Assembly: GCF_000091325.1 (NCBI RefSeq)
Contig: NC_014012.1
Span: forward strand, 3,418,500-3,482,499
DNA length: 64,000 nt
Direction: 5' to 3'
DNA from: Shewanella violacea DSS12
GTDB lineage: Bacteria > Pseudomonadota > Gammaproteobacteria > Enterobacterales > Shewanellaceae
This document shows positions 1 to 64,000 of this stretch, piece after piece (positions within the stretch are counted from its first letter, which is position 1; each line of letters opens with the position of its first letter). The notes below the pieces were generated by a model. It saw nothing but the letters and a program-made list of their open reading frames with translations. It ran no database searches and had not been told where the DNA came from. The position numbers were made by a program, and so were the translations under genes.

Positions 1-2060
1 ATCGTTCGGGTGCCATCAGAGCTGATATAAGCATAGGTATCAGACATAATATGCTCATCCTGATAGCTGATGTTACTCGAGAAGTCTGAATTCATATCAT
101 GATCTATACTTGTGCCGTTATAGCTGACCCCAAGTTCATTGTTCATCGACAATGAATCACCAAATTGCACATCCTTGGAGACACTATTTCTGAACTCATC
201 CATCCCCAGAGGGCTCATAGAAACCGAAGAATTTACACTCCAACCGGTAGCAAATGGCACAGTCCAGAGTACACCGGCATACCAATCATCGTCATCGCCG
301 AAACTATCCCCCCCCTGGAGAGTCGCTGACAGGTTAATCATAGAGTCGGCAATAAATGAATGAGAGTAACCGGCACTTACCGACCAATAATCGCTCTGAG
401 TGACAAGTTGATCCAAGACACTTTCTTCATCCAGCTTATTATTGACATAAAGCAGGTAGCCTTGACCATCCCAGAGATTAGAGGAGATATTGACATTGAG
501 ACGCTCATAGCCGGTATTGGATAGCATATAATTATCCAATCCATAATCACTGTCCGCCGAGTCGAACTTCTCATAACCTAGGCCAATGTTATAAAAATTA
601 GCGTTAACCGCAATAAATCGGCTGCCATTAGAGTAGGAAGAAAATTTTATCTGAGCCGTGGAGACATCATTAACTGACTGTTTAAGACCGAACTCGGCCA
701 TAGTGCTATCGGAATTAGATAGCAGGCGCGCGCCAACCATACTGCTGTCGGTTAACTGATAGGACGCTTTTCCCTCGACAAAGTTATTAGTGTCCAGTTC
801 TAGCCTTTGAGTCTGGCTATAGGTCTCGAGATATTCATCCAATCCCAGTCCGTTTCCATGGGGTTCGATACCATCGTAGAGCAAGCTATCGCCATAGTGC
901 CCATAAGCTAACTTGCCTTGGAGCGCCTTGAGGTTACGACTCTGACTATCGCTAGGCTCATCTACATCTTCATATCTGTCATTTAAAATACCCGCAGAGA
1001 AACTGTAATCAAATTCCCCCTTGTTGAGTGAGAAAGCCGTGTTATTAAATATCTGCTGCTGCTCTCTTAGAATCTCACGACCAGCCGATATCACGACTAT
1101 CGTTGCCGTATATGAACCATAAGCGAGATCGCGAAAGGCGATACTCTGCTGTCCGGCATCGACATTTTGACTATGAATTAAGTGACCATCACGATAAACC
1201 TCGATGCGCCCCTTGTTGGGCAAAATATAGAACAAACGTCTGTTATTTTGCTTGCCGCCATCGATCAAATTTTTTGAGGAAGAGTAATTAATCACATCCT
1301 GGGAGTATCCACCCGACAGGTCCATAAATGAGGTGGTATTTTGCTCATAACCATATTTGAAGTGACCCAATTGAAAGCGGTGATTTCCGCTCTCATAGTC
1401 ATAGGATAGCTGCTCTGCCTCAAACTTATCGCTTGAAGTATCGGCGTAGATACTCGACTTGATCGAGCCATACTTTAAGCCCACTAAAGTTTCATCTCGG
1501 GTTATAACCGATGAGCCACCATCACTGAAATAGTGATAGTTTACATTAAGGCTATTTATGGCCCCATAACGCTCGTTAGTGGCATTATGGAACGTCTTAG
1601 CCGTCTTATGACTGTCTATTAAGCTTACATTGATAAATAACTTAAGATGTTTCTTTTCAAAATCATAAGTAAAAGCATAGCGCTCTGGCATCAGGTTACA
1701 CTCGGACACCTTGCCTTGGCACTCTTGTGAGGTTTCTATGTTATTCATGGCCGAGACTATCTCGGCGACAGACTCTTTTTTAACGTAAAATCGCGCTAAA
1801 TACTGCTCAATAAGTCCCTGACTGGATGTGTTTAACGAAGCTGAAGTTGGTGTAGAATTAAGTTCAATAGAGACTTGCTCGGGGGCACTGGCTAACTCAA
1901 AGCTAAAGCGCTCGGTGCTACCAGCATACATATCGGCAAATTCTGCAGGGATCTCAATGCCTTCACTCTCTACCGAAGCATTGACGGGCTGTGAAAAAAT
2001 AGGATTAAGGCTGGAGGAGAGACAAAATATAATCGATAAGGCTAGTCTTTTATATCTCAT
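1..2060 (-). CDS. Pilus outer-membrane usher (CS1/alpha type), 3' part outside window
   Basis: The reverse strand is open from an ATG at 2060 to the window edge (about 686 codons, no stop), so the C-terminus is missing. The protein starts with a signal peptide (MRYKRLALSIIFCLSSS) and has long alternating polar/aromatic stretches typical of a beta-barrel. A central segment (near NKGRIEVYRDGHLIHSQN and SYTATIVVISAGRE) matches the small domain found in usher proteins that secrete and anchor chaperone-delivered pilins. Its ATG overlaps the stop of the upstream gene (ATGA), so the two are translationally coupled. It sits at the end of a leftward pilin operon, which supports the usher role. Family ushers are about 800-870 residues, so some 150 residues lie outside. 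The exact family (CooC/CfaC-like) is inferred from context and general features, not from an alignment. Confidence 0.72.
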   Translation of the reverse strand, partial: MRYKRLALSIIFCLSSSLNPIFSQPVNASVESEGIEIPAEFADMYAGSTERFSFELASAPEQVSIELNSTPTSASLNTSSQGLIEQYLARFYVKKESVAEIVSAMNNIETSQECQGKVSECNLMPERYAFTYDFEKKHLKLFINVSLIDSHKTAKTFHNATNERYGAINSLNVNYHYFSDGGSSVITRDETLVGLKYGSIKSSIYADTSSDKFEAEQLSYDYESGNHRFQLGHFKYGYEQNTTSFMDLSGGYSQDVINYSSSKNLIDGGKQNNRRLFYILPNKGRIEVYRDGHLIHSQNVDAGQQSIAFRDLAYGSYTATIVVISAGREILREQQQIFNNTAFSLNKGEFDYSFSAGILNDRYEDVDEPSDSQSRNLKALQGKLAYGHYGDSLLYDGIEPHGNGLGLDEYLETYSQTQRLELDTNNFVEGKASYQLTDSSMVGARLLSNSDSTMAEFGLKQSVNDVSTAQIKFSSYSNGSRFIAVNANFYNIGLGYEKFDSADSDYGLDNYMLSNTGYERLNVNISSNLWDGQGYLLYVNNKLDEESVLDQLVTQSDYWSVSAGYSHSFIADSMINLSATLQGGDSFGDDDDWYAGVLWTVPFATGWSVNSSVSMSPLGMDEFRNSVSKDVQFGDSLSMNNELGVSYNGTSIDHDMNSDFSSNISYQDEHIMSDTYAYISSDGTRT

Positions 2061-2590
2061 ATATCTAATGCTATGCTCATCTTGATGATCCCTTTGCAGT
2101 AGTCATCTTTGAAGGTTACAGCTTCAAATTTAAGATCCACATCGAACTTGCTGTACTTCCCCACACGGCCTACACCGTCAAATCCCAGCTCACTCAGACC
2201 TTCACCTACCTTGATCTCTTCACCATCGACTATCACAGTGACTAAATCTTGGGTTTCAGTCGCGGCCCCTTTCACATCATAACAAGCAGATTCATTCTCT
2301 ATCAGGTTAAGGGAATAAGAATTTAGTGGATCGCTTTTAGCGATAGAAGTTCCAAGTAGCAGCACATCTGAAATATCATTAAATTTGTAATTGTTAGCAT
2401 CGAAATCGAGAAGCCAGTTCTTTTTTACAAACTCAAATTTAATAATTTCTCTGTCATAGAACTTATCCAACTCTATCTTGGTATCGACATTGAATTCCTG
2501 TTGCTTATTTGATGAAGATATATCAAGAGCCGAGGCATCATTCGCCGCAAACAATAGTGATGCGATAAAAATAACATTTGAATGTGTCAT
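2057..2590 (-). CDS. Small exported pilus protein (minor subunit or assembly factor)
   Basis: A 177-residue protein with an N-terminal signal peptide (MTHSNVIFIASLLFAANDASA). The ATG at 2590 is chosen over a longer TTG start because the signal peptide begins there. The mature part is beta-rich, has two cysteines (ESACYDV and DDYCKGI) that could form a disulfide, and ends in a strand like the donor strand region of CS1-type subunits (CKGIIKMSIALDI). It lies between two major-pilin genes and the usher and overlaps the usher start by four bases. It could be a minor pilin, or a chaperone much shorter than the usual 230 residues. I favour a minor subunit because it lacks a recognisable two-domain chaperone layout. 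Confidence 0.6.
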   Translation of the reverse strand: MTHSNVIFIASLLFAANDASALDISSSNKQQEFNVDTKIELDKFYDREIIKFEFVKKNWLLDFDANNYKFNDISDVLLLGTSIAKSDPLNSYSLNLIENESACYDVKGAATETQDLVTVIVDGEEIKVGEGLSELGFDGVGRVGKYSKFDVDLKFEAVTFKDDYCKGIIKMSIALDI

Positions 2591-2628
2591 GAATGCTCTT
2601 GATATATCAGGCAACTAATTCGCGAAAA

Positions 2629-3207
2629 TTAGATAGCTTTCGATGAGTTGATAACTGTGTGAACTTCGATGTTCTGACCTGGGATCAGCTCAGCACCCAT
2701 AGAAGCCACAACGCTCTCAGTGTTTTCTGTGGTAAATGACACTGTGCCTGTGCTTGCGGTAATAGGTACAGACTTGTCCATCTGAGTACCTTCCATCTTA
2801 ACAATGGTGCCAATACCGCTCGTATCTAATGTACCAATGACAGTATCTAACGAGGTCATTGTCCAGTCTGCATCAGGAATAATGTCACCAACGGCTTCAG
2901 CTACTTCACCTTCCATAAAGCCACCTTCACATGTACCTTGTTCAGGTGTACTACCATCTGCACAATTACGATAATGAAGCTCTAGTGAGATCTGAGCAGA
3001 CGTAAATACACCCGTAGTGTTTTTAACATCTAGTCCAGCAGAATCGATATAAGGCAGGTGACCCGATGGACCTGTAATGATCACACCTTCACCAGATATT
3101 ACTGTAGGAACAATACCTTTCCAGTGTAGTGTAGTCGTTGCATCGCCAGCAAACACCGAACCCGAAAGTGTGATCAGCGCGAGAGGTAATAAAATTTTTG
3201 CATTCAT
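2629..3207 (-). CDS. Major pilin-like subunit, copy 2
   Basis: A 192-residue exported protein. The start ATG at 3207 has a good ribosome site (AAAGGA, 8 bases away) and begins a clear signal peptide ending at SGSVFAG. An upstream in-frame Met would put the ribosome site inside the gene. The mature protein starts DATTTLHWKG, carries a cysteine pair (HYRNCADG and GTCEGGF) and ends EVHTVINSSKAI. It is nearly identical over its whole length to the gene at 3270-3848, with differences concentrated around residues 85-105. This suggests a recent tandem duplication of a structural pilin. It probably supplies pilus subunits to the usher downstream. The assignment rests on operon context and subunit-like size. 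Confidence 0.7.
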   Translation of the reverse strand: MNAKILLPLALITLSGSVFAGDATTTLHWKGIVPTVISGEGVIITGPSGHLPYIDSAGLDVKNTTGVFTSAQISLELHYRNCADGSTPEQGTCEGGFMEGEVAEAVGDIIPDADWTMTSLDTVIGTLDTSGIGTIVKMEGTQMDKSVPITASTGTVSFTTENTESVVASMGAELIPGQNIEVHTVINSSKAI

Positions 3208-3269
3208 AACGAACATCCTTTGTGGGTACATTTATTCTTTGTTTCTTAGATAAAAAGCTGTGACTAAGA

Positions 3270-3848
3270 TTAGATAGCTTTAGATGAGTTGATCACGGTA
3301 TGAACTTCGATGTTCTGGCCTGGATTTAGCTCAGCGCCCAGAGAATTCACAACACTCTCAGTGTTTTCTGTGGTAAATGACACTGTGCCTGTAGAAGCTG
3401 TTACGGGAACAGACTTGTCCATCTTAGTGCCTTCCATCTTAACAACCGTGCCGATACCAGTAGTATCTAATGTACCGATCACTGTATCTAACGAAGTCAT
3501 GGTCCAGTCTGCATCTTGAATAATGTCACCAACGGCTTCAGCAACTTCACCTTCCATAAAGCCACCTTCACAAACACCGGCCGTAGCTGAGCTACCATCG
3601 GCACAATTGCGGTAGTGAAGCTCTAGTGAGATCTGATCAGATGAAAATACACCCGTTGTATCTTTAACACTTAACCCAGCTGAGTCGACATATGGCAGAT
3701 GACCAGATGGGCCAGTGATGATCACACCGTCACCAGGTATCACAGTTGGTACGACACCTTTCCAATGCAATGTAGTTGTTGCATCGCCGGCAATCGCAGC
3801 ACCTGATAATGTGATTAACGCTAGGGGTATTAAGATTTTTGCATTCAT
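3270..3848 (-). CDS. Major pilin-like subunit, copy 1
   Basis: A 192-residue exported protein and paralogue of the next gene in the operon. It has the same start context (AAAGGATG leader shared base for base), signal peptide (MNAKILIPLALITLSGAAIAG), cysteine pair (HYRNCADG and VCEGGF) and C-terminal EVHTVINSSKAI. It is first in the pilin pair, about 60 bases ahead of copy 2, and follows a 400-base gene-free stretch likely to hold the promoter. CS1-type major pilins are about 150-170 residues mature, which fits. Two almost equal pilins could form a mixed shaft or provide antigenic variation; this is inference. Confidence 0.7.
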   Translation of the reverse strand: MNAKILIPLALITLSGAAIAGDATTTLHWKGVVPTVIPGDGVIITGPSGHLPYVDSAGLSVKDTTGVFSSDQISLELHYRNCADGSSATAGVCEGGFMEGEVAEAVGDIIQDADWTMTSLDTVIGTLDTTGIGTVVKMEGTKMDKSVPVTASTGTVSFTTENTESVVNSLGAELNPGQNIEVHTVINSSKAI

Positions 3849-4249
3849 TATGAACATCCTTTGTGGGTACATTTATCATGACTTGTTGAAATAAGTGACT
3901 GACGAGACATGAATGACTCCCTAGCCACTTGCAAGCATGTGTATTAGATAACTTTCAAGAGTGCATGTTAATAGTTGCAGAAATCATCAACAGGTCAATA
4001 CTGGAATTTAAAAATCAATAACGCCTACCAAGCTCTAAAAAGGCAGTAATATCAAACACAAAAGACAAAACAATGGATCGGAAAAAATGATAGTGAGCTA
4101 TCAGCCTGATTACTGAGGAGGTAAATTTAAGCCTGTACGGATAACGGGCCAGCAAGGTCAGATAAAAATAATGGCAGCCTCTAACCTAGAGATCTGCCAT
4201 TAATTAATGAAGTAAATAAGAGGTTATCTAGCCCTTGACCAGAGTTAAG
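3849..4249. other. Gene-free stretch upstream of the pilin genes
   Basis: About 400 AT-rich bases between the lipoprotein gene and the first pilin gene, both read leftward. I see no convincing open frame. It probably holds the pilin promoter and untranslated leader. An 18-base sequence at 4129-4146 (AAGCCTGTACGGATAACG) recurs at 41025-41042. Confidence 0.5.
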
Positions 4250-7063
4250 CTAGTAATCATATTTATCGATACGTCCATTGTTATCAATATCTTTATTACC
4301 ATCTATGGGCCCCCTATGATTGTGTTTATACTCTCCTATGATATTGCTATAGGGCGTGTAACGGCTGCCTGTATGGGCGCCTTGGTACAGATATTCAAAT
4401 GCATCATCGACATTGTCTCCATCACTGTCAGACAAGATAGGTTGTGAGCAGTATTCCACCTTATTATTGGCATACTTGCCAGGCAGATGGCTACACTCGT
4501 CGAGCTCCTGCTCGGTAGAAAAACCGTCATTATCTAGGTCCACCAGATCATGAAGCTCAGGCCTATCATCAAACTTATCTTCAGGGTACACACTTATGCC
4601 TGTGTCCTTGGCTGGCACCACGGCACCATTCATCTTAAAATCTAAGTAACTGCAACCCGATAGGATATAGGGATATGTTATATTTTCAGTGTCGGGATTG
4701 TGACACTCAAAAATTGAATCTACGCGTTTAAGTGGATTGATAAGATGCCAATGCTTTAAATTTTCACTTTTATAACCACGAGAAAAATACGTACTTTTAC
4801 CTTGCCCGCTAGTTTCGGTGCGAACGCTATAGGAGTTGGCCGAGTCACCTATGATATTACTTCTATATTCCTTCTCCTCCTCATGAAAACCAGCTTTAGT
4901 TAAGCTGAACAACTTATGTTTCATAAGCAGTAAAACCGCATTTGAGGTATTTTTATAAAATTTTACTTCACACTTATCTTTATGATGAATATCGTGAAAG
5001 TTCAGGGTTAAATCTAGCCACTTACCATCTGGTTGCTGTTCTCTGTGATACTGTGCGTAACCATCAAACTCTAATTCATCATCGTCATCATCGTGATCCC
5101 TGTCATCATCGTCGACTTGATGCATATAGGTGACAAAGTTAGGAGACTGCTGATAATCATTCACCCTAGTGGCCACTTTTTTGAACTTATATTTAGCACC
5201 GTCTCTGTTTTTACCCTCGAATAAAACGTACAGCTCCCCCTTGTTCGTTAACGCGGCAATTCCTGTCTGTACCTGGGTCGTTTTAACCGGAGTGAGATTA
5301 CGGTCATTAAACTCCTGGATAAAGTCTAAGTAGAAGTTATCTTTCCCCTTATCCTCTGGGGCACTATGATAAAAAAATGCATCGCCAGGCTCATCCGATG
5401 CCTTCATACAATAAAACGAGCCATGGCTCTTGGCATTCCAGCACTGCACTCGAGTATCTAGATAGGGAGTAAAGTCCCACTCATCTAAGGTTGCAGAGTA
5501 GCAATCTATGCCGTAATAAGTGGCGGTGCCATCGTTAAAATGTACCACCGCCGAGGTAATACCAAAACTCTCAACCGACGCGACATCGGACAGATGCAGC
5601 TGATTAAACTTATCGGTGAAAGCGGAGTAACATTGGTTAAATGTGCCAGATACTTGATTAATAGCACTAGACTCACCCGCTTCATTCACCACATAGATAA
5701 TGCCGCCATAGCCTAGGGCTCGGTCCGCATAGGTTAGGCCATAATAAACTCGGTCAGTTGCAGGTAGCACGACCAATGAGTCCGTAAAACCTTCGGCGCC
5801 GAAAAGAATAGTCTCCTTGGTATTTAACGATATTTGATAGTTACCAAAACCAATATTCTTAATGCCTGTCGCGTATCCCCCATTGTTTTCCATGTAAGGA
5901 ACAAGCTCATTTTTAAAGGGATTCATTAACTTATCATTGCCACCAGCCCCTAGTGTTCCGTCACCGAAGAGCTTTAAGAAACCATTATAAGAAAACTCAA
6001 TTTTCCCAGCTCTGCTCTCACCTGTGTTAAAGGTGATAGTCCCGGTACTGACACCATCCACCTCATGATCATAAACGGTGTAATTAACCACAAATTGACC
6101 AGGATTTTCAGCCTTAAAACTAAAGCGGGTATTGGATACATCATTTGGATTCACTAAGGCCACATTGGCGTTATAGACCTGAACGCCGACTAATTGAATC
6201 TGGTCACCCTCCTTGTCTGTGACTAAAGGGCCGACTCTGGGAAAGTTCATAATATCTACACTAATGAATTCACCCACAGGCACTAAGCGATCATAAGTCT
6301 CATCCAGTGTATGGGGCGCAGTATTGGTCTCTCCCGATACATCTATATTGATAACACCGGTAAATATCAGTTGGTTATCATCGATCACTGAATAGGTTAC
6401 CCTAGTTAAACCCAACTCAACGGCCCGGTAGCTAAAGTATCCCTCATCCGTGATATCTGCGGTGCCGCTTCCCATAACGACCGTAGAGGCTTCAAATTTA
6501 GGATTAGTCATAGGCAGAAATTCAGCGGCTAGCTCATCCTGAATGTTGAAGACAAGCGAGTTACCCACGGCGACAGATTTACTGAGTTCAGGCAGTAGAT
6601 TACCTAGAGGGATTTCAAGGCCCTGCTCTGCAGCCATCTGTTTAGCACTTTTAGAGATGAACACCACAGAAGCCAGGCCAGAGGCATGCTCTACTCCATC
6701 TGTAATGGTATATCGATAATCACAATTCACTGAGTTTTTTGGTGAAACGGAGAAATCCAAGCCTGTTTCGATGACTTCTACCACCCTGCAATCGGCTATA
6801 TTGCCAATTGCCTCTATGTTACTCAGAATCAGACTCTTACCCAGTTTAGAGCTGACATAGGTAGATAGATTAAAGGTCAATGATTGACCTATATCGTCAG
6901 GTAAGATCACTGACTTTCTAAAATCCATCGCAATCACAGTTTTCTCGACTGGAGGCGGTGGAGGAGGCGGTGGTGGCGCTATATCACCATCACTGTCTGA
7001 GCCTCCACAGGCGCTGAGCATTACGAGTGATAGTAATATGGATATGTGACAAAGAAATCTCAT
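4250..7063 (-). CDS. Large outer-membrane lipoprotein with calcium-binding repeats
   Basis: A 937-residue protein. The ATG at 7063 is preferred because GGGG lies seven bases before it; the ATG at 7075 has no ribosome site. A lipobox (LVMLSACGG) marks a lipidated N-terminal cysteine, followed by a linker with nine prolines. Residues about 45-340 look like tandem beta-sandwich (Ig or cadherin-like) modules. A very acidic segment (VDDDDRDHDDDDDELEF) lies near residue 660. The last 90 residues contain three DxDxDG-type calcium loops (DLDNDGFSTEQE, SDSDGDNVDDAFE, DIDNNGRIDKYDY), as in thrombospondin type 3 or dockerin-like repeats. It sits directly upstream of the pilin genes on the same strand and may be a surface adhesin or pilus-associated factor, but no known family was recognised. 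Confidence 0.6.
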   Translation of the reverse strand: MRFLCHISILLSLVMLSACGGSDSDGDIAPPPPPPPPPVEKTVIAMDFRKSVILPDDIGQSLTFNLSTYVSSKLGKSLILSNIEAIGNIADCRVVEVIETGLDFSVSPKNSVNCDYRYTITDGVEHASGLASVVFISKSAKQMAAEQGLEIPLGNLLPELSKSVAVGNSLVFNIQDELAAEFLPMTNPKFEASTVVMGSGTADITDEGYFSYRAVELGLTRVTYSVIDDNQLIFTGVINIDVSGETNTAPHTLDETYDRLVPVGEFISVDIMNFPRVGPLVTDKEGDQIQLVGVQVYNANVALVNPNDVSNTRFSFKAENPGQFVVNYTVYDHEVDGVSTGTITFNTGESRAGKIEFSYNGFLKLFGDGTLGAGGNDKLMNPFKNELVPYMENNGGYATGIKNIGFGNYQISLNTKETILFGAEGFTDSLVVLPATDRVYYGLTYADRALGYGGIIYVVNEAGESSAINQVSGTFNQCYSAFTDKFNQLHLSDVASVESFGITSAVVHFNDGTATYYGIDCYSATLDEWDFTPYLDTRVQCWNAKSHGSFYCMKASDEPGDAFFYHSAPEDKGKDNFYLDFIQEFNDRNLTPVKTTQVQTGIAALTNKGELYVLFEGKNRDGAKYKFKKVATRVNDYQQSPNFVTYMHQVDDDDRDHDDDDDELEFDGYAQYHREQQPDGKWLDLTLNFHDIHHKDKCEVKFYKNTSNAVLLLMKHKLFSLTKAGFHEEEKEYRSNIIGDSANSYSVRTETSGQGKSTYFSRGYKSENLKHWHLINPLKRVDSIFECHNPDTENITYPYILSGCSYLDFKMNGAVVPAKDTGISVYPEDKFDDRPELHDLVDLDNDGFSTEQELDECSHLPGKYANNKVEYCSQPILSDSDGDNVDDAFEYLYQGAHTGSRYTPYSNIIGEYKHNHRGPIDGNKDIDNNGRIDKYDY

Positions 7064-7369
7064 TGAAAACCCCATTAAAAAGCTATTCTACAATCCTGCG
7101 CCTGATACTATTTCGCCTGTTCACTTAATAGGTTCCTAAATTATAAAGATGCTTTAATCTGCGAAATTTTCACCAATTTAAGTACAGCTAAATGATTTAT
7201 AGCGATTGGTATCTAGACAAAAATTGGAGTTAACACAATAAGAAAAGAAACAGGCGAGACAATTTCTTGCAGATTTTAACAATTGGAATCTAGCTTCTAC
7301 AGGGCATGTTAAGAATTAGAAATTTAATAATGCCTATAGAAGCTGAATAATGAAGTCATTCAGAGAGAT

Positions 7370-8320
7370 TTACGCACTAGAGACGAGTCTTAATCTAGTC
7401 ATTAAGTCTGTATGCGCCTTTAACCAAGCTATGAGACCATGATGAGAGAATAAATTATCTCTGTTAATGCTGATAAGCTTACGGATCCCTTCGAAAGCAT
7501 TCTTATGCTCACTTTCAACTTCCGCCTCAACATTAAAACCAAAATTTACGTATATTTGTTCCGTATTTTTATCTCTGACGATAAAGAAGATCTCTTTTAT
7601 CTCAGGTTCAAGACATAACACCTTAAGCAAATACAAACAGATATATTCCCACCACTGGAAATTAAAGCGCATCATAGAATGAAACAAGATCACCTTATCG
7701 CCACCGGCTGTGACTTTGCGAGGGCTATTATAAAAATCTCTAAACTCCCCCCACAGCTCTTCTCTCTCGTAAAGATTATGAACAGACAACATAGCATGAG
7801 CATATAAGCATTCATCTTTACCTTCACAAGTTAACATATGCAGTGAATGCTTCTCTTGTAAGGTGATCAAACGCTCGCATCTCTGTTGTACATCGAGATG
7901 GTCGAGTTTAAAAAATCGGCGACTACTATCACAGATCTTCTGTAATTTACTCATATCAGTCAAAGACTGAGTCCCGGAGTAATGCTGAAAGCTGGCATTG
8001 GGAATGGGATAGAGAGCACTCTGGATCAGCGCTTGTTGATCGTAAGCATGAGCTTCTATACGCGTCATTTGATTTATCTTAGTTTTAGACAACTTCAAAT
8101 CTAATTTAACCAGATATTTCATGACATCATAATGAGCGAAAGATAATAAGTGAATAATTCGCAGGGTAGAGGGCATAGAAACGCCACGCTCCCAGCGGCT
8201 GTAGGTGATAAGATCGAGATTAACAAAAACTTTATGATGCAAAGACAGCTTTTCAACCATCTCAGCCTGAGTACATTCAAGTTCTGTACGGATCTTTAAC
8301 AATAAAGAAAATAGTCCCAT
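7370..8320 (-). CDS. XRE-family transcriptional regulator with unknown effector domain
   Basis: A 316-residue protein with a strong ribosome site (TAGGAG, five bases before the ATG). Residues 5-65 form a Cro/C1-type helix-turn-helix (ELECTQAEMVEKLSL, then TYSRWERGVSMPS). The remaining 250 residues are rich in aromatic residues (FNFQWWEYICLYLLK) and cysteines and match no domain I recognise. The gene is the first in the leftward pilus region and is separated from the lipoprotein gene by about 300 bases, so it is a candidate regulator of the pilus locus. It does not resemble an acetyltransferase or a cupin. The DNA-binding role is seen in the sequence; the target is inferred. Confidence 0.65.
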   Translation of the reverse strand: MGLFSLLLKIRTELECTQAEMVEKLSLHHKVFVNLDLITYSRWERGVSMPSTLRIIHLLSFAHYDVMKYLVKLDLKLSKTKINQMTRIEAHAYDQQALIQSALYPIPNASFQHYSGTQSLTDMSKLQKICDSSRRFFKLDHLDVQQRCERLITLQEKHSLHMLTCEGKDECLYAHAMLSVHNLYEREELWGEFRDFYNSPRKVTAGGDKVILFHSMMRFNFQWWEYICLYLLKVLCLEPEIKEIFFIVRDKNTEQIYVNFGFNVEAEVESEHKNAFEGIRKLISINRDNLFSHHGLIAWLKAHTDLMTRLRLVSSA

Positions 8321-8754
8321 TTATCTCCTATGTAAAACAGAGGGAAAGGCGTTTTACGACCTTACTATCTGAGAAATATATCAAAAATTATTGATGGCAT
8401 GGGAATTTATAGACTATTTATATTCCAAAATTTGAACTACATCTCTAAAAGCGCCTGTTTTATCATCTCAATTTATCCTCTAAAACCCACAGACATGATA
8501 TTAATACTCATTAGTATTAAACCCTAGCGAGTGTTTCTAGCTAGGTCATACTAGAGAGCCAACACCTTGAATCCAGATGTGCATAAGCAGTCTTTCTCGT
8601 TTTCATAGGCACAGTCGTTATACTCGTAAACTAAACCTAGGGCGATTCGATTATTATCTACCGCCCAAAGTTCACTTGCTATCACATCGGCCAGTGGCAT
8701 TTTATAATTTGTCACTGCATCCTTCTTCTGAGCGCTGCTTAAGGATCTTAATCA
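8321..8754. promoter_or_regulatory. Divergent intergenic region with palindromes
   Basis: This 434-base region separates the leftward XRE regulator from the rightward glycerate kinase and must hold both promoters. It contains a palindrome TTAATACT-catt-AGTATTAA near 8499-8518 and a CTAG-rich stretch near 8523-8556, either of which could be an operator. A short open frame at 8577-8819 is in the wrong frame to be trusted. Confidence 0.35.
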
Positions 8755-9933
8755 ATGAAAATTGTTATCGCACCCGATTCATTCAAAGAGAGTCTGAGTG
8801 CCATGGACGTAGCCAATGAGATAGAACGCGGCTTCAAATCTGCCCTCCCCGATGCCGAGTTCATCAAGGTGCCCCTTGCCGACGGCGGCGAAGGTACGGT
8901 GCAATCTATGGTCCATGCTACCAAGGGCAGCATTATCGAACTCAATGTCACCGGCCCTCTGGGAAACAGAGTCTGTGCTCACTACGGGATCTTAGGAGAT
9001 GAGTTTATTGGTCACGGTCAAACCGCCATCATAGAGATGGCGTCGGCCTCGGGCCTACATCATGTCTCAGTCGAGAAACGCGATCCCCGTATCACCACCA
9101 GCTATGGCACAGGCGAGCTTATTTGTGATGCCCTCAACCGGGGGATCACACGCATTATTATTGGTCTAGGTGGCAGTGCAACCAACGATGGCGGCGCCGG
9201 GATGGCACAGGCATTGGGTATTCATCTGCTCGATGGATCAGGTAAGGCCCTGAAGATGGGCGGCTTGGCATTAAACCAGCTGCATACCATAGAAATGAAA
9301 GCTCTCCACCCTCTCATTCAGCAGTGCAAATTCATTGTGGCCTGTGATGTCGACAATCCCTTATGTGGTGACCAAGGTGCCTCTGCCATCTACGGCCCGC
9401 AGAAAGGGGCAAGCCCCAAGATGGTAGCCAACCTGGATGCCGCCTTAACTCGATATGCAAACATCCTTACCAAGACTAAAATTCATGGTATAAAAATACT
9501 AGATAAGCGTGACGAGCCAGGTGCTGGCGCAGCAGGAGGCATGGGGCTGGGCGTGATGGCATTCCTAAACGCCACACTCAAACCTGGCATAGATATCATC
9601 ATGGAGACACTTAAACTCGAACAAAAAATGGCAGGCGCAGACTTAGTGGTCACGGGAGAAGGTAGACTAGACAGCCAAACCCTCCACGGTAAAGCCCCTA
9701 TGGGGGTCACACGCATAGCCAACGCTCTGAATATCCCAGTCATCGCCATAGCGGGCTCCGTCAGTGATGATGCTAATCTGCTACTTGAACATGGCATTGC
9801 TGCTATTTTCTCCATCACTCCCAGGGCCCTTCCACTGAAAGATGTATTGGCCAATGCTAAACATAATGTATTTACCACCTCACAAAACATCGCCGCCCTT
9901 CTCGCCTTGAAAGCCACGATAAAAGGCGTCTGA
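8755..9933 (+). CDS. Glycerate kinase (GlxK/GarK family)
   Basis: A 392-residue protein, close to the usual 380. This family phosphorylates D-glycerate to phosphoglycerate with ATP and feeds glyoxylate, glycerate or sugar-acid catabolism into glycolysis. Seen in the sequence: the N-terminal MKIVIAPDSFKESLSA, the glycine-rich GLGGSATNDGGAGMAQALG around residue 138, CDVDNPLCGDQGAS around 200 and VVTGEGRLDSQTLHGKAP around 298. All are hallmark segments of the family. No glycerate permease or CdaR/SdaR regulator lies next to it. It is followed by a decarboxylase gene on the same strand after 246 bases. Whether the product is 2- or 3-phosphoglycerate cannot be told here. Confidence 0.92.
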   Translation: MKIVIAPDSFKESLSAMDVANEIERGFKSALPDAEFIKVPLADGGEGTVQSMVHATKGSIIELNVTGPLGNRVCAHYGILGDEFIGHGQTAIIEMASASGLHHVSVEKRDPRITTSYGTGELICDALNRGITRIIIGLGGSATNDGGAGMAQALGIHLLDGSGKALKMGGLALNQLHTIEMKALHPLIQQCKFIVACDVDNPLCGDQGASAIYGPQKGASPKMVANLDAALTRYANILTKTKIHGIKILDKRDEPGAGAAGGMGLGVMAFLNATLKPGIDIIMETLKLEQKMAGADLVVTGEGRLDSQTLHGKAPMGVTRIANALNIPVIAIAGSVSDDANLLLEHGIAAIFSITPRALPLKDVLANAKHNVFTTSQNIAALLALKATIKGV

Positions 9934-10071
9934 CTCGTAATTAAATACTCAGTCTTTGACTCTTTATAGTTAAGTGATAGGAAACATTTATCCTCATTAG
10001 TGCCAATGGGTATTACTGTGATTTAGTTCCGAGATTTGACACTATCCATACCATTCCCAGGTATACATTTA

Positions 10072-10110
10072 ACTTTGCTACTTGATGCGCTAAAGCGCAT
10101 AAAGTAAAGT
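10072..10110. terminator. Hairpin between glycerate kinase and decarboxylase
   Basis: An interrupted inverted repeat: ATGCGC-TAAA-GCGCAT forms the core, with ACTT/AAGT and ACTTT/AAAGT extensions. No clear T-run follows, so it may be a weak terminator or an mRNA structure. Confidence 0.35.
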
Positions 10111-10179
10111 GACCCCCCTTTGGAATAACTGCAATTAATAGCAGCTCCTAATGAATAGAGTGATAGCTAAGAGATAACC

Positions 10180-11832
10180 ATGTCGATGACACCCAGACGA
10201 GCCACAGCTTCGGAAGAGGCATTATTGCGCATCTTCACAGTACCAGAAGCCCCTGATTCTACATTAAGCGTCATCGAGAAAAACATATCGCAAAACTTAA
10301 TGGGCTTCTTGCAAGAGAGTGTGGTTGCCGTCGAAAAGCCTTTATCTGAGATAGAGCTAGATTTCCAACAGCATCAAATCCCCTCTGCGCCTCAGTTTGT
10401 CTCAGACTATGCCGATGAGATGATGAAGACCTTAGTGGCGCACTCGGTGCATACGTCATCCCCTAGCTTTATTGGTCATATGACCTCGGCTCTGCCTTAC
10501 TTCGTCTTACCTCTGTCTAAGATGATGGTCGGGCTTAACCAGAATCTGGTAAAAATTGAGACCTCTAAAGCCTTCACGCCACTGGAACGTCAAGTCTTAG
10601 GCATGATGCATCACCTGATCTACAGTGAAGATGATAAGTTTTACAAAAACTGGATGCACAGCGCCAACTACTCCCTCGGAGCATTTTGCTCAGGCGGCAC
10701 TATCGCTAACATCACAGCCCTATGGACTGCACGTAATCAGCTGCTCAAGGCTGACGGAGATTTCAAGGGCGTTTCGGCTCAAGGCCTGATGAAGGGACTG
10801 CGTCACTATGGCTATGATGATTTAGCCATCTTAGTCTCCGAGCGTGGTCACTACTCATTGGCGAAAACGGCAGACCTGCTTGGCATAGGCCGAGATAACA
10901 TCATTCAGGTGCCCACATCCAGTGACAACAAGGTCGATGTTGATAAGATGCGCGCCATGGCGAAACAGCTTGATCTGGACAATATCAAGGTAATGGCCAT
11001 AGTCGGTGTTGCTGGCACCACAGAAACAGGCAATATCGACCCCTTAGACGAACTTGCCACACTGGCTGTAGAGCTTAATTGCCATTTCCACGTCGATGCG
11101 GCTTGGGGCGGCGCCTCATTATTATCCAACAAGTACCGCCACCTGCTTAAAGGCATAGAACGCGCCGACTCTGTGACAATCGATGCTCACAAACAGATGT
11201 ATGTGCCCATGGGTGCGGGTATGGTGATTTTCAAAGACCCAGCCTTTGCCAACGCCATCAAACACCACGCCGAATACATATTACGCAAGGGTTCTAAAGA
11301 CCTGGGAAGTCAAACTCTGGAGGGATCGCGTCCTGGGATGGCCATGCTGGTCCATGCTTGCCTGCAGATCATTGGCCGAGATGGTTACGAGATTTTAATC
11401 AATAACAGTCTGGAGAAGGCACGTTATTTCGCCGAACTAATCCATGGCCAAGATGACTTCCAGCTGGTATCTGAGCCCGAACTCTGTCTGCTCACCTATC
11501 GCTATGTGCCTAAATCGGTACAAGAGGCGATGCAAGAGACAAGAGAGAGTGGTAACACTGAGAAGTTAATTGAATTTAATAGCTTACTCGACGGCCTGAC
11601 TAAGTTTGTCCAGAAACGTCAACGAGAACAAGGCACCTCATTTGTTTCCCGTACTCGTATTAACCCTGAGAGCCGCGCAAGTCTGAATATCCAATCTGTG
11701 GTGTTTCGAGTAGTACTGGCTAATCCCCTCACCACCCGTGAGATATTGCAGCAGGTCTTAGCCGAGCAGATAGAGATAGCCCAACAAGATAACGAGTTCT
11801 TACCGCAACTCTTGGCTCTCGCCTCTAACTAA
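10180..11832 (+). CDS. panP: PLP-dependent decarboxylase, PanP-like aspartate 1-decarboxylase
   Basis: A 550-residue fold-type I PLP decarboxylase of the group II (glutamate/aspartate/aromatic) family. Seen: the cofactor-side HFHVDAAWGGASLL near residue 303 and the PLP lysine in TIDAHKQMYVPMG near residue 337, plus SGGTIANITALW near 165. The N-terminal 90 residues with SSPSFIGHMTSALPYFVLPL are typical of the approximately 550-residue PanP subgroup of Vibrio and Shewanella. PanP makes beta-alanine from aspartate for pantothenate synthesis where the pyruvoyl enzyme PanD is absent. The substrate is inferred from subgroup resemblance; glutamate or another amino acid remains possible. The gene ends just before a strong hairpin terminator. 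Confidence 0.78.
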   Translation: MSMTPRRATASEEALLRIFTVPEAPDSTLSVIEKNISQNLMGFLQESVVAVEKPLSEIELDFQQHQIPSAPQFVSDYADEMMKTLVAHSVHTSSPSFIGHMTSALPYFVLPLSKMMVGLNQNLVKIETSKAFTPLERQVLGMMHHLIYSEDDKFYKNWMHSANYSLGAFCSGGTIANITALWTARNQLLKADGDFKGVSAQGLMKGLRHYGYDDLAILVSERGHYSLAKTADLLGIGRDNIIQVPTSSDNKVDVDKMRAMAKQLDLDNIKVMAIVGVAGTTETGNIDPLDELATLAVELNCHFHVDAAWGGASLLSNKYRHLLKGIERADSVTIDAHKQMYVPMGAGMVIFKDPAFANAIKHHAEYILRKGSKDLGSQTLEGSRPGMAMLVHACLQIIGRDGYEILINNSLEKARYFAELIHGQDDFQLVSEPELCLLTYRYVPKSVQEAMQETRESGNTEKLIEFNSLLDGLTKFVQKRQREQGTSFVSRTRINPESRASLNIQSVVFRVVLANPLTTREILQQVLAEQIEIAQQDNEFLPQLLALASN

Positions 11833-11860
11833 TCTTATAAAGCCTAGAAAACCAAGAAAT

Positions 11861-11885
11861 AGAAGCCGTTTATCAAACGGCTTCT
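11861..11885. terminator. Hairpin terminator after the panP-like gene
   Basis: AGAAGCCGTTT and AAACGGCTTCT form an 11-base stem with a tiny loop, followed on the plus strand by ATTTCTCTT. The right arm also encodes the last codons of a map remnant read leftward, so the hairpin may serve both strands. Confidence 0.7.
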
Positions 11886-11960
11886 ATTTCTCTTAAGCTC
11901 AATACCTTATAACCCGTCTCTGCCACCGATATCACTCAACAAAAGTGTGTGCTTCCACAG
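11873..11960 (-). pseudogene. Remnant of a second methionine aminopeptidase gene (3' end)
   Basis: Read leftward, this stretch encodes EALWKHTLL and then, after a short frame-disrupting insertion, VAETGYKVLSLREIEAV followed by a stop. This aligns codon for codon with the end of the neighbouring aminopeptidase gene (LWEHTIL, VTETGFEVLTLRGTETV, stop). No other part of the enzyme is present in the 100 bases upstream. It is therefore a decayed duplicate of the gene end and not a functional gene. Confidence 0.65.
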
Positions 11961-12062
11961 AGCCTCTTATAGCCGAGTAATCCCTATCGGATGCCTACTG
12001 TTAATATCTTAGTATTTAAGCTGCAGCTAATATCCATAACTAGCGAAATCTAAAACTGCTTA

Positions 12063-12693
12063 TTAAACAGTTTCTGTACCCCTTAAGGTCAATACTTCGA
12101 AACCAGTCTCGGTGACTAAGATAGTATGTTCCCACAGGGCTGAGAGTTTCTTATCCCGGGTCACCAGGGTCCAGCCATCTTTCTTGGTTTTTATTTTTGC
12201 CTGGCCCTGATTGATCATAGGCTCAATGGTAAACGTCATTCCAGGCTTCAAGGTTAAACCTACACCCGGGCGTCCGTAATGCATGACCTCAGGCTCTTCA
12301 TGCATCTCACGCCCTATGCCATGACCACAATACTCCCGCACTAGGCTATAACCAGACTTCTCAACGTGTTTCTGGATCGCATGACCTATGTCTCCCAGTT
12401 TGGCACCGGGTTTAATGGCATTAATCCCCTGCCACATAGCCTCATAGGTGGTATGCACCAACCTCTTTGCCAATGGACTCGCATCGGGTAACAGATAAGC
12501 CTTACTCGAATCTGCGATGAAGCCATTCTTCTCCAGCGTAATATCGACATTAACTATGTCGGTACTCTTCAACATATAAATCTCGGAGGGTATGCCATGG
12601 CAGACCACCTCATTGACCTAAGTATTGAATGAATACTGAGTGAATATTGATAACCATATTGCCCCTTGCTGGCTTGATCTGAATATCACTCAT
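12063..12693 (-). pseudogene. map: Type I methionine aminopeptidase, broken N-terminal part
   Basis: The last 181 codons encode the catalytic core of a type I MetAP, which removes the initiator methionine. Visible are CHGIP, NVDITLEKNGFIADSSKAY (metal Asp), GHGIGREMHEEP (metal and catalytic His) and TIEPMINQG (metal Glu), and the C-terminal LWEHTILVTETG. A full enzyme has about 260 residues. Upstream, the expected N-terminal peptide MSDIQIK is found at 12693, but it runs out of frame, about 70 codons are missing and a TAG stands just before VNEVVCHG. The remaining ATG at 12608 lies inside the domain and would make a protein lacking its N-terminal strands. I read this as an internally deleted pseudogene. 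A ParD-like gene lies immediately upstream, the usual partner of this aminopeptidase subtype. Confidence 0.7.
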
Positions 12694-12751
12694 TAATTTA
12701 CTTCTACTCCAATTCTTGGTCGCTTTTATCTTAGCGAGTCACTTGGCCTAT

Positions 12752-12970
12752 TTATGCCGGCTTTTCTTGATGAATAATGCCTTCCAAAGACACACTTTCA
12801 TCTCTGAGGCGTTGCTGCAAGATCTCATAAAAGCTTAACGTCGGGTTCAACTCGGCTAACATGCCGGTCTTAATCCAAAACTCAACCTGAGAGTTGATCG
12901 ATCTCGACATGACACTACTCGATTTTCTAATCTCTTCATGAAGTTCATCGGAAATTTTAACCAGTCCCAA
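12752..12970 (-). CDS. ParD-like small DNA-binding protein
   Basis: A 72-residue protein starting at TTG with AAGG seven bases upstream. It begins MGLVKISDELHEEIRKSSSV and contains SRSINSQVEFWIKTGMLAE, the ribbon-helix-helix pattern of the ParD_like family (DUF3423). Family members usually sit directly upstream of a type I methionine aminopeptidase gene, as here. They are named for similarity to ParD antitoxins, but no toxin partner is visible. The AT-rich region ahead of the gene (12975-13025) has repeated ATATG/CATAT motifs that could be an autoregulatory operator. The true role of the family is unknown. Confidence 0.72.
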   Translation of the reverse strand: MGLVKISDELHEEIRKSSSVMSRSINSQVEFWIKTGMLAELNPTLSFYEILQQRLRDESVSLEGIIHQEKPA

Positions 12971-13110
12971 AATACACCTTTATATGATTTATATATAAAA
13001 CATATACGTATTGCATATAGAACATGTATAGCCATCAAGCCCTGACTCAAATACCCGTATCAAATAGCCCAGATCCACATCTTCCTCTTCCCCATCAATC
13101 ATCAATCATC

Positions 13111-13131
13111 AAATGATAATAATTATCATTT
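13111..13131. promoter_or_regulatory. Fur-type box upstream of sitA
   Basis: AAATGATAAT-A-ATTATCATTT is a perfect 21-base palindrome around one centre base and matches the GATAATGATAATCATTATC Fur consensus closely. It lies 63 bases before the sitA start, so iron- or manganese-responsive repression of the transporter operon is expected. Confidence 0.8.
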
Positions 13132-13193
13132 GCATTAAGGTCTTATTCCCTGCTAGCATTGTGCCTACCTCCCGCACATAACAAGGAAAAAAT

Positions 13194-14087
13194 ATGCTTC
13201 GTACATTTGGTTTGCTGCTCACTATCACACTCTCCTTCTGGTCTCACGAGCTGCTTGCCAGCCAGGGTGATAAGTTTAAGGTCATCACTACCTTCACCGT
13301 CATCGCCGATATGGCTAGAAACGTGGCGGGAGATGCCGCTATTGTCGAGTCAATCACCAAACCAAATGCCGAAATTCATAACTATCAAGCGACACCTGGA
13401 GACATTCGTCGGGCCCAGGGAGCCGATTTAATCCTGTATAACGGTCTCAACTTGGAACTCTGGTTCAATAAGTTTTTTCAAAACCTCAATGAGGTCCCCC
13501 GTACCATAGTCACCCAAGGGATAGAACCTATGGGGATTTCTCAGGGACCCTATTCAGGTAAGCCTAATCCCCATGCCTGGATGTCAGCCCCCAATGCCCT
13601 GATCTATGTGGAAAACATCCGTAAGGCCTTAGTCCGCTATGACAGCGACAATGCCGCAATTTATAACACCAATGCCAAACGTTATTCGGCGCAGATCCTC
13701 GCCGCCGTCGAGCCATTCAAGGCACAATTAGATGCGGTATCTAAGGAAAGACGATGGCTGGTGACCAGCGAGGGGGCCTTTAGCTACCTGACTCGAGACT
13801 ATGATCTGCAAGAACTCTACCTTTGGCCCATCAATGCCGATGCTCAGGGCACACCGCAACAGGTAAGAAAGGTTATCGACCAGATGAGACAGCATAAGAT
13901 ACCCGTCATTTTCAGTGAGAGCACAGTATCGGCCAAACCCGCACAGCAGGTGGCACGAGAAACTGGAGCCAAATACGGAGGCATGCTTTATGTGGACTCT
14001 TTGAGCAGCAGTTCAGGCCCAGTACCGACCTACATCAGCCTACTGACAAGCACTTTGGACACTATAGCCAAAGGACTAAAAGACTAA
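13194..14087 (+). CDS. sitA: Manganese/iron ABC transporter, substrate-binding protein
   Basis: A 297-residue exported cluster A-I (PsaA/SitA-type) metal-binding protein. It has a signal peptide (MLRTFGLLLTITLSFWSHELLAS). The four expected metal ligands are visible: His in PNAEIHNYQ, His in GKPNPHAWMS, Glu in LVTSEGAFSYL and Asp in LYVDSLSSS. The Asp/Glu set fits manganese or iron better than zinc; zinc proteins usually carry a His-rich loop, which is absent. It is first in a four-gene operon with ATPase and two permeases and follows a Fur-type box and an AAGGAAAAA ribosome site. The metal is inferred. Confidence 0.85.
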   Translation: MLRTFGLLLTITLSFWSHELLASQGDKFKVITTFTVIADMARNVAGDAAIVESITKPNAEIHNYQATPGDIRRAQGADLILYNGLNLELWFNKFFQNLNEVPRTIVTQGIEPMGISQGPYSGKPNPHAWMSAPNALIYVENIRKALVRYDSDNAAIYNTNAKRYSAQILAAVEPFKAQLDAVSKERRWLVTSEGAFSYLTRDYDLQELYLWPINADAQGTPQQVRKVIDQMRQHKIPVIFSESTVSAKPAQQVARETGAKYGGMLYVDSLSSSSGPVPTYISLLTSTLDTIAKGLKD

Positions 14088-14191
14088 ATGACTCAGCGAA
14101 TAGCAGCACTCACTCGAGAACTCACAGTTAACGACATCACAGTCACATACCGCAACGACCTGAAGATAAGCACCTTAAGGACTACAGCCAG
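14088..14191 (+). repeat. Partial duplication of the sitA/sitB junction
   Basis: The gap between sitA and sitB repeats the start of sitB. GTTAACGACATCACAGTCAC followed by ATACCGCAACG at 14127 recurs with one mismatch at 14219, 92 bases later. The repeat creates a 35-codon open frame ([20 protein letters not shown]...) from 14088 to 14195 that ends in the sitB start region. It could act as a leader peptide, but it looks like a by-product of tandem duplication. Confidence 0.7.
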
Positions 14192-15055
14192 ATGACAACA
14201 CTCAATAGCGGACTTATCGTTAACGACATCACGGTCACATACCGCAACGGCCATACGGCGATTTATGACGCCAGCTTTGACCTGCCCAAGGGCTCAATCA
14301 CGGCGCTGGTTGGCATCAACGGCAGCGGTAAGTCCACCCTATTTAAATCCATCATGGGCTTCGTCACCTTAGCTAAGGGCAAGGTCGAAATCTTGGGTCT
14401 GTCGGTTAAACAAGCCCTAAAAAGCAATGTGGTGGCCTATGTACCTCAGAGCGAAGAGATAGACTGGAATTTTCCCGTCTTGGTGGAAGATGTGGTCATG
14501 ATGGGTCGATATGGCCATATGAACATGTTTCGCATCGCCAACAAGCATGATGAAGAGATGGTGAATATCGCTCTGGACAGGGTAAATATGAGAGCATTTC
14601 GCAAGCGTCAGATAGGTGAGCTATCCGGCGGACAAAAAAAACGTATCTTTCTCGCCAGGGCCCTAGCGCAAGAAGGCCAAGTCATCTTACTCGATGAGCC
14701 TTTCACTGGCGTGGATGTGAAGACCGAAGATCAGATCATGGACTTGCTGCGTGAGTTACGCGCCGAGGGCAAGGTTATCTTGGTATCTACCCATAACTTA
14801 GGTAGCGTGCCCGAGTTTTGTGACAGATGCGTACTCATCAACCGCACTGTACTCGCCGCCGGCCCCACTAAATTGGTATTCACTCAGGAAAATCTGCAAC
14901 TGGCATTTGGCGGCGTGCTGCGCCACTTCGTCTTGAGCGGTAAAAACCTCCATGAAGATGATGACGCCAGGCAACTGACCTTGCTAACGGATCATGAGCG
15001 ACCTGTGGTGTTATACGGTGATGACAACAAGGCTCAAGTTGTCAGCAGTGAATAA
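14192..15055 (+). CDS. sitB: Manganese/iron ABC transporter, ATPase
   Basis: A 287-residue ABC ATPase. Walker A is GINGSGKST near residue 43, the Q-loop is [10 protein letters not shown], the signature LSGGQKKR is near 149 and Walker B is [12 protein letters not shown] near 168, with the switch His in VSTHNLG. The sequence [12 protein letters not shown] is typical of the metal-type (SitB/MntB) subfamily. The C-terminal 40 residues after VLRHFVLSG form an acidic extension. It energises uptake through the two permeases encoded downstream. Confidence 0.88.
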
Positions 15056-15132
15056 CTATTAATCAGTAGCGCTTACTCAATAGCGCTACAAGTGAACTCT
15101 TGATTAAAGTGATTGGCTTAACAGGTGAACCT

Positions 15133-16086
15133 ATGATTGAAACTCTATTACAGCCATTCGAATATGGCTACATGGTAAATGCCATCTTTATCAGCGCTCT
15201 GGTTGGCGGCGTTTGTGCCTTCCTATCCGCCTACCTGATGCTCAAGGGTTGGTCCCTTATCGGCGATGCCCTGTCACACTCAATCGTTCCCGGTGTCGCC
15301 GGCGCCTATATGTTAGGCCTGCCCTTCGCCCTCGGCGCCTTCTTCTCTGGGGGACTCGCGGCAACGACCATGCTGTTTCTCAGTCAGAGATCTAAACTTA
15401 AAGAGGATGCCATCATAGGCTTGATCTTCACCTCCTTCTTCGGCCTCGGCCTGTTTATGGTGTCACTCTCGCCTACTTCGGTGAACATTCAGACCATAGT
15501 ACTGGGAAATATCTTGGCCATTACCCCGGAAGATACCCTACAACTCCTGCTAATTTCTGGCATATCTTTGATCGTGCTGGTACTGAAATGGCGAGATCTT
15601 ATGGTGGTCTTCTTCGATGAGAACCATGCCAGAAGCATAGGTCTTAATCCCAATCGCCTAAAGATCCTCTTCTTCACCTTGCTGAGTGCATCGACTGTGG
15701 CGGCGTTGCAAACCGTAGGCGCGTTTCTGGTGATAGCCATGGTCGTGACTCCGGGAGCTACTGCTTATCAGCTCAGCGACCGATTTGGCACCCTAGTCAT
15801 CTTGAGTGTCGCCATAGGTGCCATTACCTCGTTTGTCGGCGCCTACCTAAGCTTCTTTATCGATGGTGCTACCGGCGGCATCATAGTGGTATTACAAGCT
15901 TGCGTCTTCGTGCTGACATTTGTATTCGCGCCTAAACATGGCTACTTGGCGGCGAGACGCAGGGCAAAACATTTCTCAGACCCAAGCGTAAACACCATCT
16001 CTAAAAACATGTCGCAAACCACACTAGGACAAGTGTCAAAAAACGTCTCAGTGGATACAGGAGTCCCCAATGATCAGCTTGTTTAA
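15133..16086 (+). CDS. sitC: Manganese/iron ABC transporter, permease 1
   Basis: A 317-residue integral membrane protein of the ABC-3 family with about eight hydrophobic helices. The ATG at 15133 is chosen because AGGTG lies six bases upstream; a TTG at 15100 has none. Family segments seen are LMLKGWSLIGDALSHSIVPGV (residues about 35-55) and the C-terminal helices VGAFLVIAMVVTPGATAY. A small hairpin (TAGCGC...GCGCTA, 15067-15088) lies between sitB and this gene. Its end overlaps the start of the second permease by 17 bases, so the two are coupled and likely form a heterodimeric channel. Confidence 0.85.
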   Translation: MIETLLQPFEYGYMVNAIFISALVGGVCAFLSAYLMLKGWSLIGDALSHSIVPGVAGAYMLGLPFALGAFFSGGLAATTMLFLSQRSKLKEDAIIGLIFTSFFGLGLFMVSLSPTSVNIQTIVLGNILAITPEDTLQLLLISGISLIVLVLKWRDLMVVFFDENHARSIGLNPNRLKILFFTLLSASTVAALQTVGAFLVIAMVVTPGATAYQLSDRFGTLVILSVAIGAITSFVGAYLSFFIDGATGGIIVVLQACVFVLTFVFAPKHGYLAARRRAKHFSDPSVNTISKNMSQTTLGQVSKNVSVDTGVPNDQLV

Positions 16087-16987
16087 CTCAGGTCTAGAGA
16101 CATTACTCTTACCCTTTAGCTTTACCTTCATGCATCAGGCCTTCATGATCGTCCTGTTAGTGGCGATTCCCACCTCTGTGCTCTCCTGCTTTTTAGTGCT
16201 CAAGGGCTGGTCCCTAATGGGAGACGCCATTTCCCATTCTGTGTTGCCCGGGGTGATTTTGGCGTATGTGCTATCCATTCCCTATGCCATAGGCGCATTC
16301 GCCGCTGGCATGTTCTGCGCCTTAGCCACGGGATTTATCAAGGACAATAGTCGTCTCAAGGAAGACACTGTGATGGGAGTGGTATTTTCCAGCATGTTTG
16401 GTTTAGGCTTAGTGCTGATGACTAAAGTTGAGACTGGGGTCCATCTGGACCATATCTTGTTCGGTGATGTGCTTGGAGTGAGCTGGACCGATGTACTCGA
16501 AGCTGGGGGAATTGCCCTGCTGGTGATAAGCTTCATCCTCTTCAAGGGACGGGATCTGCTGGTGTTTGTCTTCGACCACCAACATGCCAAAGCCATAGGA
16601 CTGCCCGTAAATCTGCTACATTATGGTCTGCTGTCGATACTCTCTCTCACCATAGTAGGCGCGCTTAAGGCCGTAGGCATGATTCTGGTGGTCGCCATGC
16701 TGATTGCCCCCGGGGCCATCGCCTTTCTGTTGACACGTAAGTTTCAATCTATGATGCTCATCGCCCTATTTATTTCGACCCTGACCTCCTTCTTGGGTGT
16801 CTACCTCAGCTTCTTCATCGATAGCGCACCGGCGCCCACCATCATAATGCTGATGACGCTGATTTTCATCTGTGTGTTCTTTTATTCAGGCTATCAGACG
16901 AGGCGAACCTCCTCGCTCCTAGGCTCAGAAAATCAACAAGCAAAACAGCAAGGTTTAGCGCCGACCAAGGAGGCTTGCGCCGAATGA
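16070..16987 (+). CDS. sitD: Manganese/iron ABC transporter, permease 2
   Basis: A 305-residue ABC-3 family permease, paralogous to the gene before it: VLKGWSLMGDAISHSVLPGV and MILVVAMLIAPGAIAF occupy the same places. About eight helices. The ATG at 16070 overlaps the end of sitC. Its TGA stop is the first three bases of a seven-fold TGACGAG tandem repeat, so loss or gain of repeat units would not change the protein. Confidence 0.85.
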   Translation: MISLFNSGLETLLLPFSFTFMHQAFMIVLLVAIPTSVLSCFLVLKGWSLMGDAISHSVLPGVILAYVLSIPYAIGAFAAGMFCALATGFIKDNSRLKEDTVMGVVFSSMFGLGLVLMTKVETGVHLDHILFGDVLGVSWTDVLEAGGIALLVISFILFKGRDLLVFVFDHQHAKAIGLPVNLLHYGLLSILSLTIVGALKAVGMILVVAMLIAPGAIAFLLTRKFQSMMLIALFISTLTSFLGVYLSFFIDSAPAPTIIMLMTLIFICVFFYSGYQTRRTSSLLGSENQQAKQQGLAPTKEACAE

Positions 16988-17033
16988 CGAGTGACGAGTG
17001 ACGAGTGACGAGTGACGAGTGACGAGTGACGAG
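16985..17033. repeat. Seven tandem copies of TGACGAG
   Basis: Seven exact heptanucleotide units starting on the sitD stop codon. Every unit holds TGA. A tract of this kind is prone to slipped-strand copy change. Confidence 0.95.
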
Positions 17034-17337
17034 TTAATCAGACTAAACAAATGACAATGAGATAAGCAAGCAACGGCTAGCTTAGCCCCTAGCCGCTAAT
17101 TTAAACCATAGGCAAGCAACACATATCTTGGGTTTTTAAGTCTCTTAAAGGGGAGCTCCGACAAGGCCTTGGAGCAGCGGACTCAAGCCACCAGCCCGTT
17201 AATCATCTCAACCGCAAGCTGCAATCACTCATCTTAACTCTCAGACAACTAACCGTTAAGTATCAGCTAAGTACAGTAATCTGAGTTTTCACATCCGCTA
17301 TTTTAATATCAATCAGTCTAATTAAAACGACTTAATA
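17034..17337. other. Gene-free stretch after sitD
   Basis: About 300 bases with no credible gene. A hairpin CGGCTAG-N8-CTAGCCG lies at 17074-17095 and may end sitABCD transcription. TTAATATCAATCA is duplicated at 17302-17314 and 17331-17343, the second copy covering the end of the next gene. Confidence 0.5.
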
Positions 17338-17739
17338 TCAATCAATAAACCGGCTGCGCAGATCTTGTGTCGGCACCATGCAGATATCGCGCTTACCGAA
17401 GAGTGAATAGCGCCGACTCCCTAGCCAGTTATAGCAATAATCCCTGAATGAACGAGGCAAGAGCGACAATATTCTCAACAGAGGCCAGAGACCGGACAGA
17501 TTTTTGCAGATCTCAAGGGCCGCATCGGTACGGGTATAACATTGACCTTGCTTGATAAAAAAGAAGGTATCGCCGTAATCATTCACAAGAGAATATTGAC
17601 TCATTAAGTCTTTCGCGGCCTCGCTTTGCATAGGCGTAAAGCAAAATATCTGCTTATGATCCCGCTTGATGATGAAGTTAACCGCACCATTGCAGAGATT
17701 ACACACACCGTCGAATATGATGATATTTCTGGCTTCCAT
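17338..17739 (-). CDS. DCC-family thiol-disulfide oxidoreductase (DUF393)
   Basis: A 133-residue protein with the family's N-terminal IIFDGVCNLCNGAVNFIIKRD, where D-G-x-C-x-x-C is the DCC motif and a possible redox site. Further on is FTPMQSEAAKDL and, near the end, LPRSFRDYCYNWLGSRRYSLFG, both usual in the family. Cytoplasmic, no signal peptide. The gene stands alone on the minus strand between sitD and an AraC regulator. The family function is only predicted (thioredoxin-like fold); no substrate is known. Confidence 0.85.
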   Translation of the reverse strand: MEARNIIIFDGVCNLCNGAVNFIIKRDHKQIFCFTPMQSEAAKDLMSQYSLVNDYGDTFFFIKQGQCYTRTDAALEICKNLSGLWPLLRILSLLPRSFRDYCYNWLGSRRYSLFGKRDICMVPTQDLRSRFID

Positions 17740-18148
17740 GGCAACTCCTTACCTTTGCTTATACCCATAGGTATTAACCTTAACTGACTATGCCATAAGC
17801 TGACTCCCGATTGAATTTATAGAGTGCAGTTAATAGCATAAAAGGCATTCACGGCCACTAAAGATAGCGGTAAAGCTGATACCGTTAGCAGGCAAGACTT
17901 AGGCACAATAACGGCAATCAATGAATCTCCTAGCCCTGATGAACAATAAATAACTTAGATGAATATCAGGCATTGTGGCCCAAAGTTTAGGACTTTTCTT
18001 AGATTGCAGCAGCACCTAAATACAATCTGTGATCATCATCCTCGCCATTATCTAAGTTAAACCAGAGAGTCAGTAAACTTAAGCACAATTTTGTACAAAA
18101 GCATTAGGCATTTATGGGCTATGATGAATCACCACAAGGAGGAGCATC
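17740..18148. promoter_or_regulatory. Divergent intergenic region before the AraC regulator
   Basis: This 409-base gap holds promoters for the DUF393 gene (leftward) and the AraC gene (rightward). A palindrome TTTGTACAAA lies near 18091-18100, about 50 bases before the AraC start. A strong ribosome site AAGGAGGA precedes that start. No gene seen. Confidence 0.4.
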
Positions 18149-19069
18149 ATGGAGCAAGCGGCACTTAAGGCAGACAAGCAAGGTTCTGCTCGACATAGAA
18201 GCAATAGCGAAAAAGCGGAATTTACCTTGGCCCAAGAGCTGGGTGGCATAGAGCTGCTCGATGCCAGCTACCAGAAACAGAACTTTTCCCGTCACAGTCA
18301 TGAAGGCTACACAATTGGTGTGATAGATACTGGTGCCCAGAAGTTCTTTCGCACCGGCAGCAATCACCTGGCGCCGCAGAACAGTATCATATTGGTCAAC
18401 GCAGATGAGGTACATAACGGCTGCTCTGCCAGTGATCATGGCTGGTCTTATCGCGCCATGTATCCTCTCCCAGAACAATTTTCCTCCATCAACCAGGAAT
18501 TAGGACTGGCCTCGAAAGGCGCACCTTACTTTCCCGATGCCGTGGTCCACGATAAACCCATGGCCAACATGCTCCGCATGACGTTTCAGACCCTTAAAGA
18601 GTCCGATAACCGCCTGCTGCGAGAATCTGTTGTCTACTCCACCATGATTAAACTCATGGCGCGTCACAGTAAGCACAAAGGAGAAAGCCAGACACAGGCC
18701 TTAGCTCAGCCTCAGCTGGCATTGGTGAAACAGTTTCTCGACGATCATCCCAGCGCCAATATTTCTCTGGAAGAGCTGGCAGTATTAGCCGGGCTCAGCC
18801 CCTTCTACTTAATTAAACAATTTCAGCACACCTTTGGCCTGCCACCCCATGCCTATCAGATCCAAGCGCGAGTCAGACTCGCCAAGCAAAGGATCCGCTG
18901 TGGCGATAAGCTACTGGATGTCGCCTTAGCCTGTGGTTTTCACGATCAGAGCCATCTCAACCGCCACTTTAAACGCACCATGGGCGTCACACCAGGCCAA
19001 TATGCAAAAGAGTTTACTGGTATAAATAACTGCAAGTTTGTACAAGCCAGCGGATCTCAGATAGGTTAG
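18149..19069 (+). CDS. AraC-family transcriptional regulator
   Basis: A 306-residue regulator. Residues about 25-110 form an AraC-type cupin sensor (NFSRHSHEGYTIGVIDTGAQ, LVNADEVHNGCSA). Residues about 190-285 hold two helix-turn-helix units (NISLEELAVLAGLSPFYLIK and LLDVALACGFHDQSHLNRHF, then FKRTMGVTPGQYA). This layout is common in regulators placed next to AzlC/LysE-type amino acid exporters. Here azlC and azlD follow on the same strand within 42 bases, so it probably controls that exporter in response to a small molecule. Confidence 0.87.
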   Translation: MEQAALKADKQGSARHRSNSEKAEFTLAQELGGIELLDASYQKQNFSRHSHEGYTIGVIDTGAQKFFRTGSNHLAPQNSIILVNADEVHNGCSASDHGWSYRAMYPLPEQFSSINQELGLASKGAPYFPDAVVHDKPMANMLRMTFQTLKESDNRLLRESVVYSTMIKLMARHSKHKGESQTQALAQPQLALVKQFLDDHPSANISLEELAVLAGLSPFYLIKQFQHTFGLPPHAYQIQARVRLAKQRIRCGDKLLDVALACGFHDQSHLNRHFKRTMGVTPGQYAKEFTGINNCKFVQASGSQIG

Positions 19070-19110
19070 CTTAGTGATTAATGTGACCAATAGAAGTGAT
19101 CAACAGATTA

Positions 19111-19827
19111 ATGAGTTCTCAAATACAAGCATTAAAGCATGATGGAAAATTTAACGGTTTCTTGAAGGGATCCTTAGCTGTGATGCCTTTGACTATAGCC
19201 GTCATTCCCTGGGGGATTTTAGCTGGCTCCTTTGCCCTAGACGCCGGACTGTCTCCTTTCGAGAGCCAGGCCATGTCTATCATCATTTTCGCTGGCTCGG
19301 CGCAGCTGGTGGCACTGGGCATGATTAAAGCTGGCGTTGGCTTAACCAGCATATTAATCACCACCTTACTCATCACCTCACGGCACTTCCTTTATGGCAT
19401 GGCCATGCGTCCCCAAATTAGCCCCCTGCCACTCAAGTGGCGACTAACCTTAGGTTTTCTGCTAACCGATGAGCTCTTTGCCATCGCCAATCAAGGTAAA
19501 CAGCACAAACTGGACCCTTGGTATGCCTTCGGCGGCGGCTTTAGTTTTTATCTGGGTTGGAACCTGGCCACGGCGGCCGGCATTATCGCGGGTCAAACAA
19601 TCCCAAATCTTGACAGCTGGGGACTCGATTTCGCCATTGCAGCCACCTTTATCGCCATTGTAGTTCCTTCGGTAAAGAAACCTTCGGTGCTATTTTGTGT
19701 ACTCGTCTCTCTCGTCAGCGCTGTGGTCTGTAAGCTATTCGCCATTCCCGCTGGATTGATCATCGCGGCACTACTTGGCATGACCAGCGGCACACTCTAC
19801 GCCAAGCTTACGGGAGAGAAAACATGA
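19111..19827 (+). CDS. azlC: AzlC-family branched-chain amino acid exporter, large subunit
   Basis: A membrane protein of 238 residues from the ATG at 19111 (a GTG at 19096 is also in frame; neither has a clear ribosome site). Family segments: AVIPWGILAGSFALDAGLS, QSIIIFAGSAQLVALG-like (SIIIFAGSAQLVALGM), TSRHFLYGMAM and FLLTDELFAIAN. AzlC works with a small AzlD partner to export branched-chain amino acids or analogues. The azlD start overlaps its stop (ATGA). The first gene of the set is the AraC regulator. Confidence 0.88.
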   Translation: MSSQIQALKHDGKFNGFLKGSLAVMPLTIAVIPWGILAGSFALDAGLSPFESQAMSIIIFAGSAQLVALGMIKAGVGLTSILITTLLITSRHFLYGMAMRPQISPLPLKWRLTLGFLLTDELFAIANQGKQHKLDPWYAFGGGFSFYLGWNLATAAGIIAGQTIPNLDSWGLDFAIAATFIAIVVPSVKKPSVLFCVLVSLVSAVVCKLFAIPAGLIIAALLGMTSGTLYAKLTGEKT

Positions 19828-20126
19828 TTTGGTTGACGATTTTAGCCATGGCGGCTCTAGTATTTGCCAGTCGATATCTGTTTCTGGAGCCAAGGCTGCC
19901 GGTGCGTTTAAGCAAGAATACCTTAGCCTTCTTGAGCTATTCAGCCCCAGCCGTACTCACAGCCATTTTCGCTCCCATCGTATTTATTCGACAAGACCAG
20001 TTAGATTTGAGCTTAGATAACAGCTATTTGATATGCGCAATCTTAGCTGCATTCTTGGCATATACCACACGCAGTGTCCTGTTAACCACAGTGCTAAGCA
20101 TGGGGCTCTTCTTCGTGATTCACTAG
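19824..20126 (+). CDS. azlD: AzlD-family exporter, small subunit
   Basis: A 100-residue protein with four hydrophobic helices (WLTILAMAALVFASRYLFL, then ALSYSAPAVLTAIFAPIVF-like). It shares four bases with azlC, so translation is coupled. The 3' half is present a second time at 20664-20800. Its stop lies in a CTAG tetranucleotide that in the second copy is shared with the stop of the opposing WYL regulator gene, which shows that the two genes were once adjacent and convergent. Confidence 0.88.
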   Translation: MIWLTILAMAALVFASRYLFLEPRLPVRLSKNTLAFLSYSAPAVLTAIFAPIVFIRQDQLDLSLDNSYLICAILAAFLAYTTRSVLLTTVLSMGLFFVIH

Positions 20127-20139
20127 GATAGAAATACAA

Positions 20140-20481
20140 ATGACTTCGAGTATAGATTTGGAACAGCCAAGAATGAAGGTGACTTGTCATGTTAGATACG
20201 TAATAAACCCGGAAATGATTGAGGAGTTTGAACACTATGCCAAACTCTGGATCCCGCTAGTTGAAAGGTTTGGTGGTCAACATCATGGCTACTTTCTGCC
20301 TAGCGAGGGAGCAAATGATATCGCTTTAGCCTTATTCTCTTTCCCTAGTCTGGCTGTTTACGAAATTTATCGGAATAATTCAGCCAAAGATACAGCTTGT
20401 CTCGCTGCATTTGGCTATGCCAAAAAACATAAATTCATTTTAAGATATGAGCGTAATTTTATGCGCCCTGTACTTGGCTAG
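20140..20481 (+). CDS. NIPSNAP family protein
   Basis: A 113-residue protein. From MKVTCHVRYVINPEMIEEFEHYAKLWIPLV on it matches the small bacterial NIPSNAP ferredoxin-like barrel (dimeric alpha/beta barrel), including the FGGQHHGYFLPSEGANDIAL segment and the final tryptophan-poor ERNFMRP. Proteins of this family have no established reaction. The gene lies between azlD and a duplicated piece of the azlD/yafY junction, so it looks like a later arrival at this spot. An ATG at 20140 is used; a start at 20173 is also possible. Confidence 0.8.
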   Translation: MTSSIDLEQPRMKVTCHVRYVINPEMIEEFEHYAKLWIPLVERFGGQHHGYFLPSEGANDIALALFSFPSLAVYEIYRNNSAKDTACLAAFGYAKKHKFILRYERNFMRPVLG

Positions 20482-20516
20482 TATTTATGGACACGACTAC
20501 AAACATAATGGTTACT

Positions 20517-20663
20517 CTACTGCGCTTCCATCGCCTCGATATAGTCCTGCATCTCCTCACCGGGCCTCACATCAAAGTGTCGCCCTAAATTGGTGAGTCC
20601 GGTGATCCTGTCGACCCTGAAAGCTCACACCAGGCGAGCAAGGTCCAGGTAACCTTCCAAAGT
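20517..20663 (-). pseudogene. 3' fragment of the WYL regulator gene (duplicate)
   Basis: The first 100 bases repeat 20811-20910 with only a few differences (for example GATATAGTCCTGCATC versus GATATAATCCTGCATC). A deletion of about 17 bases near 20619 then breaks the frame. It is a copied end of the regulator gene, not a gene. Confidence 0.85.
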
Positions 20664-20800
20664 TAGACTTGAACTTAGATAACAGCTTAGATAACAGCTA
20701 TTTGATATGCGCAATCTTAACTGCCTTTTTGGCATATACCACACGCAATGTCCTGTTAACCACAGTGCTAAGCATGGGGCTCTTCTTCGTGACTCACTAG
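20664..20800 (+). pseudogene. 3' fragment of azlD (duplicate)
   Basis: Repeats 20003-20130, the end of azlD, with about eight substitutions and a 14-base insertion (AACAGCTTAGATAA duplicated). It carries the last 40 codons of azlD in frame up to the TAG, but no start. Confidence 0.85.
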
Positions 20801-21477
20801 GAATACTGCGCTTCCATCGCCTCGATATAATCCTGCATCTCCTCACCGGGCCTCACATCAAAGTGTCGCCCTAAATTGGTGAGTCCGGTGATCCTATCGA
20901 CCCTGAAATTACGAAAATCATCCCTAAGCTCACACCAGGCAAGCAAGGTCCAGGTTCCCTTCCAAAAATAGATGGCCAGAGGACGGATCTCTCGCTGGGT
21001 ATTAGCCTCTTTAACATCCCTATATTCCATCGACAGGTATTCCCGTAATCTGGATGCTATTCTCAACACATCGAGAAATTTAAACTCATCACTGTCGATA
21101 TAAAAGTCTGGGGCAAACATCAGCGACTGATAATTCTGCAAGCGCGCAGGTAGCACGGCTTCGACCTTGATCATCGCCTGCTTGGCGGCGCTGGAGAGCT
21201 CTTTACCGCCCCAGGCTTGTACCATACGCATGCCAACTTGAATCGCTTCTAGCTCGGCTTCATTAAACATCAAGGGCGGGACATTAACCTCATGGCGCAG
21301 CAGGTAACCGACACCGGCCTCACCTTCGATAGGGATACCACTAAGGCAGAGATCCTGCACATCTCGATATATGGTTCGAGTCGACACTTCCAGCCGCTCA
21401 GCCAGCTCTTTAGCCGTGGTTAAACGACGATGACGCAGTAGTTGAACTAGCTGAAATAATCTGTCAGCTCGGCGCAT
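20797..21477 (-). CDS. YafY-type HTH/WYL transcriptional regulator
   Basis: A 226-residue regulator. Residues 3-60 form a winged helix of the DeoR/HTH_11 type (LTTAKELAERLEVSTRTIYRDVQDL). Residues about 140-215 are a WYL-type domain (REIRPLAIYFWKGTWTLLAWCELRDDFRNFRVDRI). WYL regulators sense ligands or nucleic acids. Its stop shares CTAG with the duplicated azlD fragment. The two genes upstream on the same strand, GyrI-like and VOC, may be targets or simply neighbours. Confidence 0.87.
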   Translation of the reverse strand: MRRADRLFQLVQLLRHRRLTTAKELAERLEVSTRTIYRDVQDLCLSGIPIEGEAGVGYLLRHEVNVPPLMFNEAELEAIQVGMRMVQAWGGKELSSAAKQAMIKVEAVLPARLQNYQSLMFAPDFYIDSDEFKFLDVLRIASRLREYLSMEYRDVKEANTQREIRPLAIYFWKGTWTLLAWCELRDDFRNFRVDRITGLTNLGRHFDVRPGEEMQDYIEAMEAQYS

Positions 21478-21577
21478 GACTCACCTCCATATTGAGTGTC
21501 CATATTGAGCATCTAACTGCTTGCATCTGGATCTAAAAACACTGGCTGGGCAAACATATACATCCACTAAATGAAAA

Positions 21578-21600
21578 GTGCTAAGCCTGAGGCTTAGCAC
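21578..21600 (-). terminator. Terminator after the GyrI-like gene
   Basis: GTGCTAAGCC-TGA-GGCTTAGCAC forms a 10-base stem. Read leftward it is followed by TTTTCATTT. It lies 22 bases after the stop of the leftward gene. Confidence 0.75.
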
Positions 21601-21622
21601 ACTCTAGAGTACGAAATTAAGA

Positions 21623-22117
21623 TTATTTAAGCTTGACACCAATATAGATATCGACGCCTTCATTGGAGCTGTAGCACTCATAATCCGTGCCATAACTGCG
21701 CTCAAATTGACAATTATCTGCACTAAAATAGTGCCACACCTGCCCCCAAAGACGGATCACTGCGGCAGGCATCTCGCCAATGGCACTAAAACGCAGGTAG
21801 TCTCCACCAGCTAACGTCAGTCCAGTCAGTTCCGAATTATCGGCTTCCACTTGAGTGAATCCTGCCACCCATCCCGCGAGAACAGAGAACTCACCATTAT
21901 GATCGGATTCATAATCATAGTAACTGCCATAAATTGGCGAACTTATATTGTTCTGGATATCAGCACGGCCCATAAACTGCTGCCATAGAGGCCCAATTTT
22001 CTGAGTATGGCTATCTTGCTCGGCACGATTGGATGTTCTTACCATCAGTCCGCTTAACTCAATCACATCTTGGTTTACCAAGACTGGCGAAACCACATCT
22101 TCCTTAATAGCAGTCAT
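21623..22117 (-). CDS. GyrI-like / AraC effector-binding domain protein
   Basis: A 164-residue protein with the stand-alone GyrI/SOUL-like ligand-binding fold: VIELSGLMVRTSN at the start, IGPLWQQFMGR near 45, IYGSYYDYESDHNGEFSVLAGW in the middle, GGDYLRFSAIGEMP near 107 and YECYSSNEGVDIYIGVK at the end. Proteins like this bind small cationic or hydrophobic molecules. No DNA-binding domain is present. It is leftward, with the WYL regulator downstream and a terminator between. Confidence 0.8.
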   Translation of the reverse strand: MTAIKEDVVSPVLVNQDVIELSGLMVRTSNRAEQDSHTQKIGPLWQQFMGRADIQNNISSPIYGSYYDYESDHNGEFSVLAGWVAGFTQVEADNSELTGLTLAGGDYLRFSAIGEMPAAVIRLWGQVWHYFSADNCQFERSYGTDYECYSSNEGVDIYIGVKLK

Positions 22118-22220
22118 CTGCTCTCCTTTGATCTACAGCCATTTTACCGGCTCGAGTAATATCAGCCAGACATGAGCCGGATCAAATCCAGCCCACATTC
22201 TCGCTATCCACAACTAACAA

Positions 22221-22604
22221 CTATTTATCTTTTGACCACAAGCCAACGGTATTGCCTTCGCTGTCTTCAAATAATGCGATAAAACCACACTCACCCTCCT
22301 TAATAGCCATGATAGGAAGGAGCACTTTTACGCCAGCTTGAGTAATGCTCTCAACCAGAGGAGACAGAGTTTCACTCAAGTGAAGATATAGCACACTACC
22401 ATGGGCCGACGGCTTCATCATCTCATGTTTCACTAGGCCAATACTGGCAGCTTCCTTGTCCTTCGTTTCTAGAATCGCCATCTCCATATCATTCATGACT
22501 TCGCGTTTAAAACTGACACCAAAATGCTTACCATAAAACTCAACGGCTCTATCCATATTTTCGACGGCTATTTCGCCCCAGACTAACGGTGCTTGATGTA
22601 ACAT
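22221..22604 (-). CDS. VOC/glyoxalase superfamily protein
   Basis: A 127-residue single-domain vicinal oxygen chelate protein: VWGEIAVENMDRAVEFYGKHFG at the N-terminus and FIALFEDSEGNTVGLWSKD at the C-terminus are the two beta-alpha-beta-beta modules. The final Glu of the second module (EGNTVGLW) is in place. No substrate can be assigned; members include lyases and antibiotic-binding proteins. Confidence 0.85.
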   Translation of the reverse strand: MLHQAPLVWGEIAVENMDRAVEFYGKHFGVSFKREVMNDMEMAILETKDKEAASIGLVKHEMMKPSAHGSVLYLHLSETLSPLVESITQAGVKVLLPIMAIKEGECGFIALFEDSEGNTVGLWSKDK

Positions 22605-22688
22605 ATTGAACTCCTTGTAAATGCTTTTCTACTAAGCGGATACTCGACATGAGTACTTCTCTCTTAGTGCCAAACAAGGATAATCCAC

Positions 22689-22716
22689 CACTACTGACAG
22701 CATAGTGTCAGTAGTG
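22689..22716 (-). terminator. Hairpin after the outer-membrane protein gene
   Basis: CACTACTGACA and TGTCAGTAGTG form an 11-base stem with a six-base loop just beyond the stop at 22718. No T-run, so it may be a processing or weak termination structure. Confidence 0.5.
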
Positions 22717-22717
22717 T

Positions 22718-23818
22718 TTAAATATTCTGGAACATTACCTCTAACCTGAAGGTGATAATGGCTTGATCTAACCTATCTGTGTCGACCTCTTTACTCCAGT
22801 TATACTCAGGGGTGATTTCGAAGAATAACCAGTCCCTGGCGAAGTTTTGCCGATAGGTCACGGCGACCCGGGCATTTTCCACATAATGATAAGGCGTATC
22901 GACCCCATAAATACTGGCAATATAGTTAAGCGCTTGCTTGCTACTAATGTAATGATACAGATTAACACTGCTGCCAAACTCCCAACCATTATTGCGATTT
23001 TCATATTGAATAACCGCGCTCCAACGCAATAGAAAATCCTCATCGAACGAGTGCTCGATATCGAATTCGCTAGACTCTCCAGTCACTTTCTTCTCTTGAT
23101 AGATTTTCTGTGTTAACCGAGCTAAGGTGCCTTGGGAGATGGGATAGGTATAGCGCCACCTCGCTTCTAATTTAGGCTTAAAGTTCGCCTTAATATTGAA
23201 ACTGACTCTGTCTTTAGCATACCAGTCATATCTTAGTCCTATATCAGCCTCTCCTTCATCATCGGGTCCTTTCATAAAAGCGAATGGATCGTCCAACCCT
23301 TGGGAGTCAATAATCAATTTAAGCTTCTGGTTGGCCCCAGGAAGATTAAATCGAGCATTAATATTGGCCCTATATTTGAAGCCTTCTTTCTCATAATAAG
23401 AAAAATCATTGGTCCAGCGAACTAAGGTACCGGCCCGAGCATCCTCCAGGGTACGTTCATCGACAAAGAAGTTGTCGAACCAGATCGCAGGCTGGCAAAA
23501 CTTAGTATTGAGATAATCGAAGGCTTGATCGAAAGCTGTATCATCAGCGGAATGGGTTAAACAGGGATCTATGACCTCTGCAGCTTGAGCGGGGATGGCA
23601 TGATCTGGGTCTTTCTCTATTACAGGCTTTGTAACCTCTTGGCCATCGACTTCTTGCTCATTAACGTCCAAATCAGTGAAGCGCCCTGTATCGGTCACCA
23701 CAGCAGACTGGTTAACCTCACAGACCAGAGCTTCAATCTGAACTTGGCCCTTAGCTTGAGTCATGGTCAGAGCCATAAAGGTCAGTGTGAGTGAAAATAA
23801 TAAGCTTCTAGCCTGCAA
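22718..23818 (-). CDS. Outer-membrane beta-barrel protein, function unknown
   Basis: A 366-residue exported protein (signal peptide MQARSLLFSLTLTFMALTMTQA). Residues about 95-366 are rich in aromatic amphipathic strands (FSYYEKEGFKYRANINARFN, VSFNIKANFKPKLEARWRY, WLFFEITPEYNWSKEV). It ends in IITFRLEVMFQNI, close to the C-terminal barrel signal. A 70-residue acidic segment separates signal and barrel. I do not recognise the family and assign only location. It is a single leftward gene between a VOC protein and a phosphohexomutase. Confidence 0.6.
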   Translation of the reverse strand: MQARSLLFSLTLTFMALTMTQAKGQVQIEALVCEVNQSAVVTDTGRFTDLDVNEQEVDGQEVTKPVIEKDPDHAIPAQAAEVIDPCLTHSADDTAFDQAFDYLNTKFCQPAIWFDNFFVDERTLEDARAGTLVRWTNDFSYYEKEGFKYRANINARFNLPGANQKLKLIIDSQGLDDPFAFMKGPDDEGEADIGLRYDWYAKDRVSFNIKANFKPKLEARWRYTYPISQGTLARLTQKIYQEKKVTGESSEFDIEHSFDEDFLLRWSAVIQYENRNNGWEFGSSVNLYHYISSKQALNYIASIYGVDTPYHYVENARVAVTYRQNFARDWLFFEITPEYNWSKEVDTDRLDQAIITFRLEVMFQNI

Positions 23819-24009
23819 CTAGGTATATCCAATCTAATACAAATAATGAGTTCGCAGATGCTAGCATCTATCACCTAATGTTGTAAAAAATAGTAATAAT
23901 TTCAAAAGGACTAAAGCTTAAACAAAGCGATAAGACATTTCTATCTTGATTCACTGAGCTGTTTGGATATTCACTGATGTGCTGAAGATTCAATCTGCTC
24001 TATCGTTTA

Positions 24010-24037
24010 CACCAAACACCAAACACCAAACACCAAA
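24010..24037. repeat. Four tandem copies of CACCAAA
   Basis: Four exact heptanucleotide units in the gap between the outer-membrane protein and phosphohexomutase genes. It is the second heptamer tract of the window. Confidence 0.95.
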
Positions 24038-24104
24038 AAATGTTGAACCCAACTGGCGGATATTTTAAACATATTATCCACCAGCTAGGTTCATCCTCAG
24101 ACTA

Positions 24105-25826
24105 TTACTGAGGCAAGGACGCCTGATGAGCTGCAATAAAAGAGTCCATCTCGGCTTGAGCCCGAATCTGAACGCTCTCTAAGCTATCATCACTGCCCAT
24201 ACTCGCCACCACTTCGTAGTAACACTTAATCTTAGGCTCAGTGCCCGACGGCCTGACGATGACGCGGCCTCCCCCTTCTAGTTTAAAGATAAGCACATCG
24301 CTGGCGGGCAGAACGATAGCTTGGGTGTTGCCATCTTTAAAGGTTCGCAGACCACAACTGATATCATCTGTGCTCAATACCTGCTTGCCGGCTATCACAC
24401 TGGGTAAATTCTTACGCAGATATGCGCCTATGTTTGGCGTAGTGGGCTTAAGCGCTATACTCACCTGAGCATTGAGGTGGAAACCATGCTCACGATAGAT
24501 ATCTTCTAATCTATCCCATATGGTCTTGCCTTGACTGGCAAGCTCGGCAGTTAACTGTGCAAACGCCACCAGTGCAGATAAACCGTCTTTATCCCACACC
24601 ATAGAGCCAACCATATAGCCTAAAGCTTCTTCATAGGCAAACAAGCACTGGTTATCCTCAGTCTGCTCCGCCATAGCAACATTTGTTAGCCACTTAAAGC
24701 CTGTCAATGTGGTCAAGCAGGTCCCATCCAGACTCGCGGCCACTTTCGATAATAGGCTTGAAGACACGATAGTTGTACAAGTCAGGCGCTGATTTTTTTC
24801 CGCGTGGCTCATCAGATAATGACCAAACAATACACCTACCTGATCCCCTGTGAGCATCTGATAATCACCGGCCAGAGTACGAACGGCAACCGCAAAACGG
24901 TCGGCATCGGGATCGTTAGCACAAGCCAACATGGCGCCGTGCTTCTTCGCCTCGGCGATCACAAGATCCATCGCCCCTTTCTCTTCGGGATTAGGGAAAT
25001 TCACCGTAGGAAAATCACCATCAGGCTCACGTTGGGCTGCTACCGAATAGACCTGAGTCACGCCTGCATCTGCCAGTACAGTCTCGGCCATTTCGGCGCC
25101 AACGCCGTGCATGGCTGTGTATGACAGACTCACCAGCTCAGGCTTAGTATGATTTTGCAGTACGGCTGCAGCTTTGATCCCTTGACGATAGCTTTGATAG
25201 AAATCATCTTCCAGCATGACCAGCTTGCCCTTGTTGCTGGCTGACTCGAGATCCAGTAACTTGATAGACTCAGTTGCCACCTTCTCGATACACGCCGCAA
25301 TGCCTGAGTCATGAGGCGGGATGATCTGCGCCCCATTGCCCCAATACACCTTATAGCCATTGTACTGAGGTGGATTATGACTCGCGGTCACCACAATTCC
25401 CGCCGCGGCATCGAGATGAATCACCCCGAATGCCACTAGAGGAGTCGGCGCTACCTTAGAGGTCAGATAGACTTTGATCCCCATGGCACTGAGTACGCCT
25501 GCGGCATCTTCGGAAAATTGCTTTGAATCGTGGCGACCATCGTATCCGATGACCACACCACGAGTATCAAGATCACTGACTTGCTGCTTAAGATAGGCTC
25601 CAAGGCCTGCCGAGGTCTGCTGTACTACCAAGCGATTCATCCCCATGGGGCCCGCTTCAACTACGCCTCTGAGCCCTGCAGTACCAAATGCCAATCGCCC
25701 CGAAAAACGCTGCTGTAACTCAGCTTCATTGCCGTTATCCATTAGCCCCTGCAGCTCCTGTCGAGTACGGGGATCTGGATCTTGCTCAAGCCAATGTTTA
25801 ACCCTAAACGCTAACTGTGTATCCAT
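24105..25826 (-). CDS. Phospho-sugar mutase (phosphoglucomutase/phosphomannomutase)
   Basis: A 573-residue enzyme of the alpha-D-phosphohexomutase family, which interconverts hexose 1- and 6-phosphates through a phosphoserine. Seen in order: FGTAGLRGVVEAGPMGMNR, the active-site serine loop VVTASHNPPQYNGYK, the metal loop ANDPDADR, the sugar loop LFAYEEALGY and the phosphate-binding RPSGTEPKIKCY. The length and YKVYWGNGAQI point to the long PgcA-like subgroup used in glycogen and surface sugar metabolism. An inverted repeat spans its stop codon (CCTCAG...CTGAGG). Confidence 0.92.
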   Translation of the reverse strand: MDTQLAFRVKHWLEQDPDPRTRQELQGLMDNGNEAELQQRFSGRLAFGTAGLRGVVEAGPMGMNRLVVQQTSAGLGAYLKQQVSDLDTRGVVIGYDGRHDSKQFSEDAAGVLSAMGIKVYLTSKVAPTPLVAFGVIHLDAAAGIVVTASHNPPQYNGYKVYWGNGAQIIPPHDSGIAACIEKVATESIKLLDLESASNKGKLVMLEDDFYQSYRQGIKAAAVLQNHTKPELVSLSYTAMHGVGAEMAETVLADAGVTQVYSVAAQREPDGDFPTVNFPNPEEKGAMDLVIAEAKKHGAMLACANDPDADRFAVAVRTLAGDYQMLTGDQVGVLFGHYLMSHAEKNQRLTCTTIVSSSLLSKVAASLDGTCLTTLTGFKWLTNVAMAEQTEDNQCLFAYEEALGYMVGSMVWDKDGLSALVAFAQLTAELASQGKTIWDRLEDIYREHGFHLNAQVSIALKPTTPNIGAYLRKNLPSVIAGKQVLSTDDISCGLRTFKDGNTQAIVLPASDVLIFKLEGGGRVIVRPSGTEPKIKCYYEVVASMGSDDSLESVQIRAQAEMDSFIAAHQASLPQ

Positions 25827-26124
25827 AATTCACTTCACCTGGTAAAAATTGTGCTGCCTGGCCTAGATTGCCATCGACAACTGAAAATAGTTATCATTAA
25901 CCCTAAACCTAGCCTCTATAGAGAACAAGAAAATTTGCACTTAAAAAGGCAAGATTGAGAAGAAACCATGATATTGATAATCATAGCTATGTCTTTAATC
26001 GGGATGAGCGCCAAACCAAAAGACTAAAATAACCTCAGTAGTGATAAAGCCAATATAATAAACAAACTTTGATTATCAGATAATGTAAAATAGCGGCTAT
26101 CGCAATCAGCTACTTCTTAATTTT

Positions 26125-26988
26125 ATGTCCCCAAATTTACCAAATGTACTCGAATCCCACCTGATTATTAACAGCCTAGAACTCGATGCCGCATCTTTAC
26201 TGGCAGCAGACACTGAGCTGTCTAAGCAACAGATAAAGCAAGCGATGAACAAGGGAGCAGTTTGGTTAACACGGGGCAAACAGACCCAAAGACTCCGCCG
26301 TGCCAAGCGAGCATTAAAGCTTGGCGATGAACTGCACCTGTATTACAACCATCAAGTGTTAGCACACAAGGTCGATGCTGCCGAGTTGATATTCGATGGG
26401 GGCCAATACAGTATCTGGTACAAGCCCTATGGCATGTTGTGTCAAGGTTCTAAATGGGGCGATCATACGACCATTAACCGTTACGCCGAGACTCACCTCA
26501 GCCCAGACCGTCCGGCATTTATCATTCATCGACTCGACAGAGCCGCAACCGGACTGGTACTCATTGGCCACAGTAAGAAAACCACAGCGGCGCTGGCTAA
26601 ACTATTTGAGCTAAGGCTGCTCGATAAGTACTATCAGGTCATAGTAGAAGGTCAATTTAACTTAGGCCAACAGGAGTCTGTCACCATAGGGACTGATGTG
26701 GATGGCAAAGCTGCCTGCTCCCATGCAAAATTACTCCAATATGATGCTGAACGTGGGCGTTCATTGGTACAGGTTAAAATTGAGTCGGGACGTAAACACC
26801 AGATCCGCATTCATATGGAATCTATTGGATATCCAGTTGTTGGAGATAGACTCCACGGCGTAGCGAAAGAAGATGAACTGAATCTGCAGCTTACCTCTTG
26901 TTATCTTAAATTTACCTGTCCCATCACAGACGAGATAAAAGAATTTGAACTGCCACAGAGATTAAGGCCTAAACTCAGCGCTTGCTGA
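26125..26988 (+). CDS. RluA-family RNA pseudouridine synthase
   Basis: A 287-residue enzyme that isomerises uridine in rRNA or tRNA. An S4-like N-terminal region (SKQQIKQAMNKGAVWLTR) is followed by the catalytic domain. Motif II IIHRLDRAATGLVLIGHS holds the essential Asp near residue 139, KYYQVIVEG follows, and GRKHQIRIHMESIGYPVVGD is motif III. The target position is not evident. It is divergent from the phosphohexomutase gene. Confidence 0.88.
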   Translation: MSPNLPNVLESHLIINSLELDAASLLAADTELSKQQIKQAMNKGAVWLTRGKQTQRLRRAKRALKLGDELHLYYNHQVLAHKVDAAELIFDGGQYSIWYKPYGMLCQGSKWGDHTTINRYAETHLSPDRPAFIIHRLDRAATGLVLIGHSKKTTAALAKLFELRLLDKYYQVIVEGQFNLGQQESVTIGTDVDGKAACSHAKLLQYDAERGRSLVQVKIESGRKHQIRIHMESIGYPVVGDRLHGVAKEDELNLQLTSCYLKFTCPITDEIKEFELPQRLRPKLSAC

Positions 26989-27050
26989 ACCTGAAACTTA
27001 TGCCAAAAGATATCAAGCATCTACGCAACTTAAGTCCATGTACTTAAAAG

Positions 27051-27106
27051 AGATGCTAGAAAACGAATAATAAAAGATGCTAGAAAACGAATAATAAAAG
27101 ATGCTA
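27051..27106. repeat. 24-bp tandem repeat
   Basis: AGATGCTAGAAAACGAATAA plus TAAA is repeated twice with a partial third copy (starts at 27051, 27075 and 27099). It lies 60 bases after the pseudouridine synthase gene and is not coding. Confidence 0.9.
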
Positions 27107-27135
27107 GTAGCTAGCAATAAGGCAATCCCCATAAA

Positions 27136-27160
27136 GTTAGCCGCAGCTATTGCGGCTAAC
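27136..27160 (-). terminator. Hairpin after the S41 peptidase gene
   Basis: GTTAGCCGCA-GCTAT-TGCGGCTAAC, a 10-base stem followed leftward by TTTAT. It lies 50 bases beyond the peptidase stop, between two convergent genes, and may serve both. Similar GTTAGCCG hairpins occur elsewhere in the window. Confidence 0.6.
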
Positions 27161-27210
27161 TGCTAAGCCCACTTAGAGTGATACCCTTGGTATGATTAAA
27201 ATCAATGGAC

Positions 27211-28743
27211 CTATTCAGCCAACGATTCTACTACCCACTTCTGCAGTCCATCTGTGTCCGTCATCTTGCCCTGATACAGATATTGTGGAATATAAGACTG
27301 ATTATTTGCCCTTGGACGATCTCGATAGACTTTTTGAGCCAATGAGAACCGACCCAGACCACTTTTGAGTGTAACCATACGTACGTCCATATAGACAGTA
27401 TCGGCCGAAGTCTCCTCACCCATATGAACAAGACCTGGAATAGATAAACTTAGATCGGCAAAATCGAGACAGGCACTGCCGCAATAACTGTCGGTCAATA
27501 GCACTGTTTTTCCCTTATAGAGAGAAGGTTCTGTTATAAGTTTTGGCGTCACCTTACTACTGGTCTCGCTCTCCTCACTGCTACTAGCCTCTTTGACAAA
27601 GATATCTCCACTAAGCAAAGATGCCTTCATATCCTGCCCAGTCTGATAGAATTCTTTGAATATCTCACTATCAGCGCCAAACTGAGTCAGTATGCTGCCA
27701 TTTATACTCTCCAGATAAGCAATGTTTTCAGAGCTGACCCGCCATAGTGCATAGCTATTATCTGGAGCATGCTCAATCACATTGTCGATATACTCCTTAC
27801 CATAGAGCTCACTGGCAAGGTTTACTCCCCACTGTGAACTTCCTCCACCATTGCCTCGTACATCAAACACTAGCAGTTCAGCATTTCTTAAGGCTTTCAT
27901 CTGTTTTATTATGGCCTTCAATTGAACTTCTTCGTCTGCATTTGGATAAAAATTAGGGAGCGTCACCCAATAGTGATTAGGCTTAAACTCAATGAGCTCA
28001 AACTGACTAGGTAAGTTCCCAAGTTTGAGTTTATTGATCAGTTTTGTTGTTGAGGTTTTCTTCCAGCTAAGTTTATAGCTCTGCTGCTTACCTGAAATTT
28101 CAAATAGGCAGGTTTCTGGATGTGTACGCTCACCAATACCATCATCTATCAGTATTTTTTTAGCATAACGAATTTTCTTGGAGTTAACTTCAAGGTTGTT
28201 GAAACGATATTTTAATATCTCATCATTCATTATCTTAGAGGGGTTACGGCCATCGCAGCTAATCAATGAGGCTCCTAACGGAGGAAGCTCAGATGACCAG
28301 TTTTTTTCCTGATAAGAGACCCGATAATCACGGCCTCGCTTAGCTAGCCCTATGCCAACCCATGTCTGCGTTCGTGCTTGATAGTTAAGACTCAGACCAA
28401 AGTGGCCATCGGCAAAACCTGACACATAATATCTTAAGGTATTGAGTGTATCTTGAAGGGATTCAGCTTGGTTTGCACGGGTAATTCCCTCTCGATACCC
28501 TTGCTCTAACCAATCACTAAAATAGGGATTATCATCATCTACCGCCCCGGGGTGATCGGCTTTTACCGTCTGATAGATCTGCTTGAGATCGGTAACAGCA
28601 AGCTGTGCCCAAGGATTGTTTGAACCATCCTTTACGGCCTCAATTGAGGCGGTATTTGCAGCTTCGGCCGATACATCTGATGTGTAAAACACAAGGCTAA
28701 GGCTAGCCCCTAGGGTTAAAGCAAATGAGAGAGGTTTCAACAT
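27211..28743 (-). CDS. S41-family peptidase (tail-specific protease type), exported
   Basis: A 510-residue exported protein (signal peptide ending SDVSA). The core of S41 peptidases is present: DVRGNGGGSSQWG (residues about 298-310) and the serine loop VLLTDSYCGSACLDFADL near residue 420, with the Ser in GSA, and later MGEETSADTVYMDVR. No PDZ domain is evident, as in the periplasmic processing type. The N-terminal 100 residues include KADHPGAVDDDNPYF, common to a Shewanella/Vibrio group. Substrate unknown. A second exported gene lies just downstream of the ole cluster on the same strand. Confidence 0.82.
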   Translation of the reverse strand: MLKPLSFALTLGASLSLVFYTSDVSAEAANTASIEAVKDGSNNPWAQLAVTDLKQIYQTVKADHPGAVDDDNPYFSDWLEQGYREGITRANQAESLQDTLNTLRYYVSGFADGHFGLSLNYQARTQTWVGIGLAKRGRDYRVSYQEKNWSSELPPLGASLISCDGRNPSKIMNDEILKYRFNNLEVNSKKIRYAKKILIDDGIGERTHPETCLFEISGKQQSYKLSWKKTSTTKLINKLKLGNLPSQFELIEFKPNHYWVTLPNFYPNADEEVQLKAIIKQMKALRNAELLVFDVRGNGGGSSQWGVNLASELYGKEYIDNVIEHAPDNSYALWRVSSENIAYLESINGSILTQFGADSEIFKEFYQTGQDMKASLLSGDIFVKEASSSEESETSSKVTPKLITEPSLYKGKTVLLTDSYCGSACLDFADLSLSIPGLVHMGEETSADTVYMDVRMVTLKSGLGRFSLAQKVYRDRPRANNQSYIPQYLYQGKMTDTDGLQKWVVESLAE

Positions 28744-28814
28744 GTCCTATATATTCCTTTAGTTAAGACGTGGTTATTATCAATAAAAACTAACAGAAAA
28801 TAATAAGGATAAAA

Positions 28815-29288
28815 TTAATCCAGTCTCTGCCAGACTTCTACTTCTTTAAGTACACCTTCCTCGATGCGCTTGGTATGCAGCTCTTGACCTTTAATTTGAT
28901 ATTCGAAGGCAAATGACTCTCCTGGCGTTACGCCGAAAGAGTTAAGTTGAGGATATTCGATATATAGGCTGTCAGTAAACTCATAGCGTCCCGTACCTGC
29001 GGCCCAAAACTCTTGCTTGTTCTCACCATCAGCTTGCTCAATCTCTTTCATGGTAGTGAAGCTAAAATGGGAGGACGAAATAACCTTGATGGCTTGCAAA
29101 TTAAGTTTTTTATAGTCCTGCCATTCACCCTTATCATCCAGATACTTGCCCGATTCTAGCTGCCAACTACCGATAAAGGGGTTGACCATTAGCTCGCTTG
29201 CTAGTGCCCTGGAGCTTAATGAGAGTAAAGAGAAAACCAACGAGATTGAGACTAAAACAGATAAGAGCGGACGACTTGGAGCGAGCAT
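28815..29288 (-). CDS. Small exported protein, lipocalin-like
   Basis: The ATG at 29288 follows AAGGAAG, so it is preferred to the upstream 29315. It encodes 157 residues with signal peptide (LLSVLVSISLVFSLLSLSSRALAS). The mature part begins NPFIGSWQLESGKYLDDKGEW and has SHFSFTTMKE, FWAAGTGRYEF and ESFAFEYQIKGQELHTKRIE, a beta-rich pattern like the DUF4488/lipocalin-like repair proteins. It is the last gene of the leftward set after oleD. Function unknown. Confidence 0.55.
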   Translation of the reverse strand: MLAPSRPLLSVLVSISLVFSLLSLSSRALASELMVNPFIGSWQLESGKYLDDKGEWQDYKKLNLQAIKVISSSHFSFTTMKEIEQADGENKQEFWAAGTGRYEFTDSLYIEYPQLNSFGVTPGESFAFEYQIKGQELHTKRIEEGVLKEVEVWQRLD

Positions 29289-29346
29289 ACATCTTCCTTG
29301 ATAGAGCTCGGGCATATTTTATTCAAGATGCCCAGACTGGATTGAT

Positions 29347-30441
29347 TTAAGACTTGAGATACTCTGTCAGTTTTACCATTCCTTGGTCAATGCTAATAAT
29401 AGGAGAATATCCGAAATCTGTTTTTGCAGCCGAGATATCGAAATAGTGACTGGTCGACAGTTGTTTAGCCACAAAACGGGTCATCATGGGCTCATCTGTC
29501 TTACCAAGACAGCCATAGACGCTTTCGAGCACAACACCAACGGCATAGGCTAGGCCAGCGGGGACCCTTTTGGTCACTTCGGGCAAGTCAACGCAGGCTA
29601 ATATTTTATTCAGCATGGCAGCCATGGTGATCGGCTCGTCATTACTGAGGTAATAGGCTTTACCCGCAGCCGACGCATCCTCACTACAGAGGTTTACCGC
29701 GGCCAATATATGGGCGTAGGCCGCGTTACCCACATAGATGGTATCCACCAATTTATCTTCTTTGCCGACTAACTTGAGTCGTCCAGATTTTGCTCTCTCT
29801 ATGACACGCGGTACCAGATGAGGATCTTCAGGCCCCCAGATAAGATGAGGGCGCAACGCCGTTGTTTTCAGTGCCTGACTATTGGCCTCGAGCACCATCT
29901 GCTCGGCAACGGCTTTAGACTCGCCATAATGATTCAGATAGTTAGCGGCGTACGGGGCACTCTCGTCTATGCCAGATTCATCTTCACCGGCAAAGGTCAC
30001 ACTAGGCGTACTGGTGTAGATTAGCTTACTGATTTTGAGTTGCTGACAAGCGCTGATGATGTTGGCAGCACCATCCACATTCGGCAAAAAGTAGCTCTGT
30101 TTGCTGCCCCAAACACCCGCTTTAGAAGCCACATGAAAAACCAGATCGCAGCCTTTCATAGCATCAAGAACTGCCGTTTTATCGGCTATATCGCCTCTGA
30201 CCATAATCACGCCCATAGCGGTCAACTCAGGGTAATCACCTCGGGCAAAACCTGTCACCTTGATCCCGGCCGCCAATAAACGCTGGCAGATTGCCTTACC
30301 TAAGAAACCTCCTGCCCCAGTGACAAAGCCATGACTCGCCTTGCCCTTCAATGCCGCAAGAGCGGCCTGTTCCAAAGTATGAAACTCTTCTAAAACAGGT
30401 GAGGCAAGCTGTGATTTTACAGAGACATGACTAGCTAACAT
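29347..30441 (-). CDS. oleD: OleD, NAD(P)H-dependent 2-alkyl-3-ketoalkanoic acid reductase
   Basis: A 364-residue short-chain dehydrogenase/reductase of the 3-beta-HSD type. The Rossmann glycine motif GAGGFLGKAICQRL is near residue 42 and the catalytic Tyr-Lys pair is in NHYGESKAVAE. In the Ole pathway OleD reduces the beta-keto acid made by OleA to a beta-hydroxy acid. oleC begins four bases upstream on the same strand, so the genes are cotranscribed. The set matches the conserved oleABCD order of Shewanella and Xanthomonas. Confidence 0.93.
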   Translation of the reverse strand: MLASHVSVKSQLASPVLEEFHTLEQAALAALKGKASHGFVTGAGGFLGKAICQRLLAAGIKVTGFARGDYPELTAMGVIMVRGDIADKTAVLDAMKGCDLVFHVASKAGVWGSKQSYFLPNVDGAANIISACQQLKISKLIYTSTPSVTFAGEDESGIDESAPYAANYLNHYGESKAVAEQMVLEANSQALKTTALRPHLIWGPEDPHLVPRVIERAKSGRLKLVGKEDKLVDTIYVGNAAYAHILAAVNLCSEDASAAGKAYYLSNDEPITMAAMLNKILACVDLPEVTKRVPAGLAYAVGVVLESVYGCLGKTDEPMMTRFVAKQLSTSHYFDISAAKTDFGYSPIISIDQGMVKLTEYLKS

Positions 30442-30444
30442 GGA

Positions 30445-32214
30445 TTATTCCTTATGCTTTTTCTGGGCCCAGACGGCTAGTTTCTCACGAAAAATCTTAG
30501 CGTTATGGCGAATATCGACGGGGAATTCAGGATGGATTAGAAAACGTTTGATACCCAGAGTCTGGCTATGTTGCTCGGCGATGGCATTGAGCTCGGCATA
30601 TAAGCTAGCGCCTAAAGAGCATGCCAGAGATTTATCCAGCTCAATACACAATAGAGGCACAAGCTCTGGGATACCTGCATCCCTGGTGATCTCAACGCCA
30701 ACTAATGCGCTGCGCTTAACTTGGGGATGGGTATTGAAGATGCGTTCACTGGGGATGGAAAAATAGCGTTTACCACAACTGGCATCGACTCTATGGGCCT
30801 TACGACCACACATCCATAACTTGCCTTCGCTGTCTAGGTAACCGAGATCGCCCATACGATGACGTATCATGTCACCATCTTTAATCTTAGCCTGCTCAGT
30901 CGCGCTATCACGGCGGTAATAGCTGCGGCTCACCATGGGGCCTTTAACGACTATCTCGCCTATCTTACCGGCCTCGAGTCTCAATGACTCGCTCCAGTGA
31001 ATTATGGGGTTGTCGTTGATCTCTATGATGGCTATGTCCACCCCTGAGATGGCTTCCCCGACACAAATCCCGCCGCCGTCATCTGTGATGGCCGTGGTAT
31101 TAAACAGAGCCTGGCTGCCCATCTTACTCAGAGGCAGTGACTCGGTAGCGCCGTAGGAATTAAGCACTTCTACCCCATCACTGAGCATCTTGCTGAAATG
31201 CTTGATAGAGGAGATAGTCGCCGGAGCACCTGCGGATATGACACGCTTGATGCTTGGCAGCTTATGCTGGATCATATCTATGCCCTGTCCAGCTTGCACA
31301 CCCGCTTGCCCCAATCTCTCAATCAAAGCCGGATTAACAAACATGTTGCTGCATTGATACTTTTCGATAGCGGCAAACAGATAATCTGGATTAGCCTTTA
31401 TCGGCTTACTTGCATCCATCTCGGGGATAATCGAGGCCATGCCTAATGCAGGCCCAAATAGAGAAAATAATGGAAAAGTGGCCAAGTCACGTTCACCAGG
31501 CTCGATGCCGTAATCATCTCTTAGAGCAGTTATCTGCGCTTCAAACATCTTATGGGAGTAAACAACCCCCTTGGGCGTTCCTGTACTGCCACTAGTAAAC
31601 AAAATAGCGGCCATCTCATCTTGGTCTAGCCAGATCATCTCATAGGGCTCTGATGAGCCCAGTGCTGCGAGTTCTTCCAGCGTGACTCCCCCAAACAAAC
31701 TGCGACCGCCTACGGTCACCAAATGCTTAACCGACCTCTTGCCCCAACCAAATAGCTTACGAGCCAAGTGCGCCTTAGGTATGCCGATAAAGGCATCTGG
31801 CTCTGATTCGATGAAACATTGCTTGAGGTTCTTCACTCCCATGCCCGGATCAACCAAGATAGGCACTACTCCCGCCTTAAACAGGGCGAAGGTTAATGTG
31901 AAAAAGTCGACACTCGGAGTCACCATCAACACGGCCTTCATGCCACGCGTTATCCCGTAGGCATTTAAACCATGGGCTAAACGATCACTTTGTTGATTAA
32001 GCTCGGAAAAGTTGAGCTCTTGATATTCCAGGGTCTTGGCAGAGAAAAAAGACCCCATAGCTGTTTGTACCACTACGGCGAGGTCATCAGGGGAATGGCT
32101 TGCTGCACTTATGAGGTGACGACAGAGATTAGCAGCCGCTCTTGTGTGAATCTCGCTGTGACTTTCGCTGTGTTCTACTGTTGAAGAGTGGTTGGCAGTT
32201 AAAGAGGCTGACAT
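30445..32214 (-). CDS. oleC: OleC, beta-lactone synthetase
   Basis: A 589-residue ANL-superfamily enzyme. The ATP loop [19 protein letters not shown] is near residue 200, followed by [32 protein letters not shown] and a C-terminal subdomain. OleC uses ATP to close the beta-hydroxy acid to a cis-beta-lactone, which is then decarboxylated to an olefin. A stem-loop terminator (32245-32274) lies between this gene and oleB, so oleC/oleD may be transcribed separately or attenuated. Confidence 0.94.
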
Positions 32215-32244
32215 GTTCGATGACCTTTCTCATTGCTTATAATT

Positions 32245-32274
32245 AAATAAGCGGCCAATTTAGGCCGCTTATTT
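32245..32274 (-). terminator. Internal stem-loop between oleB and oleC
   Basis: AAATAAGCGGCC-AATTTA-GGCCGCTTATTT is a 12-base perfect stem with T-rich flanks on either side. In the leftward direction of ole transcription it stands after oleB, so it could attenuate transcription into oleC/oleD. Confidence 0.8.
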
Positions 32275-32311
32275 GTATCTTGTCCTCTCGCTAGAAAGCT
32301 AACCGCGAGTA

Positions 32312-33199
32312 TTAAACCGCCGTAGAGTCGCTGTTCATAAACTGAGTGATATGACCGACGACTTCATCGCTGGCATCTTCAAGAATATAGTGGCCGCAAT
32401 CTGCAAATTCATGCACGCTCGCATGGGGCATCTCTACTTTCCACTGGGCCAGAAAATGCTTATCGAAAACGAAGTCTTTAAGACCCCAACAGATCATAGT
32501 CGGCACATTGGCAAACTTTGGCAGGCTGGCGGCAATTTCAGAGACCAATTCATAGTTTCTGTCACCCTCTTTGAGGGGGATATCCTGTACAAATCTCAAG
32601 GTTGAGATCCGGTTAGCCCAGGAATTGAAAGGTGCCACATACGCTTTACGTATCTCACTGGGCATAGGTTTACGCTTAACACCGACATAGGAAGCTATGG
32701 ATGAAAACGCATTGAAACCTCGAACCAGAGCCGTGCCTAACAAGGTATTACGGCAGATCCACAATGGCCAGGGAAACGGCTTAGATTGAGGAAGATGAAA
32801 CGCGCCGGTATTCAGAATTACCAGACGTTTTATCCGCTCTGGATAACGCGCAGCATAGCCCATGCCTATCATCCCGCCCCAGTCGTGTACGACTAAGGTG
32901 ATGTTCTCTTTTACATCTAGATGTTCAAGCAAGGCTTCGAGATCGTCGATACGATTCTTTAATGTGTAGTCGTAACCGCTGTCATCAGGCTTATCAGATA
33001 GACCGCAGCCAATATGATCTGGCACGATACACTGATGGTTACTGCTCAGAGCAGATACCACATTTCGATAATAGAAAGACCAGCTAGGATTGCCATGAAC
33101 CATGACCACAGGCTCACCTTGGCCTTCATTTACGTACTGTAACTTATGGCCGTTTCTGTCGAGATAATTGCGCTTGAAGGGAAACAGAGTGTCTAACAT
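32312..33199 (-). CDS. oleB: OleB, beta-lactone decarboxylase
   Basis: A 295-residue alpha/beta hydrolase of the haloalkane-dehalogenase type: MVHGNPSWSFYYRN near 34, nucleophile Asp in LVVHDWGGMIG (Asp106) and His in ADCGHYILED near 275. OleB converts the beta-lactone to olefin and carbon dioxide. It is separate from oleC, not fused. It lies between palindrome-bearing gaps of 113 and 97 bases. Confidence 0.93.
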   Translation of the reverse strand: MLDTLFPFKRNYLDRNGHKLQYVNEGQGEPVVMVHGNPSWSFYYRNVVSALSSNHQCIVPDHIGCGLSDKPDDSGYDYTLKNRIDDLEALLEHLDVKENITLVVHDWGGMIGMGYAARYPERIKRLVILNTGAFHLPQSKPFPWPLWICRNTLLGTALVRGFNAFSSIASYVGVKRKPMPSEIRKAYVAPFNSWANRISTLRFVQDIPLKEGDRNYELVSEIAASLPKFANVPTMICWGLKDFVFDKHFLAQWKVEMPHASVHEFADCGHYILEDASDEVVGHITQFMNSDSTAV

Positions 33200-33228
33200 G
33201 ACTCTTCCTAAATATTCTTTGCATCATC

Positions 33229-33248
33229 GCGCCTCAATATTGAGGCGC
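33229..33248. other. Palindrome between oleA and oleB
   Basis: GCGCCTCAATATTGAGGCGC, a perfect 20-base palindrome. A second hairpin (GCATTACA...TGTAATGC, 33293-33311) follows. One or both may be mRNA processing or attenuation structures within the ole operon. Confidence 0.6.
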
Positions 33249-33312
33249 ATAACGTGGTTATGTGAGGTATAGGACTGAAACGCTCGAAGTGTGCATTACA
33301 GACTGTAATGCG

Positions 33313-34362
33313 TTACCACTTGATCCCAAGCATCATGCAGTTAAGTCCACTGCCTATACCTAAGAAACTCACCTGATCGCCCTTCTGCAGGAATCCCTGA
33401 TCGTGAGCGATTGCTGCTGTGACAGGCAGAGAGACTGTGCCCATGTTGCCCAGCAGTTGATAAGTAGGAAACTCTTTCTCTGGGGGAATATCCAGTGCAT
33501 TAAGCACCTTCAGTCGGTTTGCTGACCCAACCTGATGGCAGATCACTTTATCGACCTGCTCCACCACCCAGTCACGCTGCTCCAGGAAATGACTCCAGGT
33601 ATGACGGGCAAGCTCTACTCCCTCTTTGAGTAGTGTCACACCATCGGTGCGCATAAACTCACGGTAGAGTTGTAAACCAGCTTCCTGCAGGCCCCATTGA
33701 CATAAGTTATGGTGCTCAGGTGCTGAAAGGTGACTCGCGCCTAAAAGCTGATGTTGACGATCGGTATTCAACGGCAAGCTGCCATCGGTAAGCAAGACAG
33801 CCACCGCGCCAGAGCCACCGGTTAAGGTTGCCAGCGACTGGGCATAATTTTGCATGGTTTGATCGGCCAACATATTATCTATAGTGATATCGACAATATG
33901 ACGGGCAGATTCACAGGAAACCACTAAACCCGCCTTAATTTGACCAAGTTCGATGCGGTTAGCAATATCTAAGATACCTGAAAGTACCCCAAGACAAGCA
34001 TTACTGATGTCATAGATGGCGGTATTTTTTGACACACCAAGCTCGGCAGCGATACGACACGCCGTAGCGGGCTCATGTTGATCGCGGCAAACCCCGGTAT
34101 ACACCACGGCGCCTAAGTCGCTGACTTTTACACCCGTTTCATCAATGGCTTTGTGGGCCGCGGCCAGAGCACCGTCTGATAATCTATGGCCTTTTGGCCA
34201 CCAACGACGCTCGGTGATCCCGGTTAATGCGGCAAGTTGCCCCATAGGGATACGAAACTTCTTATATAGTGGTGCCAAACGAGATTCTAATTCGGAAGTG
34301 GTAACCACTTCAGGTGCCAGTTCATATGCCAGGCTATTGATAAATACTCGGGAATATTTCAT
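33313..34362 (-). CDS. oleA: OleA, thiolase-fold fatty acyl-CoA condensing enzyme
   Basis: A 349-residue thiolase-fold enzyme related to FabH. The catalytic cysteine is Cys123 in ISNACLGVLSG, the general-base glutamate is Glu97 in CRDQHEP, and the other active-site residues are His in ICHQVGSANR and Asn in LLGNMGTVSLP. OleA joins two fatty acyl-CoA chains head to head into a beta-keto acid. In Shewanella the known end product is a C31 polyunsaturated hydrocarbon, linked to growth in the cold. It is the first gene of the leftward ole cluster; the AT-rich 247-base gap before it should contain the promoter. Confidence 0.95.
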   Translation of the reverse strand: MKYSRVFINSLAYELAPEVVTTSELESRLAPLYKKFRIPMGQLAALTGITERRWWPKGHRLSDGALAAAHKAIDETGVKVSDLGAVVYTGVCRDQHEPATACRIAAELGVSKNTAIYDISNACLGVLSGILDIANRIELGQIKAGLVVSCESARHIVDITIDNMLADQTMQNYAQSLATLTGGSGAVAVLLTDGSLPLNTDRQHQLLGASHLSAPEHHNLCQWGLQEAGLQLYREFMRTDGVTLLKEGVELARHTWSHFLEQRDWVVEQVDKVICHQVGSANRLKVLNALDIPPEKEFPTYQLLGNMGTVSLPVTAAIAHDQGFLQKGDQVSFLGIGSGLNCMMLGIKW

Positions 34363-34609
34363 GAAACAGTATTATTTCGCTCACAATATCGGCGCGACTT
34401 CAGCCAATAAGTATTATTATTTAGTATTAACCCATCATTTGAGCAAGAAAAGGCTAATGATTCAATAAAAAACCGTCATAGGTACGTTTTTTTCATCAAA
34501 AAACTCCATTTTTCATCAAAAAACAAAGTCTAAAAGAATAAAAACAAACATGACTTATTATATTTTAACTATAAAAACATACGCTTAGATAATCCTTATA
34601 GGTTAATCA

Positions 34610-35875
34610 TTAATTTTCTGGTTTTTCAGCCAAAATTAGGGCGTTTCTTGGGGTAATCGCTTCACTACAGAATTTGGTTAGCTTTACCGAGTAACCTCGC
34701 TCTTCGAGAAAACAGACTCTGTCGAGCAGTAACCAGTGTTCCAGAATTGCACGAAACAGATGGGCAACCAGATCGATTCGCCGAGTGAGTCTATGTCTCT
34801 GAACGCCTAATTCGAGATAAACGTTAACATCCAGATCCTCAGATAATACCACAGACTTTTTCTCAGCAGCCCAATAACAGAATGCTGCAAAACCGTTATT
34901 CAACTGACTCTGCTTTATCGATGGAATGGGTAGGTATCGCGTGCTTCGATTCACCTCACGCTGCAAGGAATCGAATCCCAGGCGCCAAACTATCTCTTTA
35001 TGACGATACTCCACCTGTTTAGCATTGGCTATGGTGCTGTGTTGCAATGGCACCTGCAGATCATGTGGAGATAACACCAATTCACTTTCTAATACCACTT
35101 CAGACATACCCAGATACCGCTCAGCTTGAATAAGATGATAACAGCAGGGAGAGATCATAATGGATCGAGTATTTGCTTGGGATGCAAGCCTTAGTAAGCG
35201 CACATGAAGATCGCCACAGGCATGCAGTGCTACGACCTGTTGATCCCGCTTTAGCTTAGACTGCTGAGGAGCAAATGCATCGGCGCAGATAAATCTCTGA
35301 GGCAAATGCCACTTATCGGCAAATTTTGTCCCTTCATCACACAGAGAACGCTGCCACTCCAGACTTATAACCGGACGAGAATGCGCCTTGGCGATGAATC
35401 GACCAAGATGCCCCTTTCCAGCACACCACTCCAGAACTTCGCTGCTATCTTGCTTGATTTGAGCCGTAAATGCCGTGATCTGTGACCATTTCCGACCTTT
35501 TATTCCAGTGCTGAAATGTGAGGCCTCCTTGTCAGATAACAGATTAGTTAGGGGCTGCTTTTGGCTTGAATCCTTGTCAGCCAAAACTTGCTGTAGCAAG
35601 TCCAGTTGCCAGGGGGACTCATTGCGGTCTAAATCACGCTGCAGCGCTGGCAGCAACTCAGCATTTAGCTTAGCTTGCACCTTATCGAGTTTATCGATAT
35701 CGACATCAGCAATAGACCACACTTTTTCAGCCAAACTAGGGAAGTGTTTCTCCCAGGGTAATTGAATGCAGTCGAACGCCTTAACCTGCCATAGCTCTCG
35801 GCTCTGAACTAATAATGTATCGAGTTGCTTGAGTCGCTGGCGATGGAAGGTTTCTTGCAAGGTATAGGCACTCAT
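34610..35875 (-). CDS. SAM-dependent methyltransferase
   Basis: A 421-residue protein. The SAM-binding motif I appears as VLEWCAGKGHLGRFIA near residue 140, followed by ISLEWQRSLCDEG, VVALHACGDLHVRLLRL and MISPCCYHLIQAERYLG. This is typical of the Methyltransf_32 type, RNA- or small-molecule-directed. The N-terminal 130 residues have no recognised domain. It sits upstream of oleA on the same strand and its role is unknown. Confidence 0.75.
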   Translation of the reverse strand: MSAYTLQETFHRQRLKQLDTLLVQSRELWQVKAFDCIQLPWEKHFPSLAEKVWSIADVDIDKLDKVQAKLNAELLPALQRDLDRNESPWQLDLLQQVLADKDSSQKQPLTNLLSDKEASHFSTGIKGRKWSQITAFTAQIKQDSSEVLEWCAGKGHLGRFIAKAHSRPVISLEWQRSLCDEGTKFADKWHLPQRFICADAFAPQQSKLKRDQQVVALHACGDLHVRLLRLASQANTRSIMISPCCYHLIQAERYLGMSEVVLESELVLSPHDLQVPLQHSTIANAKQVEYRHKEIVWRLGFDSLQREVNRSTRYLPIPSIKQSQLNNGFAAFCYWAAEKKSVVLSEDLDVNVYLELGVQRHRLTRRIDLVAHLFRAILEHWLLLDRVCFLEERGYSVKLTKFCSEAITPRNALILAEKPEN

Positions 35876-35933
35876 TTTTCTAAGTAAAAGACATAAGGAA
35901 AGACAGAGGAAAACAGGGCAAAGACAAGAACAA

Positions 35934-35963
35934 CGGCTAACTCTCCATGATGTAAAGTTAGCC
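35934..35963. other. GTTAGCCG-type hairpin
   Basis: CGGCTAACT-N12-AGTTAGCCG lies 58 bases upstream of the methyltransferase start. Related hairpins occur at 17074-17095 (CGGCTAG...CTAGCCG) and 27136-27160. Another inverted repeat (CTAGGAAC-AA-GTTCCTAG) stands close by near 36018. Confidence 0.6.
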
Positions 35964-36039
35964 GCTAGCCTAGATTATAAAGCAGAAGTGAGTTCATGAA
36001 AATAGGGCCTAGAATCTAGGAACAAGTTCCTAGGCCTTG

Positions 36040-36502
36040 CTTTCTATCGCCTTACAAGGCGTGAGGCGAAGAAAACCACCAGGCTGTAATTCAATAAGCT
36101 TCTAGCAATTAAGTTTTTATCGTCTCTTTACTTAATTTGTTAGCTTTCTTATTTCCCATTCTCTTACCCAAGCAGACACTAAGACCCAATTGAGCGAGAG
36201 GCGAAGAAAACCACCAGTCTGTAATTCAGTAAGCTTCTAGCTATAAATCTTCTAGCAATTAAGTTTTTATCGTCTCTTTACTTAATTTGTTAGCTTTCTT
36301 ATTTCCCATTCTCCTACCAAACCAGACACCAAGACCCAATTGGAGAAAAGGCGAAGAAAACCACCAGGCTGTTTATTAGCTAGCTTTTAGCTTTTTATAG
36401 CCTTGCTAGCTTTCTTGCTTTCCATTCTCTTACCTAACCAGACTCCGAGACCCAATTGGAGAAAAGGCGAAGAAAACCACCAGGCTGTTCATTAGCTAGC
36501 AA
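36040..36502 (-). repeat. Four degenerate echoes of the neighbouring gene's 3' end
   Basis: The segment GGCGAAGAAAACCACCAGGC begins copies near 36063, 36199, 36349 and 36466; the gene itself carries a related segment near 36573. Spacing is 110-150 bases. Each copy matches the codons for the last C-terminal part of the 36503 gene, GLGVFLGKRMESKKANKAIKS. For example, the nearest copy reads QLGLGVWLGKRMESKKASKAIKS in one frame and its first half is shifted. The copies are not translated as part of the gene, which ends at 36503. Confidence 0.85.
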
Positions 36503-37681
36503 TTAGCTTTTTATAGCCTTGTTAGCTTTCTTGCTTTCCATGCGCTTACCTAAGAAGACGCCTAAACCAAGAGGAGCGAAGAAAACCACCACTAAGAAGA
36601 GTACGAAATAGAGGATCAGACTCTTAAGTGTCTTGGTTAGCTCCTGAAACACCACCTCTACTGTATGTTTAGATATCTCATCTAAGTTAGCCGCCGCAGC
36701 GATACGCTCTCTGACGACCATATCCTCCAGAGCCAAACGCTCATTCTTAACCATCAACTCTAATGCCTGACGCTCTACCGATAGCTGTACAAGCTTATCA
36801 TCGGTGGAGTCGCTGAGCTGTTGCAGTAAAGGGGTCAACTCACGACGCATATCCACGGCTAGATTCTGCATCATCTCAGGGCTCTGTGCCATCAGCTCCT
36901 GAAACTTTGCCGATGTATCACTGATGCTCACAAGCGTTGCCTGAACATCTTCGGCATTGATATTGGAATGCAGCGCATAAAGCTCGGCTTTCCAGCCTAA
37001 AAGCTTGGGCATCTGCTCAGAGATCATCGCCATACGATCTGAAACATCGCTCATCACTTCCGGCACTGAGCCGAAGGTAGTCACAGCTTCAAATTCATTG
37101 ACCTCTCTAAATATTAACCAATCATTGAATGCCGACTTACGACTAAAGGTGATATCTGTGAGTGGGTTATCCACAACGTACTTTTGGATAAATTCGCGGT
37201 TCTTGTTGAAATCGGCCTGAGATAAGAAGCCCTTAACCGTCTTCTCAAACTGTGCCTCTAATGCCCGACTGGTCTCAATAACCTGGGCTTGCTGTGCACC
37301 AAATAAGGTTTTACCCGCCCCAGTCTCATAAAAGTCACTCATCTGCGCCGTAAATGCCCAAGTATCAAGCATGGCTGCGACTGGTGAAGATTGGAAAATA
37401 GTCCTCTGCAGAGCCTGTTCAGCATTGATCTTCCACATCAGAGCGTTAGATCTCAGCTGGATATCTTGTTCATCGATAGATTCAAGCGCGGAAACTTGGT
37501 CAGCAGTCTGTTCGACCTGACTATAGAAGGTGCTACTAAAATCGCGGCTAAATACCCGCATATTAAGCTGCTCTTGTGGTAGTGGCACCACAGCACTTTC
37601 AAATTTAACTTCTAACAGAGAACATGCCGAAGTTAGCAGACCCAACACAACAAAAACACTTAAGCGTAGCAAAGCTTTCAT
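36503..37681 (-). CDS. Lipoprotein with C-terminal membrane helix and coiled-coil
   Basis: A 392-residue protein. It has a lipobox (VLGLLTSACSLL), so it should be lipidated at Cys20, and a hydrophobic segment near its C-terminus (LILYFVLFLVVVFFAPLGLGVFLG, residues about 355-380) with a basic tail (KRMESKKANKAIKS). The middle is mostly helical with heptads (TADQVSALESIDEQDI, ERQALELMVKNERLALEDMV). A protein with both an N-terminal lipid anchor and a C-terminal helix is unusual and could bridge the two faces of the inner membrane. No family recognised. Downstream its 3' end is duplicated four times. Confidence 0.6.
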   Translation of the reverse strand: MKALLRLSVFVVLGLLTSACSLLEVKFESAVVPLPQEQLNMRVFSRDFSSTFYSQVEQTADQVSALESIDEQDIQLRSNALMWKINAEQALQRTIFQSSPVAAMLDTWAFTAQMSDFYETGAGKTLFGAQQAQVIETSRALEAQFEKTVKGFLSQADFNKNREFIQKYVVDNPLTDITFSRKSAFNDWLIFREVNEFEAVTTFGSVPEVMSDVSDRMAMISEQMPKLLGWKAELYALHSNINAEDVQATLVSISDTSAKFQELMAQSPEMMQNLAVDMRRELTPLLQQLSDSTDDKLVQLSVERQALELMVKNERLALEDMVVRERIAAAANLDEISKHTVEVVFQELTKTLKSLILYFVLFLVVVFFAPLGLGVFLGKRMESKKANKAIKS

Positions 37682-37904
37682 AAAGCCCCCAGTAGCTTTT
37701 CACAATCCATTGAAAAGCTAAAATAAATTAAAAAACATACCTAAAAATTCAAGCGAGTCTAGCATTTGCAGTCTGTTTTACCTATAGCTTACAATGCTAT
37801 AGATCATTCACTAGCTCTATATACCTCACTCTCCTTGAAAATCGTGACCAGGATCACTAGAATCCCAGTCAATAATTTTAGAATTAAAATCTGGGCTGAA
37901 ATAT

Positions 37905-38153
37905 ATGATTCACTCCCCTTGCGTGGCCAAATGTGGTTTAAACGACGAAGACATCTGTATGGGTTGTTACCGGACTATCGATGAAATAGTGGCCTGGGGT
38001 ACGGGTGACGATGGGTTTAAGGCTGACGTATGGGTAAAACTAGCAAAGCGTAAGGCCGAGCAGGCTAAAGGTGAGTTGGGCGAAAGTAACAGTATCAGCC
38101 GGAAAAAATGGCAAGAAGCAGAGGCACGAATAGCACTGAATAGCACTGAATGA
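37905..38153 (+). CDS. DUF1289 family protein
   Basis: An 82-residue protein with the family signature: SPCVAKCGLNDEDICMGCYRTIDEIVAW, i.e. Cys-x3-Cys and Cys-x2-Cys that could bind a metal, at residues 4-32. The rest is a charged tail that ends in a duplicated NSTE-type stretch (ATAGCACTGA repeated). Function unknown. It faces YajD across a terminator. Confidence 0.85.
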   Translation: MIHSPCVAKCGLNDEDICMGCYRTIDEIVAWGTGDDGFKADVWVKLAKRKAEQAKGELGESNSISRKKWQEAEARIALNSTE

Positions 38154-38196
38154 ACGTTAATCCCTAGCTTTAATCCCTATAGATAGAGCAATAAAA

Positions 38197-38227
38197 AGAG
38201 ATATAGCCGTTACCGACATATATCTCT
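38197..38227. terminator. Terminator between DUF1289 and yajD genes
   Basis: AGAGATATA-N13-TATATCTCT, nine-base stem, with TATT to the right and A-rich to the left, in the gap between two convergent genes. Confidence 0.55.
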
Positions 38228-38246
38228 TATTAATCCCATGGATAAA

Positions 38247-38609
38247 CTACTTCTTCATCATGCCTTTAAGATTGGCGAAGGGATTATAAGTGGCCGATTC
38301 TACTTTAGTCTCAGTAGTCGCACCGTACTGAATCAACTCTTCAAATTTCGAATGCTCATTATCATGACAATAGAGGCAGAGTAGTTCCCAGTTTGAACCA
38401 TCAGATGGGTTATTATCGTGGTTATGATCTTTATGATGCACAGTCAGCTCACGCAGGTTTGAATGTACAAATTCACGAGTACAACGACCGCACACCCAAG
38501 GATATAACTTTAGCGCCTGCTCACGGTAACCCGTTTCACGCTTCGCTTTATAATCTCTGGCTGCAGCTAATACTTTATCTAGTTTACTTTGACCTTGGCT
38601 TACCGACAT
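38247..38609 (-). CDS. yajD: YajD-family HNH nuclease
   Basis: A 120-residue HNH-type protein: VCGRCTREFVHSNLRELTVHHKDHNHDNNP, then LLCLYCHDNEHSKF. The two CxxC knuckles and the HH...N...H cluster are all there. The family is small, cytoplasmic and of unproven target. The length fits E. coli YajD. It follows a strong terminator of the BCCT gene upstream. Confidence 0.85.
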   Translation of the reverse strand: MSVSQGQSKLDKVLAAARDYKAKRETGYREQALKLYPWVCGRCTREFVHSNLRELTVHHKDHNHDNNPSDGSNWELLCLYCHDNEHSKFEELIQYGATTETKVESATYNPFANLKGMMKK

Positions 38610-38669
38610 CCACTCAATTCCACTTAACGGCTATCGATACAGGTCTGAATATTACCCGGCACGATAGCT

Positions 38670-38710
38670 AAAAAAATACCCTGTAGTGATAATAACATCG
38701 CTACAGGGTA
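38670..38710 (-). terminator. Terminator after the BCCT transporter gene
   Basis: TACCCTGTAG...CTACAGGGTA, ten-base stem. Read leftward it is followed by TTTTTTT. It lies 56 bases after the BCCT stop. Confidence 0.8.
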
Positions 38711-38765
38711 AATTTAACTGTTTAACCGACTTTCTATTCAAAGCCTGATATTAAGATCTTAGATT

Positions 38766-40741
38766 CTAAGCATCTCCGCCCAGGTATTCAGAACTAGAAA
38801 GATGCAAATAGTGGGTATACTTCTCATACTGAGTCACCACATCGGCCAAGATCTGTTTCTGCGTGAAACCCATGACGTCATAGTGCTGACCACCATGCTC
38901 GAGGAAGACTTCGGCGCGATAGTAATCAGTCTCACCGTCGTCGACTTCACTGACTAACGGATTGGTAATCGTGAAGGCTCTGATCCGTAGGCCATAGACA
39001 AAATCGTTATGGTCTTCACTAGGAATAACAAAGCGAACTCGATTGTCTAAGTTAATTAGCTGTGCCGGGATATTTCGACGAATGAAGCTCTCACACACCT
39101 TAGTCAGCGCTGGGGTTGCCACCTGCTCGAGGAACTCCTGCACATCGTCTTCACTAGGATGGGACACCAAGACATCGAGATGATCCTCCCAATCCACATT
39201 GGTTTTGCTGTATTGCACACTGGTATTATGCGATTGCACACTGTTGATCTTAATCCAATCATCTTTCAGCGCCTTATAGAGACCTAGGCACATCAAGAGC
39301 ATCACCAGTAAAAATGGTAGTGCACTGGCAATTGCCACGGTTTGCAGCGCCTGCAGACCACCGGCCAACAAGAGCACCGAGGCTACCACGCCCTGAAGCA
39401 TAGCCCAGAAGACACGTTGCCACACAGGAGCATCATGATCGCCCCCCGAGGTGAGGTTATCGATAACCAAGGAGCCTGAATCTGACGAAGTAACGAAGAA
39501 GGTTACCACTAAGCATAGGGCTATGGTCGACAACAGAGTCGAGAAAGGTAAGTGTTCAAAGAAGACAAACAGGGCAATTGATACGTCCGATGAAACAGCA
39601 TCAGACAGATAAGTGGCTCCATGATTCATGATGGCATCGATAGCTGTGTTACCAAATACCGTCATCCACAGGAAGGTAAATAATGATGGCACAAACAAGA
39701 CGCCGATCAAAAATTCCCTGATGGTTCGTCCACGAGAAACTCGTGCGATAAAGGTGCCGACAAATGGTGACCATGATATCCACCAGCCCCAATAGAGCAA
39801 GGTCCAGCCGCCAATCCAGTCATTCTTCTGCTCATAAGCATATAAGTTAAATGTCTTACCGACTATATCACTCAGATAGGCACCGGTATTCTGCACAAAG
39901 GCCTGTAATATTTCGACCGTAGGACCGAATATAAGCACAAAGATTAACAAGAGTACCGCCAGTCCTAGGTTTAGCTCACTGAGACGTTTAACTCCCTTAT
40001 CTAATCCTGAGAATACTGACACTGTGGCGATCAAGGAGATAGCGATAATCAGACCGACCTGGACCACAGGACTAATAGGCAAACCGACTAAATAGTTGAG
40101 ACCCGAGTTAACCTGCAATACACCAAAACCCAGAGAGGTCGCCACGCCAAACATGGTACCAATTACGGCAAAGGTATCAACCGCATGGCCCATGGGTCCA
40201 TAAATGCGCTCACCAATCAAGGGATAAAGGGCACTTCTGGGCAACAGAGGTAATTTATGACGATAGGAGAAATAAGACAGACTCAGACCAACAACGGCAT
40301 AAATCGCCCAGGCATGGATCCCCCAATGGAAAAAAGTGATCTTCATGGCATCTTTTGCCGCCTGATACTCTCAGGCGTAGCATCTGGCGGCGCCATATAA
40401 TGCATAACAGGCTCGGCAACGCCGAAAAACATCAGGCCTATACCCATACCTGCAGAAAACAGCATGGCTATCCAGCTCTTATAACTGTAATCGGGTTCCG
40501 CGTGATCAGGCCCAAGCTTGATGTCGCCGAAACGACTGACCATGACGAAGATAATAAAGATAAGGAAGATGGCTACACCTAAGATGTAAAGCCAACCAGC
40601 TTTAACCTGAATCCAGGTCTGAACCAATTGGAATACTTCTTGGGATTGTCCGGGCCACATTGAGCATACAAATACAATCAAGATGATGAGCAATAGTGAT
40701 GAAAAAAATACAGGTGGATTGATACTGGTTTTAAGCGACAT
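38766..40741 (-). pseudogene. betT: BetT-type BCCT choline/betaine transporter, split by a frameshift
   Basis: Two overlapping frames together encode an about 658-residue BCCT carrier, which imports choline, betaine or carnitine. The first frame (40741 down to 40343) begins MSLKTSINPPVFFSS with GGGAG before the ATG and holds the first helices, ending MHYMAPPDATPESI. The second (40346 down to 38766) resumes with MKITFFHWGIHAWAIYA, GTMFGVATSLGFGVLQVN, WGWWISWSPFVGTFIARVSRGRT and the BetT-like cytosolic C-terminus. Between them, in AGGCGGCAAAAGATGCC near 40358-40364, one base is missing: the expected codons for xAAKDAM are shifted by one. Either a real mutation or a sequencing error. If real, the carrier is inactive. 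Confidence 0.82.
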
Positions 40742-41598
40742 ATGGCTCCCGCACGTTAACATGCAACGTCACATACATAATGGTGACGCTACTTGGATCC
40801 CGAAGCATGACACATTCAACTAGGTCGTAATCAAACTCCGACATCAGTTAAGTATATGCTGCAACCGGGAAGTTGCATTTTGTGATTAACCCACTAAATT
40901 CTTCGGCCATAGGATTAGGCATGTTGAAGACTTCCATTCACTTTATAGCGATGAAAGTAGAAAATTTAGCACGTAATACACTGGAGCAAATCATATTGAA
41001 TAACCCAGCCCCGTACTCAGACTAAAGCCTGTACGGATAACGCCAGCTCCTAAACACCAGACTCGAGTCACAATAAGCGACTCAAAAGTACTGGATTGAG
41101 CTGTAACCAGCTATTAAATAGAATTTGCATATCGATTAATCGACAGAACCTGATAGATATATTCTTGTCCTATCGAAAACCAGATACTCACAAAACTTGT
41201 TAATATACTAACCTATATGGCGATTCAGTAATGTGCACTTAGCTGAAATAGGCGCCATTAACCGTCTTTTGATTGAAGATTTACACTGGAACGCCCTAAA
41301 TCCAACCTTAAACTCCCAGATTTATTACCCAAGGCTCACAACAAGCTAAGTTTACCCACATCTTCTAGGGCATGAGATTACCGAGTATCTCTTCATAGGA
41401 CACGAGATTGCCGGACATTTTCTGTAGTAGCTGAATAGTTAAAGGTTGAGATCTTTTTCCATCTCTTCATAGGAGATGAGATTGCCGGACATCTTTTCTA
41501 TTACCCAACGTTACTAAGACCAAGCTATAAGTTCAGATCTTTTTCCATCTCTTCATAGGACACGAGATTGCCAGACATTTTCTGTAGTAGCTGAATAG
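40742..41598. other. Gene-free stretch with phoU 3'-end echoes
   Basis: About 860 bases without a credible gene. The right 240 bases (41365-41598) hold three degenerate copies of the end of phoU. An 18-base motif, AAGCCTGTACGGATAACG, at 41025-41042 is shared with the pilin upstream region at 4129-4146. A promoter for the BCCT gene should lie near 40742-40900. Confidence 0.6.
41365..41598 (-). repeat. Three echoes of the phoU 3' end
   Basis: The phoU tail [15 protein letters not shown] is repeated leftward: MSGNLVSYEE (truncated) at 41365-41415, [21 protein letters not shown] at 41439-41492 and [21 protein letters not shown] at 41526-41578. An 84-base block at 41391-41474 recurs almost exactly at 41551-41634, the latter covering the real gene end. 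Confidence 0.88.
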
Positions 41599-42309
41599 TT
41601 AAAGGTTGAGATCTTTTTCCATCTCTTCATAGGAAACGTGGCGTACATCTTTTCCTTTGACATAATAGATGATGTATTCGCAGATATTCTGACAACGATC
41701 GCCGACACGCTCAACGGCTCGTGTTGCCCAAAGCACATCAAACACCTCAGGAATTGAGCGAGGGTCTTCCATCATATAGGTCATAAGTTGACGAATGGTG
41801 GCTTCATACTCTTTATCTAGTTTAGCGTCTTCCTTGTGTAACTCGAATGCGGCGTCGGCGTCCATACGCGCTAAAGCATCTAAGGTGCCATGAAGAAAAC
41901 GGGTCGCGTGGCGTCCCATGCTATCCAGACTCACAAGCAGAGGTTGCTGTTTCTTTAAACGTTTATCCAGAGCAACCTTGGCAATTTTCACACAGGCATC
42001 ACCGATACGCTCTAAATCTGTGATGGTTTTAGAGATGGCCAAGACTAACCTTAAATCACTCGCCGCTGGTTGCCTTTTAGCTATGATACGAGCACATTCC
42101 TCATCGATAGAGACCTCCATGCCATTGACCTTATGATCACCTTGGATAACGCTCTGGGCAAGCTCAGCATCTAAGTTCGAAATTGCATCCAGTGCTTGCT
42201 CTAGCTGACGTTCGACCAGACCCCCCATGGCTAAGACACGGTTACGAATATCATCCAGCTCGGCGTTAAATTGACCCGAAATGTGTTTGTTTAAATTCAT
42301 ATTATCCAT
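41599..42309 (-). CDS. phoU: PhoU, phosphate signalling protein
   Basis: A 236-residue two-repeat helical protein: [31 protein letters not shown] opens the first repeat; [23 protein letters not shown] and [29 protein letters not shown] carry the metal-binding ExxxD motifs of the two halves. PhoU couples the Pst transporter to the PhoR/PhoB sensor and holds the regulon off when phosphate is high. It is last in pstC-pstA-pstB-phoU. Normal length. Its end is echoed downstream. Confidence 0.94.
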
Positions 42310-42405
42310 AGGTGTTAACCCTTTTTCTGTATCTCATCCCCAGTGAACTAAGCTCACTGGAACTGGATTTGTTGACTAAGGCTAATTAGCCTTAATTAGC
42401 CTTAA

Positions 42406-43224
42406 TTAACCGTAACGGCCTGTGATGTAATCTTCCGTCTTACGTTTCTGCGGTGTCGTAAAAATGGTATTGGTATCTGCGTACTCAACCAGCTCGCCCA
42501 TGTACATAAATGCAGTTTGATCTGACACCCGAGCTGCCTGCTGCATATTGTGGGTCACTATCACCACGGTATACTTAGATTTAAGCTCACTGATCAGCTC
42601 TTCAATGATCAGGGTCGAGATGGGATCCAGAGCCGATGTGGGCTCATCCAGTAGTAACACTTCAGGCTCGATGGCGATGGCACGGGCTATCACCAGACGC
42701 TGTTGCTGACCACCAGAAAGGCCAAAAGCGTTATCATGAAGTCTGTCTTTCACTTCATCCCATATGGCGGCACCGCGAAGAGAGCGCTCGGCGGCATCAT
42801 CGAGATCGCGGCGATTGTTTATCCCTTGGAGGCGCAGTCCGTAGACCACATTCTCGTAAATTGATTTAGGAAAAGGGTTCGGACGCTGGAATACCATGCC
42901 AACATTACGACGCAAGGCAGCAACATCTATCTTCTTGTCATAGATGTTTTGTCCATGTAGCAGGACGTCACCACTTATATGGCAATTATCCACCAGATCA
43001 TTCATACGGTTAATACACCGCAGCAGCGTCGACTTACCACAACCACTGGGACCGATAAAGGCGGTAACTTGTTTTTCCGGTATCTTCATAGATACATCGA
43101 ACAAAGCCTGTTTATCGCCATATTTCAGATCCAAGTTACGGATCTCCAGGGCTGTGTCTTCCTGGCTCAAGTTTTTCAGGTCCACAAATTTTGTACTCAT
43201 CGCTGACTTATCTATCGAAATCAT
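42406..43224 (-). CDS. pstB: PstB, phosphate ABC transporter ATPase
   Basis: The start ATG at 43224 ([13 protein letters not shown]) has AGGA six bases before; an upstream extension to 43302 is not needed. The 272 residues carry Walker [11 protein letters not shown], signature LSGGQQQR, Walker [12 protein letters not shown] and the switch His in [27 protein letters not shown] and [20 protein letters not shown] are PstB-specific. It powers phosphate import with PstC and PstA encoded upstream. A short TTAATTAGCC repeat flanks its stop. Confidence 0.96.
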
Positions 43225-43313
43225 GTTATGTCCTATCACTTTAACTGTTTTATGCGACTCACAAAACCTGTGAGTCGTATTAATCTGTTTACCTACACAC
43301 ACTAATATTGGTA

Positions 43314-44966
43314 TTAGTGCTCGAGTGAGCGATATTTCTCACGTAGATGGTTTCGAACCGCTATCGCCGTCAGGTTCAATGACACAATGACAGTAACCAG
43401 CAAGAACGAAGTAGCGTAAACCAGAGGTCGCGCGGCCTCTACGTTCGGACTTTGGAAGCCCACATCGTAAATATGAAAACCTAAGTGCATAAACTTTCGC
43501 TCCAGATGAACGAAGGGAAAGTTCACATCTATGGGCAAGGTTGGCGCAAGCTTGACGACACCCACTAACATCAAGGGAGCCACTTCACCCGCAGCGCGAG
43601 CCACCGCTAAAATAAGTCCAGTCATAATGGCCGGGCTCGCCATAGGCAAGACGATACGCCACAGAGTTTCCGCCTTAGTAGCACCCAGTGCCAGACTAGC
43701 TTGGCGTACCGAACTAGGGATACGACTCAAACCTTCCTCAGTCGACACGATAACCACAGGCAAGGTCAAAATAGCCAGAGTCAAAGCAGACCAAAGTACA
43801 CCGGGGGAGCCGAATGTCGGCGCCGGCAGCGCTTCGGGAAAGAAGAGCTGATCTATGCTGCCGCCAAACATATAGACGAAGAAGCCTAAGCCAAATACCC
43901 CGTAAACTATGGATGGCACACCCGCCAGGTTAATTACGGCGATACGGATCATCTTAGTCACCGGGCCTTTCTTGGCATACTCGTGCAGGTAAACCGCCGC
44001 AACCACCCCAAATGGCGTCACAATTACCGCCATCAGCATCACCATAAATACTGTACCGAAAATAGCCGGAAACACCCCGCCCTCGGTATTGGCTTCACGA
44101 GGGTCATCACTGACGAAACGACCGACACCCACAAACCAATGGCCCAATTTATCTAACAGGCCTAAACGGTTGGAATAAGTCACATCCAAAATGCTATCCA
44201 GCTTGAGGGTCACCTCCACGTCGCGCATGTCTTTGATAATGACCGAATCTCGACCCGCTTGTTTCCTGAGTCCGAAAAACTCTTTCTCTACAGTCTGATA
44301 TTGAGCCTGTAATATCGCCCGTTTCTGGGCTAAGTCTGCCTTGACCACAGGTGTTAGCTCACCATCGAGTTCATAACCACGCTCCTGCAGACGCAGCTTT
44401 TCGATGGCGTAATTTATCGAACCTATTTCCCCCTTCTGTATCTCTACTGCCTTATCATTGAGCTCCACAGAACGTTCAATGTGCGACTCGAAGGAGGCTT
44501 CAACATTCTCAAAATCGAGCCGTTTATCATTTTCAATAACAGCAAGCGGATAACCGTAGAAATCGCCATTCTTGCTGCGCTCTATAACCGCGATATCTTC
44601 GGGGAGACTGCGCGAGATGATATCTGTGGCAAGAATCCAGCGAAAATCCAGACCAACAAATTCACGGTTACCGGTTTTAACTAAATATCGTGTAACCGTA
44701 TCCCCAGGCGCCTCTTTAAACACATGACCGGCCGAAAGCAGCTGCTCTGTGGGCACTTGTTCGGTGTCGTATATCTCACCGATAAGGGTATATTTAGCTC
44801 CCTGTTGATCTTGCATCTCCCATTGGTAGATCTCGGCTGGCCAGAAGTAACTCAACCCCCGCCATGCAATCATCAAGAGTAACCCCAGTACCGCAATCAA
44901 GCTGATGCTGACCGCACCACCTGTCATCCAGATCCAAGGAGAGCCTGATTTAAACCAATTACCCAT
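43314..44966 (-). CDS. pstA: PstA, phosphate ABC transporter permease, long form
   Basis: A 550-residue permease (start ATG at 44966 with GGGAG upstream; the TTG at 44981 is not used). Typical PstA is about 290 residues. Here helix 1 ([27 protein letters not shown]... shortened) is followed by a roughly 230-residue charged coiled-coil region (residues about 60-285), then six helices with the EAA loop [23 protein letters not shown]. The large insertion is shared by pst loci of Shewanella and Vibrio. Its job is unknown, perhaps periplasmic contact with the binding protein. Confidence 0.9.
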
Positions 44967-45113
44967 GACACTGACTCCCAAGAATTAGAGCAAGATCAAA
45001 CTCAGTAACAAGCACCATGTCATTCATTCCCAAAGCCCAAAGAGAGCCAAATTTAAACCCGCTATTCATGTTCATATATATATTCATCATTTCTTTACTA
45101 CTAAAATGAGCGA

Positions 45114-47369
45114 TTAAAGTGAGCTATAGCGTTCACGTAGACGCTGTCTGACCACTTCGGCAATAGTGTTGAAAACAAAGGTGAAAATAAACAGCACGAA
45201 GGCCGCAAGAAACAGTACCCGGTAATGAGAGCTGCCTATGGCCGACTCGGGCACTTCGACGGCAATATTCGCCGCCAATGTACGCATGCCCTGAAACACA
45301 CTCCATTCCATGATGGCTGTGTTACCCGTCGCCATGAGTACTATCATGGTTTCACCAACCGCACGCCCCACTCCCATCATGATGGCAGAAAATATACCTG
45401 GGCTAGCGGTAAGCAATACCACACGAGTCAGTGTCTGCCAGGTGGTCGCACCTAGAGCCAAACTACCATTCGAGAGATGACGAGGCACAGAGAACACCGC
45501 ATCTTCGGCTATTGAGAAGATAGTGGGAATGACCGCAAAACCCATGGCGATACCGACAACTAGCGCATTACGTTGATCGAAGGTGATACCGAGTTCATTG
45601 GTAATAAATAATCTTGAATCGCCATCGAAGAAGGCAACTTCCAGTGTGGGACTAATAGCGAATGAGAACCAGCCGACGAAGAGGATCACCGGGATTAACA
45701 TCAATTCCTGGTAGGCTTCGGGTAAGTACTGCTTAGCCTTATCCGGCAAGTTATGCCAGATGAAAGCACTGGTCAGTATCGAGACAGGCAAGAGAATGAG
45801 TAAGACTAAGATCCCCGGCAAGTGGTCCTCTATCAAGGGAGCCAACCATAAACCGGCGAGGAAGCCGAGTATCACAGTAGGCAAGGCTTCCATTATCTCG
45901 ATGGTGGGTTTGACAACAGAGCGCACCTTAGGCGTCATAAAATAGGCGGTATAGATGGCACCAGCAATCGCCAGTGGTGTGGCGAACAACATGGCATAGA
46001 AAGCGGCTTTCATGGTACCGAACGCCAATGGCATCAGACTTAATTTGGCTTCGAAATCATCTGATCCCGACGTTGACTGCCACACATATTTAGGTTCAGG
46101 ATAATCTTCATACCACACCTTGCTCCACATGGCGCTCCACGACACCTCTGGATGAGTATTTGAAACACTGAACATATGCAACTTATTGTCGGCTTCAATC
46201 ACTAAGGCATTAGATCTCGGGCTAAATCCCAAGGTACCAGGATTTTTTAAATTGAAATCCGCGGAGAAGAGCTTTCTTTGGCTCGTGGTGTAAAGCAATG
46301 ACAGCTGGCCATTATCACTAATAGTGACGAAACTCTTGCGATAAAATTCAGAGGCAACACTTTTAATCCCCTCATCATTTCTAAAGTCGCGTATTTCTTG
46401 ATATTTACGCCCTTGCTCACCATTGACCTGAAAATACTGTTGTACCAAACCTGAGTCGTAGCTCACCAGCAGAGAACTTGCTCCGGCAAGCAGGCTCACA
46501 TTAGTAACCTTAACACCAGTACGCCCCAGCTCTAACACTTGTTTCAGGGAAACGGCTTCGGCGTCTCGAATATCATAGATAAACAGTTTATTGCCTGAAC
46601 TGAGCAGGAGTTGACGCTGATTTGGAGTCATTAACTGCTGCTCAACATCCACAGGTGCATCCTTGATGATGCCAGTGTAAGAAGACCATTCGACCTCTTC
46701 GGTCATCATGTTCTCCTCACCCTCCAAGCGAGATAAACGCCATACTTGATCATCATCTTGATACGCAAAAGTCATCATATCGCTACTGTAATCGAATGCG
46801 AGATGATTTATCGATTGCCCTCGGTCATCGACAGTCATGGGCGCCCTGCCGTTAGGGAATCTCAAATTAGGCGTGATAAGACGTTTATTGTTGGGATAGG
46901 TCACGCCAAACTCGATACCAGCAATGATCACCTGACCATTATCGAGTCCAAAAGCAAACCTCTGCTCACTTGGCACCGAGGCTGAACTACTGACCACCTG
47001 ACTTCCCTCGGGAAATACCACTTGCTCAGTTTTAATTAGTTTAGATGAACTGACATCATAAAAATCGACTCTACCCGTTTGAGATACACGGTACATGATC
47101 TCATTTTGCTCGTCGCTTCCAACTATCAAGGCCGGGGCTGAATCATTAAACTCCACGCTCGATACAGCTGAGACTTCGGCATCATCGAAGATAGGCTTAA
47201 TAACATAGAGCAGATAAAAGAAAATCAATAATAGCGCAACAAATACCATGGCTCCGCCGATAGTCACACCAATTTCAGTTAACTTATCCTTAATCGCCCT
47301 GCTGCTTGAGCCTCTCCCCATCAGTAGGTTATGAGCCTTAGAATCAGGTTGTCTTACCTGAGTATCCAT
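45114..47369 (-). CDS. pstC: PstC, phosphate ABC transporter permease, long form
   Basis: A 751-residue permease, more than twice the usual 310. Helix 1 (GGAMVFVALLLIFFYLLYVI) near residue 40 is followed by about 390 residues with WD-like beta-strand repeats (residues 65-455, e.g. FGLDNGQVIIAG, FVTISDNGQLSLLY). Then come six helices with the EAA-type loop SLALGATTWQTLTRVVLLTASPG and VGRAVGETMIVLMATG. It is first of the leftward operon pstC-pstA-pstB-phoU. No pstS gene is adjacent. A PhoB box lies about 100 bases upstream. Confidence 0.9.
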   Translation of the reverse strand: MDTQVRQPDSKAHNLLMGRGSSSRAIKDKLTEIGVTIGGAMVFVALLLIFFYLLYVIKPIFDDAEVSAVSSVEFNDSAPALIVGSDEQNEIMYRVSQTGRVDFYDVSSSKLIKTEQVVFPEGSQVVSSSASVPSEQRFAFGLDNGQVIIAGIEFGVTYPNNKRLITPNLRFPNGRAPMTVDDRGQSINHLAFDYSSDMMTFAYQDDDQVWRLSRLEGEENMMTEEVEWSSYTGIIKDAPVDVEQQLMTPNQRQLLLSSGNKLFIYDIRDAEAVSLKQVLELGRTGVKVTNVSLLAGASSLLVSYDSGLVQQYFQVNGEQGRKYQEIRDFRNDEGIKSVASEFYRKSFVTISDNGQLSLLYTTSQRKLFSADFNLKNPGTLGFSPRSNALVIEADNKLHMFSVSNTHPEVSWSAMWSKVWYEDYPEPKYVWQSTSGSDDFEAKLSLMPLAFGTMKAAFYAMLFATPLAIAGAIYTAYFMTPKVRSVVKPTIEIMEALPTVILGFLAGLWLAPLIEDHLPGILVLLILLPVSILTSAFIWHNLPDKAKQYLPEAYQELMLIPVILFVGWFSFAISPTLEVAFFDGDSRLFITNELGITFDQRNALVVGIAMGFAVIPTIFSIAEDAVFSVPRHLSNGSLALGATTWQTLTRVVLLTASPGIFSAIMMGVGRAVGETMIVLMATGNTAIMEWSVFQGMRTLAANIAVEVPESAIGSSHYRVLFLAAFVLFIFTFVFNTIAEVVRQRLRERYSSL

Positions 47370-47465
47370 TAGAACCTCGTTTATTAAATAGTCAGTAGAC
47401 TTTTCACTGGGATTATTCTAACAATAAGTTAGCAACAATCTCATTATTCTGATGTGTGCCATTAT

Positions 47466-47483
47466 ATGACGCAAAGATGACAC
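47466..47483 (-). promoter_or_regulatory. PhoB box upstream of pstC
   Basis: Read leftward: GTGTCATCTTTGCGTCAT, two TGTCAT-type direct repeats spaced 11 bases apart, matching the CTGTCAT-ATAW-CTGTCAY consensus. It lies 97 bases before the pstC start. Confidence 0.65.
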
Positions 47484-47538
47484 TAGTATTACAGAGTCAA
47501 ACCAAGGAATGATTAATAAATAGTGGAGTAGTATTAAT

Positions 47539-48039
47539 ATGTTACGTTACTTAGTTACATTGCAGGTCGCTGATAAAAAAGGACTCGTAGAACAGATAGC
47601 CCATGCGGTGAGTCGCCATGGCGGTAATTGGCTTGATTCTGAGCTACGTCATATCGATGGTATCTTTGCCGCCATACTCCTATTAGAGGTTCCCTCTTCT
47701 AATTGGGACATCTTAGTCGAGAATCTTGAGTGTATCGAAGGCTTGAGCCTGACCTATGCTAAAACCAGTAAGCAGCCCAATAAACTGCAACATCTTAGCT
47801 TCTCATTAGTCGCCTATGACAGACCCGGTCTGGTACACGAAATCTCCAATAAAATAAGCGCGTTGGGTATCAATATCGAACATTTCAGCAGCCGTTACGA
47901 GACAGCCTGCCACACTGGCGTCGCCTTGTTCAGAGCCAACTTCGATCTCGGCATGAAAAACCCCGAGCAAGAGGAGCAACTATGTGAAGCTCTGTATGCC
48001 ATGGGTGATGATGTGGTGCTCGATAAGATAAACCGTTAA
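47539..48039 (+). CDS. GcvR-like ACT-domain regulator
   Basis: A 166-residue protein with two ACT domains: residues 3-70 (LVTLQVADKKGLVEQIAHAVSRHGGNWLDSEL) and 86-160 (LSFSLVAYDRPGLVHEISNKISALGINIEHFSSR). This arrangement is that of the glycine-cleavage repressor GcvR family and of related amino acid sensors. No DNA-binding motif is present; GcvR acts through GcvA. It is divergent from pstC and otherwise alone. Confidence 0.82.
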   Translation: MLRYLVTLQVADKKGLVEQIAHAVSRHGGNWLDSELRHIDGIFAAILLLEVPSSNWDILVENLECIEGLSLTYAKTSKQPNKLQHLSFSLVAYDRPGLVHEISNKISALGINIEHFSSRYETACHTGVALFRANFDLGMKNPEQEEQLCEALYAMGDDVVLDKINR

Positions 48040-48094
48040 AACCAGCATAGATCCAATAGCGATTCATGCCCTAATAAAACCCGACTCAAGCTTA

Positions 48095-48122
48095 CATCGA
48101 AGAGGAAGCATTCTCTTCGATG
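48095..48122 (+). terminator. Hairpin after the ACT-domain gene
   Basis: CATCGAAGAG-N8-CTCTTCGATG, ten-base stem, no clear T-run. It lies 56 bases beyond the stop. Confidence 0.5.
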
Positions 48123-48292
48123 ACTCTCATCTGTCCTAACCTTCAGCCATATCCCTTTACAAAACTCTTACCAATCGAATAAATCAATTAAGAGTCAATC
48201 CAACAATCTGATATACTGAGACCATATAAGTTCGTCAATGTCATGCTCGAAATTGTAGGGAACCGACAGAGTTCCCAATGATAGGAAAAAAT

Positions 48293-49108
48293 ATGTTAGG
48301 AACCATCAAGAAGATGCGCGCCACACTGGATGATAACCAGCAGGTGCAGTATCAGTTGCCTATAGGCGATGAATTATTAGACATGAACCCGCTAATCGGC
48401 ACCAGTGTCACTCTCACACATACAGGCAAGATATGCTGTAGTAATTGTGGCAAGCGCACCAAGAAGAGCTATTCTCAGGGTCATTGCTTCGTCTGTATGA
48501 GAAAGCTGGCCAGCTGCGACTTGTGTATCATGAAGCCCGAGACCTGTCATTTCGCTCAGGGGACATGTCGCGAGCCTGAATGGGGAGAAGCTAACTGTTT
48601 CGTGCCTCATTATGTTTACCTGTCAAACACCTCAGGGCTCAAGGTTGGCATCACACGTCATACCCAACTTCCGACCCGATGGATAGATCAGGGAGCCACT
48701 CAAGGCTTAGCCATCTTGAAAGTATCAACCAGACAAATCTCCGGACTGGTCGAAGTTGAACTGGCTAAGATGATCGCCGACAAAACCAACTGGCGCACTA
48801 TGCTAAAGGGCAATGCACAAGACATAGATCTAAAAGCGAAAGCCGCAGAATTACTGCCGGAAGTCGAAAATAAGATCCATGAGATATGCATGGCACATGG
48901 CGACTATGCCATCGAGAAACTCGATGAAGAGATACAGAGTATCCGCTTCCCTGTCACTGAGTTCCCAATCAAGATCAGCTCACATAACTTCGATAAAGAT
49001 CCTGTGGTCAGCGGTATCTTGCTCGGCATAAAAGGTCAGTATTTAATCTTTGATACCGGCGTTATTAATATGAGAAAGTTCACCTCATATGAGATCAGCG
49101 TAGGCTAG
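48293..49108 (+). CDS. DUF2797 zinc-ribbon protein
   Basis: A 271-residue protein. The ATG at 48293 follows AGGA; the 48278 ATG lies upstream of that site and is not used. It carries a zinc ribbon CSNCGKRTKKSYSQGHCFVC and a second set CDLCIMKPETCHFAQGTC, then NCFVPHYVYLSNTSGLKVGI(T) and RWIDQGATQGLAILKV, hallmarks of DUF2797, which is related to GIY-YIG-type folds. Function unknown. A bidirectional terminator follows. Confidence 0.85.
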   Translation: MLGTIKKMRATLDDNQQVQYQLPIGDELLDMNPLIGTSVTLTHTGKICCSNCGKRTKKSYSQGHCFVCMRKLASCDLCIMKPETCHFAQGTCREPEWGEANCFVPHYVYLSNTSGLKVGITRHTQLPTRWIDQGATQGLAILKVSTRQISGLVEVELAKMIADKTNWRTMLKGNAQDIDLKAKAAELLPEVENKIHEICMAHGDYAIEKLDEEIQSIRFPVTEFPIKISSHNFDKDPVVSGILLGIKGQYLIFDTGVINMRKFTSYEISVG

Positions 49109-49140
49109 ATATATAGCGGCTAATCTCAGATATATCAAAT

Positions 49141-49169
49141 AAAAAGCTCATGATAATCATGAGCTTTTT
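49141..49169. terminator. Bidirectional terminator
   Basis: AAAAAGCTCATGA-TAA-TCATGAGCTTTTT, 13-base stem with A and T runs, between convergent DUF2797 and cupin genes. It is 32 bases after the DUF2797 stop and three bases before the cupin stop. Confidence 0.92.
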
Positions 49170-49171
49170 AT

Positions 49172-49576
49172 TTACTGCTGCTTATCTATTACTGTGGCTT
49201 TATCGCCTTGTTCCCCGAGATAGAACACCACAATTTTGGCCGACTCTGAGCTAATATTTTTTCCATAGTGAGAGGTATTAACCAACTCGATAAGCGTATC
49301 CCCAGCCTTGAGATTTTTCTGTTTGCCATCCCTGGTGTATACCATCAATTCACCGCTTAAGAGTATGCCGGCATTAATCACCGGATGCTGATGCCAAGGC
49401 AGTTCCTCACCAGGCAATATCACTATCTCTTTAATCGTCACTTCTGGCTGAGTTAATGAGTATGCAGGCAGTTTATTCCCATCCCAAGACTCACTAGATT
49501 TGATCAGATCCTTAGAGGTGGCAGCACCAGCGGTTAAAGAGGCGAACATCGAAGCGGCAAATAAGACCTTCAACAT
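49172..49576 (-). CDS. Exported cupin-domain protein
   Basis: The ATG at 49576 follows AAGGA and opens a signal peptide (MLKVLFAASMFASLTAGAA), giving 134 residues. The cupin fold is seen as EIVILPGEELPWHQHPVINAGILLSGELMVYT and LKAGDTLIELVNTSHYG, with metal-ligand-like His in WHQHP. The gene is divergent from the TonB receptor gene and shares its 150-base promoter region, including the Fur box. Confidence 0.8.
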   Translation of the reverse strand: MLKVLFAASMFASLTAGAATSKDLIKSSESWDGNKLPAYSLTQPEVTIKEIVILPGEELPWHQHPVINAGILLSGELMVYTRDGKQKNLKAGDTLIELVNTSHYGKNISSESAKIVVFYLGEQGDKATVIDKQQ

Positions 49577-49680
49577 GAAAATATCCTTATTATCTGTAAA
49601 CTTATCCAAAACTATGCACAAAATTAAGACAGTTACTGCAGTAGCGCAAGTGAAATAAATGTAAATAAGCTTTTAATGGG

Positions 49681-49702
49681 ATTGATAATGATTATCATTC
49701 AT
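49681..49702. promoter_or_regulatory. Fur box upstream of the TonB receptor
   Basis: ATTGATAATGATTATCATTC matches the Fur consensus over 17 of 19 positions and lies 30 bases before the receptor start. It should repress the receptor, and perhaps the divergent cupin gene, under iron-replete conditions. Confidence 0.8.
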
Positions 49703-49730
49703 GACAATTTTATTACACACTGGACCCCCA

Positions 49731-51884
49731 ATGTCATTTTCACTTAGCCAAACGGCCATTGCCACTCGATGTGCACTGCTTTGCCTCGCGCTTCCCTCAC
49801 TCTCCGTATTAGCCGATGATAACGCTCGCTCCCCAGCCGATAGCTCCATGGAGCGTATGATTATCACTGGAAGTCGTAGTGTCGAACGCATAGATGAAGT
49901 GCCATCTTCGGTCACCTTGATCGACAAAAAGATGCTTAAACAAGATATGTTAATCAGCTCAGAGCTGCAGAATATACTGGCATTTCGCGTACCGGGAATG
50001 GCACCAAGCTCAGGCACCTCCAGTAATTCTGGACAAACATTGCGTGGCCGAAAAGCACTGATCATGATCGATGGGGTACCACAGTCAACACCACTGAGAA
50101 ATGGCCAGTTAGGCATTCGTTCAATAGATGCTGGCGCCATAGAGCGTATAGAAGTGATCAAGGGGGCAACCTCAATTTATGGTAATGGCGCCTCGGGTGG
50201 CATCATTAACTACATCACCAAGAAGGCAAGTAGTGATGATAAAGCCAGAATCCAGCTAGGCGCATCGAGCAAATTCAGCGCTGTAAAGTTCGAAGACACC
50301 CCGGGCTACCGTTTCGATGCATCCATAGACGGGACTATCGATAAATTCAGCTATGTATTAACGGGGGCGATGGAAGAAACCGGTTTACAACGCGATTCAC
50401 AAGGCGATGTGATAGGCCTTAAATACGGATTATCAGAGAGTAAATCGAAGAATCTATTCACTAAACTCGGCTATGCTTTCGATGAAGAAAAGTATCTGCA
50501 GCTGACCTATAACTATTACGATGCTCAACAGAAAACCGATTATGTGGACGTGGTTGGCAGCGTCAATAGCGGCGTTAAAACCTATGCCATCAAGGATACT
50601 TCTGGAGCCCCAAAACTGGGGGTACCTCAGGGTCCCCGCGGTAATCACAACTTAATGCTGAAATATGTGGATGAAGAGATCTTCAGTAACACTCAACTCA
50701 CACTCGATGGTTATGCTCAGGTCATCGAAAACATGTTCTTCTATTCCACACGACTATCGAACCCAAGTGCAGGTTACGCTGGCGGACAATCTCTGATTAA
50801 ATCCGATAAGAAAGGGATTCGGGTCAACTTCAACACTCAGCTAGACTGGGATAATGTCGAGGTCAGTTTCATCTATGGACTGGATGCACTCAATGATGTC
50901 AGCTCCCAACCTCTGGATGACGGTCGGATCTGGGTGCCTGAAATGGACATGACCAATTTGGCCGCCTACCTACAGACCAAGATAGTGATAGATGGAGATT
51001 GGATTATTAAGGCGGGAGTTCGTCAAGACAGTGTCGATCTCAGCGTCGATGACTACCAGACACTGAAAGTGTGCAAAAGTGCCGATACCTGCTCGGTACC
51101 TATGGATGTTAAGGGGGGTGATATTGATTATGACACCACCACCTTCAATGTCGGCGTCAGATACAATATGAATGACTATTTCAGCCCATTTATCAGCTTC
51201 TCCCAGGGCTCTGACATCTCAGATCTTGGCCGCTTACTGCGTACCGCCACTGTCGATGATATATCGCTTATTCGTACAGAGGCCTCAATAGTCGACAACT
51301 ACGAAGTCGGTGTGTCGGGGCAAGTTGCCGATTTAACCTATGAATTTGCCGCCTATCGCAGCAACTCAGAGCTAGGCACAGGCAGTAAATATATCGTTGA
51401 GACTGGTGTTTACATGCCTGTTCGTGAGCCACAAAAAATATGGGGATACGAAGCTCAGCTTAGCTATCAGATACAAGAAAACTTAACCTCCAGTGTCAGC
51501 TACAGCTGGATAGAAGGTAAAAATACCGAAACTGATACCTATCTCGATGGTAAGACAATCTCTGCACCTAAGTTCACAGCGACACTGGACTGGCAGCCAA
51601 TAGAAGAAGTTAGAATCGGTGTTAACTATCTTTATGTTGGTGACCGTAAACGCTTCGAGCCTGTAGATGGTAAATATGTCGGTACACTCGGGCCAGTGAG
51701 TAGCTATAACCTAGTGAACTTGAGCAGCAGTTACCAGATCGACAACTGGCAGCTGTCTCTGGGAATTGAAAACCTACTGAACCAAGATTACTACTCGGCT
51801 CGCTCTCAGGCTTATACCTATTCAGGCTATAACACCAAAGGTTTAGGCACCACAGTAAATCTTGGCGTTAAAACCAGCTTCTGA
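49731..51884 (+). CDS. TonB-dependent outer-membrane receptor, siderophore type
   Basis: A 717-residue receptor. The ATG at 49731 is preferred because the signal peptide (ATRCALLCLALPSLSVLA) begins ten residues later. A plug domain follows: MIITGSRSVERIDEVPSSVT, GVPQSTPLRNGQLGIRSIDA and KGATSIYGNGASGGIINY. The barrel ends in YYSARSQAYTYSGYNTKGLG and VNLGVKTSF, with a terminal Phe. The family is FecA/FhuA-like iron-complex receptors, and the Fur box supports iron uptake. The ligand cannot be named. No transport partner genes are adjacent. Confidence 0.88.
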   Translation: MSFSLSQTAIATRCALLCLALPSLSVLADDNARSPADSSMERMIITGSRSVERIDEVPSSVTLIDKKMLKQDMLISSELQNILAFRVPGMAPSSGTSSNSGQTLRGRKALIMIDGVPQSTPLRNGQLGIRSIDAGAIERIEVIKGATSIYGNGASGGIINYITKKASSDDKARIQLGASSKFSAVKFEDTPGYRFDASIDGTIDKFSYVLTGAMEETGLQRDSQGDVIGLKYGLSESKSKNLFTKLGYAFDEEKYLQLTYNYYDAQQKTDYVDVVGSVNSGVKTYAIKDTSGAPKLGVPQGPRGNHNLMLKYVDEEIFSNTQLTLDGYAQVIENMFFYSTRLSNPSAGYAGGQSLIKSDKKGIRVNFNTQLDWDNVEVSFIYGLDALNDVSSQPLDDGRIWVPEMDMTNLAAYLQTKIVIDGDWIIKAGVRQDSVDLSVDDYQTLKVCKSADTCSVPMDVKGGDIDYDTTTFNVGVRYNMNDYFSPFISFSQGSDISDLGRLLRTATVDDISLIRTEASIVDNYEVGVSGQVADLTYEFAAYRSNSELGTGSKYIVETGVYMPVREPQKIWGYEAQLSYQIQENLTSSVSYSWIEGKNTETDTYLDGKTISAPKFTATLDWQPIEEVRIGVNYLYVGDRKRFEPVDGKYVGTLGPVSSYNLVNLSSSYQIDNWQLSLGIENLLNQDYYSARSQAYTYSGYNTKGLGTTVNLGVKTSF

Positions 51885-52381
51885 TTTAACTCATAACTCT
51901 TAATGAAGGGCAGCAGGCTTGCCCTTCTTTAAGGCACAGTTACATACAGATTAATCAATAACACTAGCACCAAGAAATTATTCTCCAATCAGAAGTTCAA
52001 TAGTTAACACCCATACAATCCACTTAAAACCCTATCCAAAAATAACAAACTCAGTCATAAATATGGTTAAAGGTTAAATTTCAGATATAGCTAAAATTCA
52101 TGCTTTAGAAATATTTTAATTAGTAACGACTAATATCCATTGTGTCTTAAACAGGTTCGGCATCTAACGCCATCACTCAAGTTACTCCCCTTACACATGT
52201 TTTAAACACGCCTGTAACTCTTGTCCAGCCTGACTTTTAATAAAAAACATAGCTTGATTAGACCCAATAACTAAGATAACAATAATAACAAGCGGTCATT
52301 TTTCATACAGACCGCTAATAACAAAATACTCATTCAACAAGACTCAGTAACAAAACAGTCAACAAACCCCTGGGGAATAAT
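51885..52381. other. Gene-free stretch with terminator and hairpin
   Basis: About 500 bases without a gene. A terminator lies at 51905-51930 (GAAGGGCA-N7-TGCCCTTC-TTT), ending the receptor gene. A further hairpin AGCGGTC-N12-GACCGCT at 52291-52316 precedes the lipase and may be a promoter or leader element. Confidence 0.55.
51905..51930 (+). terminator. Terminator after the TonB receptor gene
   Basis: GAAGGGCA-GCAGGCT-TGCCCTTC followed by TTT, 21 bases beyond the stop. Confidence 0.8.
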
Positions 52382-53311
52382 ATGAACAGATGGATCTACA
52401 CACTTATAATCTTACTCTTAAGCTTATCAAGTTCATTCAATGCTACGGCCAGCACATCAACATCGGCGACTAAATATCCCATAGTACTGGTGCATGGCTT
52501 ATTTGGTTTCGATGATATTTGGGGAATTGATTACTTCTACAAAATACCTCAAACCCTACAGCAACAAGGTGCTCAAGTATTTGTCGCCAACGTATCTCCG
52601 GCTAATTCCAGTGAAGTCCGAGGCGAGCAGCTACGCAATTATGTACAAGCCGTGCTGGCACAAACGGGAGCCGATAAAGTTAACCTAATCGGTCATAGCC
52701 ATGGCAGTCCAACCATACGTTATGTCGCCAGTGTCAGCCCTGAAATGGTGGCATCGGTTACCTCTATCGGTGGCGTAAATTGGGGCAGCAATGTTGCCGA
52801 TTTCGTCCGCGGTGCAATACCTGCCGACTCGGCGATAGAATGGCTTGCTCAGCAAGGTTTTAATTCCTTAGCCGCGATCATTGCCGGGATCTCAGGCAAT
52901 AGTGGTTTACCCACTGACACTATCGCCGCGATGGAGTCACTCACGACCTCAGGCTCAGTTGCATTTAATCAGCGCTACCCCGAAGGTATTCCGGCCCAAT
53001 TCTGTGGCCAAGGTTCAGCACTCGCCGACAACGGTGTGTACTACTTCTCCTGGTCCGGTGCCAGTCAACTCACCCATGTGTTCGATGTCAGCGATTACCC
53101 CTTGAGTCTAACCGGCCTGCTATTTAATGAACCCAATGATGGACTGGTATCAAGTTGTAGCTCTCACTTAGGTTTAGTCATCAAAGATAACTACAAGATG
53201 AATCACTTAGATGAAGTGAATCAGACCTTCGGTCTGGTTAGCTGGTTTGATACCAACCCTGTCACTCTATACCGACAGCACTTAAACCGCTTAGCCCAAC
53301 TCGGACTCTAA
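52382..53311 (+). CDS. lip: Secreted triacylglycerol lipase (family I)
   Basis: A 309-residue exported lipase. It has a signal peptide (MNRWIYTLIILLLSLSSSF). The serine motif is GHSHGSPTIRYVA near residue 108, the oxyanion region is VLVHGLFGFDDI near 36, the Asp is in EPNDGLVS and the His in NYKMNHLDEVN. The Cys pair (QFCGQ and VSSCSS) is that of the Pseudomonas/Burkholderia type. Its foldase partner is encoded three bases downstream, so this lipase needs it for folding before type II secretion. Gene symbol is generic. Confidence 0.92.
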   Translation: MNRWIYTLIILLLSLSSSFNATASTSTSATKYPIVLVHGLFGFDDIWGIDYFYKIPQTLQQQGAQVFVANVSPANSSEVRGEQLRNYVQAVLAQTGADKVNLIGHSHGSPTIRYVASVSPEMVASVTSIGGVNWGSNVADFVRGAIPADSAIEWLAQQGFNSLAAIIAGISGNSGLPTDTIAAMESLTTSGSVAFNQRYPEGIPAQFCGQGSALADNGVYYFSWSGASQLTHVFDVSDYPLSLTGLLFNEPNDGLVSSCSSHLGLVIKDNYKMNHLDEVNQTFGLVSWFDTNPVTLYRQHLNRLAQLGL

Positions 53312-53313
53312 TA

Positions 53314-54288
53314 ATGAATAACAGAACTAATCCAAGCCAGAGATCCACTAAGCTTATCGGCATACTTGGGCTGATTTCGTTAATATTACTCAGTCTTGGT
53401 TTGGTTCTGTATCTCGCTAGCACCAGAGAAGATCCAAGTCGGCCAGCCGAATTAGTCAGTAAAGACCAGAGGCTATATCCACTGGCTAGCTCACAAAAAA
53501 AATATCCTCAAGCCCCACTATCATCTCAAGTTTTCAGTCAGCCATTACGTCTGGAACTGGCACTAAAATGGAAGTTTGATGACATCATCTTAGAGTACCA
53601 ACAGCATCAAACTGCCATAGAGACACAAGTCATTAAGCTAGCTCATTCTCTAAAGTTAGACTCGACAAATCTAGCCTACCTTTTGGTATTATTCGGGCGA
53701 TATCGTGACTATCAGCAGGCTCTGATGGAGATAAAAAAACTCAGCCCCAGCATAGATGAAGATATGCAGATGAGCCAAAGCCTTAGGTTTATCGAGCAGG
53801 TTCACGATAGCCAATTTCAATTTTTCAGTGAGGAGGAGATTGACGCCTTCTTCGCGCAAGACAATGCTTACGACCGACAGGCGATAGCCAGAGCGGCCAT
53901 CCGGCAAGATACCTCCCTGAGTCCAGCACAAAAGCAGCAATTACTGGTACATCATCTAAGTCAGTTAGATGAGTCAGAGCAAGAGGCACTGCTTCCTAGT
54001 TTTGCAGCCCAAAAAATTGCCGCAGTGCTCAATGACAAACAAGCTCAGCCACAGCAGATGCCCCCAGAAATTGCAGCCAGAGTAGACAAAGTAAAAATGG
54101 CACAGGAAGAATGGCAAGCCCGGGTAACAAGCTATCTAAAGGTTCAGCAGCAGATAAGGAAAGAGCATGCGGATGCACAAGAACAGGAGATAAAGATTGC
54201 AGTGTATCTTAAACAGAATTTTAGCTCGACAGAGATAAAACGATTACAGGTTTTCTTAAGAAACCCCAGTCTGTACCATGCCAGTTAA
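53314..54288 (+). CDS. lif: Lipase-specific foldase (lipase chaperone)
   Basis: A 324-residue inner-membrane-anchored helical protein. One N-terminal helix (LIGILGLISLILLSLGLVLYLAS, residues about 14-36) is followed by a variable region, then long helices rich in Gln/Glu that wrap the lipase (RAAIRQDTSLSPAQKQQLLVHHLSQLDE and QEEWQARVTSYLK-type). The family LipB/LifO is only found next to its lipase. Start two bases after the lipase stop. Family motif RxxFDY appears not to be intact, so the assignment rests on position and architecture. Confidence 0.85.
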   Translation: MNNRTNPSQRSTKLIGILGLISLILLSLGLVLYLASTREDPSRPAELVSKDQRLYPLASSQKKYPQAPLSSQVFSQPLRLELALKWKFDDIILEYQQHQTAIETQVIKLAHSLKLDSTNLAYLLVLFGRYRDYQQALMEIKKLSPSIDEDMQMSQSLRFIEQVHDSQFQFFSEEEIDAFFAQDNAYDRQAIARAAIRQDTSLSPAQKQQLLVHHLSQLDESEQEALLPSFAAQKIAAVLNDKQAQPQQMPPEIAARVDKVKMAQEEWQARVTSYLKVQQQIRKEHADAQEQEIKIAVYLKQNFSSTEIKRLQVFLRNPSLYHAS

Positions 54289-54300
54289 AGCCCAAAATGA

Positions 54301-54322
54301 AACAAGCCCTTACGGGCTTGTT
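54301..54322 (+). terminator. Terminator after the lipase operon
   Basis: AACAAGCCC-TTAC-GGGCTTGTT, nine-base stem, followed by ATTTGG. Lies 12 bases after the foldase stop and faces the convergent DUF2541 gene. Confidence 0.8.
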
Positions 54323-54346
54323 ATTTGGCTAACTAACTAATACTAG

Positions 54347-54775
54347 TTAATCTTTTTGGGCGGGTTTCTTACCCATGATGTCCAGCTTACCTTTCTTAGA
54401 AAGTCCGGCAAGTGCCATGGTCTGACTACCGACACTATCATAGGTGAAATCGATAGACTCAAGCTTAATATCACCCTTAGGCACAGAGATACTACGGCTC
54501 GCCAATCCCTTGGTTAATACACCCAAGTTGTCTACAGTCTTGCTGGTACCATCGCTCATATTCAGTACTAGTTTGTGTAGATTCACTGAACCTTGGGTAC
54601 ACTTTAATTTAATATGAGTGACATTTTTCTCACGAAATTGAGGAGTGACGGTATCGGTTTCGGTCTTATAATCGACTGTCTTATCAGCAATTTTAACCCA
54701 CTCTGCGGCCGCTAAACCTTGAAACGAAATCAGCGCTAGTGCCAATACCAATATACGTGTTATTGAAAATTTCAA
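54347..54775 (-). CDS. DUF2541-like exported protein
   Basis: A 142-residue protein with signal peptide (RILVLALALISFQGLAAA). The mature part begins EWVKIADKTVDYKTETDT and has KNVTHIKLKCTQGSVNLHKLVL and SKTVDNLGVLTKGLASRSI, the layout of DUF2541 (YaaI-like). Periplasmic. Function unknown. It follows the DUF4136 gene by 30 bases on the same strand, so the two may be coexpressed. Confidence 0.65.
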   Translation of the reverse strand: MKFSITRILVLALALISFQGLAAAEWVKIADKTVDYKTETDTVTPQFREKNVTHIKLKCTQGSVNLHKLVLNMSDGTSKTVDNLGVLTKGLASRSISVPKGDIKLESIDFTYDSVGSQTMALAGLSKKGKLDIMGKKPAQKD

Positions 54776-54805
54776 AATCCTTCTCCTAAACTTTTATCTT
54801 TAAAA

Positions 54806-55366
54806 TTAAACGCTAGGAATACTTCCCAACATTAAAGAGATGAGTTCGTCAAAACGTTGCTGTCTCTGTTCACCAGATTGCTTAAAGTCGGTAAATCCTT
54901 GTGCTAACACACGCCAAACAGCTTGTAACTGTTTAGGTTTGAATAGCATCACCAAGACTGAACCTTTCTCGTACTGTTCAGTATCGCTACCTGCTGTCGA
55001 TAAGCCTGCGACTAAACCGGCTTGCTTCAAGATCTCGGCATCACTCATATCGGACTCGAGTGCCAAACCAAAACCTAACAGCAGATCCGGAGACTCATCG
55101 ATAGACACGAGTCGATAACCTTTCGACTCCATTATCTGAGTAATCGCGAATCGCATATGACGAACGACTTGTTCATTATTAATTCTCTCATCCGCAACCA
55201 CATTTGCCAATGAGGGATGCCAGGCAAAACGAGAACTTTTGTCAGAAATGAAACCTAGATCACCCGTAGCCACCATAGTCGTGCGCATAGGACTGGTTTT
55301 AACCTGGTCGACAGTGACGCAAGCTGTTAAAAATGTAATTAAGAATAAACAGATAAGTTTTTTGAT
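54806..55366 (-). CDS. DUF4136 lipoprotein, apparent AUC start
   Basis: A 186-residue protein. The part from MRTTMVATGDLGF (55288) to the end is typical DUF4136: DEQVVRHMRF-like, LLLGFGLALESDM and VWRVLAQG. Upstream in the same frame is a complete lipoprotein signal, KKLICLFLITFLTACVTVD, with the LTAC lipobox. It has no ATG, GTG or TTG: the codon after the ribosome site AAAAGGA-N8 is ATC (55364-55366) followed by AAAAAACTT. The normal start ATG has presumably been lost to ATC, which can start weakly. Without it the protein would start at 55288 with no export signal. Confidence 0.62.
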   Translation of the reverse strand: MKKLICLFLITFLTACVTVDQVKTSPMRTTMVATGDLGFISDKSSRFAWHPSLANVVADERINNEQVVRHMRFAITQIMESKGYRLVSIDESPDLLLGFGLALESDMSDAEILKQAGLVAGLSTAGSDTEQYEKGSVLVMLFKPKQLQAVWRVLAQGFTDFKQSGEQRQQRFDELISLMLGSIPSV

Positions 55367-55613
55367 AGTGAGGTTCCTTTTCGATATCAGAGCAAGATTT
55401 TCAATGCGTCAACAATAACATGGCAAAGGTTAACCTAAGCTGACTCATAAGTAATCACAATAGAAAACATTTACCCATGATCAATCTTGAAGGTTTATCT
55501 TGGCATCCTTAGCCATGGCAGAGGATTTGAAAGTGAGTTCCAGTTGCAAATTTAGCTTCACAGTCTCATCAAATTAGCTAATATGGCGTGCCGATTTAGC
55601 TTACAGGTCCCAT

Positions 55614-56207
55614 ATGGAACTCATTTTAGCGATAGCCCTATTTGCCTTCTCATCCGGGATAACACCGGGTCCAAACAACGTCATGTTGATGAGCTCTGGG
55701 GTCAACTTTGGCATCAAGGCTAGCTTGCCGCACTTAACCGGGATCTGTCTTGGTTTTCCTTGCATGGTGCTCGCCATAGGTTTAGGTATGAGCGCCTTAT
55801 TTCAGACCTATCCTGTGATTCATTTAATCATCAAATATATAGGAATAGCTTACCTGCTCTACCTCTCATGGCTTATCGCCAATAGCAGCAGTAAGATGGA
55901 AGGCAAACAGACATCGAATCCATTGAGCTTCATTCAGGCTGCGGCCTTTCAATGGATCAACCCTAAAGGTTGGATCATGGCCGTGGGGGCAATAGCCGCC
56001 TTCACTAATCTTGATACTGCATTGACTCCCCAAATATTGACTATCGCGGCCGTCTTCCTCGCCGTCGCCTTTCCTTGCGCCATCACTTGGCTAGGTTTTG
56101 GCGTCGCCCTTAAACGCCTACTCAAGAATGAACGACAACAGAAGATCTTCAACATATCCATGGCAGTCTTACTCGTGGCGTCGATCATCCCCATGGTGGC
56201 GCCATAA
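55614..56207 (+). CDS. LysE/RhtB-family amino acid exporter
   Basis: A 197-residue six-helix membrane protein. The family hallmark is SSGITPGPNNVMLMSSG near residue 12, then HLTGICLGFPCMVLAIGLG, QWINPKGWIMAVGAIAAF and a final helix VALKRL then SMAVLLVASI. It exports amino acids or derivatives such as homoserine or threonine. No regulator is next to it. Confidence 0.88.
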   Translation: MELILAIALFAFSSGITPGPNNVMLMSSGVNFGIKASLPHLTGICLGFPCMVLAIGLGMSALFQTYPVIHLIIKYIGIAYLLYLSWLIANSSSKMEGKQTSNPLSFIQAAAFQWINPKGWIMAVGAIAAFTNLDTALTPQILTIAAVFLAVAFPCAITWLGFGVALKRLLKNERQQKIFNISMAVLLVASIIPMVAP

Positions 56208-56322
56208 ACTCAGTTTTTTAGTCCTCTGTGCCAAGTTCGGCACGGAGCGCTTGCGTACTCTGGATTTCCTCCTTATCCTTCCCCGCAGATGTATCACCAA
56301 AACAGATTAAGGCTAGCCCTCC

Positions 56323-56889
56323 ATGTCACAGCAAGAACAAGACAAAGAACTTCAGCTTATCGCTCAGCAGACTCAAAATTGGGTAGAGCAGGTGATAATG
56401 AAGTACAACATCTGTCCGTTCGCTCGCCGAGAAGTCGAACGAGGCAGCATACGCTACGCTGTGATTGATGAGTCCAAGATGCATAATGTGCTCGAAGCCT
56501 TAATACAAGAGTGTAAGCGCTTAGATGACAATCCAGAATTAGAGACCACACTGTTTATCGTCCCTAGAGGCTTCGAGGGCTTCTACCCTTACCTGGATCT
56601 TGTCGATGTCGCCAACAACCTGCTTATCGAACAAGGCTATGAAGGCGTTTATCAACTGGCCAGCATGCATCCGGATTACTGTTTCGATGGAGAGCCTATG
56701 GATGAGCCATCTAACTACACCAATCGCTCACCTTACCCTTTACTGCATATCATTCGGGAGGCCAGCATGGAGCAAGCACTCGCCAGCTATAAAGACCCTG
56801 AATCCATTCCCGAACGCAATATCGAATTTACCCAGCGCAAAGGCAGTGACTTCTTCGCCAAGCTACTCTCTCAATGCATGAAAAAATAA
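56323..56889 (+). CDS. DUF1415 family protein
   Basis: A 188-residue soluble protein: TQNWVEQVIMKYNICPFARREVERGSIRYAV at residues 15-45, TTLFIVPRGFEGFYPYLDL, YQLASMHPDYCFDGEPMDEPSNYTNRSPYPLLHIIRE. All match DUF1415, whose function is unknown. Conserved Cys (NICPFA) and His (SMHPDY) suggest an enzyme. It is convergent with the GNAT gene, only three bases apart. Confidence 0.87.
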   Translation: MSQQEQDKELQLIAQQTQNWVEQVIMKYNICPFARREVERGSIRYAVIDESKMHNVLEALIQECKRLDDNPELETTLFIVPRGFEGFYPYLDLVDVANNLLIEQGYEGVYQLASMHPDYCFDGEPMDEPSNYTNRSPYPLLHIIREASMEQALASYKDPESIPERNIEFTQRKGSDFFAKLLSQCMKK

Positions 56890-56892
56890 GCC

Positions 56893-57435
56893 TCATAATA
56901 ATTTACACATGGGGATGCACATAAGCTCAATACCCGCTGGGTGCCGCCAGCGAGTCTCATCTCCGGCGATAAAGCCTAACTTTTTATAAAATCCGACGGC
57001 ATTTAATGAAGATGATAGCGACAAAGTCTTAACTCCCGCTTTTTTAGCCTGTATTTCAAGCTCAGTGGTGAGCAATTCACCTATGCCCATGCCTACGGCT
57101 TCAGGGCTAACAAAGACAGCCTCTAAACGACATTGGGTAGCATCGATAAAACCGAACCCATGAATACTCTCTTGAGTCTCTCCTTGAATAGCACTAACAC
57201 TTTTCCCCAGATCTTCAGCGGCTTGTTCTCCAATTGGAGCACCTGCAGTTTCAATAGCAAGGATAGCGCCGAGAGATAGCAAGATCTCAGTGAAGGTTTC
57301 CGGCATGGGTGAGCTGGCCCAAGTTTCACATTCAAACTTGGTATAGTGGCTCGCGCAACCCAGTAATATTGCGCTGGTTCTTATCTGCCAAATCCGGCTC
57401 ACATCCTGTGATGTCACGGCTCGTGTCGTGATCAT
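56893..57435 (-). CDS. GNAT-family N-acetyltransferase
   Basis: A 180-residue acetyltransferase. The acetyl-CoA loop appears as VFVSPEAVGMGIGELLTTELE (R/Q-x-x-G-x-G type) near residue 115, followed by LSLSSSLNAVGFYKKLGFIAGDE. ITTRAVTSQDVSRIWQI is the usual start. Substrate unknown. Its end is only three bases from the end of the DUF1415 gene. Confidence 0.8.
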   Translation of the reverse strand: MITTRAVTSQDVSRIWQIRTSAILLGCASHYTKFECETWASSPMPETFTEILLSLGAILAIETAGAPIGEQAAEDLGKSVSAIQGETQESIHGFGFIDATQCRLEAVFVSPEAVGMGIGELLTTELEIQAKKAGVKTLSLSSSLNAVGFYKKLGFIAGDETRWRHPAGIELMCIPMCKLL

Positions 57436-57684
57436 GGCTTCTCCTTTAGTTGACCGTTTCTTAACTGAATATCAAAAGCCTGCGGAGTTAATTTCACAGC
57501 TATTCTCATCAGAGTCAATCTGGCTCTTTAATAGGATTAACTTATCTGCAAATAAAACTGGTATAAGATTGCGCAAACGACCTCAGATTTATCGCTTCTT
57601 GCCCTTGAACAGGTGACTTTTGCCTTAGGGGGCCGTAGTATTTGGCAGAATATATCCTCTATACAGCAAATTTAAGAGTATCAA

Positions 57685-58452
57685 ATGGCTAAAAAGTTTT
57701 ATGTGGTTTGGGTCGGGCGTGAAACAGGGATTTTTACCACTTGGGATGATGCCAAGCGTCAGGTCGATAAATTCCCTAAGGCCAAATACAAATCTTTCAA
57801 GACAAAAACCGAAGCCGAGACCGCATTTTCTGGTGGTTCGCCCCGAACTTATGCCGCTAAAGCATCTAATTCGTCTAGCTCTAGCAAGAGTAACAAGGCC
57901 CCTACCGCTAGAACATCAGCTTCTAACGCTGACTATGATGTGGTGATCTATACCGATGGCGGTTGTGAGCCAAACCCGGGTAAAGCAGGTTCTGGCGTCG
58001 CCGTATATAAAGATAATGCCTTGTCAGAACTTTGGTACGGGCTATATAACAGCTATGGCACCAATAACTCGGCCGAGTTAAATGCATTGCATCAGGCACT
58101 ATTACTCGCAAAAGAGCACTTGACTGCTGGCAAAACGGTACACATTCGCAGTGACTCCCAATACTCGATAAATTGCATCACCACCTGGGCCTATGGCTGG
58201 AAAACCAAAGGATGGAAACGCAAAACTGCCGGTGACATCAAGAATCTGGATATCATTCAGGCATCACATGCCCTATATGATGAGCTAAAAGATAAGCTAA
58301 TTATCTCCCATGTGTCAGCCCATATAGGCATCGAAGGTAATGAGTTAGCCGACAGAATGTCTATCTATGCCATAGATAAAAAAGATGCAGAGTTTTGCCG
58401 CTATCCAGATCCCATTGAGCTTACTGGGATTTTAAGCTTACGCACGGGTTAA
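57685..58452 (+). CDS. rnhA: Ribonuclease HI with N-terminal viroplasmin domain
   Basis: A 255-residue protein. Residues 2-50 form the caulimovirus viroplasmin RNA/DNA-hybrid-binding domain (KKFYVVWVGRETGIFTTWDDAKRQVDKFP). A Ser-rich linker (SNSSSSSKSNK) leads to the RNase H domain. Catalytic residues: Asp in IYTDGGCEPNPGKAG, Glu in NSAELNALHQAL, Asp in RSDSQYSI and Asp in NELADRMS. It removes RNA from RNA:DNA hybrids. This two-domain form occurs in Shewanella and some Gram-positive bacteria. Confidence 0.95.
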   Translation: MAKKFYVVWVGRETGIFTTWDDAKRQVDKFPKAKYKSFKTKTEAETAFSGGSPRTYAAKASNSSSSSKSNKAPTARTSASNADYDVVIYTDGGCEPNPGKAGSGVAVYKDNALSELWYGLYNSYGTNNSAELNALHQALLLAKEHLTAGKTVHIRSDSQYSINCITTWAYGWKTKGWKRKTAGDIKNLDIIQASHALYDELKDKLIISHVSAHIGIEGNELADRMSIYAIDKKDAEFCRYPDPIELTGILSLRTG

Positions 58453-58519
58453 TCCCTACTGGTATAAAGTCCGCCTCCCTTAGCAATAACAAAGTCGAAT
58501 CTAAAAGAGCAGCAATCAA

Positions 58520-59152
58520 GTGACCGAGCAAAAAGTATTTATCATAGGTCTACCCAGAACGGCTACCACCAGCCTCTGTGTCGCCACCCTTTCCTTGGGA
58601 TTTAAAACAGCGCACACAGCCTACACCCAAAGAGCCATGGATGAGGCCCAGATCATCGCCGACACGCCGGTTTTTTGTGATTACCAGCAACTGGACAAGG
58701 CCTATCCAAATGCTAAATTCGTTTACCTTAGCCGTGAGTCTGATAAGTGGTTGCCGTCTATTCGCCAGTTGCTAGAGCGTATGTATACCAACTTGCAACG
58801 TAGTGATGGTGGTTTTAATCCGATATTAAAACGTTGTTATAACGATATTTTTGCTCCGCTCACCTTAGATAACATTGCCAAAGACAGCTTCTTACTAGCG
58901 TGCTACCAGCGCCATTATCAAGGTGCATTAGACTATTTTACCGGCCGAGAGCAAGACCTGCTGATCATAGATGTCGCTCATACAGACAGTTTTCAACAGC
59001 TAGCTGACTTCTTAGATGTCACAGCGCTCCAGCCTTCGCAAAATTTTGAACGTATCAACATTGGCGGCAAGGTCACAGCCTGGAAAAAGATAAAACATTC
59101 GCTAAAAGTAGAAGCGACTGAGAAAGGTAAAATCGACAGCGTTAAGCGATAA
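58520..59152 (+). CDS. Sulfotransferase-family protein
   Basis: A 210-residue protein starting at GTG. The PAPS-binding P-loop is FIIGLPRTATTSLCVATL near residue 7, and the 3'-phosphate region is KFVYLSRESDKWLPSIRQLLERMY near residue 67. Family members transfer sulfate to carbohydrates, lipids or other acceptors. It is shorter than most. The acceptor is unknown. It stands alone between rnhA and miaE. Confidence 0.72.
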   Translation: MTEQKVFIIGLPRTATTSLCVATLSLGFKTAHTAYTQRAMDEAQIIADTPVFCDYQQLDKAYPNAKFVYLSRESDKWLPSIRQLLERMYTNLQRSDGGFNPILKRCYNDIFAPLTLDNIAKDSFLLACYQRHYQGALDYFTGREQDLLIIDVAHTDSFQQLADFLDVTALQPSQNFERINIGGKVTAWKKIKHSLKVEATEKGKIDSVKR

Positions 59153-59243
59153 ATAAACTGTCTATGGAGCCATTCATAAGGTTAGCGCTTTGCTACTAGG
59201 GCTAACTTAGGTAAAATGCCGTTTTTTCTCGCTAAGAGCACTT

Positions 59244-59816
59244 ATGTTTGATTTGAAATACCACACGCCGTTTAAGTGGACCGAAAAAGTATTAGCCGAT
59301 TTCGATACCTTTTTACAAGATCATGCTTCCGCAGAAAAGAAAGCATCGGGCATGGCCATGTCTATGTTGTCGCATTATCCCCACCATAAAAAGCTGGCAC
59401 GTGCGATGACAGATCTAGCCCTCGAAGAGCTGATCCATTTCAAGCAAGTATTAAAGCTTATCCATGGCCGCGACAATGAGCTGGGGCGAGATCAAAAAGA
59501 TGAGTACATCACTCAGGTTCGCAAACTTCACAGACACCCAAGCGATCAACTGTTTTTAGACCGCATGCTCATCGCCGGCGTCATCGAAGCCCGTGGCTTT
59601 GAGCGTTTCTCTCTGGTTGCCGAGGCACTCGAGCCAGGTAAAGAGAAAGACTTCTATGAAGCCATTGCTAAGTCGGAAGAGAAGCATAAAGAGATGTTTG
59701 TCGAACTTGCCTATGAGTATTTCGATAAAGACATAGTCGATATACGCTTAGAAGAACTGCTTATCGACGAAGCCAAAATTTGTGAAAGCATTCCTTTCAC
59801 CTCGGCGCTGCATTAA
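59244..59816 (+). CDS. miaE: MiaE, tRNA hydroxylase
   Basis: A 190-residue diiron four-helix-bundle enzyme. Iron ligands are in LALEELIHFKQVLKLIHG (ExxH), AGVIEARGFERFSLV and KSEEKHKEMFVELA (ExxH). MiaE hydroxylates the isopentenyl group of ms2i6A37 in tRNA to ms2io6A. This short form, about 190-200 residues, is common in marine gammaproteobacteria. A terminator follows. Confidence 0.9.
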   Translation: MFDLKYHTPFKWTEKVLADFDTFLQDHASAEKKASGMAMSMLSHYPHHKKLARAMTDLALEELIHFKQVLKLIHGRDNELGRDQKDEYITQVRKLHRHPSDQLFLDRMLIAGVIEARGFERFSLVAEALEPGKEKDFYEAIAKSEEKHKEMFVELAYEYFDKDIVDIRLEELLIDEAKICESIPFTSALH

Positions 59817-59825
59817 TCATTTTAA

Positions 59826-59862
59826 TATAATAAAAGGCCCCGAGAATTCGAGGCTTTTATTA
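59826..59862 (+). terminator. Terminator after miaE
   Basis: ATAATAAAAG(G)CC and GGCTTTTATTAT pair around an inner GAATTC core; TTTTATTATA follows. Confidence 0.75.
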
Positions 59863-59904
59863 TAGAGAGCATCAATTATCCATAAGAGACTTGGCGCCTT
59901 TAAC

Positions 59905-60033
59905 CTATACATTTACATTCTTCCAGCGAACTTCCCTGATTTTACCATAAAGTGCCAATGCAGCCTGCTGCACGCGCGCTTGTTGCCATAGAGTATCGAT
60001 AAGGTGTTCGTGACGAAATGGTTCAAATAACAT
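59905..60033 (-). CDS. Possible 42-residue small protein
   Basis: An ATG at 60033 with AAAGGA five bases upstream opens a short frame: MLFEPFRHEHLIDTLWQQ, then ARVQQAALALYGKIREVRWK, then NVNV and a stop. The composition is protein-like, amphipathic helix with a basic end. I recognise no family. It might be a short regulatory protein or an unannotated conserved peptide. It is not long enough to judge by codon use. Confidence 0.4.
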   Translation of the reverse strand: MLFEPFRHEHLIDTLWQQARVQQAALALYGKIREVRWKNVNV

Positions 60034-60123
60034 GCCAGTCCTTTCCATAGATATCCTTACCAGAGACATTCTTTCCATAGCATGATTAAACAGCCAACTT
60101 GATAATGACCCCGTTATGGCTCA

Positions 60124-60912
60124 TTAATGAGAATGAAGAAATGCTGATATTGACTGATAATATGTAGCATGCTGGGAAATATCATTGTGGCCGGCACCTT
60201 GGATGAAGATAACCTCAGGAGCGCGATTTACCAATGCTTGTATAAGCTTGTCTGTGTGTATTCGGCGAACAATCTTGTCATACTCAGCCCCTAAAATTAG
60301 CGTGTCACAATAGATGTTCCCGGCGCGCGCTACCGAATTGAACTTGTCTTTGAGTAATATGGACATGGGGTAAAACGGAAATTGTTTTTGAGCAATACTT
60401 TGAATGCTGTCAAATGGGGTCACCAAGACTAACTTTTTCACCGGACGCTCCGATGCGATATAAGATGCAACACCGCTGCCTAAGCTTCTGCCTATCACGA
60501 ATACACTCTCATGAGTCAATGCCAGACTGTCATACATAGCCAAGGCATCAGACAATAATGCAGCTTCACTAGGTGAGCCCTCACTACTGGCATAACCTCT
60601 ATAATTAACTAGGTATACCGAATAAGCCGACAACTCTGGTTCTAATAATTCTGTTTCTAATAATGCTTGTTCAAATTCTGGTGCTGTAAAGGCAACATTT
60701 TCGGCGTTACCACCAAAATAGATAATCGCCTTATCCTGACCCTTGTTTAATAAGATACTTGTTGTGGAAACATCATCATTTTCAAATATCACTTCATCGA
60801 ACCTGTGCTCTACTACCTCTGTAGGAAAATAGATAAAGCTACGCTGCATCAAATAGAGCATCAGCCCTAATCCAACATAGATGACGATAACCAGTATTAA
60901 AATTCGATTCAT
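60124..60912 (-). CDS. Membrane-anchored alpha/beta hydrolase
   Basis: The ATG at 60912 opens a strong N-terminal helix (RILILVIVIYVGLGLMLYL) in a 262-residue protein. Next is YFPTEVVEHRFDEV. The hydrolase core has the nucleophile loop FVIGRSLGSGVASYIA near residue 130, Asp in DTLILGAEYDKIV and His in QGAGHNDISQH. It resembles the YfhR/BEM46-type serine hydrolases of the inner membrane. Substrate unknown. Confidence 0.82.
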   Translation of the reverse strand: MNRILILVIVIYVGLGLMLYLMQRSFIYFPTEVVEHRFDEVIFENDDVSTTSILLNKGQDKAIIYFGGNAENVAFTAPEFEQALLETELLEPELSAYSVYLVNYRGYASSEGSPSEAALLSDALAMYDSLALTHESVFVIGRSLGSGVASYIASERPVKKLVLVTPFDSIQSIAQKQFPFYPMSILLKDKFNSVARAGNIYCDTLILGAEYDKIVRRIHTDKLIQALVNRAPEVIFIQGAGHNDISQHATYYQSISAFLHSH

Positions 60913-61406
60913 ATTTTCATTTCCCAAAGGGGATAATCGCGTAGGAAACAGGCCAAGTTTCAAACCTGTTTAAGTTATTTCGCTTGGCTAAACAAGTATT
61001 CCCTCCTTAATCTTAACCCAAGATTGATTATTAATTGTGAGGTCTATTTTATTTTTTAGCCACTAGAAAGCTGACATTGCCACGTTTATCGTGAGTATCA
61101 GCACTGAGATTAGCGAATAGTCCATCGCAGAAATCTGGGGGGTCTTCATCTAAAAGCGCCCTTAGCTTTTTTCAAAGACGGTAAAAAACTGAGGGTTGGC
61201 ATTTAAGCTGCTAAACAAGACTAGATGAGCTATTTAAAAAAGCCGTTTTAAACTGACAGGGAGTTAAAACTAAAAGGAAGTATGTAAGTACTGACTAGCC
61301 GCATTAGGCATGCTGAATCGGCTATCTAGGAGAGAGCATCAATTCTGAAAAACTTTACTAAGCCAGCCATTAATAATAGTTGGCATGATTTATTTTCAGA
61401 CCTGAT
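60913..61406. other. Gap with a decayed coding remnant
   Basis: About 490 bases. Positions 61049-61200 hold a leftward coding remnant (separate entry); I see nothing certain in the rest. This is the border between the housekeeping genes and the cassette-like array. Confidence 0.5.
61049..61200 (-). pseudogene. C-terminal remnant of an unknown gene
   Basis: Leftward reading gives a peptide-like tail RALLDEDPPDFCDGLFANLS, then ADTHDKRGNVSFLVAKK and stop. Just before it, NPQFFTVFEK lies in another frame, with a stop and frameshift between. The tail is too well composed to be chance, but I cannot name the family. Confidence 0.45.
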
Positions 61407-62033
61407 TTATTTGCTAATTTTCCAATAATCATAAAGACCACTGATATCTGACGAGCACATTAAGCTCATTGCACCTTTAATTTTCTCGTCATTCCACAGC
61501 CACCATTTCATTTCTAGTAACTGAAGGATTTCACTTTCAGTAAAACGATAGCGGATATGTTTTGCAGGGTTTGAACCAACGATGGAGTAAGGCGCAACGT
61601 CTTTGGTTACGACAGCACGACTTGCAATAATAGCACCGTCACCCACTGTTACACCGCTCATGATCATGGCTTCAGTGCCTATCCAAACATCGTTACCAAT
61701 AAGGGTATCACCAGAGCGTTCAAAACCATCTTTAGCATCAGAGAAATTTTCATTATCTTGGTAGAAAAATGGGAATGTGCTAACCCAATTATTTTGATGT
61801 CCCTGATTGCCTGCCATCATAAATACAGCACCTGAGCCAATTGAACAGTAACTACCAATAATTAACTTATCAATATCACTTCTGTCAGCCAGCAGATAAC
61901 GTGCACATTCATCGAAGCTATGATTATGATAATAGCCGGAATAATAACTATGCTCACCCACTATGATATTAGGATTCGTCACCTGTTCTTTCAGTGACTT
62001 CCCGACGAAAGGACTTTCAAAATAATTGTTCAA
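61407..62033 (-). CDS. CatB-type O-acetyltransferase (cassette-like gene)
   Basis: A 208-residue xenobiotic acetyltransferase of the hexapeptide (left-handed beta-helix) family. Seen: [40 protein letters not shown], catalytic His in NQGHQNNW, and repeats [38 protein letters not shown] and [13 protein letters not shown]. These resemble CatB chloramphenicol and streptogramin acetyltransferases, typical passengers of chromosomal integrons. Whether it acts on antibiotics is unknown. An attC-like site lies just upstream. Confidence 0.88.
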
Positions 62034-62052
62034 CCTAAATCCTCTTTTGAGC

Positions 62053-62152
62053 TTATAACGCCCGCTTTGATGGGCAAGATAAAGCTGGCTAGAATAAGCG
62101 ACGAAAGAGAAAATGACAAGTGTACTTGCCTCTGTTTAACGGCTTGTTACGC
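62053..62152 (-). other. attC-like recombination site 1
   Basis: Read leftward it opens GCGTAACAAGCCGTTAAACA right after the HIT gene stop and closes GCCCATCAAAGCGGGCGTTA. These are the R''/L'' and L'/R' ends of integron attC sites of the Vibrio type. GGCAAG and CTTGCC pair inside. Length about 100 bases, in the usual range. Confidence 0.75.
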
Positions 62153-62153
62153 T

Positions 62154-62582
62154 TCAATCTGTCAGGCGAAATCCTGGCGCCCAACCTAGCTCTTTACCAC
62201 CTAAAACATGAATGTGCAGGTGATAAACAGATTGACCACCATAGGGATGTGTATTGATAATTATTCTAAAACCATCTTGAACTATACCGTTTTCTTTGGC
62301 TACTTTACGAGCCAGTGAAAACATCTCTCCAATTAGCGCTTCAGAAGCTTGAAGGATTGTTGGAACTCGTTCCTTAGGTATAACAAGTAGATGTACCGGG
62401 GCTTGAGGGTATTTTGATTTTATAACAAATGCATTTTCTGATTGAGCAAGCCATTCAGATTCAGGCTTAGACTCAAATACCGATGGTTTCGAATATAATA
62501 GTTCCAGTTGCTCGACACTTACATTCGCACTTAATGAATTTGATACTAAAATGCCGAATAGTAAAATTATTAATGATTTCAT
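62154..62582 (-). CDS. Exported HIT-family (HinT-like) protein
   Basis: A 142-residue protein from the ATG at 62582. It starts with a signal peptide (MKSLIILLFGILVSNSLSA), unusual for a family normally cytoplasmic. The HIT fold is clear: LLVIPKERVPTILQASEALI, GFRIIINTHPYGGQSVYHLHIHVLGGKELGW, with the HxHxH triad. HinT-type proteins hydrolyse nucleoside phosphoramidates and dinucleotides. Between attC-like sites on either side, so it looks like a gene cassette. Confidence 0.78.
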   Translation of the reverse strand: MKSLIILLFGILVSNSLSANVSVEQLELLYSKPSVFESKPESEWLAQSENAFVIKSKYPQAPVHLLVIPKERVPTILQASEALIGEMFSLARKVAKENGIVQDGFRIIINTHPYGGQSVYHLHIHVLGGKELGWAPGFRLTD

Positions 62583-62928
62583 ATAACTTCCATGTTGATG
62601 GCTATATTTAGATTTATAAAGGCTTGCTAGACACCGTTGATACGCTAACGCTCTAAAACCTAAAGAAAAAGTTAAGTAACAAACAGCCGACCCATTATTT
62701 ATTAATAACATACCCATCTTATGGGAAGTTATCAACTTCTCTAATTATCGATAAAGCTAATCAATAAGTTCAATAGCAGCTTTGAAGTCTGCAAATGCTG
62801 CACTGAGATGATTAATTAGGGGGATTACGCAATTTGACTATGGATGTAAGCATGATTAAGTGAGTTTTGGCTTGTGCAACACCTGAGATAGGCTCGCGTC
62901 TGCACGCGGCCTATCCTTACTATTGGCA
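62583..62928. other. Gap with a hairpin and a possible degenerate attC
   Basis: About 345 bases. A hairpin GATAGGCTCGCGT...ACGCGGCCTATC at 62887-62915 follows the upstream gene's stop and may be its terminator. Near 62640, leftward, GAGCGTTAGCG resembles the R' end of an attC, but the opposite end is not clear. No gene. Confidence 0.45.
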
Positions 62929-63366
62929 TTATTTTTTTGGAGACATTGCAGATTTTCTTGCTAGTTCTTTTATCTCATTGGTTATTTTATCATCAAAAGA
63001 AAACGAATATATTCGCCAACCTTCTTTAACTTTGAAAAATTGAAATTCATAACGTAAAGGCTGCCTGTCATAGGTAACAATATAAGTTATATGTACAAAA
63101 TATTCCCCGACAGTATACGTATCAAGTTTCCCTATATTATTGACGTTTCCCATCAGCCCCTTTAAGGATGTTAGTTGGTTTTTCACTTTTATTATTTGAT
63201 CGGGTATAGATGAAACGTATTCATTTGATTTATAGATCGAGTCTACTGCTTCGTTAATCCTGCCGATTTGATACAATTCAAAAAACTCATCTATTTCAGT
63301 TTGATAGTCATAAGCCATTGAATTAAATGAAAGCAGACTGGTTAGTAATAAAATTGAAAACTTCAT
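62929..63366 (-). CDS. Small exported protein of the cassette-like array
   Basis: The ATG at 63366 follows AGGAG by 12 bases and opens a signal peptide (FSILLLTSLLSFNSMA). The longer frame up to 63453 reads through the attC-like site and is not used. The 145 residues include DYQTEIDEFFELYQIGRINE, YFVHITYIVTYDRQPLRYEF and QFFKVKEGWRIYSFSFDDKI, a pattern like NTF2-like exported proteins. No named family. Cassette genes commonly code for such small orphans. Confidence 0.6.
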   Translation of the reverse strand: MKFSILLLTSLLSFNSMAYDYQTEIDEFFELYQIGRINEAVDSIYKSNEYVSSIPDQIIKVKNQLTSLKGLMGNVNNIGKLDTYTVGEYFVHITYIVTYDRQPLRYEFQFFKVKEGWRIYSFSFDDKITNEIKELARKSAMSPKK

Positions 63367-63389
63367 ATTTTTATATAACTCCTGTAATA

Positions 63390-63494
63390 CTAACGCCCTA
63401 ATAATGGGCAAACAATTGCAGGCTAAAGTGCACGAGCAACGAGTAGTAGCCAACTGTTATTTCTCCGTTTATGTAACTTGCTACATGGTTACGG
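63390..63494 (-). other. attC-like recombination site 2
   Basis: Read leftward: GCCGTAAC starts in the stop codon of the hydrolase gene, followed by AACAGTTGGCTACTAC and TTTAGCCTGCAATTGTTT arms that pair through GGCTA/TAGCC and AACA/TGTT, and it ends GCCCATTATTAGGGCGTTAG. Layout and length (about 105 bases) match chromosomal integron attC sites and share TAACGCCC...TGGGC with site 1. Confidence 0.75.
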
Positions 63495-64000
63495 CGTTAA
63501 GGTTTTTAACAATGATTTATAGAATCTAATATCCTCGCTATTTTGAGCCAGTTTAACCGCTTTTTCTGCGTAGATTATCGCAAGCGCATGTTTACCTGCT
63601 TGTGTATATGCTTTTGATAGCTGACTATATATCCTAGGTGAGTAGGGATAATATTCAACTGCAAGCTGTAGCCAAGGTATTAATTTTTCAATTCTATTTT
63701 GTCTATATAGTATCTCTGCTGTTTTAATAATATTATGAATAGAGTTAAAAGATTTTTCTAACGGAATAATTTCAAATCCATAATGCTCAGACAGTTGTTG
63801 ATACCGATCCGATAATGCTTGTGCGGGATCTTGGCTATTCCACATTTTTCTGTAGTCTATATTCCAGATTTCTCGAGCGTAAATGGTTTCTAAGCCATGC
63901 TGTATACCTGGAATTGACATACCGTAGTGGTCTTCTTCATGAATGACTTCAAACTTATATCTAATTTTTGGATTTGCAATATTCTTTAACTTTTTGGGGA
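63489..64000 (-). CDS. Esterase-type alpha/beta hydrolase with C-terminal TPR, 5' part outside window
   Basis: The frame is open to the window edge with no start, so only the C-terminal 169 residues are seen. RYKFEVIHEEDHYGMSIPGIQHGLETIY is the segment with the catalytic His of the IroE/ferri-enterobactin-esterase type (EDH...). It is followed by TPR-like helices (RIYSQLSKAYTQAGKHALAIIYAEKAVKL). Shewanella proteins with this make-up are predicted hydrolases of unknown substrate. Its stop lies in an attC-like site, so it may itself be a cassette gene. Confidence 0.68.
   Translation of the reverse strand, partial: PKKLKNIANPKIRYKFEVIHEEDHYGMSIPGIQHGLETIYAREIWNIDYRKMWNSQDPAQALSDRYQQLSEHYGFEIIPLEKSFNSIHNIIKTAEILYRQNRIEKLIPWLQLAVEYYPYSPRIYSQLSKAYTQAGKHALAIIYAEKAVKLAQNSEDIRFYKSLLKTLTP

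What the first reader, a model, noticed from the sequence alone, without database searches (positions are those of the whole stretch)
61407..63920. attC-like sites: an integron cassette array lacking an integrase
At least two approximately 100-bp sites (62053-62152 and 63390-63494) share the ends GTAAC... and ...GGGCGTTA and the inner TAACGCCC...TGGGC signature. They separate four leftward genes: CatB-type acetyltransferase, exported HIT protein, small exported protein and an esterase. Gene content is typical of Vibrio- and Shewanella-type chromosomal integrons. No intI is visible in the window, so it may be a CALIN (cluster of attC lacking integrase) or the edge of a larger array that lies to the right. 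The cassettes hold functions not previously linked to this locus, notably a secreted HIT enzyme.
Basis: partly seen in the sequence, partly recalled or inferred. Interest (0 to 1): 0.72.

Follow-up and report, generated by a model that had tools for sequence, protein, structure and literature searches.

The report
Decayed integron remnant without its integrase
This is a short, decaying row of captured genes left over from a bacterial gene-capture system (an integron) that has lost its capture enzyme; such leftovers are already known in this group of bacteria, but this one also carries a scar from a mobile element that appears to insert specifically into integron recombination sites.

Summary
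The two sites are real attC sites. A covariance model trained on six other attC sites of this genome finds both genome-wide (63390-63484, E 5e-12; 62055-62150, E 3.5e-4). No intact intI was found in the chromosome, only two distant fragments. So the block is an integrase-less array, a kind already reported in most Shewanella strains (PMC9229058).

Corrections: the sites divide the genes into three blocks, not four; site 2's R'' core is mutated, and both sites fold worse (z-score) than the six reference sites; the array does not continue far right. It starts at 64755-64969 with a decayed copy of the LexA-box/attI spacer that lies beside intact intI in a congener. Seven sampled relatives show no attC beside the same flank gene.

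Between the small exported gene and HIT, where an attC is expected, lies a relic (62869-62919) of one end of an int+IS91-transposase element. The recombinase-side end of such elements abuts attC R'' at one constant offset in 23 of 30 genus loci and 19 of 24 order loci; one copy lies within an aadA1 attC on an E. coli plasmid. That specificity is the interesting by-product.

The parts
60124..60912 (-). left flanking gene, alpha/beta hydrolase (Abhydrolase_1), conserved in congeners; not a cassette
   Evidence: Pfam 1.6e-10; similar DNA in seven fetched relatives
61050..61174 (-). 3' stub of a methyltransferase gene that is longer at this spot in relatives; left border of the array
   Evidence: DNA similarity stops at 61171-61174 in four of the seven fetched relatives (L169, L170, L171, L173); the L171 gene is a methyltransferase
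61407..62033 (-). CatB-type chloramphenicol O-acetyltransferase gene (last cassette); no attC detected downstream
   Evidence: NF000490 372 bits over cut-off 350; Hexapep; best R1 match within 61000-61407 has E 6.4
62055..62150 (-). attC site 1 (s1)
   Evidence: R1 30.8 bits, E 3.5e-4 genome-wide, 4.4e-6 window; folding z -1.03
62154..62582 (-). HIT-domain gene with a signal-peptide-like N-terminus (142 aa)
   Evidence: Pfam HIT 3.1e-21; only HIT-domain matches of 51% identity or less in congeners
62681..62820 (-). repeated promoter-like block upstream of the HIT gene; six other copies seen in fetched stretches of the same genome
   Evidence: BLAST and alignment; TTGATA-17-TATGTT match at 62735-62707 (the scan as a whole found about as many promoter-like sites as shuffles). 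Role unknown
62869..62919 (+). relic of the far end of an int+IS91-type element that inserts into attC R''; sits where the attC of the small gene's cassette is expected
   Evidence: 84% over 51 nt, E 2.4e-9 genome-wide, the weakest of 8 copies; stem-loop z -3.0; ends of intact copies
62929..63366 (-). small exported protein gene (145 aa), no known family
   Evidence: no Pfam, NCBIfam or PADLOC match; weak matches in 2 of 128 other species
63390..63484 (-). attC site 2 (s2), R'' core mutated (TAGC)
   Evidence: R1 57.8 bits, E 5e-12 genome-wide; folding z +0.30
63489..64000 (-). 3' part of first cassette gene, esterase with TPR tail; continues to window coordinate 64724. Beyond it, at 64755-64969, lies the attI-type leader
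   Evidence: Pfam Esterase 1.3e-13 on the 411-aa protein; leader

Best explanation
The block is the remnant of a chromosomal integron. Most likely IntI once added cassettes at an attI site (now decayed, window coordinates 64755-64969), giving the order attI - esterase - attC(s2) - small exported gene - [attC lost] - HIT - attC(s1) - CatB. intI is gone from this spot. The attC of the small gene's cassette was hit by an int+IS91-type element that uses attC R'' as its insertion site; most of that element, and of that attC, was later lost, leaving a 51-nt end. With no IntI the array is frozen and its sites drift. Shown: attC identity by covariance model, no intact intI found, similarity of the leader to an intact intI-attI spacer in a congener, the relic end, and no attC at this spot in the sampled relatives. 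Inferred: the order of events, and that IntI inserted these particular cassettes.
For: attC; control. Genus context: R1 attC in 125 of 129 genomes, intI at E 1e-40 in 85 of 129, R1 attC in 17 of 20 fetched intI stretches. No intact intI here; fragments at L022:3643-4088 (N-terminal part) and L024:6899-7084 (C-terminal part), none in the window or L017. attI-type leader: copies at the start of 6 of 11 own attC clusters; 77% over 293 bp between the L022 copy and the spacer beside an intact intI in G001; the window array's copy scores 63 against that spacer, best of 300 shuffles 43. Relic end. Site occupied otherwise in relatives.
Against: The window array's own leader is weak (80% over 51 nt to the L023 copy) and lacks the LexA-like box; of the seven leader copies scanned only L022 and G001 have a perfect one. 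Six attI-type leaders in one genome is unusual and unexplained. The two sites do not fold better than shuffles. The small gene and HIT could be one two-gene cassette; such cassettes are reported in Shewanella (PMC9229058, section 3.4 read). CatB has no attC of its own: of six fetched congener CatB stretches (L176-L181) four show no R1 attC, L181 one weak match 1.5 kb away, and only L177 (beside an intI) an array upstream, so CatB may have come otherwise. In G087 the same breakpoint before CatB lies next to a related int+IS91 pair, so that breakpoint does not prove an IntI event.
Confidence: 0.85

Rival explanations
1. Cassettes were inserted one by one at a chance secondary site by an IntI acting in trans, so the block never was an integron (a CALIN in the strict sense).
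For: Single attC sites and small clusters are scattered over 11 places in the genome; for 5 of the 11 clusters no leader was found in the fetched stretches.
Against: The array starts at an attI-type leader alignable over about 215 nt to the spacer of an intact integron.
Confidence: 0.1
2. The whole block was carried to this spot as one piece by recombination or by a mobile element, together with a truncated attI leader, after intI had been lost elsewhere. This is a variant of the best explanation and overlaps with it.
For: Leader copies in L023, L025 and in G068 (L037) share sequence to the left of the LexA-like box that matches no intI, so intI-less leader-plus-cassette units have been copied at least there. 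The left border cuts a methyltransferase gene.
Against: No transposase gene was seen at the borders of the window array; terminal repeats were not searched for. Its own leader does not show that left extension.
Confidence: 0.35
3. The sites are REP-like or terminator-like repeats, not attC.
For: A REP-like palindrome does occur here (62869-62919), a terminator-like match falls in each site, and folding alone gives no support.
Against: Sequence plus covariation match attC and the same model marks sites in 17 of 20 intI stretches.
Confidence: 0.02

Closest known systems
CALIN / SALIN elements of Shewanella (PMC9229058)
   Same: attC clusters without intI scattered on the chromosome; that paper counts 26 complete genomes with CALINs and no intI, and 115 single orphan cassettes (section 3.4 read)
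   Different: here an attI-type leader is kept at the array start and a mobile-element scar stands where one attC is expected
Sedentary chromosomal integrons of Shewanella and Vibrio (recalled)
   Same: attC type, attI and LexA-box spacer, mixed cassette functions
   Different: no functional intI; decayed sites; few cassettes
attC-invading elements: IS1111 family and class C-attC group II introns (both named in PMC9229058, section 3.4)
   Same: insertion into attC
   Different: the element here pairs a tyrosine recombinase with an IS91-type transposase and abuts the R'' core
ISShvi3, IS91-like element next to an attC (PMC9229058)
   Same: IS91-like, adjacent to attC in Shewanella
   Different: one case described there, with the statement that no IS was seen interrupting attC; whether ISShvi3 belongs to the same family was not tested

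Membership tests
CALIN (cluster of attC lacking integrase) | at least two attC sites close together | tested here: met
CALIN (cluster of attC lacking integrase) | no integron integrase nearby | tested here: met
   none intact in the single-contig chromosome; no intI fragment in window or L017 by tblastn with ten query frames taken from congener intI loci, of which one (L042) is by eye not an IntI
Complete integron | functional intI next to attI | tested here: not met
Complete integron | attI site at the start of the array | tested here: inconclusive
   decayed attI-type leader by similarity; activity not testable
attC site | R'' and R' cores with paired L''/L' arms | tested here: met
   covariance match; s1 cores intact, s2 R'' core mutated; several non-standard pairs in both
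attC site | stable single-strand hairpin | tested here: inconclusive
   s1 z -1.03, s2 z +0.30 against shuffles; six reference sites -1.53 to -3.39
attC site | recombination by IntI | not testable with these tools
   needs an excision or integration assay
attC site (IntegronFinder model) | hit to the published attC covariance model | not tested
   the model was not available; the Rfam scan of the window gave 0 matches
IS91-family element | IS91-type (HUH) transposase | tested here: met
   NF033538 362 bits over cut-off 125 for the intact own copy in L023; the window relic itself carries no gene

The most novel reading that the evidence does not exclude
A family of mobile elements made of a XerC/D-like tyrosine recombinase and an IS91-type transposase uses integron attC sites as its insertion target. 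It enters at the R'' core, so that the cassette gene ends up on one side and the body of its attC on the other, with the triplet GTT at both junctions. Its recombinase gene was found in ten sampled genera of the order (own included), and an R1 attC exactly at the junction in seven of these. One copy lies within the aadA1 attC of a class 1-type integron on an E. coli IncC plasmid, and the window holds a fossil end. Such an element would disable cassettes, and with its transposase might move attC arrays without IntI.
Probability: 0.85. Interest if true: 0.7.

Novelty: new member of a known kind. Interest (0 to 1): 0.42.

Why it matters
The array itself is one more example of a known kind, but it shows how an integron may die: the integrase is lost, attI and attC drift, and an attC-seeking element scars the array. 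The attC-targeting int+IS91 element, if confirmed, would be a further class of integron parasite beside the IS1111-type elements and class C-attC group II introns. It has reached a class 1-type integron with resistance cassettes on an E. coli plasmid, and it offers a concrete test of how arrays are disrupted or scattered without IntI.

Tried and rejected
Rfam at gathering scores: no match in the window. Folding alone does not support the two sites (z -1.03 and +0.30; plus strands -0.21 and +0.36), so the case rests on the covariance model and context. A third attC in 61000-64000: none. Azotobacter HIT relative (L089, 52%) as a cassette: a simple scan found no RYYYAAC/GTTRRRY pair there, but the same strict scan also missed the known own attC sites, so this is inconclusive. 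HIT as a defence gene: only a weak ThsC/HIT-domain match (PADLOC 2.4e-7); not pursued. On plasmids: HIT only as matches under 60% in 31 records, those listed mostly hinT; small protein none; CatB DNA at 60-80% in 1883 records, e.g. catB11 at 67%; esterase not searched. The int-side end of the element in the window: 3 matches with 2 mismatches against 3.55 expected by chance, none near the array. One exact pattern of the element end in viral contigs: none. Named positive control pS19502: record not held; on S. decolorationis pNi1-3 R1 gave one weak match near intI (20.1 bits), so R1 is tuned to this genus' common attC type and may miss others. Vibrionaceae plasmid copies: five fetched, four read; R1 marked an attC at the junction in 1 of the 4 (L279); L277 looks VCR-like by eye; L276 and L280 were not recognised. 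R1 misses at junctions: genus set L186, L194, L200, L205, L209, L215 (end present) and L196 (end absent); order set L239, L248, L250 (end present) and L242, L252 (end absent). By eye L186, L194, L200 and L215 also look like attC starts, but I do not count them. Rows dropped before the count: opposite-strand copies of counted sites (5 of 36; 5 of 35) and three rows with E above 0.01.

Full report
What was checked. The window is bases 3418500-3482499 of a single-contig 4.96-Mb chromosome. The region 61407-63998 holds four leftward reading frames: a CatB-type acetyltransferase, a HIT-domain protein, a 145-aa protein without known family, and the end of an esterase whose gene continues to window coordinate 64724. 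"Exported" rests on N-termini read by eye.

The attC sites. BLAST with site 2 found similar ~95-bp sites elsewhere in the chromosome. Six of these, without the two window sites, were aligned. A hairpin typical of attC fits them, with changes on both sides at 6 of 30 pairs (10 cells; shuffles reached 10 cells in 0 of 500 and 6 pairs in 9 of 500). A covariance model, R1, was built. In the whole chromosome R1 finds both window sites (57.8 bits, E 5.1e-12; 30.8 bits, E 3.5e-4). With the two extra sites seen in fetched stretches I count 26 sites in 11 clusters, the training sites included; strand duplicates were dropped and one partial match (4134953) is included. With filters off there is no third site in 61000-64000. 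Twenty-five control loci of the genus gave none. The window sites look degraded: single-strand folding z -1.03 and +0.30 against -1.53 to -3.39 for the six others, and the R'' core of site 2 reads TAGC.

No intact integrase. The integron-integrase model scores at most 87 bits in this chromosome against a cut-off of 265. In the genus-wide search this genome has no match at 1e-40, while 85 of 129 genomes do, 77 over the cut-off. R1 sites occur in 125 of 129 genomes and in 17 of 20 intI stretches that I fetched (the other three, L258, L261 and L272, are 1.3 to 3.6 kb long). An N-terminal intI fragment lies at L022:3643-4088 (best query 53% and 71% identity in two pieces) and a C-terminal fragment at L024:6899-7084 (up to 86% over 28 aa), 1.6 Mb apart; none was found in the window or L017.

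The array start. Just right of the window a leader precedes the first cassette gene. Related leaders stand before the first cassette in 6 of the 11 own clusters, and in one congener locus, G068. The best-preserved copy (L022) is 77% identical over 293 bp to the spacer beside an intact intI in G001; both hold a CTG-N10-CAG LexA-like box, which the five other copies scanned lack. The copy of the window array aligns to the G001 spacer over about 215 nt, score 63 against a best of 43 in 300 shuffles. I read these leaders as PintI/attI remnants. Why there are six is unexplained. A 2026 paper describes delta-attI-type gene cassettes in mobile integrons (PMC12901181; only the start of its abstract seen in the listing); whether that applies here was not tested.

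The place in the chromosome. The left flank gene is syntenic in relatives. Similarity stops at 61171-61174 in L169, L170, L171 and L173, and the stub there is the end of a gene that in L171 is a methyltransferase (Pfam); L169 and L175 hold similar frames. Of the seven relatives fetched for this flank, six (G014, G028, G015, G073, G095, G086) have both flanks in the stretch; between them lie other genes (methyltransferase, HipA, a TPR/cytochrome-c-like protein, VOC and GNAT proteins). In the seventh, G074, the right flank was not matched in the fetched stretch. R1 finds no attC in any of the seven. The HIT gene has no clear ortholog in the genus: the matches in other species reach 51% identity or less over the domain. 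The small protein and the esterase each have weak matches in 2 of 128 other species. CatB relatives are common; the closest, 86% at DNA level, is in G087.

The scar. At 62869-62919, just after the stop codon of the small gene, lies a 51-nt stem-loop, the most diverged of 8 copies in the genome (84%, E 2.4e-9). In intact own copies this is the far end of a ~2.38-kb element that encodes a 296-aa tyrosine recombinase and a 375-aa IS91-type transposase. The other end, GAACGAAGCCGC, abuts an attC. R1 marks an attC whose R'' edge lies at one and the same offset from that end in 23 of 30 genus loci and in 19 of 24 loci from other genera of the order. The loci were the ones returned for the recombinase: it matches in 24 of 129 genomes of the genus, own included, and in 29 of 394 genomes and 10 of 114 genera of the order sample, own included; the 19 loci fall in six other genera. 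The transposase was matched in 21 of the 23 order loci that contain the start of int. The far end was found in 23 of 32 examined loci, and the flank after it begins GTTA in all 23. Two own copies are 99.96% identical over 2390 bp, yet the sequences beyond the junction differ; so the attC is the target and not part of the element. On the E. coli IncC plasmid RCS41_p an 85%-identical recombinase lies between aadA1 and qacEdelta1, and the junctions fall within the aadA1 attC (the identity of that attC is recalled, and R1 gives only 17.9 bits, E 0.034, there). Against: on four Vibrionaceae plasmid copies read, R1 marked an attC at the junction in one.

How it works, most likely. The array was built by IntI at attI and is now frozen. 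Which of the two enzymes of the element makes the insertion is not shown; the constant position and the GTT triplet at both junctions fit site-specific recombination, while an IS91-type preference for CTTG or GTTC (recalled) would also fit the common CTTG before the element.

Organism. The genus was not named by any search on the genome itself. An IntI of congener G012 is 91.5% identical to IntI of Shewanella decolorationis and S. xiamenensis plasmids, so I infer Shewanella.

Known or new. CALINs in Shewanella are published (PMC9229058, section 3.4 read; further passages). The same section mentions one IS91-like element, ISShvi3, adjacent to an attC, and says no IS was found interrupting attC. 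My searches for attC-targeting IS91-type elements showed me no other description in the open-access library; passages were read in PMC9345347 and PMC8876359, and the rest were seen only as listings. Subscription journals and ISfinder were not searched.

Noticed in passing
L022:6470-8834, L023:4000-6366, fragments in L018 and L024; genus loci L186-L215; order loci L231-L254: int + IS91-type transposase element whose int-side end abuts attC R'' at a constant offset (23 of 30 and 19 of 24 loci).
   Followed up: partly
L230 (E. coli plasmid RCS41_p, NZ_LT985243.1): A copy of that element lies within the aadA1 attC of a class 1-type integron, between aadA1 and qacEdelta1.
   Followed up: partly
L017:755-969, L022, L023, L025, L026, L185: Six attI-type leaders in one genome without an intact intI; two of them (L023, L025) and one in G068 share further sequence on the left that matches no intI.
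   Followed up: partly
L022:3643-4088 and L024:6899-7084: N-terminal and C-terminal intI fragments 1.6 Mb apart, possibly halves of one gene split by a rearrangement.
   Followed up: no
window 62681-62820; L020:4241-4357; L027; L028: Repeated block TTGATAACTT...GGTATGTTATTGATTAACAATGGG upstream of HIT and of several other orphan genes, promoter-like.
   Followed up: partly
L018:9076-10056, L022:9824-10804, L024:643-1620: Transposase with a weak, below-cut-off match to REP-associated tyrosine transposases (L022 copy), found near remnants or ends of the int+IS91 element.
   Followed up: no
L176:15566-17860 (congener G087): A second, diverged int + IS91-like pair (by eye) directly upstream of the CatB gene; the sequence before CatB changes exactly at the attC R' crossover point, and the DNA after CatB looks intron-like by eye.
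   Followed up: no
L027:2141-2626 and 3860-4486: Repeated fragments that look like biotin carboxylase by eye, with small orphan genes between them, several preceded by the repeated promoter-like block.
   Followed up: no
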